A DNA stretch of 64,000 nt from Parabacteroides faecis (GTDB taxonomy: Bacteria > Bacteroidota > Bacteroidia > Bacteroidales > Tannerellaceae). Shown here piece by piece: positions 1-64,000 of the stretch. Location of the stretch: positions 682,001 to 746,000 of the forward strand of contig NZ_BMPB01000001.1 of assembly GCF_014647375.1 (NCBI RefSeq), in the 5' to 3' direction. The notes beneath the pieces were generated by a model. The model did not search any database and was not told the origin of the DNA. It saw nothing but the letters and a program-made list of their open reading frames with translations. The first letter of the stretch is position 1. Each line of letters begins with the position of its first letter. A program made the position numbers and the translations under genes.

Positions 1-1948
1 ACAGACGGGATGACCAGTCGTTACGGGCCGTCAGGTCCAGATACAGGAAACGTTTGTAAGCCAATTGGGCGGAAGCGAATACGGCTCCCAGAAATTCGCC
101 CTGGTTGATCACTTTATCTTTGCTGGCTTTCTTCGGATCTTTCTTGTTGTTTTCGGTTGAGAACATGCCATTGTATTTCAATCCTTCGGATTCCCAGATC
201 ATTTTTGATTCCGAGATATCTTCGCCCGACATACCGAGGGTAGCGCTGACATCGAAATCTTCGCCAATCGGTTTATTGAACATCAACAAACCTTCCACAT
301 AGTTTTTCTGGTAGTGTGCATCTTCCTTGCGGTAGCTTCCCTGAAGATTGGTCATATCTGCCGGATCGGATGCCTTTTCAAAGTATTCTTTGTTTTCCTT
401 GTCATCGCGGTAACGGTCCGTACCACCACGCAGGCGGAAGTTCAGGAAATCGAATATTTTGAGATTGGCTGATATCGAAGCGATCAGACGTTCGCGTTTC
501 TGTGTATATTCGTTCTCATTCTGTTGCCACATCAGGTATTTGATGATGTTGTCGCGGTTTCCCGAACTGATATTCTGGATATCTTTGGTCAGGAAATAAC
601 CGTCCTCACTCTTATAATGATCTTTCCATAATTGGGTGATCTCGTTACGAGGCATCGGATAATTTGAAACACGGTCGATACGGGTCGGCATGTTCTTGGT
701 ATCAGACATGTTAAATGAGATCGAAGCATCGAATGTCAGGCGTTCGTGTACTTTGAAATTACCGGAGAAGCTGAAATTATGTTTGTTCTGTTTGTAGTTT
801 TCCAGGTAACCGCCGTAATTCATATTGGTATAAGCCAGACGGATGCTGTTCTTTTCCGTTCCGTTGGTGATGGCGATGCTGTTGTTGTTGGTAAAACCGT
901 CTTTAAATACGTCACGGTAGTTGTCCGGCTGCGGTGAGTATGGACGTTTTACGCCGTCCCACCAAAGCACTTCCGTACCGTCCATACGCGGACCGAAGCT
1001 GCGGTAAGTATCGCCGTTATATATGTATTGTCCGTCTGCATTCGTGGTGAAGTAAGGATTAGAACCGCCGCCGAATACATTCTGGAATTCCGGCATATAA
1101 GCACGCTGGTCATACAAATAAGAGGTACTTACCTGAATACCCAGACCTTTGCCTTCGCCGCCGCGTTTGGTAGTGATCACGATAACACCGTTGGTTGCAC
1201 GCGAGCCGTACAGGGCGGCTGCATTTGCCCCTTTCAGGATCGACATGGATTCGATGTCATCCGGATTGATGTCGTTGAGGGCAGAACCTTGCTGGATTTC
1301 ATTACGTTCACGACCGGCCCATTGCGAATCGGTATCGTTGATAGGTATACCGTCTACGACGATCAGCGGACGAGTATTTCCTTCCACTGTGTTGATACCG
1401 CGGATCTGAATTTTGGTACCTCCCGTCGGTCCCATCGCCGTTTGCTGTATCTGTACCCCTGCAGCTTTACCATATAAAGAGGTCGCTACGTTTTGTACAG
1501 GGACAGTCTGGATCTGTTCCGCTTTCAGTTCACTCATGGCGTAAGGGAGGGCACGTTTTTCCTTCTTGATACCCATAGCCGTTACAACTACTTCGTCGAT
1601 CTTTTGGGCATCTTCTGCTAGTGTTATGTTCAAGCTTTCTTGTCCGGTGTACTTGATATCCTGTGTTACATAACCGATGAAAGAGATAGACAGGGTACTT
1701 CCCGGAGCTACGTTGATGGAGAAGTTTCCGTCCATGTCCGTAATAGTTCCTTCACTGGTTCCTTTCACGGAAACCGAAGCACCCGCTACAGGGCCGAAAG
1801 CATCAATTACTGTACCTTTTACCTGCTTCTTTTGTTGAGCGATGTTGGTTACAGTTCCCGGTTTGCCGTCTGCTGCAAATACCTGGCCGGTAGAACAGAG
1901 AGCGCCGGATAGTAAAATAAGTCCGATAGGTCTCAATACTTTTTTCAT
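1..1948 (-). CDS. SusC/RagA-type TonB-dependent outer-membrane receptor, 3' end outside window
   Basis: This is the N-terminal part (about 649 codons) of an outer-membrane importer that takes up an oligosaccharide or similar ligand using TonB energy. The frame is open to the left edge, so the C-terminal barrel is not seen. Visible in order: a signal peptide starting MKKVLRPIGLILL, a carboxypeptidase-D-like regulatory domain (about residues 40-120, with the typical GTITDMDGNF and ISFIGYV segments), a TonB-box-like IDEVVVTAMG, a plug domain (SMSILKGANAAALYGSRA) and the start of the barrel. There is no STN domain, which fits control by a two-component system rather than an ECF sigma/FecR pair. 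It is divergent from the hybrid two-component gene starting at 2175, the classic polysaccharide utilisation locus arrangement. The substrate cannot be told from this part. Confidence 0.93.
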   Translation of the reverse strand, partial: MKKVLRPIGLILLSGALCSTGQVFAADGKPGTVTNIAQQKKQVKGTVIDAFGPVAGASVSVKGTSEGTITDMDGNFSINVAPGSTLSISFIGYVTQDIKYTGQESLNITLAEDAQKIDEVVVTAMGIKKEKRALPYAMSELKAEQIQTVPVQNVATSLYGKAAGVQIQQTAMGPTGGTKIQIRGINTVEGNTRPLIVVDGIPINDTDSQWAGRERNEIQQGSALNDINPDDIESMSILKGANAAALYGSRATNGVIVITTKRGGEGKGLGIQVSTSYLYDQRAYMPEFQNVFGGGSNPYFTTNADGQYIYNGDTYRSFGPRMDGTEVLWWDGVKRPYSPQPDNYRDVFKDGFTNNNSIAITNGTEKNSIRLAYTNMNYGGYLENYKQNKHNFSFSGNFKVHERLTFDASISFNMSDTKNMPTRIDRVSNYPMPRNEITQLWKDHYKSEDGYFLTKDIQNISSGNRDNIIKYLMWQQNENEYTQKRERLIASISANLKIFDFLNFRLRGGTDRYRDDKENKEYFEKASDPADMTNLQGSYRKEDAHYQKNYVEGLLMFNKPIGEDFDVSATLGMSGEDISESKMIWESEGLKYNGMFSTENNKKDPKKASKDKVINQGEFLGAVFASAQLAYKRFLYLDLTARNDWSSRL

Positions 1949-1993
1949 AAACAAATCTTTAATTAGATTCAAGAAAATTTCATTTCAATGCTG

Positions 1994-2001
1994 CAAAGCT
2001 A
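1994..2001 (-). promoter_or_regulatory. Predicted -7 promoter element of the SusC gene
   Basis: Read on the minus strand this is TAGCTTTG, a match to the Bacteroidetes -7 consensus TAnnTTTG. It would start transcription near 1987, giving a leader of about 39 bases before the start codon at 1948. No good -33 TTTG is seen at the right distance, as expected for a promoter that needs an activator. Confidence 0.55.
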
Positions 2002-2041
2002 TAAGGTGCTGACAGAAAGGTGTGTTAGAATCTGTTGATAG

Positions 2042-2097
2042 AATGGTAAATGCCGTTGGTGACGGATTTTACTATTTTTTTGACGGATATTACCATT
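2042..2097. promoter_or_regulatory. Candidate operator of the hybrid two-component regulator: inverted and direct half-sites
   Basis: Three copies of an 11-base half-site of form ACGGNNNTTAC are seen: one reversed at 2046-2056 and two forward at 2062-2072 and 2083-2093. The two forward copies are spaced 21 bases apart, two helical turns. The outer pair extends to 15-base arms (2042-2056 and 2083-2097) that match at 12 of 15 positions when inverted. The block lies about 40-95 bases upstream of the SusC -7 element, where a class of AraC-type activators binds. That the protein encoded at 2175-6161 binds here is inference. Confidence 0.6.
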
Positions 2098-2126
2098 TTG
2101 CTTTTAGTTAACGTGCACTGCTATTG

Positions 2127-2156
2127 TTGTTTACCACTAAAAATGGGTTAAATTTG
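2127..2156 (+). promoter_or_regulatory. Predicted promoter of the hybrid two-component gene
   Basis: The -33 element TTG (2127-2129) and the -7 element TAAATTTG (2149-2156) are separated by 19 bases, matching the Bacteroidetes TTTG/TAnnTTTG pattern. The expected start of transcription is near 2163, leaving a leader of only about 12 bases. Confidence 0.6.
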
Positions 2157-2174
2157 CATTAAATATCTACATTT

Positions 2175-5100
2175 ATGGGGCTTAAATTCTTATATACACT
2201 ACTTTGTTTATGTATATTGTTTCCATTACCGGCGAAAGAACTTTATTTCAGACATATTGATTTGAATGACGGCTTTACGCAGCCCTCCGCTATTTCTGTT
2301 TATCAGGATGCAAAAGGGGCTATCTGGTTCGGGAACGATAACTTTAACGTGTATGACGGAAGGATTGTCCGTTCTTTCCGTCTTTCTAACTATCTGGAAG
2401 AGGTAGAAGACAATAATATTCACGGAATATGCGGAGACGGGGATTCATGTATTTATATGCTGGCTAATCGACGGCTGGTATTTTTTAATATGCGGACCGA
2501 AGAGTTCCGCCTGACAACCGTGCTGGCACATACCCTGGAATACCGGGACGGGACATTGTATTATGCTTACAGAAACGAATTATATCGTTATAAATCCAAT
2601 GGTGTCTCGGAAAAACTCTGTGCTTTACCTGATTCGACACTGATCATTAAAGACCTGTATTATGTGAATGACGGCTGGCTGATGGCTACAACGAAAGGGT
2701 TGTATCGTTTTTCGGACGGGACGTTTCAGAATTTGCTGGAGAATGAATCGATCACTTCTTTGTTTGTGGACTATTGGGGAAGATTATGGGTCGGAACGTT
2801 GGCCAATGGTGCTAAGGTATTCAGCGAAGGTAAGTGGATCGCTTTGCGGGAGGACGATGCCGTCCATCCGCTTATTAACGACCAGGTGCGTTCTATCAAC
2901 CAGGATATCAAAGGGAATATATGGATCGGTACGTATGCCGGCATCACTGTTGTGAACCCGTTTCTTCAGGATTATTACCATCTGTCGCACAAGGAGCAGG
3001 TCCCCTGGTCGTTGAAGCATTCGTCGGTTTATGCAATTTATAAGGATGATCAGGGAGGAATGTGGGTCGGTACTTACTATGGAGGGTTAAGCTATTTTAA
3101 TCCGAATACCGAGGATTATACATACTACGGTATTTCTCCCGACGATCCGGAGAGCCTGGAGGGCTTCCTGTTTGGTAAGATGGCAGAAGATACGAAAGGA
3201 AACCTGTATATCGCTACCGAGCATGGACGGCTGAACTGCCTGGACCGCAATACGCAGAAAGTAAAACGGTTCAATTCCGGTCTTTCCCGTATTCCTTGCC
3301 GGACAACCAAATCTGTCTGGTATGATACCGGAAACGACCGGTTATATATCGGAACTTTTCAACACGGCTTATATTGTTATTCTTCTTCCGGCCGTCTGGA
3401 ACGTCTGGGAACAGGTGTATTGCTGAACGACAGCCAGCAGATTATTACGGATCTGATACCCTGGCAGGGCAATCTGATCGTTGTCTCGCAGGAGGGACTG
3501 TTCCTGTTGAATCTGGAGACGCAGAAACTGTCTCCTTTGTTTTCCGATCCCGATCTTCGTAACCAGACCGACGGGATTATCCGTTCCGTCTATCTCGATA
3601 ATGAAAACAGGCTATGGCTTGCTCCGGCGAATAAAGAAATTGTTTGTGTCCGAATGGATACCCGGACGGTAGAGAAAATACCTTCTGTGAGGAATATGAT
3701 CGGAAAGAGACCGGTTCCTGACATTTCAGGAGATGGGAGAGGGCATATCTATTTTGTAGTAACTGGTGTTGGAGTATTATGCTATGACCAGATGAATGAT
3801 TTCTGGGCATGCTATAATCAGGAACAAGGCCAGTTGCTGACAAACGAACCTTTCCGGGCTTTGGTCACTCCTTTGGGCAGATTGCTGGTCACTTCTATCC
3901 GTGGTATAACTTTGCTGGATATGAAAACAGGGAAGAGTACGCATACGTTGCTGGGTACTTCCTCTCCGTTGCACCGGCTGAATTCTAACTGCGGGGTGTA
4001 TCTGTCTCCCAAAGACAGTATGATATTTATCGGTGGGGTGGAAGGTATGATCGCAACGAAAGAATCCGGATTGTCGACCGTCGCGGTTCCTTATACCATA
4101 TCGTTCAATAGTCTGTCGGTGAATAATGCGCCTGTCTACCCGTCTGCATCATCGAATATCTTACAGGAGGCTGTTTCGTATACCTCCCGGCTGACTTTAC
4201 CTTACGACCGGAATAACATAACGCTGGGATTCACTTCTACCAATTACCGTTATGCCGATAAGAATTTATTTGAATATAAACTGGAGGGATTGGATAAACA
4301 ATGGACACGCACGCGGCATCAGCAGATCGTTTATACTTCCATTCCTCCGGGAAATTATAATCTGTTGCTGCGGGAGGCAGGGGAAGGTAAACAAATAGTG
4401 ATGTCTATCCGTGTCCGTCCTCCTTTTTATGCTTCGGTATATGCTTTTACCCTGTATGGTTTACTGGTTCTTTCGTTTCTGGTCTGGCTGATCCGCTTTA
4501 ACCGCAGCCGTGCTTTCCTGAAGGCTTCCCTGGAACTCGAACAGCGGGAGAAATTGCGTATAGAGAAACTGAACCAGATGAAGCTGAAATTCTATATCAA
4601 TATATCGCATGAACTGCGTACTCCGCTCACCCTGATGATCAGCCAGGTCGACCTGGTCCTGCAGAACTATGATCTGGGAGGGACACTCCGGAATAAATTG
4701 CTGAAAGTACGGCAATATACGGCGCAGATGCAGCAGCTTATTACGGAAGTACTTGACTTCCGCCGGCTTGAACAAGGGAAAATGCCTTTTCGTGCAAGTC
4801 AGCAGAATCTGGTCGCTTTTATGCGCCAGATATTCGATTCATTTAAGGATTATGCTGTTATGAACCGGATTCAATACCGGTTTGAAACGGTAGATGAAGA
4901 TATACCCGTTTGGTTCGACTCGGTACAGATACGTAAAGTATTTAATAATCTGCTTTCAAACGCATTCAAGTTTACTCCGAAAGAGGGGAATATAACCGTG
5001 AGCATACTCCGTAAAAAGGAATTTGCGGAGATCCGGATCTCCGACACAGGCTCTGGGATTCCCCAGAGCCAACAAGCCCATATATTTGAGCGGTTTTATC

Positions 5101-6161
5101 AGGCGGACAATGCAACCGGCCTTTCCCTTTCCGGAAGCGGTATCGGCTTGGCACTTACCCAGGAGATCATCATGCAGCATAAAGGAGATATCGGGGTGAA
5201 GAGCGAACTGGGAGAGGGTACAACCTTTACAGTCACTTTGCCACTCGGGGATGAACATCTTGCTTCCGAACAGAAATCGACGGAACCGCAACCGGTCGAT
5301 ATGTTGCCCGTACAGGAGGCGAAGCCGGAAGAAGCTATTGCAATGTATGGCTCGCCGGAGGTCGTTCCTGTTGACAAGATAACGGATAAGGGAAAAGCGG
5401 AAAAATCGCTTTCCGTTTTGCTTGTGGAAGATAATGAGGATTTACTTCAGGTACTCGAAGAGGCTTTCTCGATCAAATATAAAGTATATAAAGCCGGTGA
5501 TGGAGAAGAAGGTATCCGTATGGCGGAGGAGATGCAGCCCGATCTTATCATCAGCGATGTGATGATGCCGGTGATAAACGGCACGGCCATGTGCCAGCGG
5601 CTGAAGCGGAAGCTGGAAACTTCCCATATTCCGATCATCTTACTGACGGCGCGTGTCGATCTGGAAAGTGCTTTGGAAGGACTCAAATGCGGGGCCAGCG
5701 ACTATATAATGAAACCTTTTAACATGGAGTTGCTATTATTGAAATGTAATAACATCATCGCCACCTTGAAACGGCAGCAGACCCGTTTCCGTACGGAGGC
5801 GGAAACAACCCCGGCAGAGTTGGCGACGAACCGCCTGGATCAACAGCTTCTGGAAGATTCTGTCCGGATCATTGAAGAGAATATGGAGAACAAAGAGTTC
5901 AATATCGATATGTGGTGCCGTGAGATCGCTGTGGGGCGTACACGTCTGGGAGCTAAAATAAAAAGTATTACCGGGCTGACCTTGAATGACTTCATCCTGC
6001 AGATCAAGTTGAGGCGATGTGCCTATTTTCTGGAAAACAGCGATTTGACTATTTCCGAAATAACCTGGAAAGCGGGGTTCTCCAGTCCGGGCTATATGGG
6101 GAAATGTTTTAAGGAGTATTTCGGAGTCACTCCGTTGCAGTACAGGAACTCGAAAAAATGA
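2175..6161 (+). CDS. Hybrid two-component system regulator (HTCS)
   Basis: A one-protein sensor kinase and transcription activator of 1328 residues that would sense a glycan fragment in the periplasm and switch on the adjacent SusC gene. In order: signal peptide (1-20); a beta-propeller sensor with repeated W-x-G motifs such as IWIGTYAGI and MWVGTYYGGL (to about 660); a Y_Y_Y domain (about 680-750); one membrane segment (about 753-776); histidine kinase with the H-box SHELRTP, His812; an ATPase domain with DTGSGIP and GSGIGLAL; a receiver domain with Asp1128 in IISDVMMP and Lys1180; and a C-terminal AraC-type helix-turn-helix (about 1225-1325). All catalytic residues are present, so it looks functional. 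It is transcribed alone and ends at a strong hairpin. Confidence 0.96.
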   Translation: MGLKFLYTLLCLCILFPLPAKELYFRHIDLNDGFTQPSAISVYQDAKGAIWFGNDNFNVYDGRIVRSFRLSNYLEEVEDNNIHGICGDGDSCIYMLANRRLVFFNMRTEEFRLTTVLAHTLEYRDGTLYYAYRNELYRYKSNGVSEKLCALPDSTLIIKDLYYVNDGWLMATTKGLYRFSDGTFQNLLENESITSLFVDYWGRLWVGTLANGAKVFSEGKWIALREDDAVHPLINDQVRSINQDIKGNIWIGTYAGITVVNPFLQDYYHLSHKEQVPWSLKHSSVYAIYKDDQGGMWVGTYYGGLSYFNPNTEDYTYYGISPDDPESLEGFLFGKMAEDTKGNLYIATEHGRLNCLDRNTQKVKRFNSGLSRIPCRTTKSVWYDTGNDRLYIGTFQHGLYCYSSSGRLERLGTGVLLNDSQQIITDLIPWQGNLIVVSQEGLFLLNLETQKLSPLFSDPDLRNQTDGIIRSVYLDNENRLWLAPANKEIVCVRMDTRTVEKIPSVRNMIGKRPVPDISGDGRGHIYFVVTGVGVLCYDQMNDFWACYNQEQGQLLTNEPFRALVTPLGRLLVTSIRGITLLDMKTGKSTHTLLGTSSPLHRLNSNCGVYLSPKDSMIFIGGVEGMIATKESGLSTVAVPYTISFNSLSVNNAPVYPSASSNILQEAVSYTSRLTLPYDRNNITLGFTSTNYRYADKNLFEYKLEGLDKQWTRTRHQQIVYTSIPPGNYNLLLREAGEGKQIVMSIRVRPPFYASVYAFTLYGLLVLSFLVWLIRFNRSRAFLKASLELEQREKLRIEKLNQMKLKFYINISHELRTPLTLMISQVDLVLQNYDLGGTLRNKLLKVRQYTAQMQQLITEVLDFRRLEQGKMPFRASQQNLVAFMRQIFDSFKDYAVMNRIQYRFETVDEDIPVWFDSVQIRKVFNNLLSNAFKFTPKEGNITVSILRKKEFAEIRISDTGSGIPQSQQAHIFERFYQADNATGLSLSGSGIGLALTQEIIMQHKGDIGVKSELGEGTTFTVTLPLGDEHLASEQKSTEPQPVDMLPVQEAKPEEAIAMYGSPEVVPVDKITDKGKAEKSLSVLLVEDNEDLLQVLEEAFSIKYKVYKAGDGEEGIRMAEEMQPDLIISDVMMPVINGTAMCQRLKRKLETSHIPIILLTARVDLESALEGLKCGASDYIMKPFNMELLLLKCNNIIATLKRQQTRFRTEAETTPAELATNRLDQQLLEDSVRIIEENMENKEFNIDMWCREIAVGRTRLGAKIKSITGLTLNDFILQIKLRRCAYFLENSDLTISEITWKAGFSSPGYMGKCFKEYFGVTPLQYRNSKK

Positions 6162-6163
6162 AA

Positions 6164-6224
6164 AAGGTGTGTTGTAAAGATCTCATATATAGATTATAAT
6201 GAGACTTTTGCAACACACCCCTTT
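6164..6224. terminator. Long hairpin, bidirectional terminator between convergent genes
   Basis: An imperfect stem of about 23 bases pairs 6164-6186 with 6199-6224 and is followed by a short T run. It starts three bases past the stop codon of the two-component gene and lies 24 bases from the end of the convergent ychF gene, so it could end both transcripts. Confidence 0.8.
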
Positions 6225-6247
6225 TATCTGATGGACAGTAAAGTCTT

Positions 6248-7351
6248 TTATACGTTAAAGCGGAAATGCATGATGTCGCCATCCTGTACGACATATTCTT
6301 TTCCTTCCACGCTCATCTTTCCGGCTTCCTTCACGGCAGCTTCCGAACCGTACTTGATATAATCGTCGTATTTGATCACTTCGGCACGGATAAATCCTTT
6401 TTCGAAGTCGGTATGGATCACTCCGGCACATTGCGGTGCTTTCCAGCCTTTTTCAAATGTCCAGGCACGTACTTCCTGTACGCCGGCAGTCAGGTAGGTC
6501 TGTAGGTTCAGCAGGTTATAAGCAGACTTGATCAGGCGGCTTACACCCGATTCTTCCAGACCGATTTCGCCTAAAAACATCTGGCGTTCGTCATAGGTTT
6601 CGAACTCGGCTATTTCGCTTTCGATCTTGGCTGCTACGACCAGGATTTCCGCGCTTTCGTCTTTCACTGCTTCACGTACGGCATCGACATATTTATTACC
6701 GTTTACGGCACTTGCTTCATCTACGTTGCAAACATACATAACGGGTTTGCTGGTCAACAGAAAGAGTTCGTGAGCGATTTTCTGTTCGTCTTTCGTCTCG
6801 AAAGTAACCGTGCGGGCACTTTTCCCCTGTTCCAGGGCTTCCTTATATTTTACCAGCACCTCGTAGGCTTGTTTAGCTTGTTTGTCACCGCCTGTCTGGG
6901 CTTGTTTCTGTACCTTGGCAATACGGCTTTCGATCGTTTCCAGGTCTTTGATCTGAAGTTCTGCGTCGATGATCTCCTTATCGCGTACAGGGTCTACTTT
7001 ACCGTCTACATGTACGATATTTTCGTCGTCGAAGCAACGCAGTACGTGCAGGATAGCATCTGTTTCGCGGATATTGGCCAGGAACTTATTCCCTAGTCCT
7101 TCTCCCTTGCTGGCTCCTTTTACCAGGCCTGCAATGTCGACGATCTCTACTGTGGTAGGAACAATTTGTTTCGGGTTGATCAGTTCTGCCAGCTTGGTCA
7201 GGCGTTCGTCAGGGACGGTAATTACACCTACGTTCGGTTCGATCGTACAGAACGGGAAGTTTGCAGACTGTGCTTTTGCATTCGATAAGCAGTTGAAAAG
7301 AGTAGATTTCCCTACATTCGGAAGACCTACTATGCCACATTGTAATGCCAT
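6248..7351 (-). CDS. ychF: Ribosome-binding ATPase YchF (Obg family)
   Basis: A universally conserved cytoplasmic P-loop ATPase that associates with ribosomes and is linked to stress responses. The 367-residue length is normal. The N-terminus carries the P-loop GLPNVGKS (residues 8-15), followed by the switch DIAGLVKGASKGEG, and the fourth nucleotide motif is the YchF type NVDE rather than NKxD, which is known to favour ATP over GTP. A coiled-coil insert and a C-terminal TGS domain follow, ending FRFNV. A minus-strand TAnnTTTG element at 7427-7434 would give a leader of about 70 bases. Confidence 0.97.
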   Translation of the reverse strand: MALQCGIVGLPNVGKSTLFNCLSNAKAQSANFPFCTIEPNVGVITVPDERLTKLAELINPKQIVPTTVEIVDIAGLVKGASKGEGLGNKFLANIRETDAILHVLRCFDDENIVHVDGKVDPVRDKEIIDAELQIKDLETIESRIAKVQKQAQTGGDKQAKQAYEVLVKYKEALEQGKSARTVTFETKDEQKIAHELFLLTSKPVMYVCNVDEASAVNGNKYVDAVREAVKDESAEILVVAAKIESEIAEFETYDERQMFLGEIGLEESGVSRLIKSAYNLLNLQTYLTAGVQEVRAWTFEKGWKAPQCAGVIHTDFEKGFIRAEVIKYDDYIKYGSEAAVKEAGKMSVEGKEYVVQDGDIMHFRFNV

Positions 7352-7426
7352 AAAATATATATTGTTTTATTATCTATTTGCAATATTTCTTTGTAGAAGC
7401 TACCGCCCGGCAGCTTTTTCAGCTTG

Positions 7427-7434
7427 CAAAGATA
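7427..7434 (-). promoter_or_regulatory. Predicted -7 element for ychF
   Basis: Reads TATCTTTG on the minus strand, matching TAnnTTTG. No clear -33 element was found at the expected spacing. Confidence 0.45.
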
Positions 7435-7522
7435 ACCAATCTTTCTTGTATATTATTCATGAACAGGGAATATACTGTCTTTTCTCGTAGGTACTGGTTC
7501 CAATAAATGTTTTGTAAAGTAA

Positions 7523-7623
7523 CTATCATACTATCATATTCGTGTTTAACTATTTGTAAAATAGATATTTACTCTATGATAGTCGCTTGTAATAACTATC
7601 ATATCAACTATCATACCTATCAT
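7523..7623. repeat. Cluster of CTATCATA octamer repeats
   Basis: Direct copies of CTATCAT(A) lie at 7523-7530, 7531-7538, 7597-7604, 7608-7615 and 7617-7623, and one inverted copy lies at about 7574-7582. No gene covers this stretch. The regular octamers look like binding sites for a protein or an iteron-like array. I do not recognise the element. Confidence 0.7.
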
Positions 7624-7701
7624 CCGTGAGGTGTGGACTTATATCTTTTTTTGAAAGTATATAGTTTAATATCAGAAAGATAACTTGTAATGTCCGCTGA
7701 G

Positions 7702-7784
7702 ACCCGGGTGTCAGTACCCTTGACACCCGGGTGTGAGGATCGTTGAGATGGGGGTGTAAAAGGGGGTGAGACAGGCATCTCACC
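7702..7784. repeat. Two successive perfect palindromes in the ychF-lipoprotein gap
   Basis: The first is ACCCGGGTGTCA (7702-7713) paired with its exact reverse complement at 7721-7732 over a 7-base loop. The second is GGTGAGA (7765-7771) paired with TCTCACC (7778-7784) over a 6-base loop. Related GAGAYnCnGGTGT-type words recur between them. They do not look like ordinary terminators because no T run follows. The rest of the 7352-7887 gap holds no gene that I can support. Confidence 0.65.
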
Positions 7785-7887
7785 GGCTATTTACTATTGT
7801 TTTCATCAAATCAGATTGCTTATTTCGGGTAAATATCTGTAAGGCTGCGTATAAACAGATACTATCGGGAGCTGTGGAACTCTAGTC

Positions 7888-9051
7888 TTACATCTTGAAC
7901 TTCAGCACCATCAGTACAGGATTATCTTCTTCGTGCAACTGGGATGCGATTGCTTTCAACTTTTCGTCTGTGATCTGGTTCTTGCTGTAGGCTTCCACCA
8001 GGTCCATGGCATTCAGTTGAACTAAACCGTAACCGTAGGGGACAGAAGTTATATCAATATATTTAGGGTCCGTTTCACGATTGTTTATGGCCCGGTTACG
8101 ATAGATTGGTTCGAACCATTCGTCGGTATGACGGTCATACATGTACAGCTTTTCCCTTTTCTCGCGGTTGGCGGCCATATCGCTCATTTTGACTGTTACC
8201 TGCCGGGGTATCCTGCTTACCCAGGCATACCGGTCGTTCATTCCCCGGAAAAACAGGAGGGGAGCTTCCTGGTCTGCGGTGGGAGCGTGGAGAGGTACCA
8301 TGACCGGTTCGAGATGCTGGTCCGGATGCATTACGAAGATGGTGTCTAATGCGACGTCTGTTAACCAGATCTTGTCTGTGCAATTGTATAATTGAGGTAA
8401 GATTCCGTAGGCACTGCTGGTGTGTCCGTCATCCCATAGGATTTTGCGGTTGCTGGCTATACAACGGGGAATTTCTATCGATAACGTATCTATTTTTCCG
8501 TCTTCTTTAGAGAGAAGAAAATAAGGGACATACGGGTTTTCTTCCCCTTCTTTATAAATGCTGCATAAGAGGTAATCTGTGTTCAGGTCTATGATATTCA
8601 GGTCCATTATGCTTTGACGGCTCAGCGTGCGGAGATATTTTCCGGAGAAGTCATACACTTTCAGGCTGGTGAAGTCGGCAATAAATACCTCTTTCCGCTG
8701 CCAGTCGACAATGTTGAAAATAACTGCGGTGTATTCTTCCGGTCCTTCTCCTCTGCGGCATATACGGCCTTGCAGCTTTTGTCCTTGTTTGTCGAACAGT
8801 AGGATTTCTCCGATTTTTCCACCTCTTATTGCTATTCCCTTATCTGACACGACGGAAGGTGTGGAGTTGACGAGCATTGAATCGGATGTTGCCAAAGGAA
8901 TGTATTCTATATCCGCAATATCTTGCAGCCAGACTTCTTTCGGTTGATAGTCTTTTGCAACATCGACTGTGACCAGTTGTATATTTTTATCGTTCGCCTG
9001 CTTACATGAGCAAACGAACGATAAGGTTAGAGCAAGAATGAGGTATTTCAT
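7888..9051 (-). CDS. 6-bladed beta-propeller lipoprotein
   Basis: A 387-residue predicted lipoprotein of the Bacteroidetes six-bladed beta-propeller family (BF2992-like). The signal peptide ends in the lipobox-like SFVCSC, so the mature protein would be acylated at a cysteine near residue 16. The body has the family hallmarks: the opening LQDIADIEYIPLATSDSML, then IGEILLFDKQGQKL and GRICRRGEGPEEY, then repeated blades. Its exact role is unknown; members are often near envelope or signalling genes. It lies 35 bases after polA on the same strand and may be cotranscribed, although no functional link to polA is evident. Confidence 0.85.
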   Translation of the reverse strand: MKYLILALTLSFVCSCKQANDKNIQLVTVDVAKDYQPKEVWLQDIADIEYIPLATSDSMLVNSTPSVVSDKGIAIRGGKIGEILLFDKQGQKLQGRICRRGEGPEEYTAVIFNIVDWQRKEVFIADFTSLKVYDFSGKYLRTLSRQSIMDLNIIDLNTDYLLCSIYKEGEENPYVPYFLLSKEDGKIDTLSIEIPRCIASNRKILWDDGHTSSAYGILPQLYNCTDKIWLTDVALDTIFVMHPDQHLEPVMVPLHAPTADQEAPLLFFRGMNDRYAWVSRIPRQVTVKMSDMAANREKREKLYMYDRHTDEWFEPIYRNRAINNRETDPKYIDITSVPYGYGLVQLNAMDLVEAYSKNQITDEKLKAIASQLHEEDNPVLMVLKFKM

Positions 9052-9086
9052 ATCCTAGTGTGTTATAAAGGAACTTGTTTTTCTTG

Positions 9087-11879
9087 TCAATGTGCTTCCA
9101 GCCAGTTTACACCTTCGCCGCAATCGGCGATCAGCGGAACCTGTAGTTTGATGGCACCTTCCATTTCTTCCAGGACGATCTGTTTTACTTTTTCCAGCTC
9201 GTCATTGCAGACATTGAAGTTCAATTCATCGTGTACCTGGAGGATCATTTTGCTCTTCAAACCTTCTGCTTCGAAACGGTTGAAGATACGTACCATAGCT
9301 ACCTTGATAATGTCGGCGGCACTTCCCTGGATAGGGGCGTTGATCGCATTTCGTTCGGCATAACCGCGGACGATGGCATTATGTGAATTGATATCCGGCA
9401 GGTAACGTTTGCGTTTGAAGATTGTTTCGACATATCCTTTTTCTTTGGCAATACGGATACTTTCATCCATATAATCGCGGATACCCGGATAGCTTTTGAA
9501 ATAACCTTCTATCAGTTCTTTGGATTCCGCCCGGGGAATGTTCAACCGTTCGGCAAGGCCGAATATGGAAATGCCGTAGATGATCCCGAAATTGGCCGTT
9601 TTTGCCTTACGCCGCATATCGCTGCTTACTTCCTCGACCGGAATACCGTATATTTTTGCGGCTGTGGCAGCATGGATATCGGCTCCGCTGCGGAATGCTT
9701 CGATCATATGCTCGTCGTTGCTGAGATGAGCCATGATACGTAATTCGATCTGCGAATAGTCGGCAGAGAAGAAGGTACAATCTGCGTTATCGGGAATGAA
9801 CGCTTTACGGATTTCGCGCCCCAGTTCATCCCGGATAGGGATATTCTGGAGGTTCGGATTGGTCGAACTCAGGCGTCCGGTGGCGGTCACCGTCTGGTTA
9901 TAGGAAGTATGTACCTTGCCTGTTACCGGGCTGATCAGTTCGGGCAGTGCATCGATATAGGTACTCAACAGTTTTTTCAGTCCCCGGTATTCGAGCAGTT
10001 TGTCTACGACCGGATGTTTCGATCGTAGTTTTTCCAGCACATCTTCGCTGGTACTGTAACTGCCTGTTTTTGTCTTTTTTGCTTTTTCCTCTATCTTCAG
10101 CCGTTCGAAAAGAATCTCGCCGACCTGCTTGCTGGAGTTGATGTTGAATTTGGTACCTGCCAGTTCATAGATCTCCTTTTCCAGTTTGAGTAATGCCCCG
10201 GTCAGTTCTTCCGATGACTGTTTCAAGGCGACCGTGTCGAGCTTGACACCTGTCAGCTCCATTTCTGCCAATACATATATCAATGGCATCTCGATGTCGA
10301 AGAATAAAGATTCGATCCCTGTTTTCTTCAGTTCGGGCGCAAAGAAATGTTTGAGCTTTAATGTGACATCAGCATCTTCGGCGGCATACTCGGCTATTTT
10401 ACTGAGCGGGACATCGCGCATGCATAGCTGGTTCTTTCCCTTCGGACCGATAAGCTCCGAGATGGGGACCGGTTTATATTTGAGATAGGTCTCCGCGAGG
10501 TAGTCCATCCCATGACGCAACTCGGGGTTGAGCAGGTAATGGGCGATCATGGTGTCGAACAACGGACCGGCTACCCGGACATCGTATTTGCGAAGGACCA
10601 TTATATCGAATTTTATATTCTGTCCTATTTTTTGCGATTTCGGGTTTTGCAGGGCAGGGGAGAAGTGAGCAACAATTTTTGCCGCTTCTTCCTTATCGGC
10701 AGGAACCGGGACATACCAGGCTTCGTTTTCCTTTATGGAGAACGACATTCCGACTAATCCGGCTGTCAATGGGTCGATGCCATCGGTTTCCGTGTCAAAA
10801 GCAAAAAAATCCTGATCCAGTAAAAATCGGCCTAATTTGGCTCTTTCTTCCTCAGAATCAATGGTTATGTAATTGTGAGGGGTCGTTTTTAAGCTCGCGA
10901 GAGTCGAATATTTTGGAACACTCGGAACCTCGGTCGCAAATAAGTCAAAGAGATTGCCTTGAACAGGCCCTTTTGTCGCTTTGGGGGCAGGAGCGGGCTT
11001 TTTCTCCTCTGCAGTCATTTTGTTAATAAATGTTCTGAATTCTAATTCCGTGTAAATCTCGGCCAGACGAGCTTCGTTGGGTTTTTCCCGGACACATTTA
11101 ACGGCATCGAACTGGATGGGAACATCTGTCTTGATCGTAGCCAGGAATTTTGAGAAACGAATCTGTTCGGCATTCTCCGATACCTTTTTCTGGAGGGAGC
11201 CTTTCAGCTTGTCGGTATTCTCCAGCAGGTTTTCGATGGAACCGAATTCATCGAGTAATTTCTGTGCTGTCTTTTCTCCGACACCCGGACAACCCGGAAT
11301 GTTATCGGAGCTGTCGCCCATCAGTCCAAGAAGGTCGATCACCTGGTCGACCGAAGTCAGCGAATATTTATTCAATACTTCCTGTACGCCCATCACTTCG
11401 TAGTCGCCTCCGAATTTAGGACGGTACATAAATATATGTTCGGACACCAGTTGTCCGTAATCTTTGTCCGGTGTCATCATATAGACTTCGAACCCTTCTT
11501 TTTCCGCCTGCTTGGAAACGGTACCGATTACATCGTCGGCTTCGTAGCGAGGGACTTCCAGTATGGGGATATTGTATGCTTCGATAATATCCTTGATAAT
11601 AGGGACGGACTGCCGGATCACTTCCGGGGTTTCTTCCCGCTGTGCCTTATATAATTCGTATGCTTCGTGACGGAATGTCGGGCCTTTCGGGTCGAAAGCA
11701 ACGGCAATATGCGTTGGATTCTCACGTTTCAACACATCTTCCAGACTGTTGATAAACCCGAAAATGGCAGAAGTGTTCATGCCTTTCGAGTTGATCCGCG
11801 GATTTTTAAGAAATGCGTAGTACGACCGATAGATCAGTGCATACGCGTCTATAAGGAATAGCTTCATCTCTTTTAACAC
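9087..11879 (-). CDS. polA: DNA polymerase I
   Basis: This enzyme removes RNA primers and fills gaps in replication and repair. It has 930 residues and all three domains. The N-terminal 5' nuclease shows IDAYALIYRSYYAF and the acidic EADDVIGT. The 3'-5' exonuclease keeps its metal ligands (FDTETDG, GQNIKFD and YAAEDAD), so proofreading should be active, unlike in some Firmicutes. The polymerase domain has DYSQIELR, the O-helix KTANFGIIYG and QVHDELNF. Residues of about 290-340 form a low-complexity linker rich in Ala, Lys and Pro. The start matches the family (MKLFLIDAYALIYRS); an upstream Met five codons earlier is equally possible. Confidence 0.98.
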   Translation of the reverse strand: MLKEMKLFLIDAYALIYRSYYAFLKNPRINSKGMNTSAIFGFINSLEDVLKRENPTHIAVAFDPKGPTFRHEAYELYKAQREETPEVIRQSVPIIKDIIEAYNIPILEVPRYEADDVIGTVSKQAEKEGFEVYMMTPDKDYGQLVSEHIFMYRPKFGGDYEVMGVQEVLNKYSLTSVDQVIDLLGLMGDSSDNIPGCPGVGEKTAQKLLDEFGSIENLLENTDKLKGSLQKKVSENAEQIRFSKFLATIKTDVPIQFDAVKCVREKPNEARLAEIYTELEFRTFINKMTAEEKKPAPAPKATKGPVQGNLFDLFATEVPSVPKYSTLASLKTTPHNYITIDSEEERAKLGRFLLDQDFFAFDTETDGIDPLTAGLVGMSFSIKENEAWYVPVPADKEEAAKIVAHFSPALQNPKSQKIGQNIKFDIMVLRKYDVRVAGPLFDTMIAHYLLNPELRHGMDYLAETYLKYKPVPISELIGPKGKNQLCMRDVPLSKIAEYAAEDADVTLKLKHFFAPELKKTGIESLFFDIEMPLIYVLAEMELTGVKLDTVALKQSSEELTGALLKLEKEIYELAGTKFNINSSKQVGEILFERLKIEEKAKKTKTGSYSTSEDVLEKLRSKHPVVDKLLEYRGLKKLLSTYIDALPELISPVTGKVHTSYNQTVTATGRLSSTNPNLQNIPIRDELGREIRKAFIPDNADCTFFSADYSQIELRIMAHLSNDEHMIEAFRSGADIHAATAAKIYGIPVEEVSSDMRRKAKTANFGIIYGISIFGLAERLNIPRAESKELIEGYFKSYPGIRDYMDESIRIAKEKGYVETIFKRKRYLPDINSHNAIVRGYAERNAINAPIQGSAADIIKVAMVRIFNRFEAEGLKSKMILQVHDELNFNVCNDELEKVKQIVLEEMEGAIKLQVPLIADCGEGVNWLEAH

Positions 11880-11940
11880 GTTTTAGGGTGACAATAGACG
11901 GTAAATGTACGAAAAAACTCGCTTACTCAATACTTTTTGT

Positions 11941-11948
11941 TACTTTTG
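11941..11948 (+). promoter_or_regulatory. Predicted -7 element for the polyprenyl synthase gene
   Basis: TACTTTTG matches TAnnTTTG and lies 18 bases before the start codon at 11967, so the leader would be around a dozen bases. Confidence 0.5.
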
Positions 11949-11966
11949 CGAATCTTTGAATAGATT

Positions 11967-12941
11967 ATGAAAGATAGAAAGAAAATAGAACAACCGGTTG
12001 CGGAAGAGTTTAAACGCTTTAATGATGAGTTTGCGGATTCGCTTCGTAGCGAGACGCATAGACTGCAAGCGGCTATCGACCAGATCTTGCATGCCAGCGG
12101 TAAACATGTTCGTCCGTTATTGGTATTGCTTACGGCAAAAGCTTGTGGAAAGGTAACAGATCATACGATCAATTCGGCTGTTTTTCTCGAATTGTTGCAT
12201 ACTGCCACCCTGATACACGACGATGTAATAGATGAGACGAAAGAACGCCGGGGAGTTCCTTCCCTGAATGCTGTTTTCGATAATCGTATTTCCGTACTGG
12301 TGGGAGATTATGTCCTTTCTACTGCATTGATCCGTTCGATTCAGACCGGTAATCTGCAAATCATAAATATCGTATCTAACCTAGGGCGCGACTTGTCGGA
12401 AGGTGAGATCAAGCAGTTGGAGACGGCCGAGAAAGCTATTCTCGACGAGGCTTGTTACATGCAGGTGATCAAGAAAAAGACGGCTACGCTGCTTTCTTCC
12501 TGTACGGAGATCGGGGCTATATCGGCAGATGCTTCGCCGGAACTGGTGCGTAAATGCCGTCAGTTCGGTGAATACCTCGGGTATTGTTTCCAGATCAAGG
12601 ATGATATCTTCGACTATTTTAAAGAAATGAATATCGGTAAACCTACCGGAAATGATATACGTGAGGGAAAGGTAACATTACCGTTGTTGCATGCTCTTGA
12701 AAGCGGTAGGAGAGAAGAGGTGGAATCTTTCCTGAAAGTGATCAATGAAAAGGATTTCTCTGCCGGTAATATCGATGCTTTGATCGAGTTTGCCAAAGCG
12801 AACGGAGGAATCGAATATGCCGAATTACGGATGAAGGAATATCACGATAAGGCTGTTGAAGTGCTTATGCAACTGCCGGAATCGGAAGCCCGCGAGGGGT
12901 TGCTTGCTTTGGCTGATTATATTATGGAACGACAGAAATAA
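11967..12941 (+). CDS. Trans-polyprenyl diphosphate synthase (IspB-like)
   Basis: Makes a long-chain all-trans polyprenyl diphosphate from isopentenyl and allylic diphosphates, probably for the menaquinone side chain. The 324-residue cytoplasmic protein shows the GKHVRP substrate motif, the first aspartate-rich region LIHDDVIDETKERRG and the second, FQIKDDIFDYF. Chain length cannot be read safely from sequence. It is divergent from polA and single, ending before a long inverted repeat. Confidence 0.93.
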   Translation: MKDRKKIEQPVAEEFKRFNDEFADSLRSETHRLQAAIDQILHASGKHVRPLLVLLTAKACGKVTDHTINSAVFLELLHTATLIHDDVIDETKERRGVPSLNAVFDNRISVLVGDYVLSTALIRSIQTGNLQIINIVSNLGRDLSEGEIKQLETAEKAILDEACYMQVIKKKTATLLSSCTEIGAISADASPELVRKCRQFGEYLGYCFQIKDDIFDYFKEMNIGKPTGNDIREGKVTLPLLHALESGRREEVESFLKVINEKDFSAGNIDALIEFAKANGGIEYAELRMKEYHDKAVEVLMQLPESEAREGLLALADYIMERQK

Positions 12942-12966
12942 CAAGATACTGTTATTCTACATTTAG

Positions 12967-13068
12967 AAAAGGGACGCAGATTGCGCAGAAAACGCAGACG
13001 GACGCAGATAGAAATTATTCAAAATCTGCGTCCGTCTGCGTTTTCTGCGTCGTCTGCGTCCCCTTTTT
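12967..13068. terminator. Very long imperfect palindrome acting as terminator between convergent genes
   Basis: Arms of about 43 bases (12967-13009 and 13024-13068) pair around a 14-base loop, with only two or three mismatches and a single-base slip. Each arm is built from repeated GACGCAGA/TCTGCGTC words. A T run follows on the plus strand at 13063-13069, so it can end the polyprenyl synthase transcript. It also separates the convergent deoC gene. Its length and internal repetition suggest a dispersed REP-like element rather than a plain terminator. Confidence 0.75.
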
Positions 13069-13089
13069 TAGGTTATAGCTCCTTTACCT

Positions 13090-14028
13090 TTATTTACCCA
13101 GCCGATGTTCGATATCTTCCACCAGGCTGCTGGCTCCGATACGGAACAAATCTTTGTTCAGCCATTCGCTGCCCAGCACCTCCTTGACGATCGTGTAGTA
13201 TTTAACGGCGTCTTCTGCGGTACGAACACCACCGGATACTTTAATACCGATCTGTTTTCCTGTGATGGAATGGTACTTTTTGAGTACTTTACACATTGTG
13301 TAGACGGCTTTCGGGGTTGCGCCGGGATAACCCTTTCCTGTCGATGTCTTGATGAAATCTGCGCCGGAATAGAGGGCTAAAATGGCCGCTTTCTGAATAT
13401 TTTCCGGAGTGAGCAAGGCGCCGGTTTCCAGAATGACTTTTAATTTGCCTTCGCGGCAACTGTCTTTGATCTCCTGTATCTCTTCGGTCAGCTCTTCATA
13501 GTTCTCTTCCATAAAATATCCGAGGTTCATTACCACATCTATTTCGTCGGCTCCCGACATGATAGCCATGGCTGTTTCCGCAATTTTTACTTCTGTAAAT
13601 GTCTGCGAAGAGGGGAAGCTTCCGGCTACCGAAGCGATCTTTACTTCCTGTGCCGCCAGTGCCTGTTTAACCGTTTCCACAAAGAGGGGATAGGTGCAGA
13701 TTGCAGCGACATTCGGTACGTCGGGGCGGGTTCCTTCAAAATCGTTTACCCGGTCCACCAGCTTCCATATACTTTCCTTTGTATCGATGCTGGTCAGAGA
13801 GGTCAGGTCGATGAATCCGTGGATTTGTTTCAGTACTTCGGGGGTGAAGTTCTCTTTTTCATGTTTGTCCAGGATTGAAACGACGTGTTTCCCTACTATC
13901 TCTTCCGTTCCGGCCGGATCGAATTTACTGAACGCTTCATGGTATTTATCCATGTGCTCGTGTTCATGGTCGTGATGGTGTTCATGATCATGGTCGTGAC
14001 CGCAACTGCAATTGTGTTCGTGTGTCAT
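13090..14028 (-). CDS. deoC: Deoxyribose-phosphate aldolase with His-rich N-terminal extension
   Basis: Cleaves 2-deoxyribose 5-phosphate to glyceraldehyde 3-phosphate and acetaldehyde in deoxynucleoside catabolism. The 312-residue protein carries the Schiff-base lysine in DFIKTSTGKG, the relay lysine in GIKVSGGVRT and the conserved EIDVVMNLG. Unusually, the first 25 residues are packed with His and Asp (alternating HDHDHEHHH-type sequence) plus two Cys, before the family-like MDKYHEAF. The long start is supported because its ATG overlaps the TGA of the upstream mazG-like gene (ATGA), typical of translational coupling. The extension could bind metal such as zinc or nickel; that is inference. 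Confidence 0.94.
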   Translation of the reverse strand: MTHEHNCSCGHDHDHEHHHDHEHEHMDKYHEAFSKFDPAGTEEIVGKHVVSILDKHEKENFTPEVLKQIHGFIDLTSLTSIDTKESIWKLVDRVNDFEGTRPDVPNVAAICTYPLFVETVKQALAAQEVKIASVAGSFPSSQTFTEVKIAETAMAIMSGADEIDVVMNLGYFMEENYEELTEEIQEIKDSCREGKLKVILETGALLTPENIQKAAILALYSGADFIKTSTGKGYPGATPKAVYTMCKVLKKYHSITGKQIGIKVSGGVRTAEDAVKYYTIVKEVLGSEWLNKDLFRIGASSLVEDIEHRLGK

Positions 14029-14363
14029 ACATCTAATTTTTTATTGTTTATATGTCTTTCTTTATCCCGGCTTGTCTTCTTCTGCAGGTTCTTTTCGAAT
14101 GCAGCGGTCAGGTCTACGCCGGTCTGATTTGCCAGGCAGATCAGTACCCATAGTACATCTGCCATTTCATCGCCCAGATCGCGGTTTTTATCGCTTTCCT
14201 TGAACGATTGTTCACCGTAGGTACGTGCCATGATCCGGGCCAGTTCGCCTACTTCCTCGGTCAGGATCGTCATATTGGTAAGCTCGTTGAAATAGCGGAC
14301 ACCGTATGTCTTGATCCATTGGTCCACTTTTTCCTGGGCTTCCTGCAGGGTAATATCTGCCAT
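14025..14363 (-). CDS. MazG-like nucleotide pyrophosphohydrolase
   Basis: A 112-residue single-domain protein of the all-alpha NTP pyrophosphohydrolase superfamily, which hydrolyses (non-canonical) nucleoside triphosphates to monophosphates. The metal-binding pattern is visible as LTEEVGELARI near residue 30 and ELGDEMADVLW-like DLGDEMADVLW near residue 66. It starts one base after the end of dtd and overlaps the start of deoC by four bases, so the three are translated from one message. Confidence 0.88.
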   Translation of the reverse strand: MADITLQEAQEKVDQWIKTYGVRYFNELTNMTILTEEVGELARIMARTYGEQSFKESDKNRDLGDEMADVLWVLICLANQTGVDLTAAFEKNLQKKTSRDKERHINNKKLDV

Positions 14364-14364
14364 C

Positions 14365-14817
14365 TTATTCTTTGTTTTGCGAGTCGATCAGGATGGTGAC
14401 CGGCCCATCGTTCAACAATTCTATTTTCATATCAGCCCCAAATTCTCCGGTGGAAACGGGCTTACCGATCTGCAACCCCATCTCGGCACAGAACGATTCG
14501 TACATCGGGATGGCAAACTCCGGTTTGGAAGCCTTGATGTAAGAGGGGCGGTTTCCTTTCTTTGTAGAGGCATGGAGGGTAAACTGGCTAACCACCATTA
14601 CCTCGCCTCCCGATTCGATCACAGAACGGTTCATAACGCCGTTTTCATCGTCGAAAATACGCAGATTGGCAATCTTCTTGCATAACCATTCGATGTCTTC
14701 CTGTGTATCGCGGTCTTCAATACCGACCAATACCAGCATTCCGTTCCCTATCCGTGACCTGAGTTCTCCGTCGATCGTTACGGAACAATGCTGTACACGC
14801 TGTATAACTGTTCTCAT
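14365..14817 (-). CDS. dtd: D-aminoacyl-tRNA deacylase
   Basis: Removes D-amino acids wrongly attached to tRNA. The protein has the normal length of 150 residues and begins MRTVIQRVQHCSV. It has the two conserved active-site motifs, SQFTLHA and a C-terminal NDGPVTI-type GP motif (the family cross-subunit Gly-cisPro). It is the third gene of the mnmG-uvrC-dtd-mazG-deoC run, nine bases after uvrC. Confidence 0.96.
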   Translation of the reverse strand: MRTVIQRVQHCSVTIDGELRSRIGNGMLVLVGIEDRDTQEDIEWLCKKIANLRIFDDENGVMNRSVIESGGEVMVVSQFTLHASTKKGNRPSYIKASKPEFAIPMYESFCAEMGLQIGKPVSTGEFGADMKIELLNDGPVTILIDSQNKE

Positions 14818-14826
14818 TCTATATGT

Positions 14827-16635
14827 TTACTTTAAACCATTTATTAATGCTTTTGTTTTTGCTTCACCGATCAATTCTTTCAATTCATCGAAGCTGGCTT
14901 CGCGGATTCTTTTTACGCTCTTGTAATGACGCAGAAGCAGTACTTTTGTTTTCTCGCCGATCCCTTTGATGGTGTCCAGTTCGGAGCGTGTCTGGCTTTT
15001 GCTTCGCTTGTCCTTATGGAACGTGATGGCAAAGCGGTGCACCTCGTCCTGTATCTGGGTGAAGAACCGGAACATCTGGCTTTGTATCGGCATACCTACA
15101 GTTATGGGAGGGAAGCCGAAAAGCAATTCCGAAGTCCGGTGTTTTCCGTCTTTCGCCAGGCCGGCTATCGGTATGTCCAGGTGGAGTTCGTCCTGGATCA
15201 CTTCGCGGACGACTTCCATTTGTCCCTTTCCACCGTCGGTAAGAATCAGGTCGGGCAGGGGAGAACCTTCGTTGATCGCACGCTGGTAACGGCGGCGTAC
15301 CACCTCTTTCATGGAGGCATAATCATCGGGCCCGACAACTGTTTTAATGATGTATTTGCGATAGTCTTTCTTCGATGGCTTCGCCATTTTGAAGACGACG
15401 CAGGCTGCAACAGCATCGCTGCCTTGTATATTCGAGTTATCGAAACATTCGATATGGATAGGCAGTTTGGGGAGGTGCAAAGCGTCCTGTACTTCTTTCA
15501 GGATACGTGTGCTCCGTTGTTCCGGGTTGAGTTTTTCTGCCTGCTTCAAACGGTCTACCTTGAACTGCTTTACGTTCATTTCCGAAAGTTCCAGCAATTT
15601 CCTTTTATCCCCGCGCTGCGGAACGGTGAAGGAAACGTTTCCCAACTCCATCTCCACTTCAAAAGGGATGATGATCTCGCGTGCCGTACTTTTAAACCTG
15701 TCGCGCATTTCTACGATACCCAGGCTTAACAGTTCTTCTTTCGTTTCATCCAGGCGTTTCTTGTATTCAAACGTATAGGCCTGTACAATTGCCCCGTTTC
15801 CGATATGCATGAAATTAATGTAGGCGGACTTCTCGTTCTCTGCGAAAGAGAATACATCTATATTGTGAAGCATTGGCGTAACTACCGTCGACTTTGAACG
15901 GTAATTCTCGATCACTTCGTATTTCTCTTTTATCTTTTGAGCCTCTTCAAACTTTAGTTCGGCAGCCAGTGCCTGCATCTCCTCGTACAGATGTTTGCTG
16001 ATCTGGGAAATATTTCCACGAAGTATTTCCTTTATTTCGGAAATATTCTTCTGGTACTCTTCGTGCGATTGCAGTCCGATGCAAGGTCCTTTGCAACGTT
16101 TGATGTGGTATTCCAGACAAACATCGTATTTCCCGGCAGCAATCGATTCGGGTGTCAACGGGTATTTACAGGTACGCAGCGGATAAAGTTCTTTCAACAT
16201 CTGCAGCATGACTTTGGCTGTATATACAGATGGGTAGGGACCATAATATTGCGAACCGTCTTTGACGATATTCCGGGTCTGGAAGACGCGTGGGAAATAT
16301 TCGTTTTTGACGGTAATGGAAGGATAGGTTTTGTCATCCTTCAGCAAAACATTATAGCGTGGACGGTACTGTTTGATCAGATTGTTTTCGAGTAGGAGGG
16401 CATCTTCTTCCGTATCTACAACAATGTATTTGATGTCGCGGATTTGCTTAACCAATACACGTGTCTTGTTGCTGTCGTGTTCCTTGTTGAAATAGGAGGA
16501 TACACGGCGCTTCAGGTTCTTCGCCTTGCCTACATAAATGATGGTTCCTTTCTCGTCGAAGTACTGGTAGCAACCAGGCTTGTCCGGCAGGATCGAAAGG
16601 ATCATTTTAATATGTTTCTCAGTTTCCGCACTCAT
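14827..16635 (-). CDS. uvrC: Excinuclease ABC subunit C
   Basis: The dual-incision nuclease of nucleotide excision repair. The 602-residue protein has an N-terminal GIY-YIG nuclease (GCYQYFDEKGTIIYVGKAKNLKRR split across residues 21-44), the Cys cluster region near CKGPC, a UVR motif that contacts UvrB (AAELKFEEAQKIKEKYE), the RNase H-like second nuclease (ECFDNSNIQG, LTDGGKGQ) and C-terminal helix-hairpin-helix motifs (IKGIGEKT). It is complete and follows mnmG by 83 bases, a gap that contains a parS site. Confidence 0.97.
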   Translation of the reverse strand: MSAETEKHIKMILSILPDKPGCYQYFDEKGTIIYVGKAKNLKRRVSSYFNKEHDSNKTRVLVKQIRDIKYIVVDTEEDALLLENNLIKQYRPRYNVLLKDDKTYPSITVKNEYFPRVFQTRNIVKDGSQYYGPYPSVYTAKVMLQMLKELYPLRTCKYPLTPESIAAGKYDVCLEYHIKRCKGPCIGLQSHEEYQKNISEIKEILRGNISQISKHLYEEMQALAAELKFEEAQKIKEKYEVIENYRSKSTVVTPMLHNIDVFSFAENEKSAYINFMHIGNGAIVQAYTFEYKKRLDETKEELLSLGIVEMRDRFKSTAREIIIPFEVEMELGNVSFTVPQRGDKRKLLELSEMNVKQFKVDRLKQAEKLNPEQRSTRILKEVQDALHLPKLPIHIECFDNSNIQGSDAVAACVVFKMAKPSKKDYRKYIIKTVVGPDDYASMKEVVRRRYQRAINEGSPLPDLILTDGGKGQMEVVREVIQDELHLDIPIAGLAKDGKHRTSELLFGFPPITVGMPIQSQMFRFFTQIQDEVHRFAITFHKDKRSKSQTRSELDTIKGIGEKTKVLLLRHYKSVKRIREASFDELKELIGEAKTKALINGLK

Positions 16636-16693
16636 TTTGTTTTACTCTTTCTGTCCTATTCCCAGTGTTTTACCTTCTTTTATCTGAAGTAAA

Positions 16694-16709
16694 TGTTTCA
16701 CGTGGAACA
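16694..16709. promoter_or_regulatory. parS: parS: ParB/Spo0J centromere site
   Basis: The 16 bases TGTTTCACGTGGAACA, read on the minus strand as TGTTCCACGTGAAACA, match the conserved bacterial parS consensus TGTTNCACGTGAAACA at every defined position. The site lies in the mnmG-uvrC gap. In many bacteria parS sites cluster close to the replication origin, commonly beside mnmG/gidA. No parAB genes lie in the window. Confidence 0.85.
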
Positions 16710-16718
16710 ATTCGTGTT

Positions 16719-18596
16719 TTATCTTCCGAGCAGTACCAGCAGTATGTTGATGTCGCTCGGGGAAATGCCCGGGATACGGCTTGCCTGGGCAATCGTGTCC
16801 GGGTCTATCCGTGTTAGTTTTTGCCGCGCTTCCGTCGATAAAGACTGGATCGAATTGTAATCGAACTTGCCTTTGATATGAATATTTTCCAGGCGGTTTA
16901 TCTTGTCTGCGATGATCTGTTCGCGGCGGATATAACCGCTGTATTTAATCAGGATTTCTGCCGCTTCGATGATCTCTTCTTTGCGGGCAACAGATACTTT
17001 GTCCAACTCTGCACGGAATGCAGGAACAAGCTCGGCAATGTTCTCCAGTGTAACTTGCGGGCGAGGGATCAGGTCGATCAGTTTACAGCCGTGAGAGAGT
17101 GGGGTAGTTCCCAGATTCTCCAATCCCGAATTTATATATTGGGGCTTTACGGAATAGTTTTCTGCAAAGCTGATGATTGCATCCCGTTGCTCTCTTTTCT
17201 CCGTGAGCAGGTCGTAACGATCCTGTTTTGCCAATCCTATTTGATAGGACTTCTCTGTCAGTCGCATATCGGCATCGTCTTGCCGGAGCAGGATGCGGTA
17301 TTCGGCACGGGAGGTAAACATACGGTAAGGTTCGTCCACCCCTTTTGTGACGAGGTCGTCGATCAATACACCGATGTAGGCCTCGTCCCGGCCCAGGATG
17401 AAAGGCTCGCCGCCGTGACAATTGATGTGGGCGTTGATACCAGCCATGAGTCCTTGTCCGCCTGCTTCTTCATATCCGGTAGTCCCGTTAATCTGTCCGG
17501 CAAAGAACAGGTTGCGGATTTGTTTTGTCTCCAGGTTATGATGTAACTGTGTCGGGTCGAAAAAGTCGTACTCGATAGCATATCCCGGACGATAAATACG
17601 GATATCCCTGAATGCCGGGATGGCTTGCAGGGCTCGTAACTGGATATCGAGTGGGAGAGAAGAGGAGAAACCGTTCAGGTAATATTCCTGTGTCGTTTCA
17701 CCTTCCGGTTCTAAGAATAGCTGATGCTGGTTCTTATCGGCAAAAGTGACGATCTTCGTTTCGATACTTGGACAGTAACGCGGTCCGATACTCTGAATTT
17801 GTCCGTTGTATAACGGAGAGTCGGGGAGGCCTTCGCGCAAAATCTCGTGACAGGCTTCGTTGGTGAAAGTGGTCCAGCAACTGAGTTGTTTTAACGGGCG
17901 TGGTTGGAAATCGAGATAGGAGAACTTATGGAAATCGTTCTCTCCCGGTTGTTCACCCATTTCATCGAAGTGTACGCTCCGTCCGTCGATACGAACCGGG
18001 GTTCCGGTTTTCATCCGTTCCGATTTGATGCCTAAAGAAACCAACTGTTCCGTCAATCCGGTTGCAGCCGGTTCGGAGATGCGTCCGCCGCGTATTTGCG
18101 TCCGGCCGATATGCATCAAGCCGTTCAGGAAAGTACCGTTGGTCAGAACCACGCTCTTCGCACGAAATTCTACATTCATATTGGTTTTAACACCGCAAAC
18201 AGTGTCTCCGTCCAATATGATTTCCCGGACTGTATCCTGCCAGATATATAAATTCGGACGATTTTCCAGTATTCCCCGCCAGCAATCGATGAAGCGGGCA
18301 CGGTCGCTTTGTGAGCGCGGGCTCCACATGGCAGGACCTTTACTCCGGTTCAACATGCGGAACTGGATGGCTGTTTTGTCTGTAACAATACCCATATACC
18401 CTCCCAGCGCATCGATCTCACGAACAATCTGCCCTTTGGCGATACCGCCTACAGCCGGATTGCAACTCATCTGTGCAATCTTGTTCATATCCATTGTGAT
18501 AAGAAGCGTTTTTGAACCCAGGTTGGCGGCAGCTGCTGCGGCTTCACAGCCTGCATGACCGGCACCTACCACGATCACATCGTAATTGAAAGTCAT
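16719..18596 (-). CDS. mnmG: tRNA uridine-5-carboxymethylaminomethyl modification enzyme MnmG
   Basis: A FAD-dependent partner of MnmE that modifies U34 of certain tRNAs. It has the Rossmann motif GAGHAGCEAA at the N-terminus, NPAVGGIAKGQIVREIDALGG, a central FAD/NADH region (GTPVRIDGRS) and a C-terminal helical MnmE-binding domain ending in ISPSDINILLVLL. The start is placed at 18596 (MTFNYDVIVVG), as in the family, giving 625 residues. A longer in-frame start at 18656 would add 20 residues unlike any MnmG and would overlap the -7 element at 18623-18630. It is the first gene of the run down to deoC. Confidence 0.96.
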   Translation of the reverse strand: MTFNYDVIVVGAGHAGCEAAAAAANLGSKTLLITMDMNKIAQMSCNPAVGGIAKGQIVREIDALGGYMGIVTDKTAIQFRMLNRSKGPAMWSPRSQSDRARFIDCWRGILENRPNLYIWQDTVREIILDGDTVCGVKTNMNVEFRAKSVVLTNGTFLNGLMHIGRTQIRGGRISEPAATGLTEQLVSLGIKSERMKTGTPVRIDGRSVHFDEMGEQPGENDFHKFSYLDFQPRPLKQLSCWTTFTNEACHEILREGLPDSPLYNGQIQSIGPRYCPSIETKIVTFADKNQHQLFLEPEGETTQEYYLNGFSSSLPLDIQLRALQAIPAFRDIRIYRPGYAIEYDFFDPTQLHHNLETKQIRNLFFAGQINGTTGYEEAGGQGLMAGINAHINCHGGEPFILGRDEAYIGVLIDDLVTKGVDEPYRMFTSRAEYRILLRQDDADMRLTEKSYQIGLAKQDRYDLLTEKREQRDAIISFAENYSVKPQYINSGLENLGTTPLSHGCKLIDLIPRPQVTLENIAELVPAFRAELDKVSVARKEEIIEAAEILIKYSGYIRREQIIADKINRLENIHIKGKFDYNSIQSLSTEARQKLTRIDPDTIAQASRIPGISPSDINILLVLLGR

Positions 18597-18622
18597 TGTC
18601 GTAATTATCTTTGTTTCTTCTG

Positions 18623-18630
18623 CAAAGATA
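18623..18630 (-). promoter_or_regulatory. Predicted -7 element for mnmG
   Basis: Reads TATCTTTG on the minus strand and lies 27 bases upstream of the chosen mnmG start. It supports the shorter start because it falls inside the longer alternative. Confidence 0.5.
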
Positions 18631-18660
18631 GTCATACTCCGCCTTTTAGTCATCATCCCA

Positions 18661-18694
18661 AAGGATATTTTGCTTATGCTTTGTTTCGTTAAAG
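18661..18694 (+). repeat. 34-base repeat, copy 1 (shared with 23458-23491)
   Basis: This sequence matches 23458-23491 at 31 of 34 positions. Its core is the palindrome AAGGATA-7-TATGCTT, which is imperfect by one base here. In this copy the -33-like TTTG (18680-18683) is not followed by a recognisable -7 element. Confidence 0.65.
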
Positions 18695-18860
18695 ATTAGG
18701 CAAACCCGGCAGGATAGATCCCGGCATCGGCAGTCTTTGGCTTTTATGATGACTCTAACCGGATTATCATGTTTTTTATATAAGATAAAACTCTTAGAAG
18801 GCTATGCAGCATTTGGCAGTTCAAATACATCTTATTTACTGTAAGTCTAAAAAAAACGTT

Positions 18861-19520
18861 ATGAAAAAGTATGTACTTTTATTAGGGCTGTTGATACAGA
18901 CTGTGTCGCTTTGTGCCCAGGAGGCGTCGATCGGAAAATCGATGTTTTCCATCCATGCAGGACCTTCCTGGTATCTGGGAAAAATGATCGGGATCACAAG
19001 CAATTCCGACACCTATCGTAATGATCTGAGGAATGGGGTAGCCTGGGATGTCAATTACTATTTTTTAGGAGATAAATATATCTTCAATTCGTTTAAACTC
19101 TCTCCGGGGCTCATTTATCAGGGTGGTCGGTATAAGGGAACTCATGACGAAGGTTCTGACAAGATTCTGATGCATTATATCGCGCCTCAGATTGCTTTAT
19201 TTATGGTGAAGCAAAAATATAATCTCTCTTTGTCGACCGGCGTGGGGTATCAGTATTATAAAGATAAAAGCTTCGTGTACGATAAGCCCCGGGATGTGTC
19301 TATGAATAAGTTGGCATATAATCTTTCAGCCGGTGGTGAATATCTTCTCTCATCGCATGTGGGTATTTCTGCAAAACTGAACTGGATTGTCACGTCCTCC
19401 GAAAGTTATTCCGTCAAATATCACGGTCAGAAATGGCAGGTCGAATCGCCTGAATTGAATGGAGGCGGGGGCTGCTTCTCCCAATTATCCTTGTTGTTCG
19501 GTATGAATTTTCACTTTTAA
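18861..19520 (+). CDS. Outer-membrane beta-barrel protein
   Basis: A predicted small outer-membrane barrel of 219 residues. The signal peptide MKKYVLLLGLLIQTVSLCAQ is followed by alternating hydrophobic strands with many Tyr and Gly, and the chain ends in Phe (GMNFHF), as barrel proteins do. The start is placed at 18861 because it gives a clean signal peptide; the reading frame is open from 18804 but the extra 19 residues have no such feature. Function is unknown. A small lipoprotein gene follows 12 bases later, and a similar barrel lies at 24531. Confidence 0.8.
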   Translation: MKKYVLLLGLLIQTVSLCAQEASIGKSMFSIHAGPSWYLGKMIGITSNSDTYRNDLRNGVAWDVNYYFLGDKYIFNSFKLSPGLIYQGGRYKGTHDEGSDKILMHYIAPQIALFMVKQKYNLSLSTGVGYQYYKDKSFVYDKPRDVSMNKLAYNLSAGGEYLLSSHVGISAKLNWIVTSSESYSVKYHGQKWQVESPELNGGGGCFSQLSLLFGMNFHF

Positions 19521-19532
19521 TCAGAGACTGTT

Positions 19533-19955
19533 ATGAGACATATATTATTTATCTGTTTGTTGTTTTTTTGCGTAGCCTGTGAAGAAAATAAATCGGTCGA
19601 TCCGACGCTCATGCCCGAGACGACTACGACCGGGGAGAATACGTTAGGCTGCCTGATAGATGGCTGGGTGTATGTCAGTGGCCGGTGGAGTTTGCCGGCT
19701 GCCGAATATGCAAAACTGCAAGATAGTACCAGTATGACGATTTCGGCACAGGTCGGTTTCGACTCGTTTCTCCGTTTTACGATAGCCAACCCCAAACAGG
19801 GTGAAACACTTCCGTATACAAATGTGTCTTTTGATAATCAAAATATAGAGGATGGGAAAGTACACATTACCCGTATGTCTGACGGAATATTTAGCGGTAC
19901 TTTCGAAGGCGGGCGTATGACAAAGGGGCGTTTCGACCTGAAATATAAGGAGTGA
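19533..19955 (+). CDS. Small lipoprotein, DUF6252-like
   Basis: A 140-residue predicted lipoprotein. The signal peptide ends in the lipobox FCVAC, and acidic residues follow the cysteine (CEEN), which in Bacteroidetes favours export to the outer surface. The body has GCLIDGWVYVSGRW followed by short strands, resembling Bacteroidetes DUF6252 proteins; the family name is from memory and only moderately sure. It probably shares an operon with the barrel protein 12 bases upstream. Confidence 0.75.
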   Translation: MRHILFICLLFFCVACEENKSVDPTLMPETTTTGENTLGCLIDGWVYVSGRWSLPAAEYAKLQDSTSMTISAQVGFDSFLRFTIANPKQGETLPYTNVSFDNQNIEDGKVHITRMSDGIFSGTFEGGRMTKGRFDLKYKE

Positions 19956-19974
19956 ATGAATTTGGGCGAGGGGG

Positions 19975-20730
19975 TTATAGCTGTTTTAAAACTTCCATCA
20001 CATAGTTGCGCCGTTGCCGTGAAATGCTGATGGACGAACCGTCTTTCATACGGATATATCCTCCGTCGCTTTTGATGAAGCTTTTGATCTCATCCAGGTT
20101 GATCAGATGCGATTGGTGCACGCGCAGAAAATGATAGGGCGTCAGCAATTCGTCGAAGTCTTTCAATGTTTTGGAGACAATCAGTTTCTCTCCTGTCTTT
20201 AAATAGAAGGTCGTATAATTGCTTTCCGATTCGCAGCGGATGATGGAGCCGATCTCTACGAATTCTATTTTGTCGGCGACCGACAGCGCTATTTTCTTTT
20301 GTTTATCTATTGCCCGCGTGTTTTGAAGAAGGTTCTGCATCCGTTTGTTTTCCTGTTTTCGTAAGACGACCAGGACTGCTTTGTCTACGGCATGTGTCAG
20401 TTCTTCCGGGTCGATAGGCTTCAGTAAATAGTCGAGTGCACTGAAACGGATTGCCTGGATCGCATAGCTGTCGTAAGCGGTTACAAAAATCACCTCGAAA
20501 GGAATATCCGGAAGATTTTCGAGGAGGAAAAAACCGGTATCGTCACCCAGCCGGATATCCAGAAAAAGGATATCCGGTTTTACTTCGGGTAGGACGGTAC
20601 GAGCTTCCGTAACGGAACTGCAGATGGCCGATATACTGATCTGCGGGCAATAAGTCCCGATCATGCGGAGCAGGTTCTCGCGGTTCCCCTGCTCGTCATC
20701 TACAATTGCTGCGGTTATTTTCGTATCCAT
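19975..20730 (-). CDS. LytTR-family response regulator
   Basis: DNA-binding response regulator of 251 residues paired with the kinase gene just upstream. The receiver domain has the acidic pocket VDDE (residues 10-13) and the phosphorylation site Asp58 in LFLDIRLG. The C-terminal LytTR domain has the typical ESNYTTFYLKTGE and FLRVHQSHLINL segments. The start at 20730 (MDTKITAAIVDDE) fits the family; a start 13 codons upstream at 20769 would run into the kinase gene. Target genes are unknown; the flanking barrel and lipoprotein genes are candidates. Confidence 0.94.
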   Translation of the reverse strand: MDTKITAAIVDDEQGNRENLLRMIGTYCPQISISAICSSVTEARTVLPEVKPDILFLDIRLGDDTGFFLLENLPDIPFEVIFVTAYDSYAIQAIRFSALDYLLKPIDPEELTHAVDKAVLVVLRKQENKRMQNLLQNTRAIDKQKKIALSVADKIEFVEIGSIIRCESESNYTTFYLKTGEKLIVSKTLKDFDELLTPYHFLRVHQSHLINLDEIKSFIKSDGGYIRMKDGSSISISRQRRNYVMEVLKQL

Positions 20731-20738
20731 ATTTTGTC

Positions 20739-23348
20739 TTATAAAGGAATGGATAACCGGACATGGCAACCGGAAACAGCTTCTTTCTCCTGTCTGTTTT
20801 CGATCGTAACACCGATTTCCGTATTGTATAACGTTTTCAATATTTCAAATTCATTGGTGACGGCACGGATGCCGAAGCCTCCATTTGCGTCTGTATCTAG
20901 TCCGGGACCATCGTCAGTGATGTCGATTATCAATAACTGGTTTTGCAAAGATAATCGAATTATAATCTCTCCGGTACCGCGCGGAGCGATTCCGTGTTTA
21001 ACTGCATTTTCGATGAAGGGTTGTATCAGCATTCCCGGTATTTCGATCGTATCCGGCTGGATATTTTCGTCTACCGTCAGGGAGTAGGAGAAGGGGAAAC
21101 GCAGCTGTTCCAGTTTCAGATACAACTGTAGTTGTTCGATCTCGTCGGAGAGGGTAACCAGTTTCTTTTCGGATGTAGCCAGTACCTTTCGCAGTAAGCG
21201 GGAGAAGTCGATCAGATATTTATTCGCCTCCTGATTGGCTGAACGATTGATCAGATTCTGGATCGAACTGAGTGCGTTAAAGATGAAATGCGGGTTCATC
21301 TGGGAACGGATCGCACGCAACTCGAGTTCGCGGATACGGCGGCGGTTAAGTTCTTGCTTTTGTTTGTTTTTGGTTCGGAAATAGTAAATAAGACCGATGA
21401 TCGCAGCGAGTAAAAGCGCACCTATAACACCTTCTTTGAATCCTTTTATGAAATCGTTGAAGGACTTATCTTCTCTGTTCAGGTCTTTTTTAACTAAATC
21501 GATGATTGTGTCTATGTCAAAATCCCAGAGTCTCCGATAGAGAATAGTTCCGTCTTCGCGCATCAGAATGGTGAGTGGGTAGATACCCTTAGACTTTAAA
21601 TCTTGTACTTGCTGGCTGGGTATAACTTTGTATGGCTTTACCTTCTCAGCATTATGAGAGGAAAACTTTGAGTATAGTTCGAGTTGTATGGTGGAAGTTA
21701 GTCCTTCCGCTTCAATACGCTGTTTCAAGTCGAGTGCGTTTTGGAGATTATTGGCGGGAAGACCATCCCATGTCAATAGTTGTAACAGGATGTATTTCCG
21801 GTTGTTTCCTTTTGCCAGGTGCAGGCTGTCGGTTATAATCAGACCGGTTTCTTTAATATTCTTTCCGGCTTCAAAAGGTAACAGCTTATTGTATGTGTTT
21901 TTTAGATCGTTTGTCAGGCTGGTATCCGGGCAGGAACTGATAAAATCCTTGTAATCCGCTTCTAATTCGGATAGCATTTTTTCACCCATTAAAGCCTTTA
22001 GATTAACTTTGTTTACTTGATATTTTGGATAACCGGAAAGGATTTGTTTAGTTAATAGATAGTCTTCCTGTTGGGTTAATCCTTTCTGCTTGTTCAGATA
22101 TAGATTATCCGACTTGAGTTCCTGTTTTTTATAAATAGTATAGACATACAAAAAATAATTATAATTTGCTGCACCCTGTTTTTTTAGACTATATGCATAA
22201 TCGATGAGTGGACTAACAGATGTAAAGTAGGGAGCTTGCCAGTCGGGTAAGCCGCTTTTGCGCCAGACATCTTTGTCAGTGGTAAACATGCAACGCCGTA
22301 GGATTTCACTACCTTTAAAATACTCTTCCGAGAGTTCAAATACTCTTCGCCAATAGGGGTCCATCTTCTTGAAATCTTTCTCAAAGGCCGTTTGAAAAAG
22401 AGAATCGCGGGACTGAAATGCTTTTTTCTGATCGGCGGGAGAGGTACTGTAAAATTCAGAATTGTAGTAAGAGAATCGCATGAAGTTGTATTGAAGGTTA
22501 TTTTGTTCATTTCCTCGTCCTTCGTAATGGAAGGTATGTGTATTGGCATAAACTTCTTTATCCTGGACAATGGAATCTCCCGGAGTGAGCAGTAAGGTCA
22601 CTCGTTTTCCGACTTTGTATTCTGTCGGGTAGGGGATAAATATTTTTTTATGAATAGTCGAATCTCCGGATGCGTCGATATCGAAATCACAGCAGGTAAA
22701 TTCAGTATTCGGTGGAAGAGGGAAGGAGGCTTCGATAATCCGTGTATTCGGTACTGGGAAGTTAGGTACATCTTTTTTCCATCCGGTCAGGAGATTGTCG
22801 GCTGTTGGAATAACCAGCTTTTCCAGATCTAAAGAATCATGGACTGATACTTCTGTATAGGTAGATAATCCTTCCTGTCTTACTCCAAAAGGGATATATG
22901 CTTTTGAATAGGAGTAGAGTGAGTTCACTTTGTCGGATATGAGTGCTTTTCCACTTTTCCGATCGTATGTAGCATGTAAAATCTGTTTACCTGACACACT
23001 ATCTTTGAAGGCAAAATCTTGCTGGTAACGGCTGTCGAAATAATAAAAGCCTTGTTTCTTTTGGTCATTATGACAATCATACAGATTATCCAGCGTATAG
23101 TCAATAGAAATAGACTTATCCGTTCTGTCCGTCACTGTTGCCCGGATAATAACCCTTCGGATATTTTCCGCTCTCCAAGGAATCTCTTCTTTGATTCCCG
23201 GTGCCACATAAGGATAATAATTAACACATTCAAAAGTGAACCAATCCCCTTTTTTTAGAGAATCGCGACTGTAAGGAGTAAATGATTCCGCCCATCCGCT
23301 CCATGTCAGGCATAGGAATAGGAATAAAAATAAGAGTCTCGCTTTCAT
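20739..23348 (-). CDS. LytS/YehU-type sensor histidine kinase with large periplasmic region
   Basis: Sensor kinase of 869 residues. A signal peptide (1-20) is followed by an unusually large periplasmic part of about 615 residues, a single membrane helix (about 638-656), and a cytoplasmic His_kinase domain with phospho-acceptor His687 in NPHFIFNALSS and an ATPase domain (IENAVKHGI, DDGPGLD, GFGIRAV). The periplasmic part ends (about 510-630) in a stretch that looks like a thioredoxin fold without a CxxC pair (YILLQLLTWDGLPANN, then IYPLTILMREDGTILYR). The gene stops eight bases before the response regulator. A minus-strand TACTTTTG (23384-23391) is a likely -7 element. Confidence 0.9.
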   Translation of the reverse strand: MKARLLFLFLFLCLTWSGWAESFTPYSRDSLKKGDWFTFECVNYYPYVAPGIKEEIPWRAENIRRVIIRATVTDRTDKSISIDYTLDNLYDCHNDQKKQGFYYFDSRYQQDFAFKDSVSGKQILHATYDRKSGKALISDKVNSLYSYSKAYIPFGVRQEGLSTYTEVSVHDSLDLEKLVIPTADNLLTGWKKDVPNFPVPNTRIIEASFPLPPNTEFTCCDFDIDASGDSTIHKKIFIPYPTEYKVGKRVTLLLTPGDSIVQDKEVYANTHTFHYEGRGNEQNNLQYNFMRFSYYNSEFYSTSPADQKKAFQSRDSLFQTAFEKDFKKMDPYWRRVFELSEEYFKGSEILRRCMFTTDKDVWRKSGLPDWQAPYFTSVSPLIDYAYSLKKQGAANYNYFLYVYTIYKKQELKSDNLYLNKQKGLTQQEDYLLTKQILSGYPKYQVNKVNLKALMGEKMLSELEADYKDFISSCPDTSLTNDLKNTYNKLLPFEAGKNIKETGLIITDSLHLAKGNNRKYILLQLLTWDGLPANNLQNALDLKQRIEAEGLTSTIQLELYSKFSSHNAEKVKPYKVIPSQQVQDLKSKGIYPLTILMREDGTILYRRLWDFDIDTIIDLVKKDLNREDKSFNDFIKGFKEGVIGALLLAAIIGLIYYFRTKNKQKQELNRRRIRELELRAIRSQMNPHFIFNALSSIQNLINRSANQEANKYLIDFSRLLRKVLATSEKKLVTLSDEIEQLQLYLKLEQLRFPFSYSLTVDENIQPDTIEIPGMLIQPFIENAVKHGIAPRGTGEIIIRLSLQNQLLIIDITDDGPGLDTDANGGFGIRAVTNEFEILKTLYNTEIGVTIENRQEKEAVSGCHVRLSIPL

Positions 23349-23383
23349 AACTGTAAATTTAAATGAAAAATCCGATTACAGTT

Positions 23384-23391
23384 CAAAAGTA
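23384..23391 (-). promoter_or_regulatory. Predicted -7 element for the kinase/regulator operon
   Basis: Reads TACTTTTG on the minus strand, 35 bases upstream of the kinase start codon. Confidence 0.45.
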
Positions 23392-23457
23392 TAGGCGAAA
23401 GGCTTTCACCTGGTTGAAAAATGAGTGAATGGCGGGTTTGGGTGAGAATCTGTCACC

Positions 23458-23508
23458 AAGGATATTTTGCTTATCCTTTGTTTCATTAGAGGTTTTGTTG
23501 TATGTTTG
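23458..23508 (+). promoter_or_regulatory. Promoter with overlapping palindrome upstream of the DUF1016 remnant
   Basis: A full Bacteroidetes promoter is visible: TTTG (23477-23480), 20 bases, then TATGTTTG (23501-23508). A perfect palindrome, AAGGATA (23458-23464) and TATCCTT (23472-23478) around seven bases, overlaps the -33 element, as an autorepressor site would. The same 34-base block recurs at 18661-18694. Confidence 0.6.
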
Positions 23509-23542
23509 CAACATTGAAGTTTATTTTAACAATTCCGAGACT

Positions 23543-23959
23543 ATGAACAATTTAATTAAGGCAGACAAAGAGTATCAGCAATGGCTGATAGAACTCAAAC
23601 AGCGTATCAGACAAAGCCAGATCAAAGCGGCTTTAAGAGTAAACACAGAACTTCTTGAATTGTATTGGAGCATTGGCTCTGATATTGTTCGTAAACAATC
23701 CATTTCCAATTGGGGTGATAGCGTTATTGAACAACTAAGCGCTGACTTGCGTATCGCTTTTCCTGAGATGAAAGGTTTTTCAGCTCGTAATCTGTGGTAC
23801 ATGAAAAAGTGGTTTTTATTTTATTCTGGTAATGAAATAAAACTGCACCAACTTGGTGCAGAATTTCAACAACAGAAACTGCCACAACTTGTGGCAGAAA
23901 TACCATGGAGACATCATACAGAGATAATCACAAAATGTAAATCTGTAGATGAAGCGTAA
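23543..23959 (+). pseudogene. Truncated DUF1016 (YhcG-type) protein, N-terminal domain only
   Basis: A reading frame of 138 residues matching the N-terminal part of the DUF1016 family, which in full-length members (roughly 340-380 residues) is followed by a PD-(D/E)XK nuclease domain. Visible family features are LIELKQRIRQSQIKAALRVN, LELYWSIGSDI, FSARNLWYMKKWF and IPWRHHTEII. The frame stops right after KSVDEA, where the intact family continues, and the next gene begins six bases later on the other strand, so the nuclease domain was lost by deletion. Whether the stump is expressed is unknown; its promoter looks intact. Confidence 0.75.
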
Positions 23960-23965
23960 CAGCTT

Positions 23966-24379
23966 TTAGCTGGCAAGCATATTAAGTACCCCTTGATAAC
24001 ACATTTTTAGTGCCAGAATTAGGGATATTCCAAAAAGAGTTCCTCCTACAGTGAGCATCAATATGGCATTTGGCTCTCTCCCTGTAGAAAATTCACTATA
24101 TTCGGAAAGCAATGCCCCAATCATATACAGGGAAGCAAACGAAAGAAGAAAACCAAGTAATAGACTTATCCATCCTGTTCTTTGAAAAATTTGTTTGATC
24201 AGTAAGCCTATAGCAATCGTAAAAAACAAAGTAAGAACAAAAGTAAAGTTATCAAACTCTTTTATGATCAGATAACGAATCATGCTCCATGCAGGAATGG
24301 ACAAAATAATGATAAACCAAATTTCTGAAATTGAATGGATCATTTTACTGATTCGTGGATTTGATGCTAATGTGCTCAT
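23966..24379 (-). CDS. Small four-helix membrane protein of unknown function
   Basis: A 137-residue protein with four hydrophobic segments (about residues 22-40, 46-66, 70-93 and 108-130) and a short polar N-terminus. No motif is recognised. It has no signal peptide, so it is probably an inner-membrane protein. It is convergent with the DUF1016 remnant and AT-rich like its surroundings. Confidence 0.6.
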   Translation of the reverse strand: MSTLASNPRISKMIHSISEIWFIIILSIPAWSMIRYLIIKEFDNFTFVLTLFFTIAIGLLIKQIFQRTGWISLLLGFLLSFASLYMIGALLSEYSEFSTGREPNAILMLTVGGTLFGISLILALKMCYQGVLNMLAS

Positions 24380-24530
24380 AATAATATGTTTTTGAGTGAG
24401 TACTGTTTAATAAACGAAGTATTCACCGGTTTTATTGCTTTTATGACTTCATGTATTAAAAACTAAGTTCTCATGCAACATATTGATAATAGCTGGCATC
24501 TATATATTTAACAATGTTATTAGATATGTT

Positions 24531-25157
24531 ATGAAAAAGTTAGTACTCCTTTTATTTATTGCTCTTATCTCCATCCAGATATCCGCACAAGAGTTTCATT
24601 TTATTCCCCGTATCGGGTTTAACCTGGCTAATACCTATCCGGAAAGCTTTGCTGATATGCGTCCGGGAGTCAATGTCGGAGTTGCTGGGGAAATTCGTTT
24701 TTCCAAATTGTTTGCACTGGAACCAGGCATTTATTATTCCATGCAAGGACATCGGTATAAATATAAAGGAGAAACATCTAAATTGAATGTTGATTATTTA
24801 AATATACCTCTTCATGTAAAGTTTTATTTGTATAAAGGATTTCATATGTTTGCCGGGCCACAACTGGGAATTAATGTAAAAGCTAAAGCTGCGGATTTTC
24901 AATACGAATTGAATTATAAGCCTTCCGATACAAGAACTTTTTCGGGAGATATAAAAGACGACGTCCGAAATTGTGATTTGTCTTTCTCCATGGGAGCCGG
25001 TTATGCTTTTGATATGGGATTGGTTCTTTCTGCAAATTACAATTTAGGATGTACTTATCTTTACCGTGACTCACAATGTGCTCCCGGTAGTGTCTGCCTG
25101 TTCAAAGGGAAAGAACATAATGGAGTCATCCAGTTTAATGTCGGATGGCGTTTTTAG
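24531..25157 (+). CDS. Outer-membrane beta-barrel protein, PorT-like
   Basis: A 208-residue predicted outer-membrane barrel. The signal peptide MKKLVLLLFIALISIQISAQ is followed by the PorT-like opening FHFIPRIGFNLANTY, then GVAGEIRFSKLFALEPGIYYSMQG and NIPLHVKFY-like strands, ending in Phe (FNVGWRF). The start at 24531 is chosen for the signal peptide; an upstream Met at 24483 adds 16 residues without sense. It ends one base before the convergent PAP2 gene, and its function is unknown. Confidence 0.82.
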   Translation: MKKLVLLLFIALISIQISAQEFHFIPRIGFNLANTYPESFADMRPGVNVGVAGEIRFSKLFALEPGIYYSMQGHRYKYKGETSKLNVDYLNIPLHVKFYLYKGFHMFAGPQLGINVKAKAADFQYELNYKPSDTRTFSGDIKDDVRNCDLSFSMGAGYAFDMGLVLSANYNLGCTYLYRDSQCAPGSVCLFKGKEHNGVIQFNVGWRF

Positions 25158-25158
25158 A

Positions 25159-25923
25159 TTAAAACCGTATGGATAAAGCTGCTCCGAAAGCCTGGTTTTC
25201 GTGATCATAAAAAGGAGATGTTATTATCGTGGCTGATCTTTTTTTATTTAATCCGAATAGCCTTTTATTGACGGGTAAGAGCCAGTAACCTATACGGGCA
25301 CTCAGAATACCTATACCTGCCCCTGCTATGATATCGTTCAGCCAGTGTCTGTTGTTGTAAAGACGTAAAACAGCTACACTACTGGCTATAAGATACGCAC
25401 TGATTCCATATCCCGGACCGTATTCTATACGGACCAATTCGGCACCCATAAAGGCTGTGGCGGTATGTCCCGAAGGAAAAGAATTTTCAGCAGAGGAATC
25501 CGGTCGTTTCTCGTCTATGGCTAGTTTTGTTCCGTTTACCATTATGCCCATTGCGAGATAAGATGTAGCTGTAATGATCAGTCTTTCTTTGAATGAATGT
25601 TTGGATTTTACACCAATCAAGCCCAGACCAGCATAAGATATAACTGGCAGGTATTGTATGTAATCGTCCGCATGAAAGAAACGGTTCTTTCGCAGGTCGG
25701 TCATCTGATCTTTTACTGAGTGGTTGACCGATTGTAGGAAACCATTACAAACACCCCATGATCCCACCAGTATAAGAGATGCCGGAAGTATAAGTTGCTG
25801 TGGGCGGAATTGTATCGTTTTGTCGTAATAAGTGTTTGAGATAGTATCTTTAACTTCCCCTCCATTGGCCCATAGAACACCCGGAACAAAGAGAAGAAGA
25901 AACAACAATAGGCTTGTTTTCAT
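25159..25923 (-). CDS. PAP2-family phosphatase
   Basis: A 254-residue membrane-associated acid phosphatase, likely acting on undecaprenyl diphosphate, phosphatidyl or lipid A-type phosphate in the envelope. It has a signal peptide (1-19) and the three PAP2 motifs: KLAIDEKRP, FPSGHTA with the catalytic His, and the third motif in LRLYNNRHWLNDIIAG, where the usual first Ser is replaced by Leu but Arg, His and Asp are kept. Several hydrophobic segments surround them. The exact lipid substrate cannot be read from sequence. Confidence 0.88.
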   Translation of the reverse strand: MKTSLLLFLLLFVPGVLWANGGEVKDTISNTYYDKTIQFRPQQLILPASLILVGSWGVCNGFLQSVNHSVKDQMTDLRKNRFFHADDYIQYLPVISYAGLGLIGVKSKHSFKERLIITATSYLAMGIMVNGTKLAIDEKRPDSSAENSFPSGHTATAFMGAELVRIEYGPGYGISAYLIASSVAVLRLYNNRHWLNDIIAGAGIGILSARIGYWLLPVNKRLFGLNKKRSATIITSPFYDHENQAFGAALSIRF

Positions 25924-26024
25924 TCTTGTTTACACGTTCAGTTATTTTATACGAATATTCAACTGTAAATACCTTATTGGATAAAGCCGTAAAAGGAGTA
26001 TTTTTTTAGTTAAATTTTATAGCG

Positions 26025-26032
26025 CAAAGATA
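26025..26032 (-). promoter_or_regulatory. Predicted -7 element for the PAP2 gene
   Basis: Reads TATCTTTG on the minus strand, about 100 bases upstream of the PAP2 start. No clear -33 element is seen. Confidence 0.4.
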
Positions 26033-26116
26033 TGGACAAATGGATGTGTAGTTTGGTAAATAGGTGGTTCCAAATAGTTTACATATTTGTTTCATATATG
26101 GATACAGGGAGGGTGT

Positions 26117-26338
26117 TTAAGAAGTAAACAGGTCGGTTTTTACCGCCTCGGAAAGGTCCTGGAAGAAATTGTGTCCTAGAATGCAGGAGATGCGCCAAAG
26201 TTGGTAGGTATCGATACTTTCCTTGCTGAAAATTTTATATACATTCGGACGGGTACAACACAATTGTGTTGCAAACCAAGTAACTGTACGTCCCTGGTCA
26301 TGAAGCTTAAGCTCAATAAGCCGTCCAACATGAATCAT
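26117..26338 (-). CDS. Small HTH (XRE-like) DNA-binding protein
   Basis: A 73-residue protein of a type common in Bacteroidales: MIHVGRLIELKLHDQGRTVT, then a helix-turn-helix core (WFATQLCCTRPNVYKIFSK) and a short tail (FFQDLSEAV). It probably binds DNA as a small regulator. It lies alone next to the inverted structured element at 26401-26660 and 521 bases from the toxin-antitoxin pair; whether it regulates either is unknown. Confidence 0.75.
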   Translation of the reverse strand: MIHVGRLIELKLHDQGRTVTWFATQLCCTRPNVYKIFSKESIDTYQLWRISCILGHNFFQDLSEAVKTDLFTS

Positions 26339-26400
26339 GGTAAATTCCTGGCTTGTACCCGACTCCCTTAGGTGGTTCGTTTCTGTAAAAGAAAGTCTAT

Positions 26401-26660
26401 ATACAAGAAGGCGTGGGAATCTTACCTTCGCCCGTCCCGTATTTCAGGGCCTTCGCATTGCCCACCTGTCGAGAACGAGCAACGCAGAAAGCCCACGCCG
26501 ATATGTACTACAAACCATATATTTCTTGGGTAAGAAATACACAGATGCTTGTATAAACATATCAGGAGGACGTCTTTGTTGCTATTTATCATTTCGACAG
26601 GTCAAAAGTTGCGAAGTTCTGAAATACGAAAGACAAACGCTAATAAACGTCTTCTTTATA
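26401..26660. repeat. Two related ~105-base structured modules in inverted orientation around a central hairpin
   Basis: Module 1 (26401-26506, plus strand) and module 2 (26557-26660, minus strand) share the ordered blocks CGTATTTCAG, CTTCGCA and ACCTGTCGA with nearly equal spacing, plus similar outer ends. Between them is a perfect 8-base hairpin (26520-26527 with 26532-26539). In module 1 GGCGTGGG (26410-26417) pairs with CCCACGCC (26492-26499); in module 2 the same place pairs with different bases. An inner stem GCC/GGC in module 1 is GTT/AAC in module 2. Such compensated changes suggest folded RNA. I do not recognise the element. A reading frame across it (26337-26807) is not convincing. 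Confidence 0.7.
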
Positions 26661-26673
26661 AATAAACCACTCT

Positions 26674-26693
26674 CCCCAGCACCCACCCTGGGG
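26674..26693 (+). repeat. Short hairpin downstream of the inverted modules
   Basis: CCCCAG (26674-26679) pairs exactly with CTGGGG (26688-26693) over eight bases. The following CTTTCTGC resembles, in reverse complement, the GCAGAAAG of module 1 at 26484-26491, so it may be part of the same element. The remainder of 26339-26858 holds no supported gene. Confidence 0.5.
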
Positions 26694-26812
26694 CTTTCTG
26701 CTGAGGAGTCCTTTACAAAGGTAGGAAAAAATGGAGAAACAAAAATTATAAAGAGGGAAAATTCATATAGGAGCTGCTCATTGATAGTTGAAGAAATGAG
26801 GAATTAGAGCCA

Positions 26813-26842
26813 TTGTAGATATTGATTTTATTTCTAACTTTG
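26813..26842 (+). promoter_or_regulatory. Predicted promoter of the mntA-hepT pair
   Basis: TTG (26813-26815), 19 bases, then TAACTTTG (26835-26842), matching the Bacteroidetes pattern. It predicts a leader of about ten bases. Confidence 0.55.
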
Positions 26843-26858
26843 TAGAAACGATATATTT

Positions 26859-27152
26859 ATGAAATCTGTAGCAGAATATAAGGAGATATTATCCAAATTT
26901 AAAAAAGAGTTTGGACCGCAGTTCGGTATTAAAGAACTAGGTATTTTTGGTTCTGTAGCTAGAGGAGAACATACAGAAGAGAGTGATCTTGATATATTTG
27001 TTTCATTGGAGAAAGTTGAGCCATTTATCATTTTCGACCTTAAAGAGTTATTGGAAGCTTTATGTAAATGTAAGGTCGATTTGGTGCGGCTAAGGGACTC
27101 ATTGCGTCCGGCATTAAAGAATAATATCCTGAAAGATGGCATTTATGTTTGA
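26859..27152 (+). CDS. mntA: MntA-type minimal nucleotidyltransferase antitoxin
   Basis: A 97-residue nucleotidyltransferase of the polymerase-beta fold. The signature GSx10DxD is present with Gly31-Ser32, Asp43 and Asp45 (GSVARGEHTEESDLDIF). In studied pairs this protein AMPylates a tyrosine of the HepT toxin and so silences it. The downstream hepT overlaps it by 17 bases, so the two are translated together. Confidence 0.92.
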   Translation: MKSVAEYKEILSKFKKEFGPQFGIKELGIFGSVARGEHTEESDLDIFVSLEKVEPFIIFDLKELLEALCKCKVDLVRLRDSLRPALKNNILKDGIYV

Positions 27153-27519
27153 TAAAAGAAGAGTACTGGATCGTTGCGATCAGATTGTTGAGTCTATTGA
27201 TCTGATAATGCAATGGAGCAAACCGATTCTATCTCCGGATGACTTTTTGCTTTCCCCGGAACATGTTTTGATTTTTGATGGTTGCGTGATGCGTCTCCAA
27301 ATCATTGGTGAAAATATTAAGAAGATAGACGAATGTACCAATGGAGAACTCTTCTCAGAATATCCTGAAATACCTTGGCGAAAGGTAATAGCCCTTAGAA
27401 ATATCATATCCCATGAATATGCGAATGTTGATGAAGAGATTATTTTTGCTGTTATCAGACAGAGCCTACCTCCTTTGAGGACTGTAGTATTAAAAATAAG
27501 TAATATGCTTCAAATATAA
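27136..27519 (+). CDS. hepT: HepT-like HEPN ribonuclease toxin
   Basis: A 127-residue all-helical HEPN-domain toxin, predicted to cut RNA and stop growth when not silenced by MntA. The RNase motif RNIISHEY supplies Arg88 and His93 (RxxxxH), and the following Tyr95 is at the place of the tyrosine modified by MntA in the studied pair. The chosen start overlaps mntA; Met4 at 27145 is an alternative. Both genes look intact, so this should be an active type VII toxin-antitoxin pair. Confidence 0.9.
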   Translation: MAFMFDKRRVLDRCDQIVESIDLIMQWSKPILSPDDFLLSPEHVLIFDGCVMRLQIIGENIKKIDECTNGELFSEYPEIPWRKVIALRNIISHEYANVDEEIIFAVIRQSLPPLRTVVLKISNMLQI

Positions 27520-27526
27520 TTTTTTG

Positions 27527-27567
27527 CCAGAGGAATGCCGGGATTAACTCTCCCGGCATTCCTCTGG
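27527..27567. repeat. Perfect 17-base inverted repeat between hepT and ybeY
   Basis: Arms 27527-27543 and 27551-27567 are exact reverse complements around seven bases. The right arm is inside the ybeY coding end. No T run follows in either direction (the T run precedes it on the plus strand), so it may be a terminator of weak type or an RNA-protecting hairpin for the convergent messages. Confidence 0.6.
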
Positions 27568-27978
27568 TAAAATAGCCAACGCTTTATTTTCATTCTCTTC
27601 CATGATCTCCCTCTCCCCCGGTCCTTTATCGTTGATGCCGCATAGATGAAGAATTCCGTGGATGATTGTGCGATGCAGTTCTTCGTTGTAAGGTGTTTCG
27701 AACTTTTCCGAATTTGTTTTTACTGTATCCAGGCTGATAAAAAGGTCGCCCGATATTTTGTTGCCGCTGGTATAATCGAACGTGATGATATCGGTGTAAT
27801 AATCGTGTTGCAGATACTGGCGGTTTACCTCCAGAATCTTTTCGTCGGAACAAAAGATATAGGTGATATCCCCTGTCTTTTTCCCGTATGTTTCTGTCAC
27901 CGCTTTGATCCAGTTGCTGACAGCCTCTTTTTTGATAGCCGGAAGTTCGATGTCTTCCGCGTGAAATGATATTGTCAT
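27544..27978 (-). CDS. ybeY: Endoribonuclease YbeY
   Basis: A zinc-dependent RNase of 144 residues needed for 16S rRNA 3'-end maturation and ribosome quality control. The core HGILHLCGINDKG holds two of the usual three zinc-binding histidines; at the third place (H in HxxxHxxxxxH) there is Lys. The same Asp-Lys variation is, as far as I recall, common in Bacteroidetes. Other family features are DYYTDIITFDY and GDLFISLDTV. It is transcribed towards hepT. Confidence 0.93.
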   Translation of the reverse strand: MTISFHAEDIELPAIKKEAVSNWIKAVTETYGKKTGDITYIFCSDEKILEVNRQYLQHDYYTDIITFDYTSGNKISGDLFISLDTVKTNSEKFETPYNEELHRTIIHGILHLCGINDKGPGEREIMEENENKALAILPEECRES

Positions 27979-28116
27979 AATGCTGTTATTTATCTTGTTT
28001 ATCTATCAGAATAATACGTTAAAAAATATTACTCGCAGTACTAATTTCAATTACCCGCCATATTAATCCGATTTACCCGGTATGGTAATGACATTTTGAT
28101 AATCCGATCTGATCTC

Positions 28117-29349
28117 TCAGGCAAAGAAGATGTATGTCAGAGTAATCGCAGCAATCGCTCCTACCAGGTCTGCCAGCAGAGAACATTGAATAGTATAACG
28201 TGTATTGCGTATGCCTATGCTGCCGTAGTAAAGTGCGACTACGTAGAATGTCGTATCCGTCGAACCCTGTACGATGGATGCCAATCGTCCGACGAACGAA
28301 TCGGCTCCGTATGTGTTCATCGCATCCAACATCATCCCCCGTGCTCCGCTTCCGCTTAACGGCTTCATTAAAATAGTCGGCAGGCCACCCACAAAATCCG
28401 TATTTACGCCTAAAGCACCTACCCCCATACGGATACCTTCAATGATAAAATCCATTGCTCCTGAAGCCCGGAATACGCCTATTCCGACCAAAATGGCAAC
28501 CAGGTACGGTATGATCGTGACTGCCGTCTTGAACCCCTCTTTAGCCCCTTCGATGAATGTGTCGTATACATTGATCTTTTTGCGAATACCGCTGACGATG
28601 AATCCGCAGATAATCGTAAACAATAAAGTGTTTGCAAATAAGGTCGAATAAAGGGAAACCTGTTCCTGTTCCAATGAGTTGAACAGCCAGACCAGTCCGC
28701 CGATAAAAGCTGCTAATCCGCCGAAGAACAGAACCAGATTTTTTTGGAGCAGATTGATCCGCTGTTTGATACAGACAGCCAGTATGGCTACTAATGTGGA
28801 TGAAAATGTCGCCAGCATGATCGGCAGGAATACATCCGACGGATTAGCCGCCCCCAGTTGTGCCCGGTACATCATAATGGTGATCGGGATAAGTGTCAAT
28901 CCCGAAGCATTGATACAAAGGAACATGATCATCGGATTGCTGGCCGATTCTTTTTCGGTATTCAGTTCCTGCAATTGTTGCATGGCTTTCAGTCCCATCG
29001 GTGTGGCCGCATTGTCGAGTCCCAGCAGGTTGGCCGAAATATTCATAAAGATCGAACCCGTTACCGGATGGTCTTTCGGTATTCCCGGGAATAACTTACT
29101 GAAAACCGGAGCAGCGAATCGGGCAAACGATTGGATCACCCCTCCTTTCTCCCCGATCTTCATGATACCGAGCCAAAGTGATAGAATCCCCGTTAGTCCG
29201 AGTGAAATCTCAAAGCCGGTTTTGGCAGATGCGAAAGACGAATTGATGATCTCGGTAAATACGGCAGTATCACCTGCAAAGATCAGTTTACCCAGTGCGA
29301 CAACGAATGCGATAAGAAAGAATGCAATCCAAATGTAGTTTAGAACCAT
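28117..29349 (-). CDS. SpmA/SpmB-like nucleoside recognition domain membrane protein
   Basis: A 410-residue polytopic inner-membrane protein made of two nucleoside-recognition (Gate) domains, the fused form of the SpmA and SpmB spore maturation proteins that is widespread in non-sporing Bacteroidetes. It shows GFEISLGLTGILSLWLGIMKI, the conserved NISANLLGLDNAATPMGLKAM in the first half and GSGARGMMLDAMNTYG with STDTTFYV in the second. About ten hydrophobic segments are visible. It is probably a transporter of unknown substrate. It is divergent from the 2-hydroxyacid dehydrogenase operon. Confidence 0.88.
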   Translation of the reverse strand: MVLNYIWIAFFLIAFVVALGKLIFAGDTAVFTEIINSSFASAKTGFEISLGLTGILSLWLGIMKIGEKGGVIQSFARFAAPVFSKLFPGIPKDHPVTGSIFMNISANLLGLDNAATPMGLKAMQQLQELNTEKESASNPMIMFLCINASGLTLIPITIMMYRAQLGAANPSDVFLPIMLATFSSTLVAILAVCIKQRINLLQKNLVLFFGGLAAFIGGLVWLFNSLEQEQVSLYSTLFANTLLFTIICGFIVSGIRKKINVYDTFIEGAKEGFKTAVTIIPYLVAILVGIGVFRASGAMDFIIEGIRMGVGALGVNTDFVGGLPTILMKPLSGSGARGMMLDAMNTYGADSFVGRLASIVQGSTDTTFYVVALYYGSIGIRNTRYTIQCSLLADLVGAIAAITLTYIFFA

Positions 29350-29370
29350 ATTGTTTTCATATTATGCTCA

Positions 29371-29378
29371 CAAAAATA
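29371..29378 (-). promoter_or_regulatory. Predicted -7 element for the SpmA/SpmB-like gene
   Basis: Reads TATTTTTG on the minus strand, 21 bases upstream of the start codon at 29349. Confidence 0.5.
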
Positions 29379-29401
29379 GGAATTTATTAACGATAGATTT
29401 G

Positions 29402-29409
29402 TATTTTTG
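29402..29409 (+). promoter_or_regulatory. Predicted -7 element for the dehydrogenase operon
   Basis: TATTTTTG matches TAnnTTTG and lies 24 bases before the start codon at 29434, back to back with the divergent element at 29371-29378. Confidence 0.5.
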
Positions 29410-29433
29410 CCCGAATAATAATCGTAATGACTT

Positions 29434-30396
29434 ATGACAAAGATATTAGTAACCTACGACATGTTCCGCGAGGGCTTCACGGAGCTGGAAAGCAAGTATG
29501 ATGTGACTTTTCCCGACGGAAGAGATTTTACTTATGAGGAAGTATTCGAAATGATCCCGGAGTATGATGTATTGTGCTCCATGTTCGATTTCCCGGTGAA
29601 TAAAGAACTGATCGACCATGCACCGGATTTAAAGATGGTAGCCAATTATGCGGTAGGTTACAATAATATCGATGTGGCTTATTGCCTGGAAAAAGGTATT
29701 ACGGTGGCCAATACCCCGGACCCGGTGACCGCTCCTACGGCAAACCTGGCACTCGGTCTGATGATCGATACCGCCCGCCGCATTACCGAATGCGACCGTA
29801 AATTGCGCACATTAGGCAAGGAAATGAAAATAGGCGTACTCGAAAATCTGGGTGTGAATATTACCGGACAGACGTTGGGGATTATCGGTATGGGACGTAT
29901 CGGAAAAGCACTTGCCAAACGTGCGAATGCCTGTGGCATGGAAGTGATCTATCATAACCGCCGCCAATTGTACGTAGATGAAGAAACGAAACTGAATGTA
30001 ACGTATGCCTCTATGGAGGAGTTGTTGGCAAAGTCCGATTTTGTCTCCCTGAATGCACCTTATACGCCTGACACCTATCATATCATCGGCGAGGAAGAAT
30101 TGAAGCAAATGAAACCGTCTGCTATCCTGATCAATACGGCCCGTGGTCCGCTGGTGGACGAACAGGCACTCGTGAAGGCTTTGCAGGACGGAACGATTCA
30201 TGGTGCCGGTCTGGATGTATTTGAATTCGGCGATTATCCGCTGCCGGAATTACTGGAGATGGATAATGTCGTACTGACTCCCCATATCGGAACACAGACA
30301 CTGGATGTGCGTATCGTCATGGCCCGTACGGTTTGTAATAACGTCATCGGATTTTTGGAAGGCGACCGTCCTGTATCACGTGTCATGCGTCCATGA
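29434..30396 (+). CDS. D-isomer-specific 2-hydroxyacid dehydrogenase
   Basis: A 320-residue cytoplasmic NAD(P)H-dependent dehydrogenase reducing a 2-keto acid such as glyoxylate, hydroxypyruvate or a related substrate. The nucleotide-binding motif is GIIGMGRIGKALA, the substrate-binding Arg is in INTARGPLVDE, and the catalytic His is in LTPHIGTQT. The exact substrate cannot be predicted. The stop overlaps the ATG of the AlkD-like gene (ATGA), so both are cotranslated. Confidence 0.92.
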   Translation: MTKILVTYDMFREGFTELESKYDVTFPDGRDFTYEEVFEMIPEYDVLCSMFDFPVNKELIDHAPDLKMVANYAVGYNNIDVAYCLEKGITVANTPDPVTAPTANLALGLMIDTARRITECDRKLRTLGKEMKIGVLENLGVNITGQTLGIIGMGRIGKALAKRANACGMEVIYHNRRQLYVDEETKLNVTYASMEELLAKSDFVSLNAPYTPDTYHIIGEEELKQMKPSAILINTARGPLVDEQALVKALQDGTIHGAGLDVFEFGDYPLPELLEMDNVVLTPHIGTQTLDVRIVMARTVCNNVIGFLEGDRPVSRVMRP

Positions 30397-31094
30397 CGGC
30401 AGAGTTTATATTGAGCGAACTTCTCTCGATGGCGAATCCGGAGAAGGCTGCTTTCCTGCAACGTTTCTTTAAAACGGGGCCGGGACAGTATGCTGAAGGC
30501 GATGTATTCCTGGGACTGGTCGCTCCCCTCACCCGCAGTATCGCAAAGGTGAACAAACAAACTCCTTTGCCCGAATTGCAGAAACTGATGGATAGCGAAT
30601 ATCATGAAGCACGCCTTTGTGCCCTGCTGATCGCCGTCGAGCAATTCAAAAAGGCTTCGGAAGCCGACCGGAAGAAGCTGTACGATTTTTATCTGAGCAA
30701 TGCCCGCCGTATCAATAACTGGGATCTGGTGGACGTTACCTGTCCGCATCTCGTGGGGCTTTACCTGCTGGATAAAGACCGCTCCCGGTTGTATGAACTG
30801 GCGGAAAGCGATTGCCTGTGGGAACAACGCATCGCGATGGTTTCGACGGTGACGTTTATCCGTAACCGTGAATATACCGATACGCTGGCTCTGGCAGAAA
30901 AACTGATGTCGCATAAACATGACCTGATGCACAAGGCTGTGGGTTGGATGCTCCGTGAAGTCGGAAAGAAAGACCGGGAGACTTTGTCTGCGTTCCTGGA
31001 GGAATATGCCACCCGTCTCCCCCGTACGGCACTCCGGTATGCCATCGAACATTATCCGGAGGATCAGCGTCAATATTTCCTGAAGAAGAAATAA
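30393..31094 (+). CDS. AlkD-like DNA alkylation repair protein
   Basis: A 233-residue all-helical HEAT-like repeat DNA glycosylase of the AlkC/AlkD superfamily that removes alkylated purines. The conserved residues are visible: Trp and Asp in NNWDLVDVT and the Arg in LWEQRIAMVST, which in AlkD cradle the lesion. Its start overlaps the dehydrogenase stop by four bases. A TIGR02757 gene follows after three bases, so it is the middle gene of a three-gene operon. Confidence 0.92.
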   Translation: MTAEFILSELLSMANPEKAAFLQRFFKTGPGQYAEGDVFLGLVAPLTRSIAKVNKQTPLPELQKLMDSEYHEARLCALLIAVEQFKKASEADRKKLYDFYLSNARRINNWDLVDVTCPHLVGLYLLDKDRSRLYELAESDCLWEQRIAMVSTVTFIRNREYTDTLALAEKLMSHKHDLMHKAVGWMLREVGKKDRETLSAFLEEYATRLPRTALRYAIEHYPEDQRQYFLKKK

Positions 31095-31097
31095 CAG

Positions 31098-31850
31098 ATG
31101 GACGAACAGATAAAAGAAAAGCTCCGCCAGTGGGCAAAAGAATATAATGTAGATGCATTTATCCCGGACGATCCGGTACAGTTTCCGCACCGGTACACTG
31201 AGAAGAAAGATATAGAAATATCCGCCTTTCTTACCTCCTGGATTTCTTACGGGCGCCGGGAACTGATCTTGCGAAAAGCGAACGAATTGCATGCCGCAAT
31301 GGGACCCAGTCCGTATCGCTGGATTATGGATGAAGGATATAAGGAATTGTCGGGAAACACGGTGGAATCGGGTAAAAGGGATACTTTTTACCGTTTCTAC
31401 ACCTACTCCCATCTGCGGCAGTTGTGCGAACGGATGAGAAGTATCTACGGCAAATATGATTCGCTGGAGGATGCTTTGGCTGCCAGTCCGTATTCCAATC
31501 CGGTCACAAAGATACAGGATGTGTTCCGGGATATCGAAGGGATTCCGGTGCTGACGGGTACTTCCGCCTGCAAACGCCTGGCCATGTTCCTTCGCTGGAT
31601 GGTCCGGAAAGACGGTATTGTCGATTTCGGCATTTGGGGAACATCGATACGGCCGCATGAACTGATCATTCCTTTGGATACGCATGTCCATCAAATCTCT
31701 CTGGAACTGGGACTGACCAACCAAAAGAATGCCACCCTGAAAACAGCTGTCGAGATAACCGAAGCCTTGAAAGAAGTTTTTCCCGACGATCCCTGCCTGG
31801 GCGATTTTGCTTTATTTGGTTATGATATAAATAGGAAAACGACGTTGTAG
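31098..31850 (+). CDS. TIGR02757 family protein
   Basis: A 250-residue protein of the conserved TIGR02757 (DUF2400) family of unknown function, related by its helical organisation to helix-hairpin-helix DNA glycosylases. Visible family features are an N-terminal IPDDPVQFPHRYT, ISAFLTSWISYGRRE, RWMVRKDGIVDFGIW and LIIPLDTHVHQISLELGL. Cotranscription with an AlkD-like repair gene supports a DNA-repair link, which is inference. The stop codon lies in the loop of the terminator hairpin. Confidence 0.88.
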   Translation: MDEQIKEKLRQWAKEYNVDAFIPDDPVQFPHRYTEKKDIEISAFLTSWISYGRRELILRKANELHAAMGPSPYRWIMDEGYKELSGNTVESGKRDTFYRFYTYSHLRQLCERMRSIYGKYDSLEDALAASPYSNPVTKIQDVFRDIEGIPVLTGTSACKRLAMFLRWMVRKDGIVDFGIWGTSIRPHELIIPLDTHVHQISLELGLTNQKNATLKTAVEITEALKEVFPDDPCLGDFALFGYDINRKTTL

Positions 31851-31860
31851 GTCGTTTTTT
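31836..31860 (+). terminator. Intrinsic terminator overlapping the stop of the TIGR02757 gene
   Basis: AAAACGAC (31836-31843) pairs with GTCGTTTT (31851-31858) over a seven-base loop that contains the TAG stop codon, followed by more T. A compact intrinsic terminator. Confidence 0.85.
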
Positions 31861-31930
31861 GTCATGCCTTTATCCATTGAATGCCTGTGTATGACAAATA
31901 ACAAATACTTTTCTGTTTATGTAGAAGCGT

Positions 31931-33139
31931 TTATTCTATAATAGCCAGGTTGACGTGGGGAGTGCGGATGCCCGGTTTCAATTCACCGTTGACGATGATA
32001 AGGCTGTCGCCTTTCAGTATGGCACCTGCTCCGGCACGGGCCAGTTGTTCGTATTCACCGAGGTTGGTCCATTCTTTGGTGAAGGTATTGTATTGCAACA
32101 AAGCAGTATTGAATTTGTACCATTCCACCGGATGAAACATGTAAGATTTCCCCTCTTCCTGTAATGTGCCGGCCAGGGCAGTGTCACCGTCTGCTTCGGC
32201 TTTTTCGATCAGCTTCGGGCGGTTGACGGCTGCCAGGAAACGGTCGTAATTGACGCCGCCCATGAATAAGATCGAACTGTCTTTATAGGCAACAGCACAA
32301 CCGCCGGTGAAGGTCCGCCGTGCTCCGTTGTCAAATAAGGGCAATTCCGTCTCTGTAATCCACTCTTTTGTGCCCGAATGGAATGAGAGCATATCTGATG
32401 GTATAATAGCATCCGTATTCCCGGAAAGAGGCTGAAAACCGCCTGCCAGGTAGATGCGTATTCCGTCTGCAGACTTTTGAGCGGCTAAGACAGGCTGGAC
32501 ACGAGCCGGACCGAGGATGTCTGGTAGCTTTTCCCAATCCTCATCCAGATTTTTAACCAGTTTCATGGCAAAGAAGCTATTCCCCGGCCTTTTATTTTCA
32601 TTGCCTCCGGCTACATAAACCGTATGGTCGGCATAGGTGGCTGAGAGGTTATCCATCGGGACAGGAAGGGATGCCAATCGACAGATATGCACGCTTCCAT
32701 CGTTGTTCGAAGTGGACAGCAGGTGGACATCTGTAAAGAAATCGGTGCTGTTGTTGCCCCCGATACAAACGACGCCTTCCGGTGTCGTGACGGAGGCTCC
32801 GTAAGCAACCGGTAAAGGAAGATTGCCTGCTTTTTCCCATTGGGCGTTTTTATCTGAAAGGTCGAGGGTGAATATATCGCTGTAATATTTCTTGACTCCC
32901 CCTTCGGTGACGGGTTTATCGGGAAAGTTGCAACCACCGGCTACCACCAGTTTGCCGTTGCTGATACCGGCGAAGGGGGCCGATACTCCCAGTGATGCCG
33001 TATCTGCCATTCCGGGCAGGTCGGGTAATTTGCTCCAATTGATCATGATATTGTTCGGTTTAGAGGTAGGACGATTGCATCCTGTCAGCAATATGACCAG
33101 CAGGATCAACCATCCGTTTACTATTGATTTGTTATACAT
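31931..33139 (-). CDS. nanM: N-acetylneuraminate epimerase/mutarotase, kelch-type lipoprotein
   Basis: A 402-residue kelch beta-propeller related to NanM, which interconverts alpha and beta anomers of sialic acid. The signal peptide ends in the lipobox LLTGC, so it is lipid-anchored. Residues 35-60 (INWSKLPDLPG) and the repeated GGxN/GxxxGG motifs (VVAGGCNFPDKP, CIGGNNSTDFFTDVH, VAGGNEN, LAGGFQPLSG, FMGGVNYDRF) show the blades of the cyclically permuted mutarotase family. It is the last gene of the sialic-acid run on the minus strand. The E. coli enzyme is shorter and periplasmic, so the symbol is by homology of role. Confidence 0.88.
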   Translation of the reverse strand: MYNKSIVNGWLILLVILLTGCNRPTSKPNNIMINWSKLPDLPGMADTASLGVSAPFAGISNGKLVVAGGCNFPDKPVTEGGVKKYYSDIFTLDLSDKNAQWEKAGNLPLPVAYGASVTTPEGVVCIGGNNSTDFFTDVHLLSTSNNDGSVHICRLASLPVPMDNLSATYADHTVYVAGGNENKRPGNSFFAMKLVKNLDEDWEKLPDILGPARVQPVLAAQKSADGIRIYLAGGFQPLSGNTDAIIPSDMLSFHSGTKEWITETELPLFDNGARRTFTGGCAVAYKDSSILFMGGVNYDRFLAAVNRPKLIEKAEADGDTALAGTLQEEGKSYMFHPVEWYKFNTALLQYNTFTKEWTNLGEYEQLARAGAGAILKGDSLIIVNGELKPGIRTPHVNLAIIE

Positions 33140-33193
33140 AATGTTGTTGTACTTTCACGCTATATGACGAATAATTCATATACCTGTGCTTTA

Positions 33194-35302
33194 TTATTCC
33201 TTTGACCTGAATGTGGATGCCGGAAGTTCATCCCCGTTTACCAGGTTTGCACGGGTGAATGGCTGCCAGCCGTAACGGACCAGTTGAGGATGGCTGATCT
33301 TTTCATTCCAGATTTTGACCTTTCCATCGACAATTTTTGCTTGTGCCGGAACAAATAGTCCGTCGTGTTCTGCTATCTCGAAGGTACGTAACGGCTCTCC
33401 GTCGGAAGTATGCAAACTATCTGCATACTCAAAAGAGAGATAGGCGGCACCATCTTTGAATTCAACCGAACTGAAAAGCGGGCCGGACGGTGTGATCCGA
33501 TGTCCGTATGTCTGGTTTAAAGCCCAGCGGGCCAGGCGCTCCCCTATTTCACGTTTGTATCTTGGATGCACATTCAACGAATCTCCCCGGTCGCTGCTTA
33601 CAGCCATGCCGCAGTTCGGGATTTCCTTCATCATCCGGCGTTGGCTGTTACGGAACCACGTCCAGCTCGGACGGTCGATACTGGATAACTGCACGTAGTA
33701 GAACGGGAACTCTTCTCCCCAGTTTTTTCGCCAGCTGTTTACTAATAAAGGGAACAGACGCTCATGTGTCTCTATATTCTGTGCATTCGATTCTCCCTGA
33801 TACCAGATCACTCCTTTGATCGGATATTGCTGTAACGGCCTGATGCCAGTTTCATACAGGTAACAAGGTTCATACGGGTGTCGTTGTAGCTTGTTGGTCG
33901 ATTTTTTTATGTTGAGGGCTGCACGTCCGCGTACCCAATCCTGGATGAAGTCGTTTTGCATCCAGTCGTACAGGATGTCGGTAAAGTCGAACTCCAATGT
34001 TTTCCGGTCTATCCAGGCTTCTGTACCGGAACCTCCGACGGCATTCAATATGAGTCCGACCGGAACTTGCAGACTATCCGAAAGCATCTGTCCGAAGGAG
34101 AAAGCTACGGCCGAGAATTTATCGACTGTCTGTTCGTTGCATGCCGTCCATTGTGCGTCATGATAATATTGCAGTCGGTTGAGTGAATCCATTACCGCTT
34201 CATCCCATTCCTCTGCATTCGTGAACCAGCGGGGTACCATATTGAAGAGCTGGATTTGCGGTTCTTTCTTCGCATACGCTGTCAGTTCTTTATGTTGTGA
34301 GTCCGCTAGTTCATTTACGCGGAAGGCCATGTTAGACTGGCCGGAACAGAGCCATACTTCACCAATCAATACATTCCGGTAAACGATCTTTTGAGAATCG
34401 GCTGTTTTCTTTTTCCCCTTTTTGTCGGTTTTTCCGGAAACTGCCTCTACTGTCAGCTCGTAAGGGCCTCCTGCCTGAAGCGGCTCGAGGGTGACGGACC
34501 ATTTTCCGTTCGAAGCCGTAACGGTTTCCTTTTTCTGACCGGCAATCTGTACGGTTATCTTCTGGCCGGCATTGGCGGTGCCTGTTATAGGTAACGGCTT
34601 TTCACGCTGTAAAACCATATTGTCCGAGTAAATGACCGGCATTTGCAGACCACCGTAATTTCCCGTCAGCTCCTGACAGATTGTTTTTGCCAGGATACCT
34701 GCCCCCTCTGTATTCGGGTGAAGAGCATCGGGCAAGAGATCCGGGCGGTTATAGAGTCCGGCTTGCAGGTCGATCAATCCCGTGTTGCCCAATTGCGCGA
34801 TTTCTTCGATGGTAGCCTGTTCCTGCCAGTACCAGTCGCGTGTACCCGATTTGAAACGAGGATGGCGATGGGCAATCGGTGTCATCCGGCAAATCCATAT
34901 TTTACATTCCGGATTTACTTTCCGGAAAGATTCGATCAGGGAGAGATAGTCCGAGACGAAGTTATCCCGATAGTTCGGCCAGTTGCGCGGATCGGTGTCG
35001 TTGAGTCCGAGATGGATAACAACCAGGTCACCTGCAAAATCGAGAGCTGCCCGGTATTCCTCCTGTTCGCTGTACGGACGGTGTCCTTTGTTCAGTAAAG
35101 TGGCGCCGCTTTTCCCAAAATTCATTACTTCGTAGTCCTCTCCCAGCATCCGCTGCAGCTGTGCCGGATACGAATTTACTTCCCGGTTTTCTATGCCTGC
35201 ACCATAGGTTACACTGTTACCTACACAGGCCACCTTGATCTTTTTCTGAGCATAGGCAGTCGTGCAGAGTAACAAGCATAGTAATAAAAGCGTTTTTTTC
35301 AT
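33194..35302 (-). CDS. nanS: Sialate O-acetylesterase, two-domain
   Basis: A 702-residue exported esterase that removes O-acetyl groups from sialic acids so the sialidase can act. The signal peptide (MKKTLLLLCLLLCTTAYAQ) is followed by an N-terminal SGNH/GDSL esterase (nucleophile in GNSVTYGAG, GLNDTDP, and the Asp/His pair in DALHPNTEGAG) and a C-terminal SASA-type sialate esterase (nucleophile in WLCSGQSNM, then WYQGESNA). An immunoglobulin-like insert lies between them (about residues 215-300). The double-esterase form is like NanS of Tannerella forsythia. It lies between the GH20 and nanM genes. Confidence 0.93.
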   Translation of the reverse strand: MKKTLLLLCLLLCTTAYAQKKIKVACVGNSVTYGAGIENREVNSYPAQLQRMLGEDYEVMNFGKSGATLLNKGHRPYSEQEEYRAALDFAGDLVVIHLGLNDTDPRNWPNYRDNFVSDYLSLIESFRKVNPECKIWICRMTPIAHRHPRFKSGTRDWYWQEQATIEEIAQLGNTGLIDLQAGLYNRPDLLPDALHPNTEGAGILAKTICQELTGNYGGLQMPVIYSDNMVLQREKPLPITGTANAGQKITVQIAGQKKETVTASNGKWSVTLEPLQAGGPYELTVEAVSGKTDKKGKKKTADSQKIVYRNVLIGEVWLCSGQSNMAFRVNELADSQHKELTAYAKKEPQIQLFNMVPRWFTNAEEWDEAVMDSLNRLQYYHDAQWTACNEQTVDKFSAVAFSFGQMLSDSLQVPVGLILNAVGGSGTEAWIDRKTLEFDFTDILYDWMQNDFIQDWVRGRAALNIKKSTNKLQRHPYEPCYLYETGIRPLQQYPIKGVIWYQGESNAQNIETHERLFPLLVNSWRKNWGEEFPFYYVQLSSIDRPSWTWFRNSQRRMMKEIPNCGMAVSSDRGDSLNVHPRYKREIGERLARWALNQTYGHRITPSGPLFSSVEFKDGAAYLSFEYADSLHTSDGEPLRTFEIAEHDGLFVPAQAKIVDGKVKIWNEKISHPQLVRYGWQPFTRANLVNGDELPASTFRSKE

Positions 35303-35317
35303 TGTATGATGATCTGT

Positions 35318-37327
35318 TTATCTTTTCTTATCCGGCGAGTAGATCAGTCCGTCTACCACCTTTTCACCGTCGGGGGTAACAAATACGAATGTGAACATCC
35401 ATTTGACAAGCCGTACTTCCGGCAGACGGAACTTGCCGACCGGCAGTTTCATGAACACCTTGTTCCATCCTCTCTGCAAATGGACTTTTGTCGGTTCACG
35501 TCCCACGCAATTTTCATTTCCCAGCAGAACTTCATTCGATTTTTCCTTGTGCGTGGCTGTCCATACAGGAGGCAGTATTTCTTCGTCGTTCAGCCATACA
35601 CGGCTTCCTTTATAATCCCATTGTCCCTGTGGCGGTGCAAGGTCCATTTCCGACCGGCCGTAGTTCTGGAATTCTATCCAGGCTCCGACTTCCTGATCTT
35701 TGGGTGAATGAACCCAGGTCCAGGCATAAGCGGTATGGTCTTCCTGCGGGTCCTTATAGAAACAGGGAATAGTATTTCCCCATACGTGGCGTAAATAGAT
35801 TCCGGCTCCTTCACTATCGTTCGTTCCGTATGTTTTTCCTTCGTATGTGTAACTGTCTTGTAGCTCGGTTTCCGGAGGAAATACGCTGCCCATATCTCCG
35901 TTATTCGGGAATGCATCGGTGATACGCCATTTGATGTCTGTCTGTTTTACATAAGGGAAAGGATATCCCCGGAAATTATGTTCCTTATGCCAGAGCAGAC
36001 GTTGTTCGAACTCTGTAAATGCTTTATATTCCTCACTGTTCCGGGGAGGCATATTCGTTCCGTATTTATCGAAATACTCATATCCTCCTCCCCGCCAGGA
36101 ACGTTCGGCGATAGTCAGCATGTTCGGATAAAAGATATTCTCGTTGATGATCTTTTCTTCCGGTTGCACCCAACGGTCGTTCCAGATAGCGAGGATGACA
36201 CCCGCCATATCGTTGCTGCCTTCGGTATGGCGGTAGATATTACTCATAAATAATCCGCGCAGATCGGCAAAGGTATCGAAATGGTTCAGGTAGTGGAAAC
36301 GCGAATCTATTGTCGGTATTCCTTCCTGAAGTTTTCCCCGGTAACTCCACATATGTATCATGTCGATCTCTCCCGGCTGATAATGCCATCCCGGATTCCA
36401 GGAAATTACTTTTTTACCTTTTGATCGTACAAAAGCGACCATTTCGGGCACAAATTGCGGGTTGGTGAACTGTACCTCGTCCGTTCCGATGTGAAGGTAC
36501 GGCACATCGAATGTCTCACATACTTCCTCGATCAGCAGTTTCAGTATTTTCATACCTTCCGGACTTTGCATATCGTGGCGGAACGTACTTACGAAGGCGG
36601 CACTGTGTCCCGGCATGTCGAATTCCGGGATCAGCAATACCTGGTGCCGTTTACAAAATTCAACCAGTTCTTTGGCCTCTTCCAGTGTATAATATTTACC
36701 CGGCATACGGGTTGTATGGATGCTGTCGTTGAGCATTGGGAAGATCTTGCTCTCCAGTCGCCAGGATTGGTTTTCCGTGAGGTGCCAGTGAAATACGTTG
36801 ATCTTGTATTGTGCCAGTTTGGCTATTTCCCGTTTCAATTCCTCCATCGGGATGTAGGTACGTCCTACATCCTGCATAAATCCACGGATACGGAAAGCAG
36901 GCCAGTCGATTATTTTACATCCGGTGACGAAGGATCTGCCGCCTTTCTTTTCCGTCAACTGGCGGAGGGTTTGTATGGCCCGATAAACGCCCTGTTCTGT
37001 GGTTGCCTCGATAGCGATCCCTTGCGATGATACCTGTAGTTTGTAGGCTTCGTCCTGATTTATTGTTGCTTCCGGCAGGTTTTCGACAAGCGTTACCCGG
37101 AAAACTTTTTTACAGGCAGGATTTATGTTGATATTGCTTTCCTGCAGCCAGCCGGTAACCATTTGTCCGGTATTTCCAGCCAGTGAAAGTGAAATATCCT
37201 TGCCTGAGAACGTCTGCTTCGTCCAGTCCACTTGCTGTGGCCAGGGAAGTAAGTTCAGGTTACCGGCAGCATATGCCACCGGTAACCATAAACATAGTAT
37301 AAGTGTTACGAACAGTTTTTGCTTCAT
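35318..37327 (-). CDS. GH20 beta-N-acetylhexosaminidase
   Basis: A 669-residue exported exo-beta-hexosaminidase, cutting terminal GlcNAc or GalNAc from glycans after desialylation. It has a signal peptide (1-20), a GH20 N-terminal domain, a catalytic barrel beginning IRGFMQDVGRTYIP with HWHLTENQSWR, and the catalytic pair Asp283-Glu284 in HIGTDEVQF, where Asp orients the substrate acetamido group and Glu is the acid. A C-terminal beta domain of about 170 residues may bind sugar. It stands five bases from the sialidase gene, so the two are cotranscribed. Confidence 0.95.
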   Translation of the reverse strand: MKQKLFVTLILCLWLPVAYAAGNLNLLPWPQQVDWTKQTFSGKDISLSLAGNTGQMVTGWLQESNININPACKKVFRVTLVENLPEATINQDEAYKLQVSSQGIAIEATTEQGVYRAIQTLRQLTEKKGGRSFVTGCKIIDWPAFRIRGFMQDVGRTYIPMEELKREIAKLAQYKINVFHWHLTENQSWRLESKIFPMLNDSIHTTRMPGKYYTLEEAKELVEFCKRHQVLLIPEFDMPGHSAAFVSTFRHDMQSPEGMKILKLLIEEVCETFDVPYLHIGTDEVQFTNPQFVPEMVAFVRSKGKKVISWNPGWHYQPGEIDMIHMWSYRGKLQEGIPTIDSRFHYLNHFDTFADLRGLFMSNIYRHTEGSNDMAGVILAIWNDRWVQPEEKIINENIFYPNMLTIAERSWRGGGYEYFDKYGTNMPPRNSEEYKAFTEFEQRLLWHKEHNFRGYPFPYVKQTDIKWRITDAFPNNGDMGSVFPPETELQDSYTYEGKTYGTNDSEGAGIYLRHVWGNTIPCFYKDPQEDHTAYAWTWVHSPKDQEVGAWIEFQNYGRSEMDLAPPQGQWDYKGSRVWLNDEEILPPVWTATHKEKSNEVLLGNENCVGREPTKVHLQRGWNKVFMKLPVGKFRLPEVRLVKWMFTFVFVTPDGEKVVDGLIYSPDKKR

Positions 37328-37332
37328 CCGTT

Positions 37333-38955
37333 TTATTTAATAAGGTCAGCTATTTTGATAGCCTGGAAAGTCATGTGCGCTACGCTTGACTCATAGAAGA
37401 TTCCTACGGTTTCCTTGTCGATCATAGACAGGCAACTGTATCCCCATCCCTCTGCTTCGTCCAGTAATACCTGATGTTCGGCAGGCCATGTCAGACCGCC
37501 GTCGAGACTGGCTTTGATCGTGATATGGTTACGCCCTTTAGTTGTATTCGGGTTGGAGAACAGTAACAGTTTCTTTCCGGTGATGTTGTCTTTTGCATCT
37601 ACTTTGATGAGGCTTGCCATACATACCGGTTCCTGGAGTGCACTCCGGCTGGAAGGATGTTCCGTCCAGGTTTTACCCAGGTCTTTGGTTGTTGCAACTG
37701 CCCGGCTACCGCCACGGTTGTCACGCATGTTCAGCATCAGTACCCCCGGTTCGACTTCTGCCACCTGTGCTTCGGTCGTATTGGTACGTGCCAGATTATG
37801 CAGATGCCATGTTTTACCACGGTCTTTGCTGTACATAACACCCGCATTCGGAACACGTGTAGCGTCGATGAACTGAATAGGGAACACCAGTGTACCATCC
37901 TGCATCGTGATGCCGCGCCCCGGGCCTTGCAACAGGAAATACCAGGAAGGATCTTTTACCTGTGAAGTGATATTGATCGGTTCGCTCCAGGTCTTACCGT
38001 CGTCTTCGCTTTTTACCAACATCAATTGGGCCGTTTCGTCGGGAGTCATTCCCGGCATGGAGTTCCACCATGCACGTCCGTTCCCCATACCGTGTGTCCA
38101 GGCGGCAACGATCCAGATCGTATTTGTCTTCTCATCGACCAGAATGGACGGGTCGCCCACACCGTTCTGTGCATGAGGCAAACCACCGGTTTCACCGAAT
38201 GTCATGGCTACACGCATCGGTTCCCAGGTCTGCCCTTTGTCGGTACTGCGGCTGACACCTATGTCGACCATTTCCTGTAAGTCTACGCTACTGTTGTAAC
38301 GGATATCATAAACCCCCAGAAGAGTTCCGTTATTCGTTGTCACAAGCCCCGGGATACGGAATGCGGCGGAGCCGTCGTCTCCGGCCTGGCGTACGCCTAC
38401 CCCTACACGGCGGGGAGCTTCCGCTTTACCGCTCCAGGTGATTTCCATCGGTTTGTTATTGATGACTGCTTCCGGTATGGTAAAGGAAACTCTCGATAGC
38501 AGAGATGTTTCCGGTTTCATTTCAATACTGACCCAGTAATAATTCGGACCTTTTACCATCGGCTGTTTGGAGGTCAGTGTAATGGTGTTTCCCAGAGTTG
38601 TTATTTCATCCTGTTTAACAGAGTAGGAAAGGTTGGCTGTACGTGTTTTTCCCGGAGTGAAACTTGTTACATAAGTCACCGGATTAAAATGAGTTCCTTC
38701 CCTTGCGGGGGCTTCCGTCCCACTATAGAACAACCGGACAGCCTTTATATCGGATACATTTGTTTCATTGCCGAATTGAAGAGTCAGTTTATTTAATACA
38801 TCCCCTTTCTGTGCAGGAATACGCATTTCCAGCAGCACATTGTCCGTACGATCGATCAGAATCGGGATTTGCTGCTCCCTGATGTACAGGCTGTCTGCAG
38901 CAATAGCGGTTTGCACGATGAATAGAAGACAGAGATAAAAGATGCTTTTTTTCAT
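37333..38955 (-). CDS. nanH: GH33 exo-alpha-sialidase
   Basis: A 540-residue exported neuraminidase releasing sialic acid from host glycans. It has a signal peptide ending AIAA, an N-terminal carbohydrate-binding domain (about 20-175), then the six-bladed catalytic propeller starting with the FRIP motif at about residue 199. Five Asp boxes of form SxDxGxTW are visible (STDKGQTW, SEDDGKTW, SKDRGKTW, TKDLGKTW and SLDGGLTW). The nucleophilic Tyr-Glu region lies near the C-terminus (YSCLSMIDKETVGIFYE). It is complete. Confidence 0.96.
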   Translation of the reverse strand: MKKSIFYLCLLFIVQTAIAADSLYIREQQIPILIDRTDNVLLEMRIPAQKGDVLNKLTLQFGNETNVSDIKAVRLFYSGTEAPAREGTHFNPVTYVTSFTPGKTRTANLSYSVKQDEITTLGNTITLTSKQPMVKGPNYYWVSIEMKPETSLLSRVSFTIPEAVINNKPMEITWSGKAEAPRRVGVGVRQAGDDGSAAFRIPGLVTTNNGTLLGVYDIRYNSSVDLQEMVDIGVSRSTDKGQTWEPMRVAMTFGETGGLPHAQNGVGDPSILVDEKTNTIWIVAAWTHGMGNGRAWWNSMPGMTPDETAQLMLVKSEDDGKTWSEPINITSQVKDPSWYFLLQGPGRGITMQDGTLVFPIQFIDATRVPNAGVMYSKDRGKTWHLHNLARTNTTEAQVAEVEPGVLMLNMRDNRGGSRAVATTKDLGKTWTEHPSSRSALQEPVCMASLIKVDAKDNITGKKLLLFSNPNTTKGRNHITIKASLDGGLTWPAEHQVLLDEAEGWGYSCLSMIDKETVGIFYESSVAHMTFQAIKIADLIK

Positions 38956-38986
38956 GATAATTGTTCTATGAATTAGTAAATGTAGT

Positions 38987-39032
38987 TTCCAAAGGTAACG
39001 ATTTCATGGTATGCCTGCCGTTACCTCTGGAA
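38987..39032. terminator. Inter-cistronic hairpin between nanT and nanH
   Basis: Arms 38987-39000 and 39019-39032 pair at 13 of 14 positions around 18 bases. On the minus strand, the direction of the operon, no T run follows, so it may be an attenuator or an RNA-processing or stabilising hairpin rather than a full terminator. On the plus strand a T run follows. Confidence 0.55.
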
Positions 39033-39054
39033 CTTTTTATTGATATTCTTATTG

Positions 39055-40299
39055 TTAATCCGTCATATTTGCCACTTTCGGACGAAGGAAGCATATCTGT
39101 ATCAGCAGGGCGATGGCAACAAGGCCTGCCAGCATGGCAAAGTCATGTCCCAGGTTTCCGGCATCTGTCGATCTTCCCAGCAGGTCTGTGATGGCAGCTC
39201 CGGCAAATACCCCTGTCATATTCATAATGCCATAAGCGGTTGCACGGTAACGAGGTGAGATAAACTGGCAAAGGATCGGCATATTGTTTGCATCGAAGAT
39301 ACCGAAACCGATACCGAAACAAAGTCCGCCTCCTACGATCATCAGGAAGTTATGACCGAAACCAAGCAAAAGTAACGATGGAATGGTCAATGCCAATCCG
39401 ATAGCGCCGGTATAGACACGGCCGCGTACGTTTGTCTGTATCCATCTGTCCGACATGATCCCGCCGGCAATTACACCGATAAACGAAGATAAGGCGATCG
39501 TGATCGTCGATAACGGTCCGGCTTCCGACATATCTATGGACAGATTTTCGGAGAATAGCGTAGGAAGCCAGTTTTTCGTCGCCCAGCCGGGTAAGCTCGG
39601 GGTGGCAAAATAAAGTAGGATGATCCAGAAGGAAATGTTGGTAAACAACATTCCCATTCCTTTGAGGGCTCCTTTGACCGGATTCTCGACAGCGGCGCCT
39701 ACTTCTTTTATCTTATGAATGATATGATCTTTTTTATCTTTCAGGAACAGGATCAGGACAACACTGTATGCAATACCGACAATCCCGAACCAGTGGAAAG
39801 TCGTTTCCCAGGTGAAAGCGCTTGCTACGGTTGCTCCGAAACCTCCCAGAGCCTGTCCGGTGTAAAGCCCGGTCATGTGAATACCAACTGCCAGTGAACG
39901 GGTTTTCCCCTGGTGATAGTCGGTGATCAGAGATAATCCTGCCGGGATATATAAGGCTTCACTTACCCCCATCAGGGCACGCAGGAAATAAATCTGGTTG
40001 AACGTGGTGCAATAGCCCATCATAAGTGTGACAAACGACCAGACGAACAGACTGCCGACGATCAGCCATTTGCGGTTTACCCTGTCGGCTATCATTCCTG
40101 CTACGGGACTCATGAATCCGTATATCCAGAGGAATACGGCCATCAGTCGGCCGAAATTGGCTGCCGATTCCAGTTCGGTGATGTCGATCATCATCGCATC
40201 TTTCATGGTAGAGAGCATCTGCCGGTCCATATAGTTCAACAGGGCTACTCCCCATAACAGACCGACAACTACCCAGGGGTATATCTTTTTATTATTCAT
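39055..40299 (-). CDS. nanT: MFS sialic-acid transporter NanT
   Basis: A 414-residue inner-membrane transporter with 12 predicted helices that brings N-acetylneuraminate into the cytoplasm. It begins MNNKKIYPWVVVGLLWGVALLNYMDRQMLS, given here in two parts because MNNKKIYPW is the start and DRQ the first loop. The loop after helix 2 has AGMIADRVNRKWL, the major facilitator signature. The start is placed at 40299; the frame is open to 40476 but the upstream 59 residues are basic, unlike MFS proteins, and derive from the repeat at 40351-40515. Confidence 0.9.
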   Translation of the reverse strand: MNNKKIYPWVVVGLLWGVALLNYMDRQMLSTMKDAMMIDITELESAANFGRLMAVFLWIYGFMSPVAGMIADRVNRKWLIVGSLFVWSFVTLMMGYCTTFNQIYFLRALMGVSEALYIPAGLSLITDYHQGKTRSLAVGIHMTGLYTGQALGGFGATVASAFTWETTFHWFGIVGIAYSVVLILFLKDKKDHIIHKIKEVGAAVENPVKGALKGMGMLFTNISFWIILLYFATPSLPGWATKNWLPTLFSENLSIDMSEAGPLSTITIALSSFIGVIAGGIMSDRWIQTNVRGRVYTGAIGLALTIPSLLLLGFGHNFLMIVGGGLCFGIGFGIFDANNMPILCQFISPRYRATAYGIMNMTGVFAGAAITDLLGRSTDAGNLGHDFAMLAGLVAIALLIQICFLRPKVANMTD

Positions 40300-40350
40300 T
40301 TCGTTATATTTTAGAGGCGAAAACAAAGTTTGGTGAAGATAAGCCATCTG

Positions 40351-40515
40351 AAGTTCATTTGCTGTCTGCTTTAGCTGACGGAGCAGTAAATGATCTATTT
40401 CTTTGGACTTTAGTCCCATTTTAAACAATCTCCTTTTGTTAAGAGAAATGTGGCTAAAGCCTAAAGAGGAAAACAACTTGTAAACCGTCAGCTAAAGCAG
40501 ACGGCAAATGAACTT
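40351..40515. mobile_element. MITE-like element with 31-base terminal inverted repeats
   Basis: The ends 40351-40381 and 40485-40515 are inverted copies with one mismatch. The inner 103 bases carry two further small palindromes (GGACTTTAGTCC and GGCTAAAGCC types). It has no gene of its own. It lies between nanE and nanT and is probably transcribed with the operon, folding into a long hairpin. No clear target-site duplication is visible. Confidence 0.65.
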
Positions 40516-40541
40516 TTGACAGCATTTTCTTTCTGTTTATG

Positions 40542-41744
40542 TTATTTTGAAAGGATTTCTTTGCAAAGCAGATTGCATTTCAGAAGCATCCGGGGGATGT
40601 GGAACGGGCCTTTGTACATATTTCCTTTGGCCGGCTGTGATAATGTACCGTCATAGTGGAAATAACCGTACCATTCGCCATATTCCCTGTCCGGGAAACG
40701 GGCATAGGTATATTCATTGATCATCCGGTGCATTTCCAGATATTTTGCATCACCGGTGGCCTCATAGGCATAGAGTGTGGCAATGATGGCTTCACATTGG
40801 GGCCACCAGAATTTCATATCATGCCAGTATTCCTGTTGAGGAAGGTTTTTGCAGTCTTTGAAATAGCTGATTCCACCGTATGTTTTGTCCCAACCCCATT
40901 CCCAGGCCCAGTCGAGAATGGTTAATCCCATTTCTTTCAGTTCGGGATCCCAGTTCCGGTATTTGGCCTCTTCCAGAATGAACCAGGCTGTTTCGATGGA
41001 ATGGCCCGGATTGATCGTACGGCCCGGTATCGAGTCGATGAATTCGCCGTTCGGACCGACTGTTTCGAGAATCGTTTTGAATTCCGGCTTCATAAAGTCA
41101 CGACGTAATTCGGCGATGGATTCGTCTATTTGCTTTGTAAGGATCTCGTCGTTGATGGCTTCACGGATACGGGCTGCCGTATCGATCAGTATCATACAGA
41201 AAGAATGTCCCTTCGCAACGAATCCTTCACGGAATTTCGGTTCCAGTAATCCCGGTGTATTTTTATAATGAAGGATCTGCTTGAATAGTTTTACCGCTTT
41301 ATCGGCATAGCTTTTATCTCCGGATGCGATAGAATATTGCGCCATGGCAATGGCCGCAAAAGTTTCGGAGAAAACATATCTTCTTTTGCGCATAGGGATA
41401 CCGGTTGCAGTCACTTCATAAAACATACGTCCATCCGTATCGAAGCAATATTTCTCGATGAAATCGATACCGTTCTTACAGGCTTCCAGCCATTCGGGCT
41501 TTTTCTCGATATTGTTGTAAGCATAAGCCAGGATGAAGGCGAACCGCCCCTGGAACCATACGGATTTATTGGAATCCATTAAGGAACCATCTCTGTTCAG
41601 GCAGGTGAAATAGCCGCCGTTCTCTTTGTCGATGCCGTATTTCAACCAGAATGGCATGACATCGTTCAGGAAGTCGTTTTTGTAAATGTCACCCCAGTAA
41701 CCGATATATTCGGTAGGCTGGGCAATATTTGTTTTTGCATCCAT
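40542..41744 (-). CDS. nanE: AGE-family N-acetylmannosamine/N-acetylglucosamine 2-epimerase
   Basis: A 400-residue (alpha/alpha)6-barrel epimerase of the renin-binding-protein family, converting ManNAc to GlcNAc after cleavage of sialic acid. Typical residues are seen in GYFTCLNRDG, GHSFCMILIDTAAR, NPGHSIETAWFILEEAKYR and WWPQCEAIIATLYAYE. This animal-like epimerase, rather than the E. coli TIM-barrel NanE, is the form used in the nanLET operon of Bacteroides fragilis. It starts five bases after nanL. Confidence 0.93.
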   Translation of the reverse strand: MDAKTNIAQPTEYIGYWGDIYKNDFLNDVMPFWLKYGIDKENGGYFTCLNRDGSLMDSNKSVWFQGRFAFILAYAYNNIEKKPEWLEACKNGIDFIEKYCFDTDGRMFYEVTATGIPMRKRRYVFSETFAAIAMAQYSIASGDKSYADKAVKLFKQILHYKNTPGLLEPKFREGFVAKGHSFCMILIDTAARIREAINDEILTKQIDESIAELRRDFMKPEFKTILETVGPNGEFIDSIPGRTINPGHSIETAWFILEEAKYRNWDPELKEMGLTILDWAWEWGWDKTYGGISYFKDCKNLPQQEYWHDMKFWWPQCEAIIATLYAYEATGDAKYLEMHRMINEYTYARFPDREYGEWYGYFHYDGTLSQPAKGNMYKGPFHIPRMLLKCNLLCKEILSK

Positions 41745-41749
41745 AATGA

Positions 41750-42667
41750 TTAGAATTTGTTACATCTTTCAAAGAAATTGATAGCTTCGAGTTCAGCTTT
41801 CATAGCCGCTTCTTCCGCATCGGTCATATTCTGGAACGGTGTGCGGTTCTTTCCGAGATCCAGGCCGATCAGTTTCATGATACGCTTGCCTCCTACGATG
41901 TTTCCACGATAATGGCAGATCACGTTGATCACTTCCTGTGAGAAGTTTTGCTTTTCGCGGGCTGTTTCCAGGTCACCGGCTTTCCATGCTTCAATGATAC
42001 CGACCAGTTCTTTTCCGTTATAATTGGTTGTTCCGCCGATTCCACCCTGTGCACCGCCCATTGCCAGGCAAGGCAAAATCGTTTCGTCCTGCCCGTGAAG
42101 CATGTCGAATTTTCCGTCTTTGTATAACCGGCATTGATTATATTCGTAAAGACTTTCGTATGTATATTTGATCCCGGCGAAATTAGGAATGCGGCCGTCT
42201 ACGGTTTTCAGGAAATCTACCATCGGGAGGAAAGCACCGTTGAATGCAGGGATATGATAATAATAGAAAGGCAGTTCCGGTGCCCCGCAAGCAATCTCTT
42301 CGCAGTATTTCACCAATTCTTCGATGCGGTTTACTTTCGGAAACGGAGAGGCCATGGCTCCGATACCCCATGCTCCGATCTTTTGTGCATGAGCTGCCAG
42401 GTTACGACTGGTCTTTACGCAAGTACTACCCACATGTACGATGACTTTGAATCCTTCGGGTGCTGCTTCCATCCACCGTTCAGCGAGTTTGATACGCTCT
42501 TCTTCCGTAAGCATGTAACCTTCACCGGATGAACCGTTGATGAAAACACCTTTTAATCCGTTGTTGACAAGAAGTTTGGCATAAGCTTCAATGGGTTCGT
42601 AATTCACTTCTCCATTTTCATAAAACGGAGTAAACGGGGCATCGATAAGTCCTTTAATTCTTTCCAT
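41750..42667 (-). CDS. nanL: N-acetylneuraminate lyase
   Basis: A class I aldolase of 305 residues, of the dihydrodipicolinate synthase family, splitting sialic acid into pyruvate and ManNAc. The carboxylate-binding loop NGSSGEGYMLT, the catalytic Tyr in FYYYHIPAFNG and the Schiff-base Lys in AGIKYTYESL are all present. It is the first gene of the metabolic segment nanL-nanE-nanT and has its own predicted -7 element. Confidence 0.95.
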   Translation of the reverse strand: MERIKGLIDAPFTPFYENGEVNYEPIEAYAKLLVNNGLKGVFINGSSGEGYMLTEEERIKLAERWMEAAPEGFKVIVHVGSTCVKTSRNLAAHAQKIGAWGIGAMASPFPKVNRIEELVKYCEEIACGAPELPFYYYHIPAFNGAFLPMVDFLKTVDGRIPNFAGIKYTYESLYEYNQCRLYKDGKFDMLHGQDETILPCLAMGGAQGGIGGTTNYNGKELVGIIEAWKAGDLETAREKQNFSQEVINVICHYRGNIVGGKRIMKLIGLDLGKNRTPFQNMTDAEEAAMKAELEAINFFERCNKF

Positions 42668-42714
42668 GGTGTATAGTGTTTATTCTTTATGTGTGTTGCT
42701 GTTTAAAAACTTGA

Positions 42715-42722
42715 CAAATATA
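42715..42722 (-). promoter_or_regulatory. Predicted -7 element for nanL
   Basis: Reads TATATTTG on the minus strand, 48 bases upstream of the nanL start codon. It would allow the nanLET genes to be expressed apart from the SusCD genes. Confidence 0.5.
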
Positions 42723-42840
42723 AATAAAATATTTTATTAATTAGGGTGTGAATTGAGAATTATTTTCTTAATTCTTTGTTTTTGTGTGATATTAGTGCCT
42801 CTTATTACCCAGGATTTGTCTTTAGACTTAGGTAAGAAGA

Positions 42841-42887
42841 ATTCCAAAGGAGGCTATATTTATATTGAATATAGCGACCTTTGGAAT
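42841..42887. terminator. Large hairpin between the sialic-acid SusCD genes and nanL
   Basis: Arms 42841-42860 and 42868-42887 pair at 18 of 20 positions around seven bases. On the minus strand it is followed by a pyrimidine-rich stretch. It sits between the SusD gene and the nanL promoter, so it probably reduces read-through (terminator or attenuator). The rest of the 42668-42929 gap is AT-rich and carries the nanL promoter. Confidence 0.7.
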
Positions 42888-42929
42888 AGGAGTCAGTTAA
42901 ATTTTAACTATCAATTATGTTGAAAAATA

Positions 42930-44498
42930 TCAGTAACCCGGAGTTTGTTCCAATGTATCGTCTGCGTTCAATGTGGTTACATCGATCGGCCAAAGGAGTT
43001 TATGGCTTTCGCTTTCTTTTAGAACGGCTCCGTTTCCTTTATAGCCTGATTCAGTGCAAAATGCCAATGCTTTTCCATTCTTTCCGTCTTTCATGCGACA
43101 GATATCAAACCAGCGTTTGCCTTCATTTACAAACTCTTTGTCTTTTTCTGCGAGGATAGCCAGTTCGTTTGTCTTGAAGTCTGAATTGGTATAGCCGTAT
43201 TTTCCTTCATTCCAGTTGGAACCGTAGGCACGCTTACGAACCTGGTTCAGGTAAAAGGCTACATCCCCATCTTCCATATTGGCAACTTCCGCCATTAGCA
43301 GGAGGGCATCTGCATAGCGATAGATTGCCTCGTCACCGCAGAAAACGCGGGTGTTATTTGAATTGACATAACCCAGGTTCTTTTTCAGAACCGTACCCAT
43401 TAAAGAGCCGTCTGCCAGATAATATTCCAGGAATGTAGCATCACGGCGGGTATCTTCCGCGTCAAAAATGCGCCATAAGCCCAGTTCGTATTCGTTTCTC
43501 TGCCAACCGCTGCCTTTTAGTTCGAGTGTATCTCCTGTAATAAGGTTTCCGTCGCGTCCGTAGACCGTATTTACGAAGTTAGGTTGCGCATAAACAAATT
43601 CGCTTGCCTGGTTGGTCGCTTCACCGTCTGCGAACCGGGCTACCATGATCATCTCTTTGTTACCTTTATTGGTTACATCCCAGATCTCCTTGAAGTTATC
43701 GCACAAGCCGAAACGGGAGTCGTTCAGGATCGTGTTCAGATAGCCTTTGGCTTTCGATAAGTCGTCGGAGGCGGGAGTCTGATCATCCAATGATACTTTT
43801 GCACTCCACAGGTAGACCTCTGCCGCCAACATGGTTGTAGCTGCTTTCGACCAATAAGCTTTATTGCTTTTGATGGTTTCGTCCGACCCGAAATATTCCA
43901 ACGACTTTGCCAGGTCCGATTTGATAAAATCCATAATCGTTTTAGCCGATGAACGTGGTGTGTAAAGTGTTTCGACGTCTACTTGTCCGTCCAGAACTTT
44001 CACTCGTTCGATCAATGGAACGCCGCCAAAGGTTCTGTAAAGTGTGAAGTAATGTAATGCACGGATCCCATAAGCTTGTGCCAGCAGATAATTGATAGTA
44101 GAAGCATTCTCTTCCTGCAAGGCAGTTCCTTCCACTTCCTGTATCAGCAGGTTGCAATCGAAGATATAGCCGTATGTCCCGTTCCAGTTTGAAATACCTG
44201 TATTATCTGCATCCAGGTTGTTCTCTTTGATACGGTCGTAGTTGATTGAGGTGATCAATGAAGAAGTACCGGATTTGTTTGTCCCTCCGCGTGCTTCGCC
44301 CAGCAAGAACTGTCTGTTGAAATTACTAGCCCGCAGGTCGACATGTATCCCGTTCATATAAGATTCCACCTGGGATACGGTTTTCCAGTAACTCCCACTT
44401 CCGTAGTAATCGAGAGGAACCAGGTCCAGATCACATGATGTATAAAGTACTGCGCTGGCAGCTATACATGTATTTATAATTGTTTTCTTTAAGTTCAT
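42930..44498 (-). CDS. nanU: SusD/RagB-type surface glycan-binding lipoprotein, NanU-like
   Basis: A 522-residue surface lipoprotein that caps the SusC-type channel and delivers the glycan. The signal peptide ends in the lipobox LYTSC, followed by DLDLVPLDYY as in SusD proteins. The N-terminal TPR-like part has ALHYFTLYRTFGGVPLIE and the C-terminal part YRYADALLLMAEV and RWFDICRM. Position in a locus with sialidase, lyase and transporter genes makes it the NanU-type sialic-acid binder; the function is inferred from context. Confidence 0.92.
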   Translation of the reverse strand: MNLKKTIINTCIAASAVLYTSCDLDLVPLDYYGSGSYWKTVSQVESYMNGIHVDLRASNFNRQFLLGEARGGTNKSGTSSLITSINYDRIKENNLDADNTGISNWNGTYGYIFDCNLLIQEVEGTALQEENASTINYLLAQAYGIRALHYFTLYRTFGGVPLIERVKVLDGQVDVETLYTPRSSAKTIMDFIKSDLAKSLEYFGSDETIKSNKAYWSKAATTMLAAEVYLWSAKVSLDDQTPASDDLSKAKGYLNTILNDSRFGLCDNFKEIWDVTNKGNKEMIMVARFADGEATNQASEFVYAQPNFVNTVYGRDGNLITGDTLELKGSGWQRNEYELGLWRIFDAEDTRRDATFLEYYLADGSLMGTVLKKNLGYVNSNNTRVFCGDEAIYRYADALLLMAEVANMEDGDVAFYLNQVRKRAYGSNWNEGKYGYTNSDFKTNELAILAEKDKEFVNEGKRWFDICRMKDGKNGKALAFCTESGYKGNGAVLKESESHKLLWPIDVTTLNADDTLEQTPGY

Positions 44499-44527
44499 AA
44501 TTAACCGAATTTAGACTGTTTAATTGT

Positions 44528-47500
44528 TTATAAAGTAACGCTGATCCCGAATAAAAGGGTACGTGGTAAAGCATATCCGGAACCGGCTATACCTGCCATC
44601 GTTTCAGGAGTTGCCACCAACGCACATTGCGTGATGTATCCTAAATTCTGTCCGGTAACAGATACTTCTACATTTTGTAACATCACTTTCTGTACCCAGT
44701 TCTTTGGTAATGTGTATGCCAGGGAGATTTCACGGATAGCCAGATAACTACCGTCATAGCAGAACATAGTTGATCTTCTGTAATAGTTGGATTTACCTAG
44801 CTGATCTGCCCAGTAATATTTAGGTAACGTTCCGTTCGGATTTGTCTCCGACCAGGTGTTTTTCACATCTGTGGTCATGTTGTATGATCCCTGCATACAT
44901 CCCAGGAACCAGTTACTTGTCTGATCATAGATTTTGTAATCCAACCCAAAGTCGAATGCTGCATAAAGGCGTAGGTTCTTCCAGCTGAGATTTGTATTGA
45001 AACCTCCTGTATAACGTGGTTTCGTGTTGCCTACTTTTACCATATCGTATTGATCGATCACGCCATCGCCGTTTACATCTTTCCATTTCACATCACCCGG
45101 TTGGATCGGTAATTTTTTCACTTTGGAAGCCCCTTCTTCGCCGGTCCCTTTATCACTGTCGGGCAGTTCATCCCATGATTTTTTACCATAAAGTACGCAG
45201 GCGGAAGCTCCACCTCCTCTGTCTTCCAGGTAATCAGGGATTTCATCCCAATTTTTATAGATACCGTCTGCCTGGAATGCATACATCATACCTGGTTCCT
45301 GACCTTCCTGGTAACCGCCTACCCATATTTTCTCATCGCCGTTTCCGGAGTATACCTGAAAGGCATCCTGACGATTCTTGTCCAGTCCGTTGTTGGGTAA
45401 TGAAACGATGATATTTTTGTTGTAAGCAATGTTTGCTCCTACTGTCCAGTTCCAGTCCTTGGTCTGGATGATCTTGGCATTCAGGTCTATTTCAATACCT
45501 TTATTCCGGATTTTTCCGTTATTAGTCAGAACGGAACTGATACCGGAAGAAGAAGGCAGACTAATATTTGCATATTTGTCGGAAGTCAGACGGTTATAGT
45601 AAGTAAAGTTCGCATTTAAGCGGTTTTCCAGGAAACTCAGGTCTAAACCAGCTTCAATGGTTCTTGATTTTTCCCATCTCAATCCGGGGTTCGGTATGCT
45701 TCCGATCACATAACTTGTATTCCCGTCGTATTTGGAAGACGTGCTGTAAGAACCTTGCAAGGTATAATATCCGATCTGGTTTGTGTCGACCTTGCCGTTC
45801 AAACCGAAACTCGCACGCAGTTTACCAAAAGAAAGGATATCGGAATATTTCTGCATGAATTTTTCTTTGGAGAATACCCATCCTGCGGATACTCCGGGGA
45901 AAACGCCCCAGCGATTGTCTACCAGGCGTGAATATCCGTCGGAACGCATTACCAGGGAAAGGAGATATTTGCTCCGGAAATCGTAGTTGGCACGACCGAA
46001 GTAAGACATGATTCTTTCTTTGTTATGATATGTATCGATGTTACGTTTGTTCTCTCCTTTATCTGTCAGTTCCAGATCCCCGAAGTCGTCGGTTGCGGCA
46101 CCGGAACCGGATGCGCTCAAATAACGGGTGTAAGAATCATAATATTCGGTACCGATCATGGCGTCCAGATAATGATCCTGAGTGATCTGGTTGCTGTAGT
46201 TCAATACGGCGTTGTATGTCTGGTCGAATTTACGTCTCCAGTTAGAAGAAGTAGAACGTGTTGTATTAATCACGGTCGGAGTCTGGTAGAAATCTTTATT
46301 GAACGATTCGGCAAGCTGTTCTTCGTAGTACCAGTTACCCGAAACTTTTAAAGAAAGTCCTTTCATAAAATCGATATTGAAACTTTGGTTCATTGTGAAT
46401 TTATCACTCTGGTTGTCACGAATGAATTTCTCCGGCTGATATTGTTGATTACCGTCCTGATAGTGCTGTCCCAATAGGAGGTTCCCTTCTTCGTCTTCAT
46501 AGCGAACCGTAGGAGGCGTCGATAAGATACGTCCGAAATAATTATATTCGGAAACAGCGGAACCCGGAAGATTTTCCCAGTTAGCCCGCGTGAAGTTTAA
46601 ACTGGAATAGGAGGTTAACCACGGTTTGATCTTATAATCTCCGTTGAAGACAAAAGAATATCTTTCATAGAATGTGTTGATAGGAAGTCCTTCGGAATAG
46701 TTATATCCCAGACCTGCATAATAATGTCCCCTGTCGTTACCACCCGACATATTGATATTGTAATCCTGAGTCAGGGCAGGTGTGTTGAAATTGTAATCTC
46801 TGACATTTGTATCTTTAAAGATCAGCTCTTTGCCGGTAACAGGATCGATCATGCTGTTCCAGCCTTTACCCAGCAGGAACCTGTTGGTATCATCCAGGTA
46901 CATCGTGCTATAAACGGCTGCCATATCATTTGTCAGAGGAGTAACACCGTCTGCTGCAAAATATTTGTTTCCTGTTCCGTGGGGCGAAGCAGATCCCAAT
47001 GTAGCGGATGATACATAACCAACTCCGCTGCCATCAGCTCTCTGCCACATGTTTGAAGAGCGGGAATATGCAGTACGCATCCAATAAATATAATCTTCGG
47101 CATTACAGAATTCATACGGATTGTTCAGGAAGTTCAAGCCGAGTTTCGCTTTGAAATTGATTTCGGATTTCCCCGATTTTCCCTTTTTCGTCGTAACCAG
47201 GATAACCCCGTCGTTTGCACGGGCACCGTAGATAGCAGTGGCACCCGCATCTTTCATGACCTGCAGGTCTTCAATATCTTCCGGATTGATATCGCTTAAA
47301 CTACCACGTACCTGTCCGTCGACGATGATTAGCGGTGAACCTGTACCATCGAGATTGGTACCACCACGGAGAATGATTGTCGGAGTAGCGGCCGGACTTC
47401 CTGATGCCTGGATGACACGTAATCCGGAAACGGCTCCCGACAGGGCCTGTGCCGGGTTGGTGTAAGAACCGGTCGTCAGTTTTTCGTTGGCTACTTTGGC

Positions 47501-47866
47501 AATCGAGTTAGTCGATTTCGATCGGAGCTGTTTCCCCGAATAACCTGTGATAACGACCTCGTCGAGAGTTTGTGCATCTTCTTTCAGGGTAATTTTTAAT
47601 GGCTGTGTGTTTGTTACCCTGACTTCCTGGGTCTTGTATCCGATATAGGAGATTTCAAGTGTAGCTCCTCTGGTAACCTGTATAGTGAATTTCCCGTCAA
47701 TATCAGTGACGGTTCCATTGGTTGTGCCTTTTTCAATAACGGATGCACCCGGAATGGTTGTATTCAGATCGTCGTAAACGACTCCCTGGATACTCATTTT
47801 CTCCTGTGCCCATGCAATTGCCGGTAATAAGAAAATGAGCATAAAAATGAAGGTTTTTTTCTTCAT
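44528..47866 (-). CDS. nanO: SusC/RagA-type TonB-dependent receptor, NanO-like
   Basis: The outer-membrane channel for sialic acid or sialylated fragments, 1112 residues. It has a signal peptide, a carboxypeptidase-D-like domain (GVVYDDLNTTIPGASV, LEISYIGYK), the TonB box region LDEVVITGYSG, the plug (DLQVMKDAGATAIYGARANDG) and a C-terminal 22-strand barrel ending in FGISVTL. No STN domain is present, so it is not part of a FecR cascade. It is the first gene of the operon, with a long 5' region that may be controlled by the divergent ROK regulator. Confidence 0.95.
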   Translation of the reverse strand: MKKKTFIFMLIFLLPAIAWAQEKMSIQGVVYDDLNTTIPGASVIEKGTTNGTVTDIDGKFTIQVTRGATLEISYIGYKTQEVRVTNTQPLKITLKEDAQTLDEVVITGYSGKQLRSKSTNSIAKVANEKLTTGSYTNPAQALSGAVSGLRVIQASGSPAATPTIILRGGTNLDGTGSPLIIVDGQVRGSLSDINPEDIEDLQVMKDAGATAIYGARANDGVILVTTKKGKSGKSEINFKAKLGLNFLNNPYEFCNAEDYIYWMRTAYSRSSNMWQRADGSGVGYVSSATLGSASPHGTGNKYFAADGVTPLTNDMAAVYSTMYLDDTNRFLLGKGWNSMIDPVTGKELIFKDTNVRDYNFNTPALTQDYNINMSGGNDRGHYYAGLGYNYSEGLPINTFYERYSFVFNGDYKIKPWLTSYSSLNFTRANWENLPGSAVSEYNYFGRILSTPPTVRYEDEEGNLLLGQHYQDGNQQYQPEKFIRDNQSDKFTMNQSFNIDFMKGLSLKVSGNWYYEEQLAESFNKDFYQTPTVINTTRSTSSNWRRKFDQTYNAVLNYSNQITQDHYLDAMIGTEYYDSYTRYLSASGSGAATDDFGDLELTDKGENKRNIDTYHNKERIMSYFGRANYDFRSKYLLSLVMRSDGYSRLVDNRWGVFPGVSAGWVFSKEKFMQKYSDILSFGKLRASFGLNGKVDTNQIGYYTLQGSYSTSSKYDGNTSYVIGSIPNPGLRWEKSRTIEAGLDLSFLENRLNANFTYYNRLTSDKYANISLPSSSGISSVLTNNGKIRNKGIEIDLNAKIIQTKDWNWTVGANIAYNKNIIVSLPNNGLDKNRQDAFQVYSGNGDEKIWVGGYQEGQEPGMMYAFQADGIYKNWDEIPDYLEDRGGGASACVLYGKKSWDELPDSDKGTGEEGASKVKKLPIQPGDVKWKDVNGDGVIDQYDMVKVGNTKPRYTGGFNTNLSWKNLRLYAAFDFGLDYKIYDQTSNWFLGCMQGSYNMTTDVKNTWSETNPNGTLPKYYWADQLGKSNYYRRSTMFCYDGSYLAIREISLAYTLPKNWVQKVMLQNVEVSVTGQNLGYITQCALVATPETMAGIAGSGYALPRTLLFGISVTL

Positions 47867-48364
47867 GATACTTGTTTTATTAATTGGACATTTAGATATG
47901 GATCTACCATATAATAATCAGTTTGTTTACGTTTAATTTGATTTCCCGGTATGTTGAAAAGTCATACCTGGTGCAGACCGGCATATAGTGTGCCGTGAGA
48001 ACGTTGCATCTTTTTGTGTGATCTTGTTTTACTTGTGATTCATGAAATTTTCATTCGCATAGATTTTATTAGGTGATACAATAATGTTATAATGTTCCGG
48101 CTGTTGACAGGAAGCCGGAGAGTCCTGATTTTTAATTGTTGAAATCCTTCTTTTTTTCGTATCTGAGTTCTTAGAAGACTATGATATTTTGAACTTTTTT
48201 TAGAAAAGGGAAAGCTTGTTTTTGAATGGGAGGGTTCTTGTGGACGACCGATGTAAGTTTCACAGAAGGAGTTGTTTCGGATTTTTTTTATTTACTCAGA
48301 ACTATATTTGAAAAATATTTATCTACTTTTGTTTGTTCAAAATATCGCAGTAAAAAATAATACC
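47867..48364. promoter_or_regulatory. Divergent control region between nanO and the ROK regulator
   Basis: About 500 bases without a gene. It holds a hairpin of CCGGCT (48097-48102) with AGCCGG (48113-48118), a 21-base block at 48163-48183 that recurs inverted at 50066-50086, and a TACTTTTG (48324-48331) and TATATTTG (48303-48310) on the plus strand, either of which could be the -7 element of the regulator gene. I could not find a TAnnTTTG element for nanO, so its promoter is not assigned. Confidence 0.5.
48163..48183. promoter_or_regulatory. Candidate regulator-binding site, copy 1
   Basis: This 21-base block matches 50066-50086 in inverted orientation at 19 of 21 positions. Its core AGTTCTTAGAAGACT is partly palindromic. 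It lies in the nanO control region; the paired copy is upstream of the ECF sigma gene. Binding by the ROK protein is inference. Confidence 0.5.
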
Positions 48365-49576
48365 ATGAATACAAAATTCCTTATTACAGCAGATAGCAAT
48401 CGTAGTGCCCTTCTTAAAAAGAAGATTATACATTATTATATAGCCAATGGTGATGCCACAATCGCGGAGTTGTGCAAGGAAATGGATTTGAGTATTCCTA
48501 CTGTAACCAAACTGGTCGGGGAATTATTGGATGATGGTTATATTCTGGACTTTGGAAAACAGGAGACAAGCGGAGGGCGTAAACCGAATATTTATGGTCT
48601 GAACCCTACTTCCGGTTATTTTGTCGGAGTCGATGTGTACCGGAGTAAGATCAATATTGCAGCTGTCGATTTCAAAGGAGAAAAATTGCGTGTTGAAGAG
48701 AGTATTCCCTATACCCTGGAAAATACTCCGGAAGCCCTGGAGAGTTTGTGTTATCTGATCAATGATTTTATCGATCGGTTGAGTGTATCGCGTGACAAAG
48801 TACTGGCGGTAGGAGTAAATATTTCAGGACGTGTAAATCCGGTTTCCGGATATAGTTATAGCATTTTCTATTTTGAAGAAAAACCCTTATCCCAAATCCT
48901 GGAAGAGCGGATCAAGATTAAAATATATATCGAAAATGATACCCGGGCCATGATCTATGGCGAATACATGCAAGGCGTGGTTAAGGGTGAAAAAAATATA
49001 TTATTTATTAATATGGGATGGGGTCTAGGACTTTCTATCTTCATAAACGGCGAGCTTTACTATGGAAAATCCGGTTTCTCCGGTGAGTTCGGACATTTCT
49101 GCTTTTTTGATAACGAAATCCTTTGTCATTGCGGTAAAAAGGGATGCATTGAGACTGAAGCATCCGGATCTGCCTTGCATCGTAAGCTGTTAGAGCGTTA
49201 TCGTGAAGGTAGTAGTACTATTTTAGCAGGAAAAATAGAGAAGAAAGAAAAGATAACCATGGCCGATATGATTGAAGCGATCCAGAAAGAAGATGTGTTA
49301 TGCATTGAAATACTGGAGGAAATGGGAGAGAAGTTGGGACGTGGAATAGCCGGTCTTATGAATATCTTTAATCCTGAATTAGTCGTACTCGGAGGTACTC
49401 TGTCGCTTACAAGTGAATATATCAGTCTGCCCATAAAGAGTGCTATACGGAAATATTCTCTTAATTTGGTATCTCAGGATACAGAAATCAAAGTCTCCCG
49501 ATTAGGGGAACGTGCTGGTGCCCTGGGGGCATGCCTGCTTTCAAGAAGTAAAGTGTTGGGGATGATTCATTATTAA
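48365..49576 (+). CDS. nanR: ROK-family transcriptional regulator, NanR-like
   Basis: A 403-residue cytoplasmic repressor or activator with an N-terminal winged helix-turn-helix (about residues 15-65, with IAELCKEMDLSIPTVTKLVGELL) and a C-terminal ROK sugar-binding domain. The zinc motif CHCGKKGCIETEASG is present, and the ATP/sugar parts (FVGVDVYRSKIN, LFINMGWGLGLSIFING, GKSGFSGEFGH) are conserved. It is divergent from the sialic-acid operon and likely senses ManNAc, ManNAc-6-P or a related sugar. The start at 48365 gives MNTKFLITADSN; an upstream frame opening at 48272 has no role. A terminator lies about 100 bases downstream. Confidence 0.88.
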   Translation: MNTKFLITADSNRSALLKKKIIHYYIANGDATIAELCKEMDLSIPTVTKLVGELLDDGYILDFGKQETSGGRKPNIYGLNPTSGYFVGVDVYRSKINIAAVDFKGEKLRVEESIPYTLENTPEALESLCYLINDFIDRLSVSRDKVLAVGVNISGRVNPVSGYSYSIFYFEEKPLSQILEERIKIKIYIENDTRAMIYGEYMQGVVKGEKNILFINMGWGLGLSIFINGELYYGKSGFSGEFGHFCFFDNEILCHCGKKGCIETEASGSALHRKLLERYREGSSTILAGKIEKKEKITMADMIEAIQKEDVLCIEILEEMGEKLGRGIAGLMNIFNPELVVLGGTLSLTSEYISLPIKSAIRKYSLNLVSQDTEIKVSRLGERAGALGACLLSRSKVLGMIHY

Positions 49577-49674
49577 TCAATATTTTTATTAACAATACGG
49601 TATTTGTAAATCTTGTCGATATAAGATTTATGGACCTTTATTTTATTTATTGCCAAAAGGTAATTTTGTAAATC

Positions 49675-49712
49675 AAAGGGAGTAATGAATAATTGCTCCC
49701 TTTAATTTTTTA
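49675..49712 (+). terminator. Intrinsic terminator after the ROK regulator gene
   Basis: AAAGGGAG (49675-49682) pairs with CTCCCTTT (49696-49703) and is followed by AATTTTTTA. The next 560 bases (49713-50275) are very AT-rich, carry no supported gene, and include the site at 50066-50086 and the ECF sigma promoter. Confidence 0.75.
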
Positions 49713-50065
49713 TATACTCCTCTTATAGAAAAACAATCTAAGCAGAATAGTTTTATTTTTAACAAAACAAATATTGATAAATTTGATTTGATATACTTTT
49801 ATTATTAAATATATTTATTTATATTTGCGGTGTAATTAAATATTGAAGTTAAATATATAAAAAAGAAAAGTAGACAATAATAAATTAGGAAAAGGCTTTG
49901 GGCTATATCTTTCAGTTATGTAAAATTAAAGACTGATTGTAGTAGTTTTTAATGAATGGATTTGCTTGCTAAGCTTATTTTCTAGGAGACATTTCTACCT
50001 TTTTGATACTTTGTATGACTTCTATGCTGTATGCTGACGAATATAGATAGATCTGAATATTATGC

Positions 50066-50086
50066 CATAGTCTTCTAAGGACTCTG
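50066..50086. promoter_or_regulatory. Candidate regulator-binding site, copy 2
   Basis: The inverted copy of 48163-48183 (19 of 21 positions). It lies about 180 bases upstream of the ECF sigma -33 element. Its core AGTCTTCTAAGGACT is a good palindrome at its outer four bases (AGTC/GACT). Confidence 0.5.
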
Positions 50087-50240
50087 TTATTTATCTTTGA
50101 AAATACTCCTTCCCTGTTATAAAAACATAACATTTCCCCAATTATTTTTTATATTTGGGGAAATAGATTGGATTTTGCAAAGATGAATTGTTCAAAGCAG
50201 AAAATACTACTTATTATAAAAACAAATTACCAATGTTCGT

Positions 50241-50270
50241 TTTGATTTAAATATTAGCTTCGTATATTTG
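50241..50270 (+). promoter_or_regulatory. Predicted promoter of the ECF sigma gene, possibly leaderless
   Basis: TTTG (50241-50244), 18 bases, then TATATTTG (50263-50270). The expected start of transcription falls at about the ATG at 50276, so the message may have almost no leader. Confidence 0.55.
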
Positions 50271-50275
50271 CCGTT

Positions 50276-50839
50276 ATGCTAACAAAATCTATCAACGAGG
50301 AACTATTAGTGAAGGAACTGGTCCAGGGAAGCCAAGATGCTTTTCAGGTAATATTCATGCGCTATTATCCTAAAGTCCGCAATTTTGTATACGGCCTGGT
50401 TAAATCGCAACAAGACGCAGAAGATATTACCCAGGAAGTTTTTTCAAAAGTGTGGGTAAACAGGAATATGTTTGCCGATGTCAGGAATTTTGGAGCATAT
50501 CTGTTTATTCTATCTAAGAATACTACTTTCAATTTTTTGGAATCTCAGCAAATACGTGTAGAAAGGTTGAATGAAAAACCTTTTGAGGAAGAAACTTATG
50601 ATTCACCGGATGAAGATCTGATAGCTAAAGATTTGCAACTCCTGATAGATATGGTGGTTGAGAATATGCCTCCCCAGCGTAAACTGATCTATCAGTTGAG
50701 CCGTGAAGCGGGATTATCGAATGCAGAGATTGCGGAGAAATTGGAATTGAGTAAGAAGACGGTAGAGAATCATTTGAATCTAGCGTTAAAAGAGTTGAGA
50801 AAAATTTTATTATACCTATTGATACTTTATTTGTGTTAA
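50276..50839 (+). CDS. ECF-type RNA polymerase sigma-70 factor
   Basis: A 187-residue extracytoplasmic-function sigma factor that turns on the adjacent SusC/SusD locus. The region 2 helix is ARNFVYGLVKSQQDAEDITQEVFSKVW-like (seen as QDAEDITQEVFSKVW) near residue 45, and region 4 has PPQRKLIYQLSREAGLSNAEIAEKL and KKTVENHLNLALKEL at the end. It is followed at 50896 by the FecR anti-sigma gene, so activity should depend on the transenvelope signal. Confidence 0.95.
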   Translation: MLTKSINEELLVKELVQGSQDAFQVIFMRYYPKVRNFVYGLVKSQQDAEDITQEVFSKVWVNRNMFADVRNFGAYLFILSKNTTFNFLESQQIRVERLNEKPFEEETYDSPDEDLIAKDLQLLIDMVVENMPPQRKLIYQLSREAGLSNAEIAEKLELSKKTVENHLNLALKELRKILLYLLILYLC

Positions 50840-50895
50840 AAAATTAGGGGTGGATAGCCTAAAAGCAGTCTATATAATATAATCGTAGAAATAGA

Positions 50896-51909
50896 ATGAG
50901 TTATATAAAAAAAATAGTTGATTATTTCTTTCATCACGACCTCTCGGAAGAGATGACCTGGAAAGTACATCGACGGCTGATTAAAAAAGAGGATAGACCG
51001 GAAGTAGATAGTGCGTTACAGTCGGTTTGGGATACTATAGGATTTCCGGAAATGGATGAGACTTATCCCAAACAGGCCTTTTCACAGTTGAGCAGAAATT
51101 TAGGTTTTACAGATCGAAAGGAACCGGTAGGTAAAGCTGTGCGGATCATGCCTTTTTGGGTAAAACTGGCGGCTATATGGCTTTTACCATTAATCATGCT
51201 TTCCACATCTCTATATCTTTATTGGGAAGCGACCCATGTGAAAGATGCCTTGGCGAATGTTTCACTGATAGAACATTTTGTACCTGCAGGGAAACGTGAG
51301 CAGGTTGTTCTTCCCGACAGTAGCCGTGTTTGGCTGAATTCCGGTAGTGTATTGATATATCCTTCTACTTTTGTGGGAGAGAGACGTGAGGTTTATCTGT
51401 CGGGTGAAGGTTATTTCGAGGTAGAGAAGAATGTGGAACAGCCTTTTATTGTTAAAGCCCGGACACTGAATGTCGAAGTGTTGGGTACCCGGTTCAATCT
51501 TTTTGCTTATCCGGAAATCGGCCGGATAGCAACTACTCTTGAAGAAGGATCTGTACAGGTGTGTTTACAGGATGAAGAAGAAAAAACATATCATCTGGTG
51601 CCTGATGAACAACTCTTATATTATATTGAATCCGGAGATGTAGATGTGAAAAAGGTTGTTTCTGCCGATTATTCCGATTGGCGTGAAGGAGGTCTGCTGT
51701 TTGACAACTATTCTTTTAAGGATATTATCCGTATCCTGCAACGTACATACGGGTTGAATATACATTTGCAGACATCGGCTTATAATGAGAATCTGCTGAC
51801 GGTTCATTTTAATAAGAATGAGTCTGTCGAAAATATATTTATGCTTCTGAAAGAGCTTATCCCGGGCTTGGAGTATAAAATTGACGGGAAAAATATTTAT
51901 CTGAGATAA
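50896..51909 (+). CDS. FecR-type anti-sigma factor
   Basis: A 337-residue inner-membrane protein holding the sigma factor inactive until the SusC receptor signals. The cytoplasmic N-terminus (1-83) binds sigma, one membrane helix spans about 85-107 (FWVKLAAIWLLPLIMLSTSL), and the periplasmic part has a FecR domain (VLPDSSRVWLNSGSVLIYPS, VLGTRFNLFAY) with a C-terminal STN-contact-like domain (FDNYSFKDIIRILQRTYGLNI). It starts 57 bases after the sigma gene and clearly cotranscribes with it. Confidence 0.94.
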   Translation: MSYIKKIVDYFFHHDLSEEMTWKVHRRLIKKEDRPEVDSALQSVWDTIGFPEMDETYPKQAFSQLSRNLGFTDRKEPVGKAVRIMPFWVKLAAIWLLPLIMLSTSLYLYWEATHVKDALANVSLIEHFVPAGKREQVVLPDSSRVWLNSGSVLIYPSTFVGERREVYLSGEGYFEVEKNVEQPFIVKARTLNVEVLGTRFNLFAYPEIGRIATTLEEGSVQVCLQDEEEKTYHLVPDEQLLYYIESGDVDVKKVVSADYSDWREGGLLFDNYSFKDIIRILQRTYGLNIHLQTSAYNENLLTVHFNKNESVENIFMLLKELIPGLEYKIDGKNIYLR

Positions 51910-51961
51910 GTTCATTAAAAAAAATCACATGTAATTTGAAAAAGTTTTACGATTGATTGGG

Positions 51962-51983
51962 TGCAACGTTTTTTTCATCTGTC
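51962..51983 (+). promoter_or_regulatory. Candidate ECF-dependent promoter of the mannan SusC gene
   Basis: TGCAAC (51962-51967), a T run, and GTC (51981-51983) about 57 bases before the SusC start resemble ECF-sigma promoters of Bacteroidetes SusC genes, but the consensus is from memory. A small hairpin CATCT/AGATG lies across it, and a second GGTGCAA copy is at 52010-52016. Confidence 0.4.
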
Positions 51984-52039
51984 ATTATAGATGAGTTCGC
52001 ACTCAAATCGGTGCAATTGTTTAACTATTTTAATTACAT

Positions 52040-55000
52040 ATGAAGAACAAACACAAATCCAGACGAATTGGAACCTATTGTCTGAGTTTTTTGATTGCAG
52101 GTTGCCTGCAAATCAATGCGCAGAAGGTGTCCTTTAATGAAGGTACTGTTTCTTTAAAAGAAGCATTCCAGAAGATTGAAGCTTCATCCAAGTACAAAAT
52201 TGCCTATAATGGCACCCAGTTGGATGTAAACAAAAAAGTCGAGCTTAATCAAAACAATGTGGAAGTATTGGATGTATTGAGCCAGGTGCTGGCTGGTACA
52301 GGCTATACTTATTCGGTAAAAGGTGACTATCTGGTCATTACCTCTCCTTCCCAGAATGCGGTTAATCAGAAGGTAAAGAATGTAAAAGGTGTTATTGTCG
52401 ATGAAACGGGCGAACCTGTTATCGGCGCAAACGTCGTTGTTGCAGGAACAACAAATGGTACGGTTACTGATTTTAACGGTAATTTTACATTGGAAGTTCC
52501 TGAAAACGGCACACTGGATATTTCTTTCATCGGTTATCTGACTCAATCGATATCCCTGAAAGGGAAAAGTGATTTCCGTATTACGTTGAAGGAAGATACC
52601 CAGAAACTGGATGAGGTGGTAGTTGTCGGTTATGGTACCCGTTCCCGTAAAAGTATCACCGGTTCTGTAGACCAGGTAAACAGCGAGATCTTTGAGAATC
52701 GTCCTGTAACCAATGCTACCCAGGCTTTACAGGGTGCTTCTGCTAACCTTATCATTCAGAGCAAGAATGCGAATCCGAACGACAACAGTATGAACATCAA
52801 CATCCGTGGTGTCAGTACGATGGGTAACAATGACCCGCTGATCGTTATCGACGGATTGGTATCGAGCTCATCGACTCTGAACAACCTGAACCCGAACGAT
52901 ATCGATAACGTATCCGTCCTGAAAGATGCAGGTAGTGCAGCTATCTATGGTTCCCGTTCTGCAAATGGCGTTATCCTGGTAACGACTAAAAAAGGCTCCA
53001 AAGGCAGCAAACCCGTTGTCGCGTTTAATGGACAGGTCGGCATTCAGGACCCGCATATTTTATTCTCTCCGGTCGAAGGCTGGCAGAATGCCATGTTGAG
53101 AAACCAGGCAAATATGAATGTGGGCAGTGCGCCTCAGTTCACACCTACCCAGATTCGTGATCTGTATGATCATCGTAATGAAGAAGAATGGCTATATGAC
53201 CAAATTGTTAAATCCGGCCTTCAGCAAAACTATAACATCAATGTATCCGGAGGTAGTGAGAATACCACTTACATGGTATCAGCCAGCTACTATAACCAGG
53301 AGAGTAACTTCCAGGGTAGCTTCGGAATGGAACGTTATAACTTCCGTAGTAACCTGAGTACCGAGTATGGCCGTTTTAAACTGACGTCATTGATGGCTTA
53401 CAACCGCCGTAAAGACAGAACGGTAGCCGGTGGTACAGGAAATACGATTATCAACTCGTCTCGTGTTCCTTCTTACTATTATTATAAGTTTATGGAAGGT
53501 GACAAATATCTGGTTAATGATATAGTCGGCGACGATAACCCACTGGCATTACTGCAGGACGGTGGTTATGAAAAGAAAGACGAAGATAACTTCATCGGAA
53601 GTATGAACCTTGACTTCAAGATCATCGACGGCTTGAAAGCTACCGGTTTGGTTGGTCTGGACCTGACTCAGCATCATCGTTATCGCCGTGACAAGAAAGT
53701 GCCGTTGTATTCTTCTGCTGATCTGGAAAATCCGGTACTGTATATGCACTCCAATACAATGACTGAAGATTATAACGAAAAACGTTATACGTTAAGTACA
53801 CAGTTCTTATTGGATTTCAACCGTACATTTAACAGTGTTCATAATGTAAACGCCTTGTTCGGTGTATCAAACGAATCTTATACAAAACAGGCAAGTCGCA
53901 TCGCCTGGGAATATACGGATGAAGACCTGGGTTTACCGACAACAGACGAATCCGTTCAGAATAAAGATAACAAGAACTCGAATAACGATACGGACCAGAC
54001 AAGTATTACTTCCATATTCGGTCGTGTAGGTTATAATTATATGGATAAATATTACGGAGACGTATCTTTCCGTTATGACGGTTCTTCAAAATTTGCCAAA
54101 GATCAGCGTTGGGGTTTCTTCCCTTCATTCTCTGCCGGTTGGCGTCTTTCCGAAGAAGCCTTTATGGATACTTATAAGAGTAATATCGGTGATTTGAAAC
54201 TGAGAGCATCTTATGGTGTGCTGGGTAATCAGAATGTAGACAATTATTCTTACCAGACTGTTTACCAGATGAACAACAACGGTTATGTATTCAATGGCAT
54301 ATCTGTTCCGGGAACCAGCTATACAGACGGTAATGCATTCCTGACATGGGAAAAATCGGCCAACTTCAATATTGGTGCCGATGCAACTTTCCTGAATGGT
54401 AATTTATTCTTATCTGTAGATTATTTTGATAAGAAAACCTCTAATATATTGTTAACTCCTGAAGTTTCTTCTATCTATGGCGGTTCTGCAGCTAAGGAGA
54501 ATGCCGGAGAAATGAAAAACAGAGGTTGGGAAGTAACGGTCAATTATAAATTGAATTCAGGCGATTTCCATCATAACTTCAATTTCAACATTTCCGACTC
54601 AAAGAATAAAGTAACCGATTTCGGTGGAAAAGAACGTATCGACCAGAACGACCAGTTGTATAAACTGATCCGTGAAGGCGAGCCTTTAGGTTCATATTTC
54701 GGTTACAAAACAGACGGATTGTTCCAGAGTTATGACGAGATTGCAAATAGCTCACTGCCGGTAGGAGCTTCCGTACAACCTGGTGATGTGAAATACGTTG
54801 ACCAGAATGAAGATGGCGTTATCGACGAAAAAGACCGTGTAATATTGGGTAATGCATTCCCTCGTTATACATTCGGTTTTACTTACAACATGACATGGAA
54901 GGGATTCGACCTGAACGTGATGCTGCAAGGTGTGGGTAAACGTTCTATGTATTTGCGCGGTGAGTTGATAGAACCATTCCATTCAAACTATTCATATTGT

Positions 55001-55390
55001 ATTTACGAACATCAGTTGGACTTCTGGACTCCGACAAATCCGGATGCTCGATGGCCTCGTCTGGTTGCCCCGGGTTCTTCCTCTTCTACGAACAACTGGG
55101 GTATGGCCGGTTCTGATATTTATTTGTTGAATGCTGCCTACTTACGTGTAAAGAACATCCAGATCGGATATACTTTACCGAAGGCATTAACTCAGAAGTT
55201 TGGTGTGCAGAAATTACGTGTCAGTGTAAATACTGAAAATCCGCTGACATTTACCAAGAACTCATTCATCGATCCGGAATCTTCTGAATTCGGTAGCGAT
55301 ATGGGTGGTATCGGCGGTATCGGAGCGAACAGCGGACGTAACTACCCGACACTAACTTATTATGGATTTGGTTTGGATATAGAATTTTAA
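52040..55390 (+). CDS. SusC/RagA-type TonB-dependent receptor with STN signalling domain
   Basis: The 1116-residue outer-membrane importer of the mannan locus. It has a signal peptide, an STN (secretin/TonB short N-terminal) domain (about 28-95, SLKEAFQKIEASSKYKIAYN), a carboxypeptidase-D-like domain (about 115-200, GVIVDETGEPVIGANV), a TonB box region (LDEVVVVGYGTRSRKSITG), plug (NVSVLKDAGSAAIYGSRSANG) and a barrel ending in Phe (GLDIEF). The STN domain contacts FecR, linking substrate binding to the ECF sigma factor. The substrate is inferred as alpha-mannan from the GH76 and GH92 genes. Confidence 0.95.
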   Translation: MKNKHKSRRIGTYCLSFLIAGCLQINAQKVSFNEGTVSLKEAFQKIEASSKYKIAYNGTQLDVNKKVELNQNNVEVLDVLSQVLAGTGYTYSVKGDYLVITSPSQNAVNQKVKNVKGVIVDETGEPVIGANVVVAGTTNGTVTDFNGNFTLEVPENGTLDISFIGYLTQSISLKGKSDFRITLKEDTQKLDEVVVVGYGTRSRKSITGSVDQVNSEIFENRPVTNATQALQGASANLIIQSKNANPNDNSMNINIRGVSTMGNNDPLIVIDGLVSSSSTLNNLNPNDIDNVSVLKDAGSAAIYGSRSANGVILVTTKKGSKGSKPVVAFNGQVGIQDPHILFSPVEGWQNAMLRNQANMNVGSAPQFTPTQIRDLYDHRNEEEWLYDQIVKSGLQQNYNINVSGGSENTTYMVSASYYNQESNFQGSFGMERYNFRSNLSTEYGRFKLTSLMAYNRRKDRTVAGGTGNTIINSSRVPSYYYYKFMEGDKYLVNDIVGDDNPLALLQDGGYEKKDEDNFIGSMNLDFKIIDGLKATGLVGLDLTQHHRYRRDKKVPLYSSADLENPVLYMHSNTMTEDYNEKRYTLSTQFLLDFNRTFNSVHNVNALFGVSNESYTKQASRIAWEYTDEDLGLPTTDESVQNKDNKNSNNDTDQTSITSIFGRVGYNYMDKYYGDVSFRYDGSSKFAKDQRWGFFPSFSAGWRLSEEAFMDTYKSNIGDLKLRASYGVLGNQNVDNYSYQTVYQMNNNGYVFNGISVPGTSYTDGNAFLTWEKSANFNIGADATFLNGNLFLSVDYFDKKTSNILLTPEVSSIYGGSAAKENAGEMKNRGWEVTVNYKLNSGDFHHNFNFNISDSKNKVTDFGGKERIDQNDQLYKLIREGEPLGSYFGYKTDGLFQSYDEIANSSLPVGASVQPGDVKYVDQNEDGVIDEKDRVILGNAFPRYTFGFTYNMTWKGFDLNVMLQGVGKRSMYLRGELIEPFHSNYSYCIYEHQLDFWTPTNPDARWPRLVAPGSSSSTNNWGMAGSDIYLLNAAYLRVKNIQIGYTLPKALTQKFGVQKLRVSVNTENPLTFTKNSFIDPESSEFGSDMGGIGGIGANSGRNYPTLTYYGFGLDIEF

Positions 55391-55405
55391 GACATAGACT
55401 TTGTT

Positions 55406-57028
55406 ATGAAAATGAATATTTTAAAATATTGGCCAAGTATGGCATGCGCCATACTTGCATCATTTGTATCTTGTAATGATTTGGATCTGGCTCCTACCAA
55501 TAAGTTTACGGATTTGAACTATTGGACTTCCGAAGCAAAGGCTTCTTCGGTGCTGAGCATGGCTTACAGCCAAATGATGAGTTCCGGTTATTTCTTTGCA
55601 GATGAACGTTTATCGGATAACTTATACGAGGGACGTGGTAGCACGGATGAAAAACTGATCACTTCCGGCCAGGCAAATGCCGCTTTGGGACGTTTCTCTG
55701 AGGACTGGAAAAAATGTTATGAAGGTATCAAGACTTGCCACACATTCCTGGAGAACGTAGACCGTGTTCCCAACATGGATGAGACATTGAAAAACAGAAT
55801 GAAGGCAGAATCGCGTTTTATTCGTGCGATGTTGTTTTTCCGTCTGGCCAATAACTATGGCGATGTTCCCCTGTTCGACTATACATTGACGATCGAGGAG
55901 GCCAATACGATCGCCCGTTCGCCGAAAGCGGATGTTATCAAGTTTGTCCGTGACGAACTGAATGACATTGTCGGCACATTACCGACAAAGCAGGAATATG
56001 CTGCAAACGATAATGGCCGTATCACTAAAGGCGCTGCTATGACTTTACTGGCACGTACCTATTTATATGAAAACGACTGGCAAAATGTATCGTCTATTTG
56101 TGAGAAAATAATAAATGGCGAATACGGTGAATATGCTTTATTCTCAAGCTATGGAGGTTTATTCCTGCCGGAAAACGAATATAACAGCGAAGTGATTCTG
56201 GATATGGGTTATCTGTTGAATCTGAGAACCTGGAGCGAAATGTACGATGGGATTCCCCTGTCGGTGGGCGGACGTGTAAACGGTTTCGCACCGACTCAGG
56301 AGCTGGTTGACGATTATATCATGAAAAATGGACGGTCGATCAATGAAAGTGGTTCCGGTTATAAAGAAGACGATCCCTATACAAACCGGGATCCGAGATT
56401 ACAGGCTACTATCGTTTACCATGGCTACCAATGGACGGATGGTAACGGTAAAACGTCTACGATTTATATCAAACCGGGTTCTTCTGAAGATGCGGGAGCT
56501 GCTAACCTGGATGAATATATCGGTCCGGGACAGAACTCGACAGCAACAGGCTATTATCTTCGTAAATGGTTCGATCCGACAGCTCCGGCTGGTTTGGCTT
56601 CCGGTTTAAACCTGATCCTGATGCGTTATGCGGACGTTCTATTGATGTATGCTGAAGCAAAAACAGAACTGGGTGAAATGAATGAAACTGTTTGGAACAA
56701 GACGATCCGTCCGATTCGCGAACGTGCCGGTTTCACAGATGCTTCTGCTTTGAATTACCCGGCTTCGGGCGATATGCAGACTATTGTACGCCGCGAACGT
56801 CGTTGTGAATTGGCTATCGAGGGTACGAGACTATACGATATCCGTCGTTGGAAAACGATCGAAACCGCACTGAACGGTAATCCTCACGGAGCTAAATTTG
56901 CAGCAGGCAATACACAGTATATCCAGTTGGATAAGAGATCTTTCAATAAAGATAGAGATTATCTGTTCGCTATTCCGCAGTCACAACGGGATATCAACAA
57001 GAATCTGACTCAGAATCCCGGATATTGA
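55406..57028 (+). CDS. SusD/RagB-type surface glycan-binding lipoprotein
   Basis: A 540-residue surface lipoprotein pairing with the SusC channel. The signal peptide ends in the lipobox FVSC, followed by NDLDLAP. The SusD fold shows ALFFRLANNYGDVPLFDY-type AMLFFRLANNYGDVPLF (about residue 140), the central GRITKGAAMTLLARTYLYE, and the C-terminal RYADVLLMYAEA and GTRLYDIRRWKT. It starts 15 bases after the SusC stop. Confidence 0.95.
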   Translation: MKMNILKYWPSMACAILASFVSCNDLDLAPTNKFTDLNYWTSEAKASSVLSMAYSQMMSSGYFFADERLSDNLYEGRGSTDEKLITSGQANAALGRFSEDWKKCYEGIKTCHTFLENVDRVPNMDETLKNRMKAESRFIRAMLFFRLANNYGDVPLFDYTLTIEEANTIARSPKADVIKFVRDELNDIVGTLPTKQEYAANDNGRITKGAAMTLLARTYLYENDWQNVSSICEKIINGEYGEYALFSSYGGLFLPENEYNSEVILDMGYLLNLRTWSEMYDGIPLSVGGRVNGFAPTQELVDDYIMKNGRSINESGSGYKEDDPYTNRDPRLQATIVYHGYQWTDGNGKTSTIYIKPGSSEDAGAANLDEYIGPGQNSTATGYYLRKWFDPTAPAGLASGLNLILMRYADVLLMYAEAKTELGEMNETVWNKTIRPIRERAGFTDASALNYPASGDMQTIVRRERRCELAIEGTRLYDIRRWKTIETALNGNPHGAKFAAGNTQYIQLDKRSFNKDRDYLFAIPQSQRDINKNLTQNPGY

Positions 57029-57060
57029 TCAAAAGTTTTAATTCCAAAAAATCTAGAGAT

Positions 57061-58188
57061 ATGAAAATTGTATCTATCAAATATATTATGCTGTTCGCTT
57101 TTGCTCTGGTCTTTGCGGCATGTAGCAGTGACGGGGAAGTGAGGCATTTGGGCGTGACTGCCGTTAAAGCGTTATATGAACCGGATAATGGGAAAGCCGT
57201 TGTCCTGCAAGCATCAGCTTCGGCTTCATTGTATTTTGAATGGGAACCGTCGTTGGCGGAAGATGGTGGTGCCGTGTTGTATGAAGTTGTTTTCGATAAG
57301 GCGGATGGTGATTTTTCCGATCCCGTGTCTATAGTTACAGCTGATAACAATGGCGGAACTAATCATGCAACGATTACACATAAACAGTTGAACCAGATCG
57401 CTGCTTCGGCAGGGATCGGATCGGCTGAAGAAGGAACTCTGAAATGGACGGTATATGCCTCCAAAGGTATTAATCCGGTCAAGGCAGAAGAAGAACGTAC
57501 GCTGACGCTTACCCGTTTGGCAGGATTCGCAGAAGTCCCGAGCCAGTTGTATATCACCGGTGAAGCAACAGAAGTAGGGGCTGACCTGGAGAATGCCATG
57601 ATAATGAAAAAGGTGGCTGACGGCGAGTTTGAGATTTTCATGAAACTAACGGAAGGCAAGTCCTTTAAGTTTGTCAGTGCCAATACCGGTACTCCGGCTG
57701 AATACTCGCTGAATGGTGAAAAACTGGTAGAAGGCGGTAGTACAACAGCAACCAAGACCGGTATCTATAAATATTATATTGATTTTAATGCCGGATCGTT
57801 TACTTCGAAAGAAGTGACTAAAGTGAAATGGTTCCTGAACTGGTCACAGAAAGAGATAGAACTGGATTACCAGGGTCTGGGTGTCTGGGCTATCAGTAAC
57901 TATACAGTAACAGGCCTGACGGATAGCGATAATTCGGACGACCGTTATAAGTTCAGAATGGAAAGCTCCGAAGGAGAAACCGAATGGAGAGCTGCCATCA
58001 ACAATGATAGTAAGCCGACCGGTAACGATGAGTATTACTACATGGCTGAAAAGACGAATGTAGAACAGTGGACAAACAACGAAGTCTGGAAGAGTCCGGC
58101 TACCGATGGTTGGAGTGATAAGGCGTATGATGTTACATTCTCTTTGAATACGCAAGGTGAATATACTCATAATTTAGTAATAAAATAA
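57061..58188 (+). CDS. SusE-like outer-membrane lipoprotein
   Basis: A 375-residue surface lipoprotein of the SusE/SusF type (DUF5115-like). The signal peptide ends in FAAC and the cysteine is followed by SSDGE. The N-terminal region (VKALYEPDNGKAVVLQASASA, YFEW) is an immunoglobulin-like domain, followed by starch- or glycan-binding-type modules (VPSQLYITGEATEVG, GEFEIFMKLTEGKSFKFVS). Its start is placed at 57061, the first Met that gives a lipoprotein signal; the frame is open from 57025 but adds 12 non-family residues. The next gene is a paralogue. Confidence 0.88.
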   Translation: MKIVSIKYIMLFAFALVFAACSSDGEVRHLGVTAVKALYEPDNGKAVVLQASASASLYFEWEPSLAEDGGAVLYEVVFDKADGDFSDPVSIVTADNNGGTNHATITHKQLNQIAASAGIGSAEEGTLKWTVYASKGINPVKAEEERTLTLTRLAGFAEVPSQLYITGEATEVGADLENAMIMKKVADGEFEIFMKLTEGKSFKFVSANTGTPAEYSLNGEKLVEGGSTTATKTGIYKYYIDFNAGSFTSKEVTKVKWFLNWSQKEIELDYQGLGVWAISNYTVTGLTDSDNSDDRYKFRMESSEGETEWRAAINNDSKPTGNDEYYYMAEKTNVEQWTNNEVWKSPATDGWSDKAYDVTFSLNTQGEYTHNLVIK

Positions 58189-58200
58189 AAAGGAAGAATT

Positions 58201-59340
58201 ATGAAAGCGATATTTATAAAACTGATGTTCGTTACCTCTGCGGTGCTGGCCTTTATGGGATGTAATGATAATATGGGGGAGACGGATAACCGTTTGGCAA
58301 GTGTAAGCACATTGCTTGAACCGGCAGATGGAAAATCCGTTGTTTTGGAACCCTCCGCATCAGCCAGTGTTTATTTTGAATGGCAGACACCGAGTGTGGA
58401 AGAAACAGGTACTGCTCTTTATCAGATTGCTTTTGATAAGGCAGACGGTGATTTTTCACAACCGGTATATGTGATGTATTCCAATAATAACGGATTTGGC
58501 AATTATGTTTCCGTTACGCATAAGCAATTGAACCAGATTGCGGGCAAGGTCGGTATAAAACCGTCCGATACGGGTACATTCAAGTGGACCGTACTTTCTT
58601 CAAAAGGTTTGCAGAGCATGAAAGCCGGAGTTGAAAATAAGATCACGGTGACCCGCCTGGCCGGTTTCGAAGATGTTCCGATCGATGTATATGTGACCGG
58701 AGAGGCCTCTGAAGGTGGTGCTGACCTGGCAAAAGCACATAAAATGAAAGCAATTTCCGGTGGTGAATTTGAAGTGTATACAAAACTGACAGCAGGTAAA
58801 CCTTTCTATTTCACAGACGCAAAGACCGGTACTCCGAGAGAGTTCTATACGGTTGACGGAATGGTGAAAGAGAACGGTACGGCAACGGTTGCCAAAGACG
58901 GTATTTACCGTATTACATTAGACTTTAATACCGGTGCCTGCACTTATACGCTGGTAAACAAAGTCAGCTTCTATTTCTGCCCGGATGGTGAATCTCTGTT
59001 CGAACTGCCTTACGCAGGCTATGGTGTATTCCAGGCTAAGGAAACAGTTACTTTCAAAGAAGAAAGCTGGGGTAAGGACGAACGTTATAAGTTCAGAATG
59101 ACTATCCAGGAAAATGGCGGAGCCGATGCGGAGAAAGAAGTCGAATGGGGTACATTAAACCAGACAGACGCTCGTCCGACGGCAAGCAGTCCGGAGTCTT
59201 ATTATTACCTGCAATTGTTTACCGAAGTATCCCAGTGGGATAACAAATGGAAGTTGATGGGAGACTTTGATGGTGTTCCGGCTACTTATACACTGTATCT
59301 GACAGCCGATCAGCCTTATACGCATACGATTGTTAAATAG
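58201..59340 (+). CDS. SusE-like outer-membrane lipoprotein, paralogue of the preceding gene
   Basis: A 379-residue lipoprotein with lipobox AFMGC followed by NDN. It aligns over its full length with the preceding protein: LEPADGKSVVLEPSASASVYFEW, IAFDKADGDFSQPVY, THKQLNQIAGKVGI, RLAGFEDVPIDVYVTGEASEGGADL and GEFEVYTKLTAGKPF. The two clearly arose by tandem duplication and then diverged, probably to bind different parts of the glycan. A perfect terminator follows. Confidence 0.88.
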   Translation: MKAIFIKLMFVTSAVLAFMGCNDNMGETDNRLASVSTLLEPADGKSVVLEPSASASVYFEWQTPSVEETGTALYQIAFDKADGDFSQPVYVMYSNNNGFGNYVSVTHKQLNQIAGKVGIKPSDTGTFKWTVLSSKGLQSMKAGVENKITVTRLAGFEDVPIDVYVTGEASEGGADLAKAHKMKAISGGEFEVYTKLTAGKPFYFTDAKTGTPREFYTVDGMVKENGTATVAKDGIYRITLDFNTGACTYTLVNKVSFYFCPDGESLFELPYAGYGVFQAKETVTFKEESWGKDERYKFRMTIQENGGADAEKEVEWGTLNQTDARPTASSPESYYYLQLFTEVSQWDNKWKLMGDFDGVPATYTLYLTADQPYTHTIVK

Positions 59341-59358
59341 TTTACTATAAGATTTGGT

Positions 59359-59421
59359 AAGAAGAACCCGGAATTGTATATTTCGGAAAATTTGACCTGA
59401 TTCCGGGTTCTTCTTTTTTTA
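59359..59421 (+). terminator. Perfect 16-base-stem terminator inside the mannan locus
   Basis: Arms 59359-59374 and 59400-59415 are exact reverse complements with a T tract to 59420. It lies between the second SusE-like gene and the GH76 gene, so it probably lowers expression of the two enzymes relative to the SusCDE genes. Confidence 0.85.
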
Positions 59422-59439
59422 ACAGCTAAAAATAATGTC

Positions 59440-60564
59440 ATGAAGAATATATTCCTTTTCCTGTTACTCCCTTTTTTACTTGGAGCTTGTGGCGATGATG
59501 ATAATACTCCGAACGTACCGGATGAAAATGATAGTATTAATTGGTATGCCGCTGCCGATAGCAGTACGACGGCATTGATAAATTCATTCTGGAATGCGGG
59601 AGAGAAGTATTTTAATACCGATAACAATGGAAATACGACATTCCAGTATTGGCCCCAGGCACATGCACTGGATGTGCTGACAGACGCCTATTTGCGTACG
59701 GAAGATGCGAAATATAAAACCTATTTCGACCAATGGTTTGAAGGCGTGAAGATCAAGAACGGTAATTCGTTCCGGAATGACTATTACGATGATATGGAAT
59801 GGAATGCGCTGGCTATTCTTCGTGCATACCAGGCAACCAAAGAACAAAAATATAAAGATGCCGCATTGCAAATCTGGGATTATATCAAAGTAGGTTGGAA
59901 TGAGAATGCAGGTGGAGGTATCAGTTGGGTAAAAGGGCAGGAGTATAGTAAAAATGCCTGTTCAAACGGTCCGGCTTGCATCCTGGCAGCCCGCCTGTAC
60001 CGTGAATTCGGGGATGAAACGTATAAGGAATGGGCACTCAAGATATATAACTGGGAAAAAAGTACATTATTCAACAGCAATAACGGGATGGTGTACGATA
60101 ATATAAACAGCAATACCGGAGAAATACAGAAAAGTTGGATATTTACTTACAATGAAGGAACATTTATCGGATCAGCCGTTGAATTATATAAGATATTGGG
60201 AGAAAAGGCCTATCTGAACGATGCCGTTTTGGCTGCTGATTATACGATCAGTACACTGGTGAGCAATTCTATTCTGAAAGATGAAGGAACAGGTGACGGA
60301 GGATTGTTCAAAGGTATTTTTATTCGTTATTTCACAGATCTTATCCAGCAGGACCGCCTGGATGCAGGTGCTAAACGGCGTTATACACAATTCCTGAAAA
60401 CAAATGCAGAAACATTATGGACGCAGGGGACCAATAAATCAAATGTATTATTCGGTACTTACTGGCGGACTGCCCCGGGAGCGTCTACAGGATTAACCGA
60501 GCAACTGAGTGGTTGTATGTTGATCGAAGCGGCTGCGTTACTGGAGGATCTGGATATATTATAA
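59440..60564 (+). CDS. GH76 endo-alpha-1,6-mannanase lipoprotein
   Basis: A 374-residue (alpha/alpha)6-barrel enzyme cutting the alpha-1,6-mannan backbone. The catalytic Asp-Asp pair is in NDYYDDMEWNALAILRAYQ, typical of GH76. The signal peptide ends in LLGAC and the cysteine is followed by GDDDN, the acidic lipoprotein export signal for the Bacteroidetes cell surface. Hence it likely acts outside the cell to cut mannan. It ends 71 bases before the GH92 gene. Confidence 0.92.
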   Translation: MKNIFLFLLLPFLLGACGDDDNTPNVPDENDSINWYAAADSSTTALINSFWNAGEKYFNTDNNGNTTFQYWPQAHALDVLTDAYLRTEDAKYKTYFDQWFEGVKIKNGNSFRNDYYDDMEWNALAILRAYQATKEQKYKDAALQIWDYIKVGWNENAGGGISWVKGQEYSKNACSNGPACILAARLYREFGDETYKEWALKIYNWEKSTLFNSNNGMVYDNINSNTGEIQKSWIFTYNEGTFIGSAVELYKILGEKAYLNDAVLAADYTISTLVSNSILKDEGTGDGGLFKGIFIRYFTDLIQQDRLDAGAKRRYTQFLKTNAETLWTQGTNKSNVLFGTYWRTAPGASTGLTEQLSGCMLIEAAALLEDLDIL

Positions 60565-60635
60565 GTGTTTTTTAATCTCAGACAGATATAGTTTTTAATT
60601 CTTGATCATTATCATATTCTAATAATTAATTTAGT

Positions 60636-62786
60636 ATGAAAAACTCTTTTTTTGTAGGCTTATTATCATTGACCTTGATGATAAGTTGCCAACCGGGTAA
60701 GCAGCAGCTCACGAATTATGTGAATCCTTTTTTAGGGACAGCAACATTGTGGGAAACGAAAGACCTGGGGTATGAACGTCATTTGAAGACAAGGACCTGG
60801 GGGGCTGAAGTATTTCCCGGTTCTTCTGTTCCGAATGCGATGGTCCAGTTGAGTCCGGTGACCCAATTCCGGAGCGGAGCCGGTTACCAGTATGAAGATA
60901 CGGTTATTTACGGCTTCTCGCATACCAATAAAGGACATTGGAACCTGCTGCATCTTCCTATCCTTCCGGTAACAGGGAATGTATCTTCCGATGATTATGC
61001 CTCAAAATACAGCCATACGAACGAATCGGCTCATCCGGGCTATTACCAGGTATTCCTGGAAAGATACGGGGTCAATGCCGAGCTGACTTCCACACTTCGT
61101 TGTGCTTATCATAAATATACTTTCCGACCGGATGACGATAAGAAAGTCTTGGTGGATATCACGCGGACAAACAATGGAGTAAGAGACTGGAGCATTCAGA
61201 AGGTCGACGATCATACTTTTTCCGGTAATCAGGATGCCGAGGGTAATATCCGTTTCTATGCTGTTTCCAATTATAAGATCCAGGATATCAAACAGGTGAA
61301 AGACGATGAACATGAAGTTTCGGTTGTTAGTTTTGCCGATAGTAAAGGAAGCGAACCGCTGGAGTTGAAGATCGGTTTTTCTTTCGTAAGTATCGACAAC
61401 GCAAAGATGAACCTGGAACAGGAAATGAAAGAGAAAAGCTTTGCACAGGTTCGGAAGGAAGCAGACAAGACCTGGGAGAATTTGTTATCCAAAATAGAAG
61501 TGACCGGCGGAACGGAACGTGAGAAAGGCATTTTCTATTCCTGTCTGTATCGTTCGTTCTTATGGCCCGTTTTGCGAAGCGACGTGAACGGGGAATATAC
61601 GGATGCTAAAGGCAATGTGGTAAATAATGGTTTCCGTTATTATACCGATCCGTCATTCTGGGATGATTATCGTAATAAGTTGATTTTATTGGGAATGATC
61701 TCGCCGGATGTAACGACAGACGTGATCAAATCCATTACAGATAAAGGTGAAAAGCGGAATGGCTATATGCCGACCTTCTTCCACGGAGACCATGCCTCTG
61801 TATTTGTTGCCGGTAACTATTTACGCGGATTGAAGGATTTCGATCTAAACCGGGCCTATAAACTGTTGGTGAATAACGCAACTGTTCCGGGAAAAGGCGG
61901 CAGGCCGTATCTGGATGAATACATCGAACAGGGATGGATTGCAGAAAAGGATACGACGAATGTTCCGACCTGGGATGAATATAAAGCAGCGGTAACAAAG
62001 ACTGTCGAATATGCATACGATGATTATGCGACTGCTTTGTTGGCTAAGGAGTTGGGAGATGAAAGTACTTATAAAACGTTGATGGAACGCTCCGGTAATT
62101 ATAAGAACCTGTTCGATCCGAGTACAGGTTTCTGGCGCGGAAAGATTGCCGATGGCAGCTGGATCAAGGATTTCGATCCTTATTATCCTTATTATGCTTA
62201 TATGTATCGTGAAGCCAATGCCTGGCAGTCACTGTTTTTTGCTCCCCACGATCCGAAAGGTATGATTGCCCTTTATCCCAGTGAAAAAGCTGTCGAACAG
62301 AAACTGGATTCACTGTTTACAGAACCGTGGAGAAATTATGAAGCTCACAATTTAACCGGTTTCATCGGAAATTATTGCCACGGCAACCAACCCGGACACA
62401 GCATTCCTTATACTTATTATTTCATCGATAAACAGGAAAAGGCACAGTGTATGCTGGATAGTATCATGAATCATTATTATGATATGGGTAAGGACAAACT
62501 GGCTTATTCCGGAATGGATGATGCTGGTGAGATGTCTTCCTGGTATGTATTCAATGCCATTGGCTTATATACCTATTCTCCGGCTGACCCGGAATATATC
62601 GTGACCGTACCTTTGTTCGACCAGGTAAAATTCACCTTAGGCGATAATACTCAGTTCACGATCGTAAAGAAAGGCAACGGGCGGAAGATTACGGATATTT
62701 CTTATGACGGTCAGAAAATCGATGGCTGGTTTATCCCGCATGCCCTGTTGAAACAGGGGAAACAATTGACAGTCACTACTGAATAA
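60636..62786 (+). CDS. GH92 alpha-mannosidase
   Basis: A 716-residue calcium-dependent exo-alpha-mannosidase, probably alpha-1,2- or alpha-1,3-acting, that trims mannose from the imported oligosaccharides. Family features are VNPFLGTATLWETK, PGSSVPNAMVQLSP, MPTFFHGDHASVFVAGNY, FDPYYPYYAYMYREANAWQ, HGNQPGHSIPYTY and the C-terminal MDDAGEMSSWYVFNAIGLY. The signal peptide ends at ISC, followed by QPGKQQ without acidic residues, which suggests a periplasmic rather than surface location. It is the last gene of the mannan locus. Confidence 0.94.
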   Translation: MKNSFFVGLLSLTLMISCQPGKQQLTNYVNPFLGTATLWETKDLGYERHLKTRTWGAEVFPGSSVPNAMVQLSPVTQFRSGAGYQYEDTVIYGFSHTNKGHWNLLHLPILPVTGNVSSDDYASKYSHTNESAHPGYYQVFLERYGVNAELTSTLRCAYHKYTFRPDDDKKVLVDITRTNNGVRDWSIQKVDDHTFSGNQDAEGNIRFYAVSNYKIQDIKQVKDDEHEVSVVSFADSKGSEPLELKIGFSFVSIDNAKMNLEQEMKEKSFAQVRKEADKTWENLLSKIEVTGGTEREKGIFYSCLYRSFLWPVLRSDVNGEYTDAKGNVVNNGFRYYTDPSFWDDYRNKLILLGMISPDVTTDVIKSITDKGEKRNGYMPTFFHGDHASVFVAGNYLRGLKDFDLNRAYKLLVNNATVPGKGGRPYLDEYIEQGWIAEKDTTNVPTWDEYKAAVTKTVEYAYDDYATALLAKELGDESTYKTLMERSGNYKNLFDPSTGFWRGKIADGSWIKDFDPYYPYYAYMYREANAWQSLFFAPHDPKGMIALYPSEKAVEQKLDSLFTEPWRNYEAHNLTGFIGNYCHGNQPGHSIPYTYYFIDKQEKAQCMLDSIMNHYYDMGKDKLAYSGMDDAGEMSSWYVFNAIGLYTYSPADPEYIVTVPLFDQVKFTLGDNTQFTIVKKGNGRKITDISYDGQKIDGWFIPHALLKQGKQLTVTTE

Positions 62787-62816
62787 TAAAAGATCAAGTG
62801 TTTTCTATTGCGATCG

Positions 62817-62840
62817 GCCCGGGTTTACTTAAATCCGGGC
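62817..62840. terminator. GC-rich hairpin between the convergent GH92 and ABC genes
   Basis: Arms 62817-62827 and 62830-62840 pair at ten of eleven positions; the innermost pairs must open to make a loop. No long T run follows, so it is a moderate terminator candidate for both strands. Confidence 0.6.
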
Positions 62841-62868
62841 TGATTTGTATCAGTACGTGAATAAAGGA

Positions 62869-63558
62869 TCAGATAAGCTTCTTTATTTGATCGGAAGCCT
62901 GGTCCTCTATAGTTGAATAGAGGAGTTTTTGGAGCATTCCAAACTGTTCTCTGGAGTAGCTGTGGCCGATTATCCCGTGATCGATATGATGGATCTGATC
63001 GCAACTGGACGTTAATGTCTCGAAAACATGTGAAGTAACCAATACCGTTTTACCTCCTTCCCGGAGTTGTTGCAGGATAAGGGTGAGGATATGGGCACTT
63101 TCCAGATCCAGGCCGTTGAACGGTTCATCCAGGACTACGATCGGTTTATCTGGCTTAAGAACGCCCAGCAAGGCTAGTTTCTTTCTCATCCCGGTCGAAT
63201 AGTTTTCCGTAATATCGTCTAACGGAAGATGAAAAAGTTGTTGCCAGCTATCTGTTTCAAAACCGTTCTTTCCTGCCGGGAAAAGATTCAGGTATTCCCG
63301 TCCTGTCATATAAGGGTAAAAGTAATTCTCGGCTTCCAGGTAGGCAATATCCCGTCTTTTCAGAGTTCTTTCATTGTAGCAGATCGAACCTTCGGAAGGG
63401 CGGATGAAAGCATACAGCGTATTCAGCAAGGTTGTCTTCCCGGCGCCGTTCAGACCGACCAGGCCGTGTATTTTCCCCGATTCCATCGATAGGTCGATCC
63501 CTTTCAGTATGGGAGATTCTTTTTTATATTCTACTTGCAGATTCCGGATTGTAAGCAT
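62869..63558 (-). CDS. ABC transporter ATP-binding protein
   Basis: A 229-residue ATPase driving an export or envelope ABC transporter. Walker A is GLNGAGKTT (residues 35-43), the signature is YSTGMRKKLALLG, Walker B is PIVVLDEPFNGLD, and the H-loop is TSHVFE. The frame starts inside the 3' end of the upstream membrane gene (35-base overlap), so the two are cotranslated. The substrate is unknown. Confidence 0.93.
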   Translation of the reverse strand: MLTIRNLQVEYKKESPILKGIDLSMESGKIHGLVGLNGAGKTTLLNTLYAFIRPSEGSICYNERTLKRRDIAYLEAENYFYPYMTGREYLNLFPAGKNGFETDSWQQLFHLPLDDITENYSTGMRKKLALLGVLKPDKPIVVLDEPFNGLDLESAHILTLILQQLREGGKTVLVTSHVFETLTSSCDQIHHIDHGIIGHSYSREQFGMLQKLLYSTIEDQASDQIKKLI

Positions 63559-64000
63559 ATAGATAAATTGTTAGATTCCGGCAGGCAGCCAGATAGTATT
63601 TGATCAGAAAAAACAGAACTACCGGCGAAAAAACCGGAAGGAAAATGCTTATTACAGCTGTTGTAATGGGAACTTGCCCTCCCGTAATCTTTGTATTCGG
63701 CAGATAATGGGCATATTTGTTTACAATGAATAACGCTATATTCAGGGATACTCCTACCAGAAAGGTAAGGATAAGCCACCAATGCTGTGGATATAAAAGC
63801 ATGTATATCGCACAAACTGGAATTATCGCGTATATGGATAATTTCAGATAGAGGAGTAGTTTCCTGTGCAGAAACCTGTTGGCAGGTCGTTCCTGCGCGC
63901 AAAGTATCTGTACCGGCTCTGAGAATCTGAAAATATCGGACAATACGACCGTGAAGAACCAGAGTGATGCCAGAGAGGCAAAAGGCAGTAACAGGCCGAT
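63524..64000 (-). CDS. ABC transporter-associated membrane protein, 5' end outside window
   Basis: The C-terminal part (158 residues) of a membrane protein, with the frame open to the right edge. It has hydrophobic segments at the visible start (LLLPFASLASLWFFTVVLSD), in LKLSIYAIIPVCAIYMLLYP, LILTFLVGVSLNIALFIVN and VFSPVVLFFLIKYYLAA. It is directly coupled to the ATPase gene by a 35-base overlap and is probably the permease of the same exporter. A TTG-start reading at 63943 would be only an internal fragment. Confidence 0.8.
   Translation of the reverse strand: MGLLLPFASLASLWFFTVVLSDIFRFSEPVQILCAQERPANRFLHRKLLLYLKLSIYAIIPVCAIYMLLYPQHWWLILTFLVGVSLNIALFIVNKYAHYLPNTKITGGQVPITTAVISIFLPVFSPVVLFFLIKYYLAACRNLTIYLYAYNPESASRI

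Follow-up and report, generated by a model that had tools for sequence, protein, structure and literature searches.

Between a small HTH-like gene and an mntA-hepT pair of Parabacteroides faecis lies a stretch of 260 bases in which the list of open reading frames holds no credible gene, as a preliminary description of the locus had stated. That description took the stretch to consist of two homologous modules in inverted orientation around a perfect hairpin, forming either a folded RNA or a hairpin DNA element. The question raised by the locus is what the two modules are to each other, on which strand they act and whether they serve the genes beside them. It is addressed here by comparing the element, within the window (the whole stretch of DNA analysed, 64,000 nucleotides long, whose positions are used throughout), with its relatives in other genomes.

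Read on the minus strand, on which all of the following features lie, the whole unit is larger than the 260 bases first described; it extends over approximately 26361-26723 and runs into the small HTH-like gene, in the order promoter-like box, P1, P2, P3, P4, T-rich stretch, GGGAGTC motif and ATG of that gene. The box, TACCTTTG at 26716..26723, matches TAnnTTTG, the Bacteroidales form of the promoter -7 box, and would place the transcription start site at about 26709; the leader measures approximately 310 nt to the T-rich stretch and 370 nt to the start codon. P1 (26673..26708) is a 5' hairpin that holds a candidate antiterminator arm, GCAGAAAGCCC (26691-26701), complementary at 11 of 11 positions to 26484-26494 on the 5' side of P4. 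The two modules were located where the preliminary description had placed them, the right-hand one being the P2 hairpin domain (approximately 26569..26653) and the left-hand one the P4 hairpin domain (26410..26499). P2, which has covarying local stems, carries the blocks b1 (CGTATTTCAG, 26619..26628), b2 (CTTCGCA, 26610..26616) and b3 (ACCTGTCGA, 26594..26602), while the terminator-like P4 carries a3 (26464-26472), a2 (26451-26457) and a1 (26438-26447). P3 (26500..26563) is a spacer hairpin with the ends GATATGT/ACATATC that is variable between copies and has 80.2% of the cells of its base paired; the perfect 8-bp hairpin noticed earlier lies inside it at 26520-26539. The arms of the terminator-like stem are T5 (GGCGTGGG, 26492..26499) and T3 (CCCACGCC, 26410..26417), and the T-rich stretch that follows, TTCTTGTATAT (26399..26409), is weak in this copy. 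Between the P4 stem and the start codon, the P5 motif GGGAGTC (26361..26367) is the complement of a sequence on the 3' side of P4. The gene that follows the leader (26117..26338) encodes a 73-aa protein that we take to be HTH-like.

The element proved to be one of many. With 271 bases as the query, BLAST gave nothing but the element itself below E 1.5 in its own genome. The plasmid records yielded a match to a Bacteroides finegoldii contig (76% over 95% of the query length) and four further matches that cover 12-20% of the query only. In the B. finegoldii copy an HTH gene of the same kind occupies the corresponding position, and the other side holds a different gene, for a polysaccharide deacetylase; no mntA-hepT neighbour is annotated there, and the 25 Pfam families most often seen downstream of the copies described below include neither that of MntA nor that of HepT. 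The element is not conserved with this type VII toxin-antitoxin system, and the neighbourhood to which the preliminary description had drawn attention is incidental. In the window the MntA-HepT pair (26859-27519, plus strand) is divergent from the leader promoter and matches Pfam NTP_transf_2 and HepT-like; its scores of 53.1 bits for NCBIfam MntA_antitoxin and 31.9 for HepT_toxin fall below the cut-off of 60 that applies to each, indicating that the pair is diverged. A B. finegoldii record named 'plasmid 40' (NZ_OY725942, 36.5 kb) resembles a piece of chromosome in gene content.

A BLAST search with 396 bases found relatives in 48 of 393 Bacteroidales genomes and 30 of 206 genera. A covariance model, R1, was built from 22 aligned P4 modules of 33 loci (the 11 missed by the anchor script were left out), and its E-values rest on a short calibration. 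In the window's own genome R1 reached E <=1 at 13 places, and E fell below 1e-3 at nine of these. Across the order, in a search of the kind that the preliminary description had proposed, R1 matched 94 of 392 genomes and 53 of 204 genera; up to nine matches per genome reached E <=1e-3 when ten candidates per genome were scored. In a phylum-wide draw that includes some other Bacteroidales, R1 matched 2 of 392 genomes at E <=1e-4, both of the window's genus. A 17-base core pattern occurred in at least 117 stretches of named genomes, and among the 80 matches listed R1 recognised 74, including those of Bacteroides clarus, B. bouchesdurhonensis, B. caecigallinarum, Paraprevotella clara, Prevotella ihumii and Muribaculaceae; the six that it did not recognise are all labelled non-Bacteroidota, and one R1-positive contig is labelled as a Firmicutes MAG. 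The exact pattern of the window's blocks was absent from 38 other genomes of the genus and from viral contigs because the blocks are copy-specific. In the window's genome, loci L165-L175 form a subfamily with short leaders, in which b2/a2 cores of the type CTCGAC/GTCGAG occur; some of these leaders precede ECF-sigma-like and SusC-like genes. Locus L200 has two P4 modules on the same strand, 1.2 kb apart (2749-2852 and 3953-4056). A leader copy is also carried by MT839469, a 4260-base record named Bacteriophage sp.; judged by reading, its open reading frames are of bacterial appearance, one product being phosphoadenosine-sulfate-reductase-like and another ATPase-like.

For comparative analysis 122 copies, which are not mutually independent, were assembled from 30 best-per-genome loci (the window's included), 80 chosen further matches of the order search and 12 other matches in the window's own genome. 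Isolated mismatches, counted under a scoring blind to wobble pairs, were G-U rather than A-C in the ratio 158:4 in the inner stem of P4 and 52:0 in its outer stem (122 copies), and 207:38 in P2 and 45:20 in the loops of the 92 copies whose own loops beat all swaps (see below). This excess of G-U over A-C argues that the element is a structured RNA transcribed from the minus strand of the window. Folding of both modules, which the preliminary description had proposed, gave energies better than those of dinucleotide shuffles for minus-strand RNA (z -3.27 and -2.56), compared with z -1.41 and 0.02 for plus-strand RNA; folded as single-stranded DNA, none of the four was unusual (z -1.35 to 0.57).

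The shared ordered blocks that had been taken for homology between the modules are present, and they match at 10/10, 9/9 and 7/7 positions, as reverse complements by which the loops of P2 and P4 pair with each other (b1 with a1, b3 with a3 and b2 with a2, respectively). Since the blocks pair with each other, and do so in a copy-specific manner, we discarded the idea that one module is an inverted copy of the other. Complementarity was scored between the P4 loop and the P2 region, two of the 122 copies being dropped because their upstream sequence was too short. In 92 of 120 copies, where about five were expected, the copy's own partner scored higher than each of 25 swapped ones, the mean being 42.35 for own and 25.6 for swapped partners; the loops of the window scored 53, compared with a best of 36.5 among 25 swaps with other copies. 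The predicted loop-loop duplex of the window reaches -51.9 kcal/mol, and duplexes of P2 region and P4 loop average -41.0 kcal/mol for own partners and -29.0 for swaps. Ungapped scoring of all 120 copies gave a permutation z of 14.9 (reversed control 1.2); swapped partners scored alike whether taken from the same genome (18.95) or from another (19.21). The remaining 28 of 120 copies, in which own loops failed to beat all swaps, count against the explanation favoured below; among the 12 other copies of the window's genome, own loops beat all swaps in seven and did not in five.

Compensated base pairs, already suspected in the preliminary description, were borne out by an alignment (A3) of 56 of the 74 copies of length 195-262 among the 88 in which own loops beat all swaps with a score of at least 36, so that its loop-loop figures come from pre-selected rows. 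In A3, 88.5% of 4132 cells were paired, falling to 38-45% when the columns were slid by 1-3, and these pre-selected rows had 478 double-change cells against 174.8 in shuffles. One b1:a1 column pair (33/257) contained AU 18, GC 17, UA 15, CG 4 and other 2 times in the 56 pre-selected rows. For b2:a2, 99.7% of cells in the same rows were paired and both sides had changed in five of seven pairs; b3:a3 had changed on both sides in all seven column pairs, yet only 69.0% of its cells were paired, some rows, including that of the window, being shifted by one column. Overall the loops covaried with z 17.3 (reversed control 3.0; 56 pre-selected rows).

Whether the loops join two local hairpins or P2 and P4 pair throughout their length as one rod is a separate matter, on which energy and covariation differ. 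The pseudoknot-free minimum-energy fold has long-range P2-P4 pairing and lacks the terminator stem in 116 of 120 copies, which counts against the explanation that we favour, so that either fold may be the ground state; the long-range fold gains a median of 12.8 kcal/mol over two separately folded halves (120 copies), compared with a mean of 2.45 for swapped halves, and the gain exceeds all eight swaps in 105 of 120 copies. However, the local arms covary in the 56 pre-selected rows, with z 8.6, 8.7, 5.8 and 9.9 against 2.3, 4.3, 4.2 and 2.0 in reversed controls (the P2 local stems account for 8.6 and 5.8, controls 2.3 and 4.2), whereas arm pairs found only in the rod do not (z -1.4, 2.0, 2.0 and 0.0; controls -0.9, 1.9, 1.9 and 1.9). 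An earlier, smaller test on 24 usable copies pointed weakly in the same direction (local z 4.3 and 5.2, controls 3.4 and 2.4; rod z 1.1 and 0.7). The outer stem of P4 was 98.4% paired in the pre-selected rows of A3, with changes on both sides in five of its eight pairs. We therefore rejected the long-range rod, as its specific arms do not covary while the loops and the local arms do; local hairpins with joined loops appear from these comparisons to be the structure that best matches selection. Folding of the nascent chain was set aside as evidence for a decision window because the counting of pairs was too broad.

The family is also consistent in what surrounds it. TAnnTTTG starts 20-130 nt before P2, mostly 55-80 nt, in 73 of the 87 selected copies with enough upstream sequence (of 88), compared with 3 of 87 for an equal control stretch further up. 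The next open reading frame of at least 80 aa is co-oriented with the element in 110 of 122 copies and missing in two; the ten on the opposite strand count against the reading that we prefer. The gene before the element is on the same strand in 55, on the opposite strand in 54 and missing in nine of 118 copies examined. Downstream proteins of at least 60 aa with a start within 300 nt were taken from 103 copies, leaving out 19 of the 122; 75 of these 103 genes start 20-100 nt after P4, and their products match 69 Pfam families at E <=0.001, the commonest being BspA-type LRR (12), CarboxypepD_reg (6), sigma-70 regions (4) and TonB plug (3). The copies in the window's genome precede, among others, ECF-sigma-like and SusC-like genes, as named from reading the translations.

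Transcription attenuators, such as trp-, ANTAR- and riboswitch-type leaders, use terminator and antiterminator hairpins, and candidate counterparts of both can be recognised here. The 8 nt after P4 contain a mean of 6.5 T in the 113 of 122 copies that were readable, compared with 1.84 in a control stretch, so that across the family a terminator-like stem and U-run stand upstream of a co-oriented gene; the U-run is weaker in the window than in the family, a further point against our best explanation. The terminator arm has in addition a mutually exclusive partner, evident in family statistics, in the 11 nt of the window and in 15 of 15 HTH-type leaders. Over 120 copies the 5' arm of P4 showed copy-specific complementarity to P1 with z 10.6, compared with 5.9 for the P2 region, 1.4 for P3 and 0.2 for the stretch upstream of the promoter, but only 42 of 120 copies have a P1 partner that is strong (score >=24; off-diagonal 8.8%), and only 53 of 120 have one scoring >=22 in P1 or P3. 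A separate permutation test gave z 10.4 for P1 and 10.3 for P5, with reversed controls, at 3.3 and 2.9, themselves above zero; P1 beat all 30 swaps in only 12 of 120 copies and P5 in only 9 of 122, about four being expected for each.

Comparison of the copies supports the RNA nature of the element, its strand, its stems, the loop-loop pairing, its position before co-oriented genes, the promoter box, the U-run and the competing arm. With a probability of about 0.6, we consider the element to be a 5' leader RNA, most likely a transcription attenuator, that belongs to a multi-copy Bacteroidales family. According to this model, minus-strand transcription from the leader's own promoter would run in the direction of the HTH gene, and the RNA would fold as P1, P2, P3 and P4, with three copy-specific helices joining the loops of P2 and P4. 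P4 together with the U-run would act as an intrinsic terminator and end transcription, unless the 5' arm of P4 paired instead with an upstream arm, which would prevent termination; P1 would supply this antiterminating arm in the window's subfamily, other subfamilies drawing on the P2 region or on sequence immediately before P4. The loop-loop lock and the competing arm would together set the outcome, and a signal, be it a small molecule, a protein or an RNA, presumably shifts the balance.

The HTH-like protein itself has no Pfam match; its single-sequence AlphaFold model is poor (mean pLDDT 66.5) and mostly strands, and a PDB sequence search returned only a weak Tn3 resolvase match (E 0.26). 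Of 247 Bacteroidales genomes, 35 encode relatives of this protein, with as many as eight in a single genome. A leader precedes 19 of the 30 HTH-gene loci examined, 13 being recognised by R1 on the sense strand at E <=0.006 and six by eye in the alignment, and R1 matches are present in at least 22 of the 35 genomes with such HTH genes, compared with 94 of 392 overall; the other 13 are perhaps outside the R1 sample. In 15 diverged HTH-type leaders the loops pair again (z 10.7, 0 of 5000 permutations). The 5' arm of the terminator has two alternative partners there, its 3' arm (0 of 5000) and an arm immediately before it, for example GTTCACGC (3 of 5000); all these arms were picked out visually, the second partner scoring at least 18 in 15 of 15, and the statistics come from permutations alone. 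It seems from these alignments that relatives of the HTH gene often have diverged leaders with an explicit antiterminator. Those at L299-L313 form a sister family whose antiterminator hairpin resembles GTTCACGC / GGCGTGGAC and whose b2/a2 cores include CGCCAA/TTGGCG; R1 missed six of its members. Beside one HTH-type leader, and outside the element, lies a weak match to the DUF805b cis-regulatory RNA (L304, 1330-1365, minus strand), its 31.6 bits falling below the gathering score of 35.6. A general search for self-complementarity before HTH genes was not selective.

The statement that the element fits no nameable class has held. Rfam 15 gave no match in the window at curated thresholds, and the weak-match search of 26000-26860 returned one chance miRNA match (E 4.2); among weak matches in ten relatives, 14 HTH loci and 12 copies from the window's genome, nothing convincing lay over the element. 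No description of such an RNA was found in the main texts of the open-licence literature searched, nor in the portions of PMC2864571, PMC7366714, PMC8040213 and PMC11697453 drawn on here, and the family is apparently undescribed. A Bacteroidetes candidate of approximately 100 nt from a human-microbiome screen, as given in part of PMC8040213, could coincide with P4. Bacteroidales-1 (RF01693), Bacteroides-1 (RF01694) and Bacteroid-trp (RF01692), structured RNAs of Bacteroidetes that appear in a portion of PMC2864571, were considered and dropped, as Rfam 15 gave no match to the element at either gathering or weak level.

Membership is claimed only for the general class of leaders that work like attenuators. 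The element shares with attenuators its leader position, a terminator-like stem with a U-run and a second partner for the 5' arm; unlike them, it has an extra three-part loop-loop pairing of an upstream hairpin with the terminator hairpin, re-encoded in each copy, and no known leader peptide or ligand. In the extended kissing complexes CopA-CopT and RNAI-RNAII of plasmids, the loops and loop flanks of two hairpins pair. The element resembles these in having two hairpins paired through their loops, but here both are in one transcript before a gene and the partner is in cis.

Several other explanations have to be weighed against the attenuator. Its own promoter box, compact fold and U-run would equally suit a stand-alone non-coding RNA that always ends at the U-run and acts in trans, the gene behind having its own promoter, and multiple copies are likewise known from small RNA families such as FopS. 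As presented in part of PMC11697453, FopS/GibS of B. thetaiotaomicron is a multi-copy family that shares with the element a link to SusC-like genes, a promoter and a terminator; FopS there consists of a single-stranded 5' stretch and a terminator hairpin, acts in trans and is said to be deposited in Rfam, of which no family matches the element, and on this architecture and the Rfam result identity with FopS was rejected. A stand-alone RNA would not explain why 110 of 122 copies have the next gene in their own orientation while the preceding gene is divided 55:54, why 75 of 103 downstream genes start 20-100 nt after P4, or why diverged versions precede 19 of 30 HTH-gene loci, and the competing arm and the P5 motif are sensible only if read-through matters; we hold it to be quite unlikely. 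A leader that acts through its loop-loop duplex on translation, mRNA stability or RNase III processing, and not on termination, would make use of the P5 motif near the start codon and of a duplex (mean -41.0 kcal/mol, swaps -29.0) that is a possible RNase III substrate; however, a conserved U-run right after a 7-8 bp stem and a competing T5 arm are marks of an attenuator, and we find this alternative rather improbable.

A metabolite riboswitch in which a single ligand serves all members of the family would be a special case of the main explanation; it agrees with the attenuator-like output and with conserved stretches of P2 and P4 that are unpaired or lie at junctions. It is unlikely nonetheless, because the genes, with 69 Pfam families among 103 proteins, have no metabolic theme, and because the loops, the most elaborate part, vary freely as long as pairing is kept, unlike a binding pocket. 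Of the two natures that the preliminary description had allowed, the folded RNA has stood, on the G-U asymmetry that selects one strand; a DNA hairpin or mobile structured element (REP, MITE or recombination site) is most improbable, despite the inverted symmetric layout and the several copies per genome. Such elements would have no strand preference, whereas this one has the asymmetry of G-U over A-C, a promoter box at a near-fixed distance and a bias in gene orientation, and the copies within the window's genome are too unlike one another for BLAST to find.

A wider reading, tentative and rather unlikely, may also be offered, namely that of a superfamily of Bacteroidales RNA switches in which private loop-loop locks of approximately 25 nt do the sensing and gate terminators. 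The locks could be re-encoded from copy to copy so that paralogues avoid cross-talk, and the gated genes could be those for surface proteins, sigma factors and HTH regulators. As each lock is addressed by its sequence, a matching RNA could open it in trans, in the manner of a natural strand-displacement switch, and the HTH family, whose own genes have leaders of this kind, could act as a dedicated partner. A copy-specific loop code of this kind is unusual and directly testable, and model R1 together with the list of pairs permits immediate annotation. The structured leader occurs in approximately one quarter of the sampled Bacteroidales genomes (94 of 392), often in several copies per genome, before genes for outer-membrane, BspA-like, sigma-factor and HTH proteins, and would amount to a so far overlooked level at which dominant gut bacteria control their genes.
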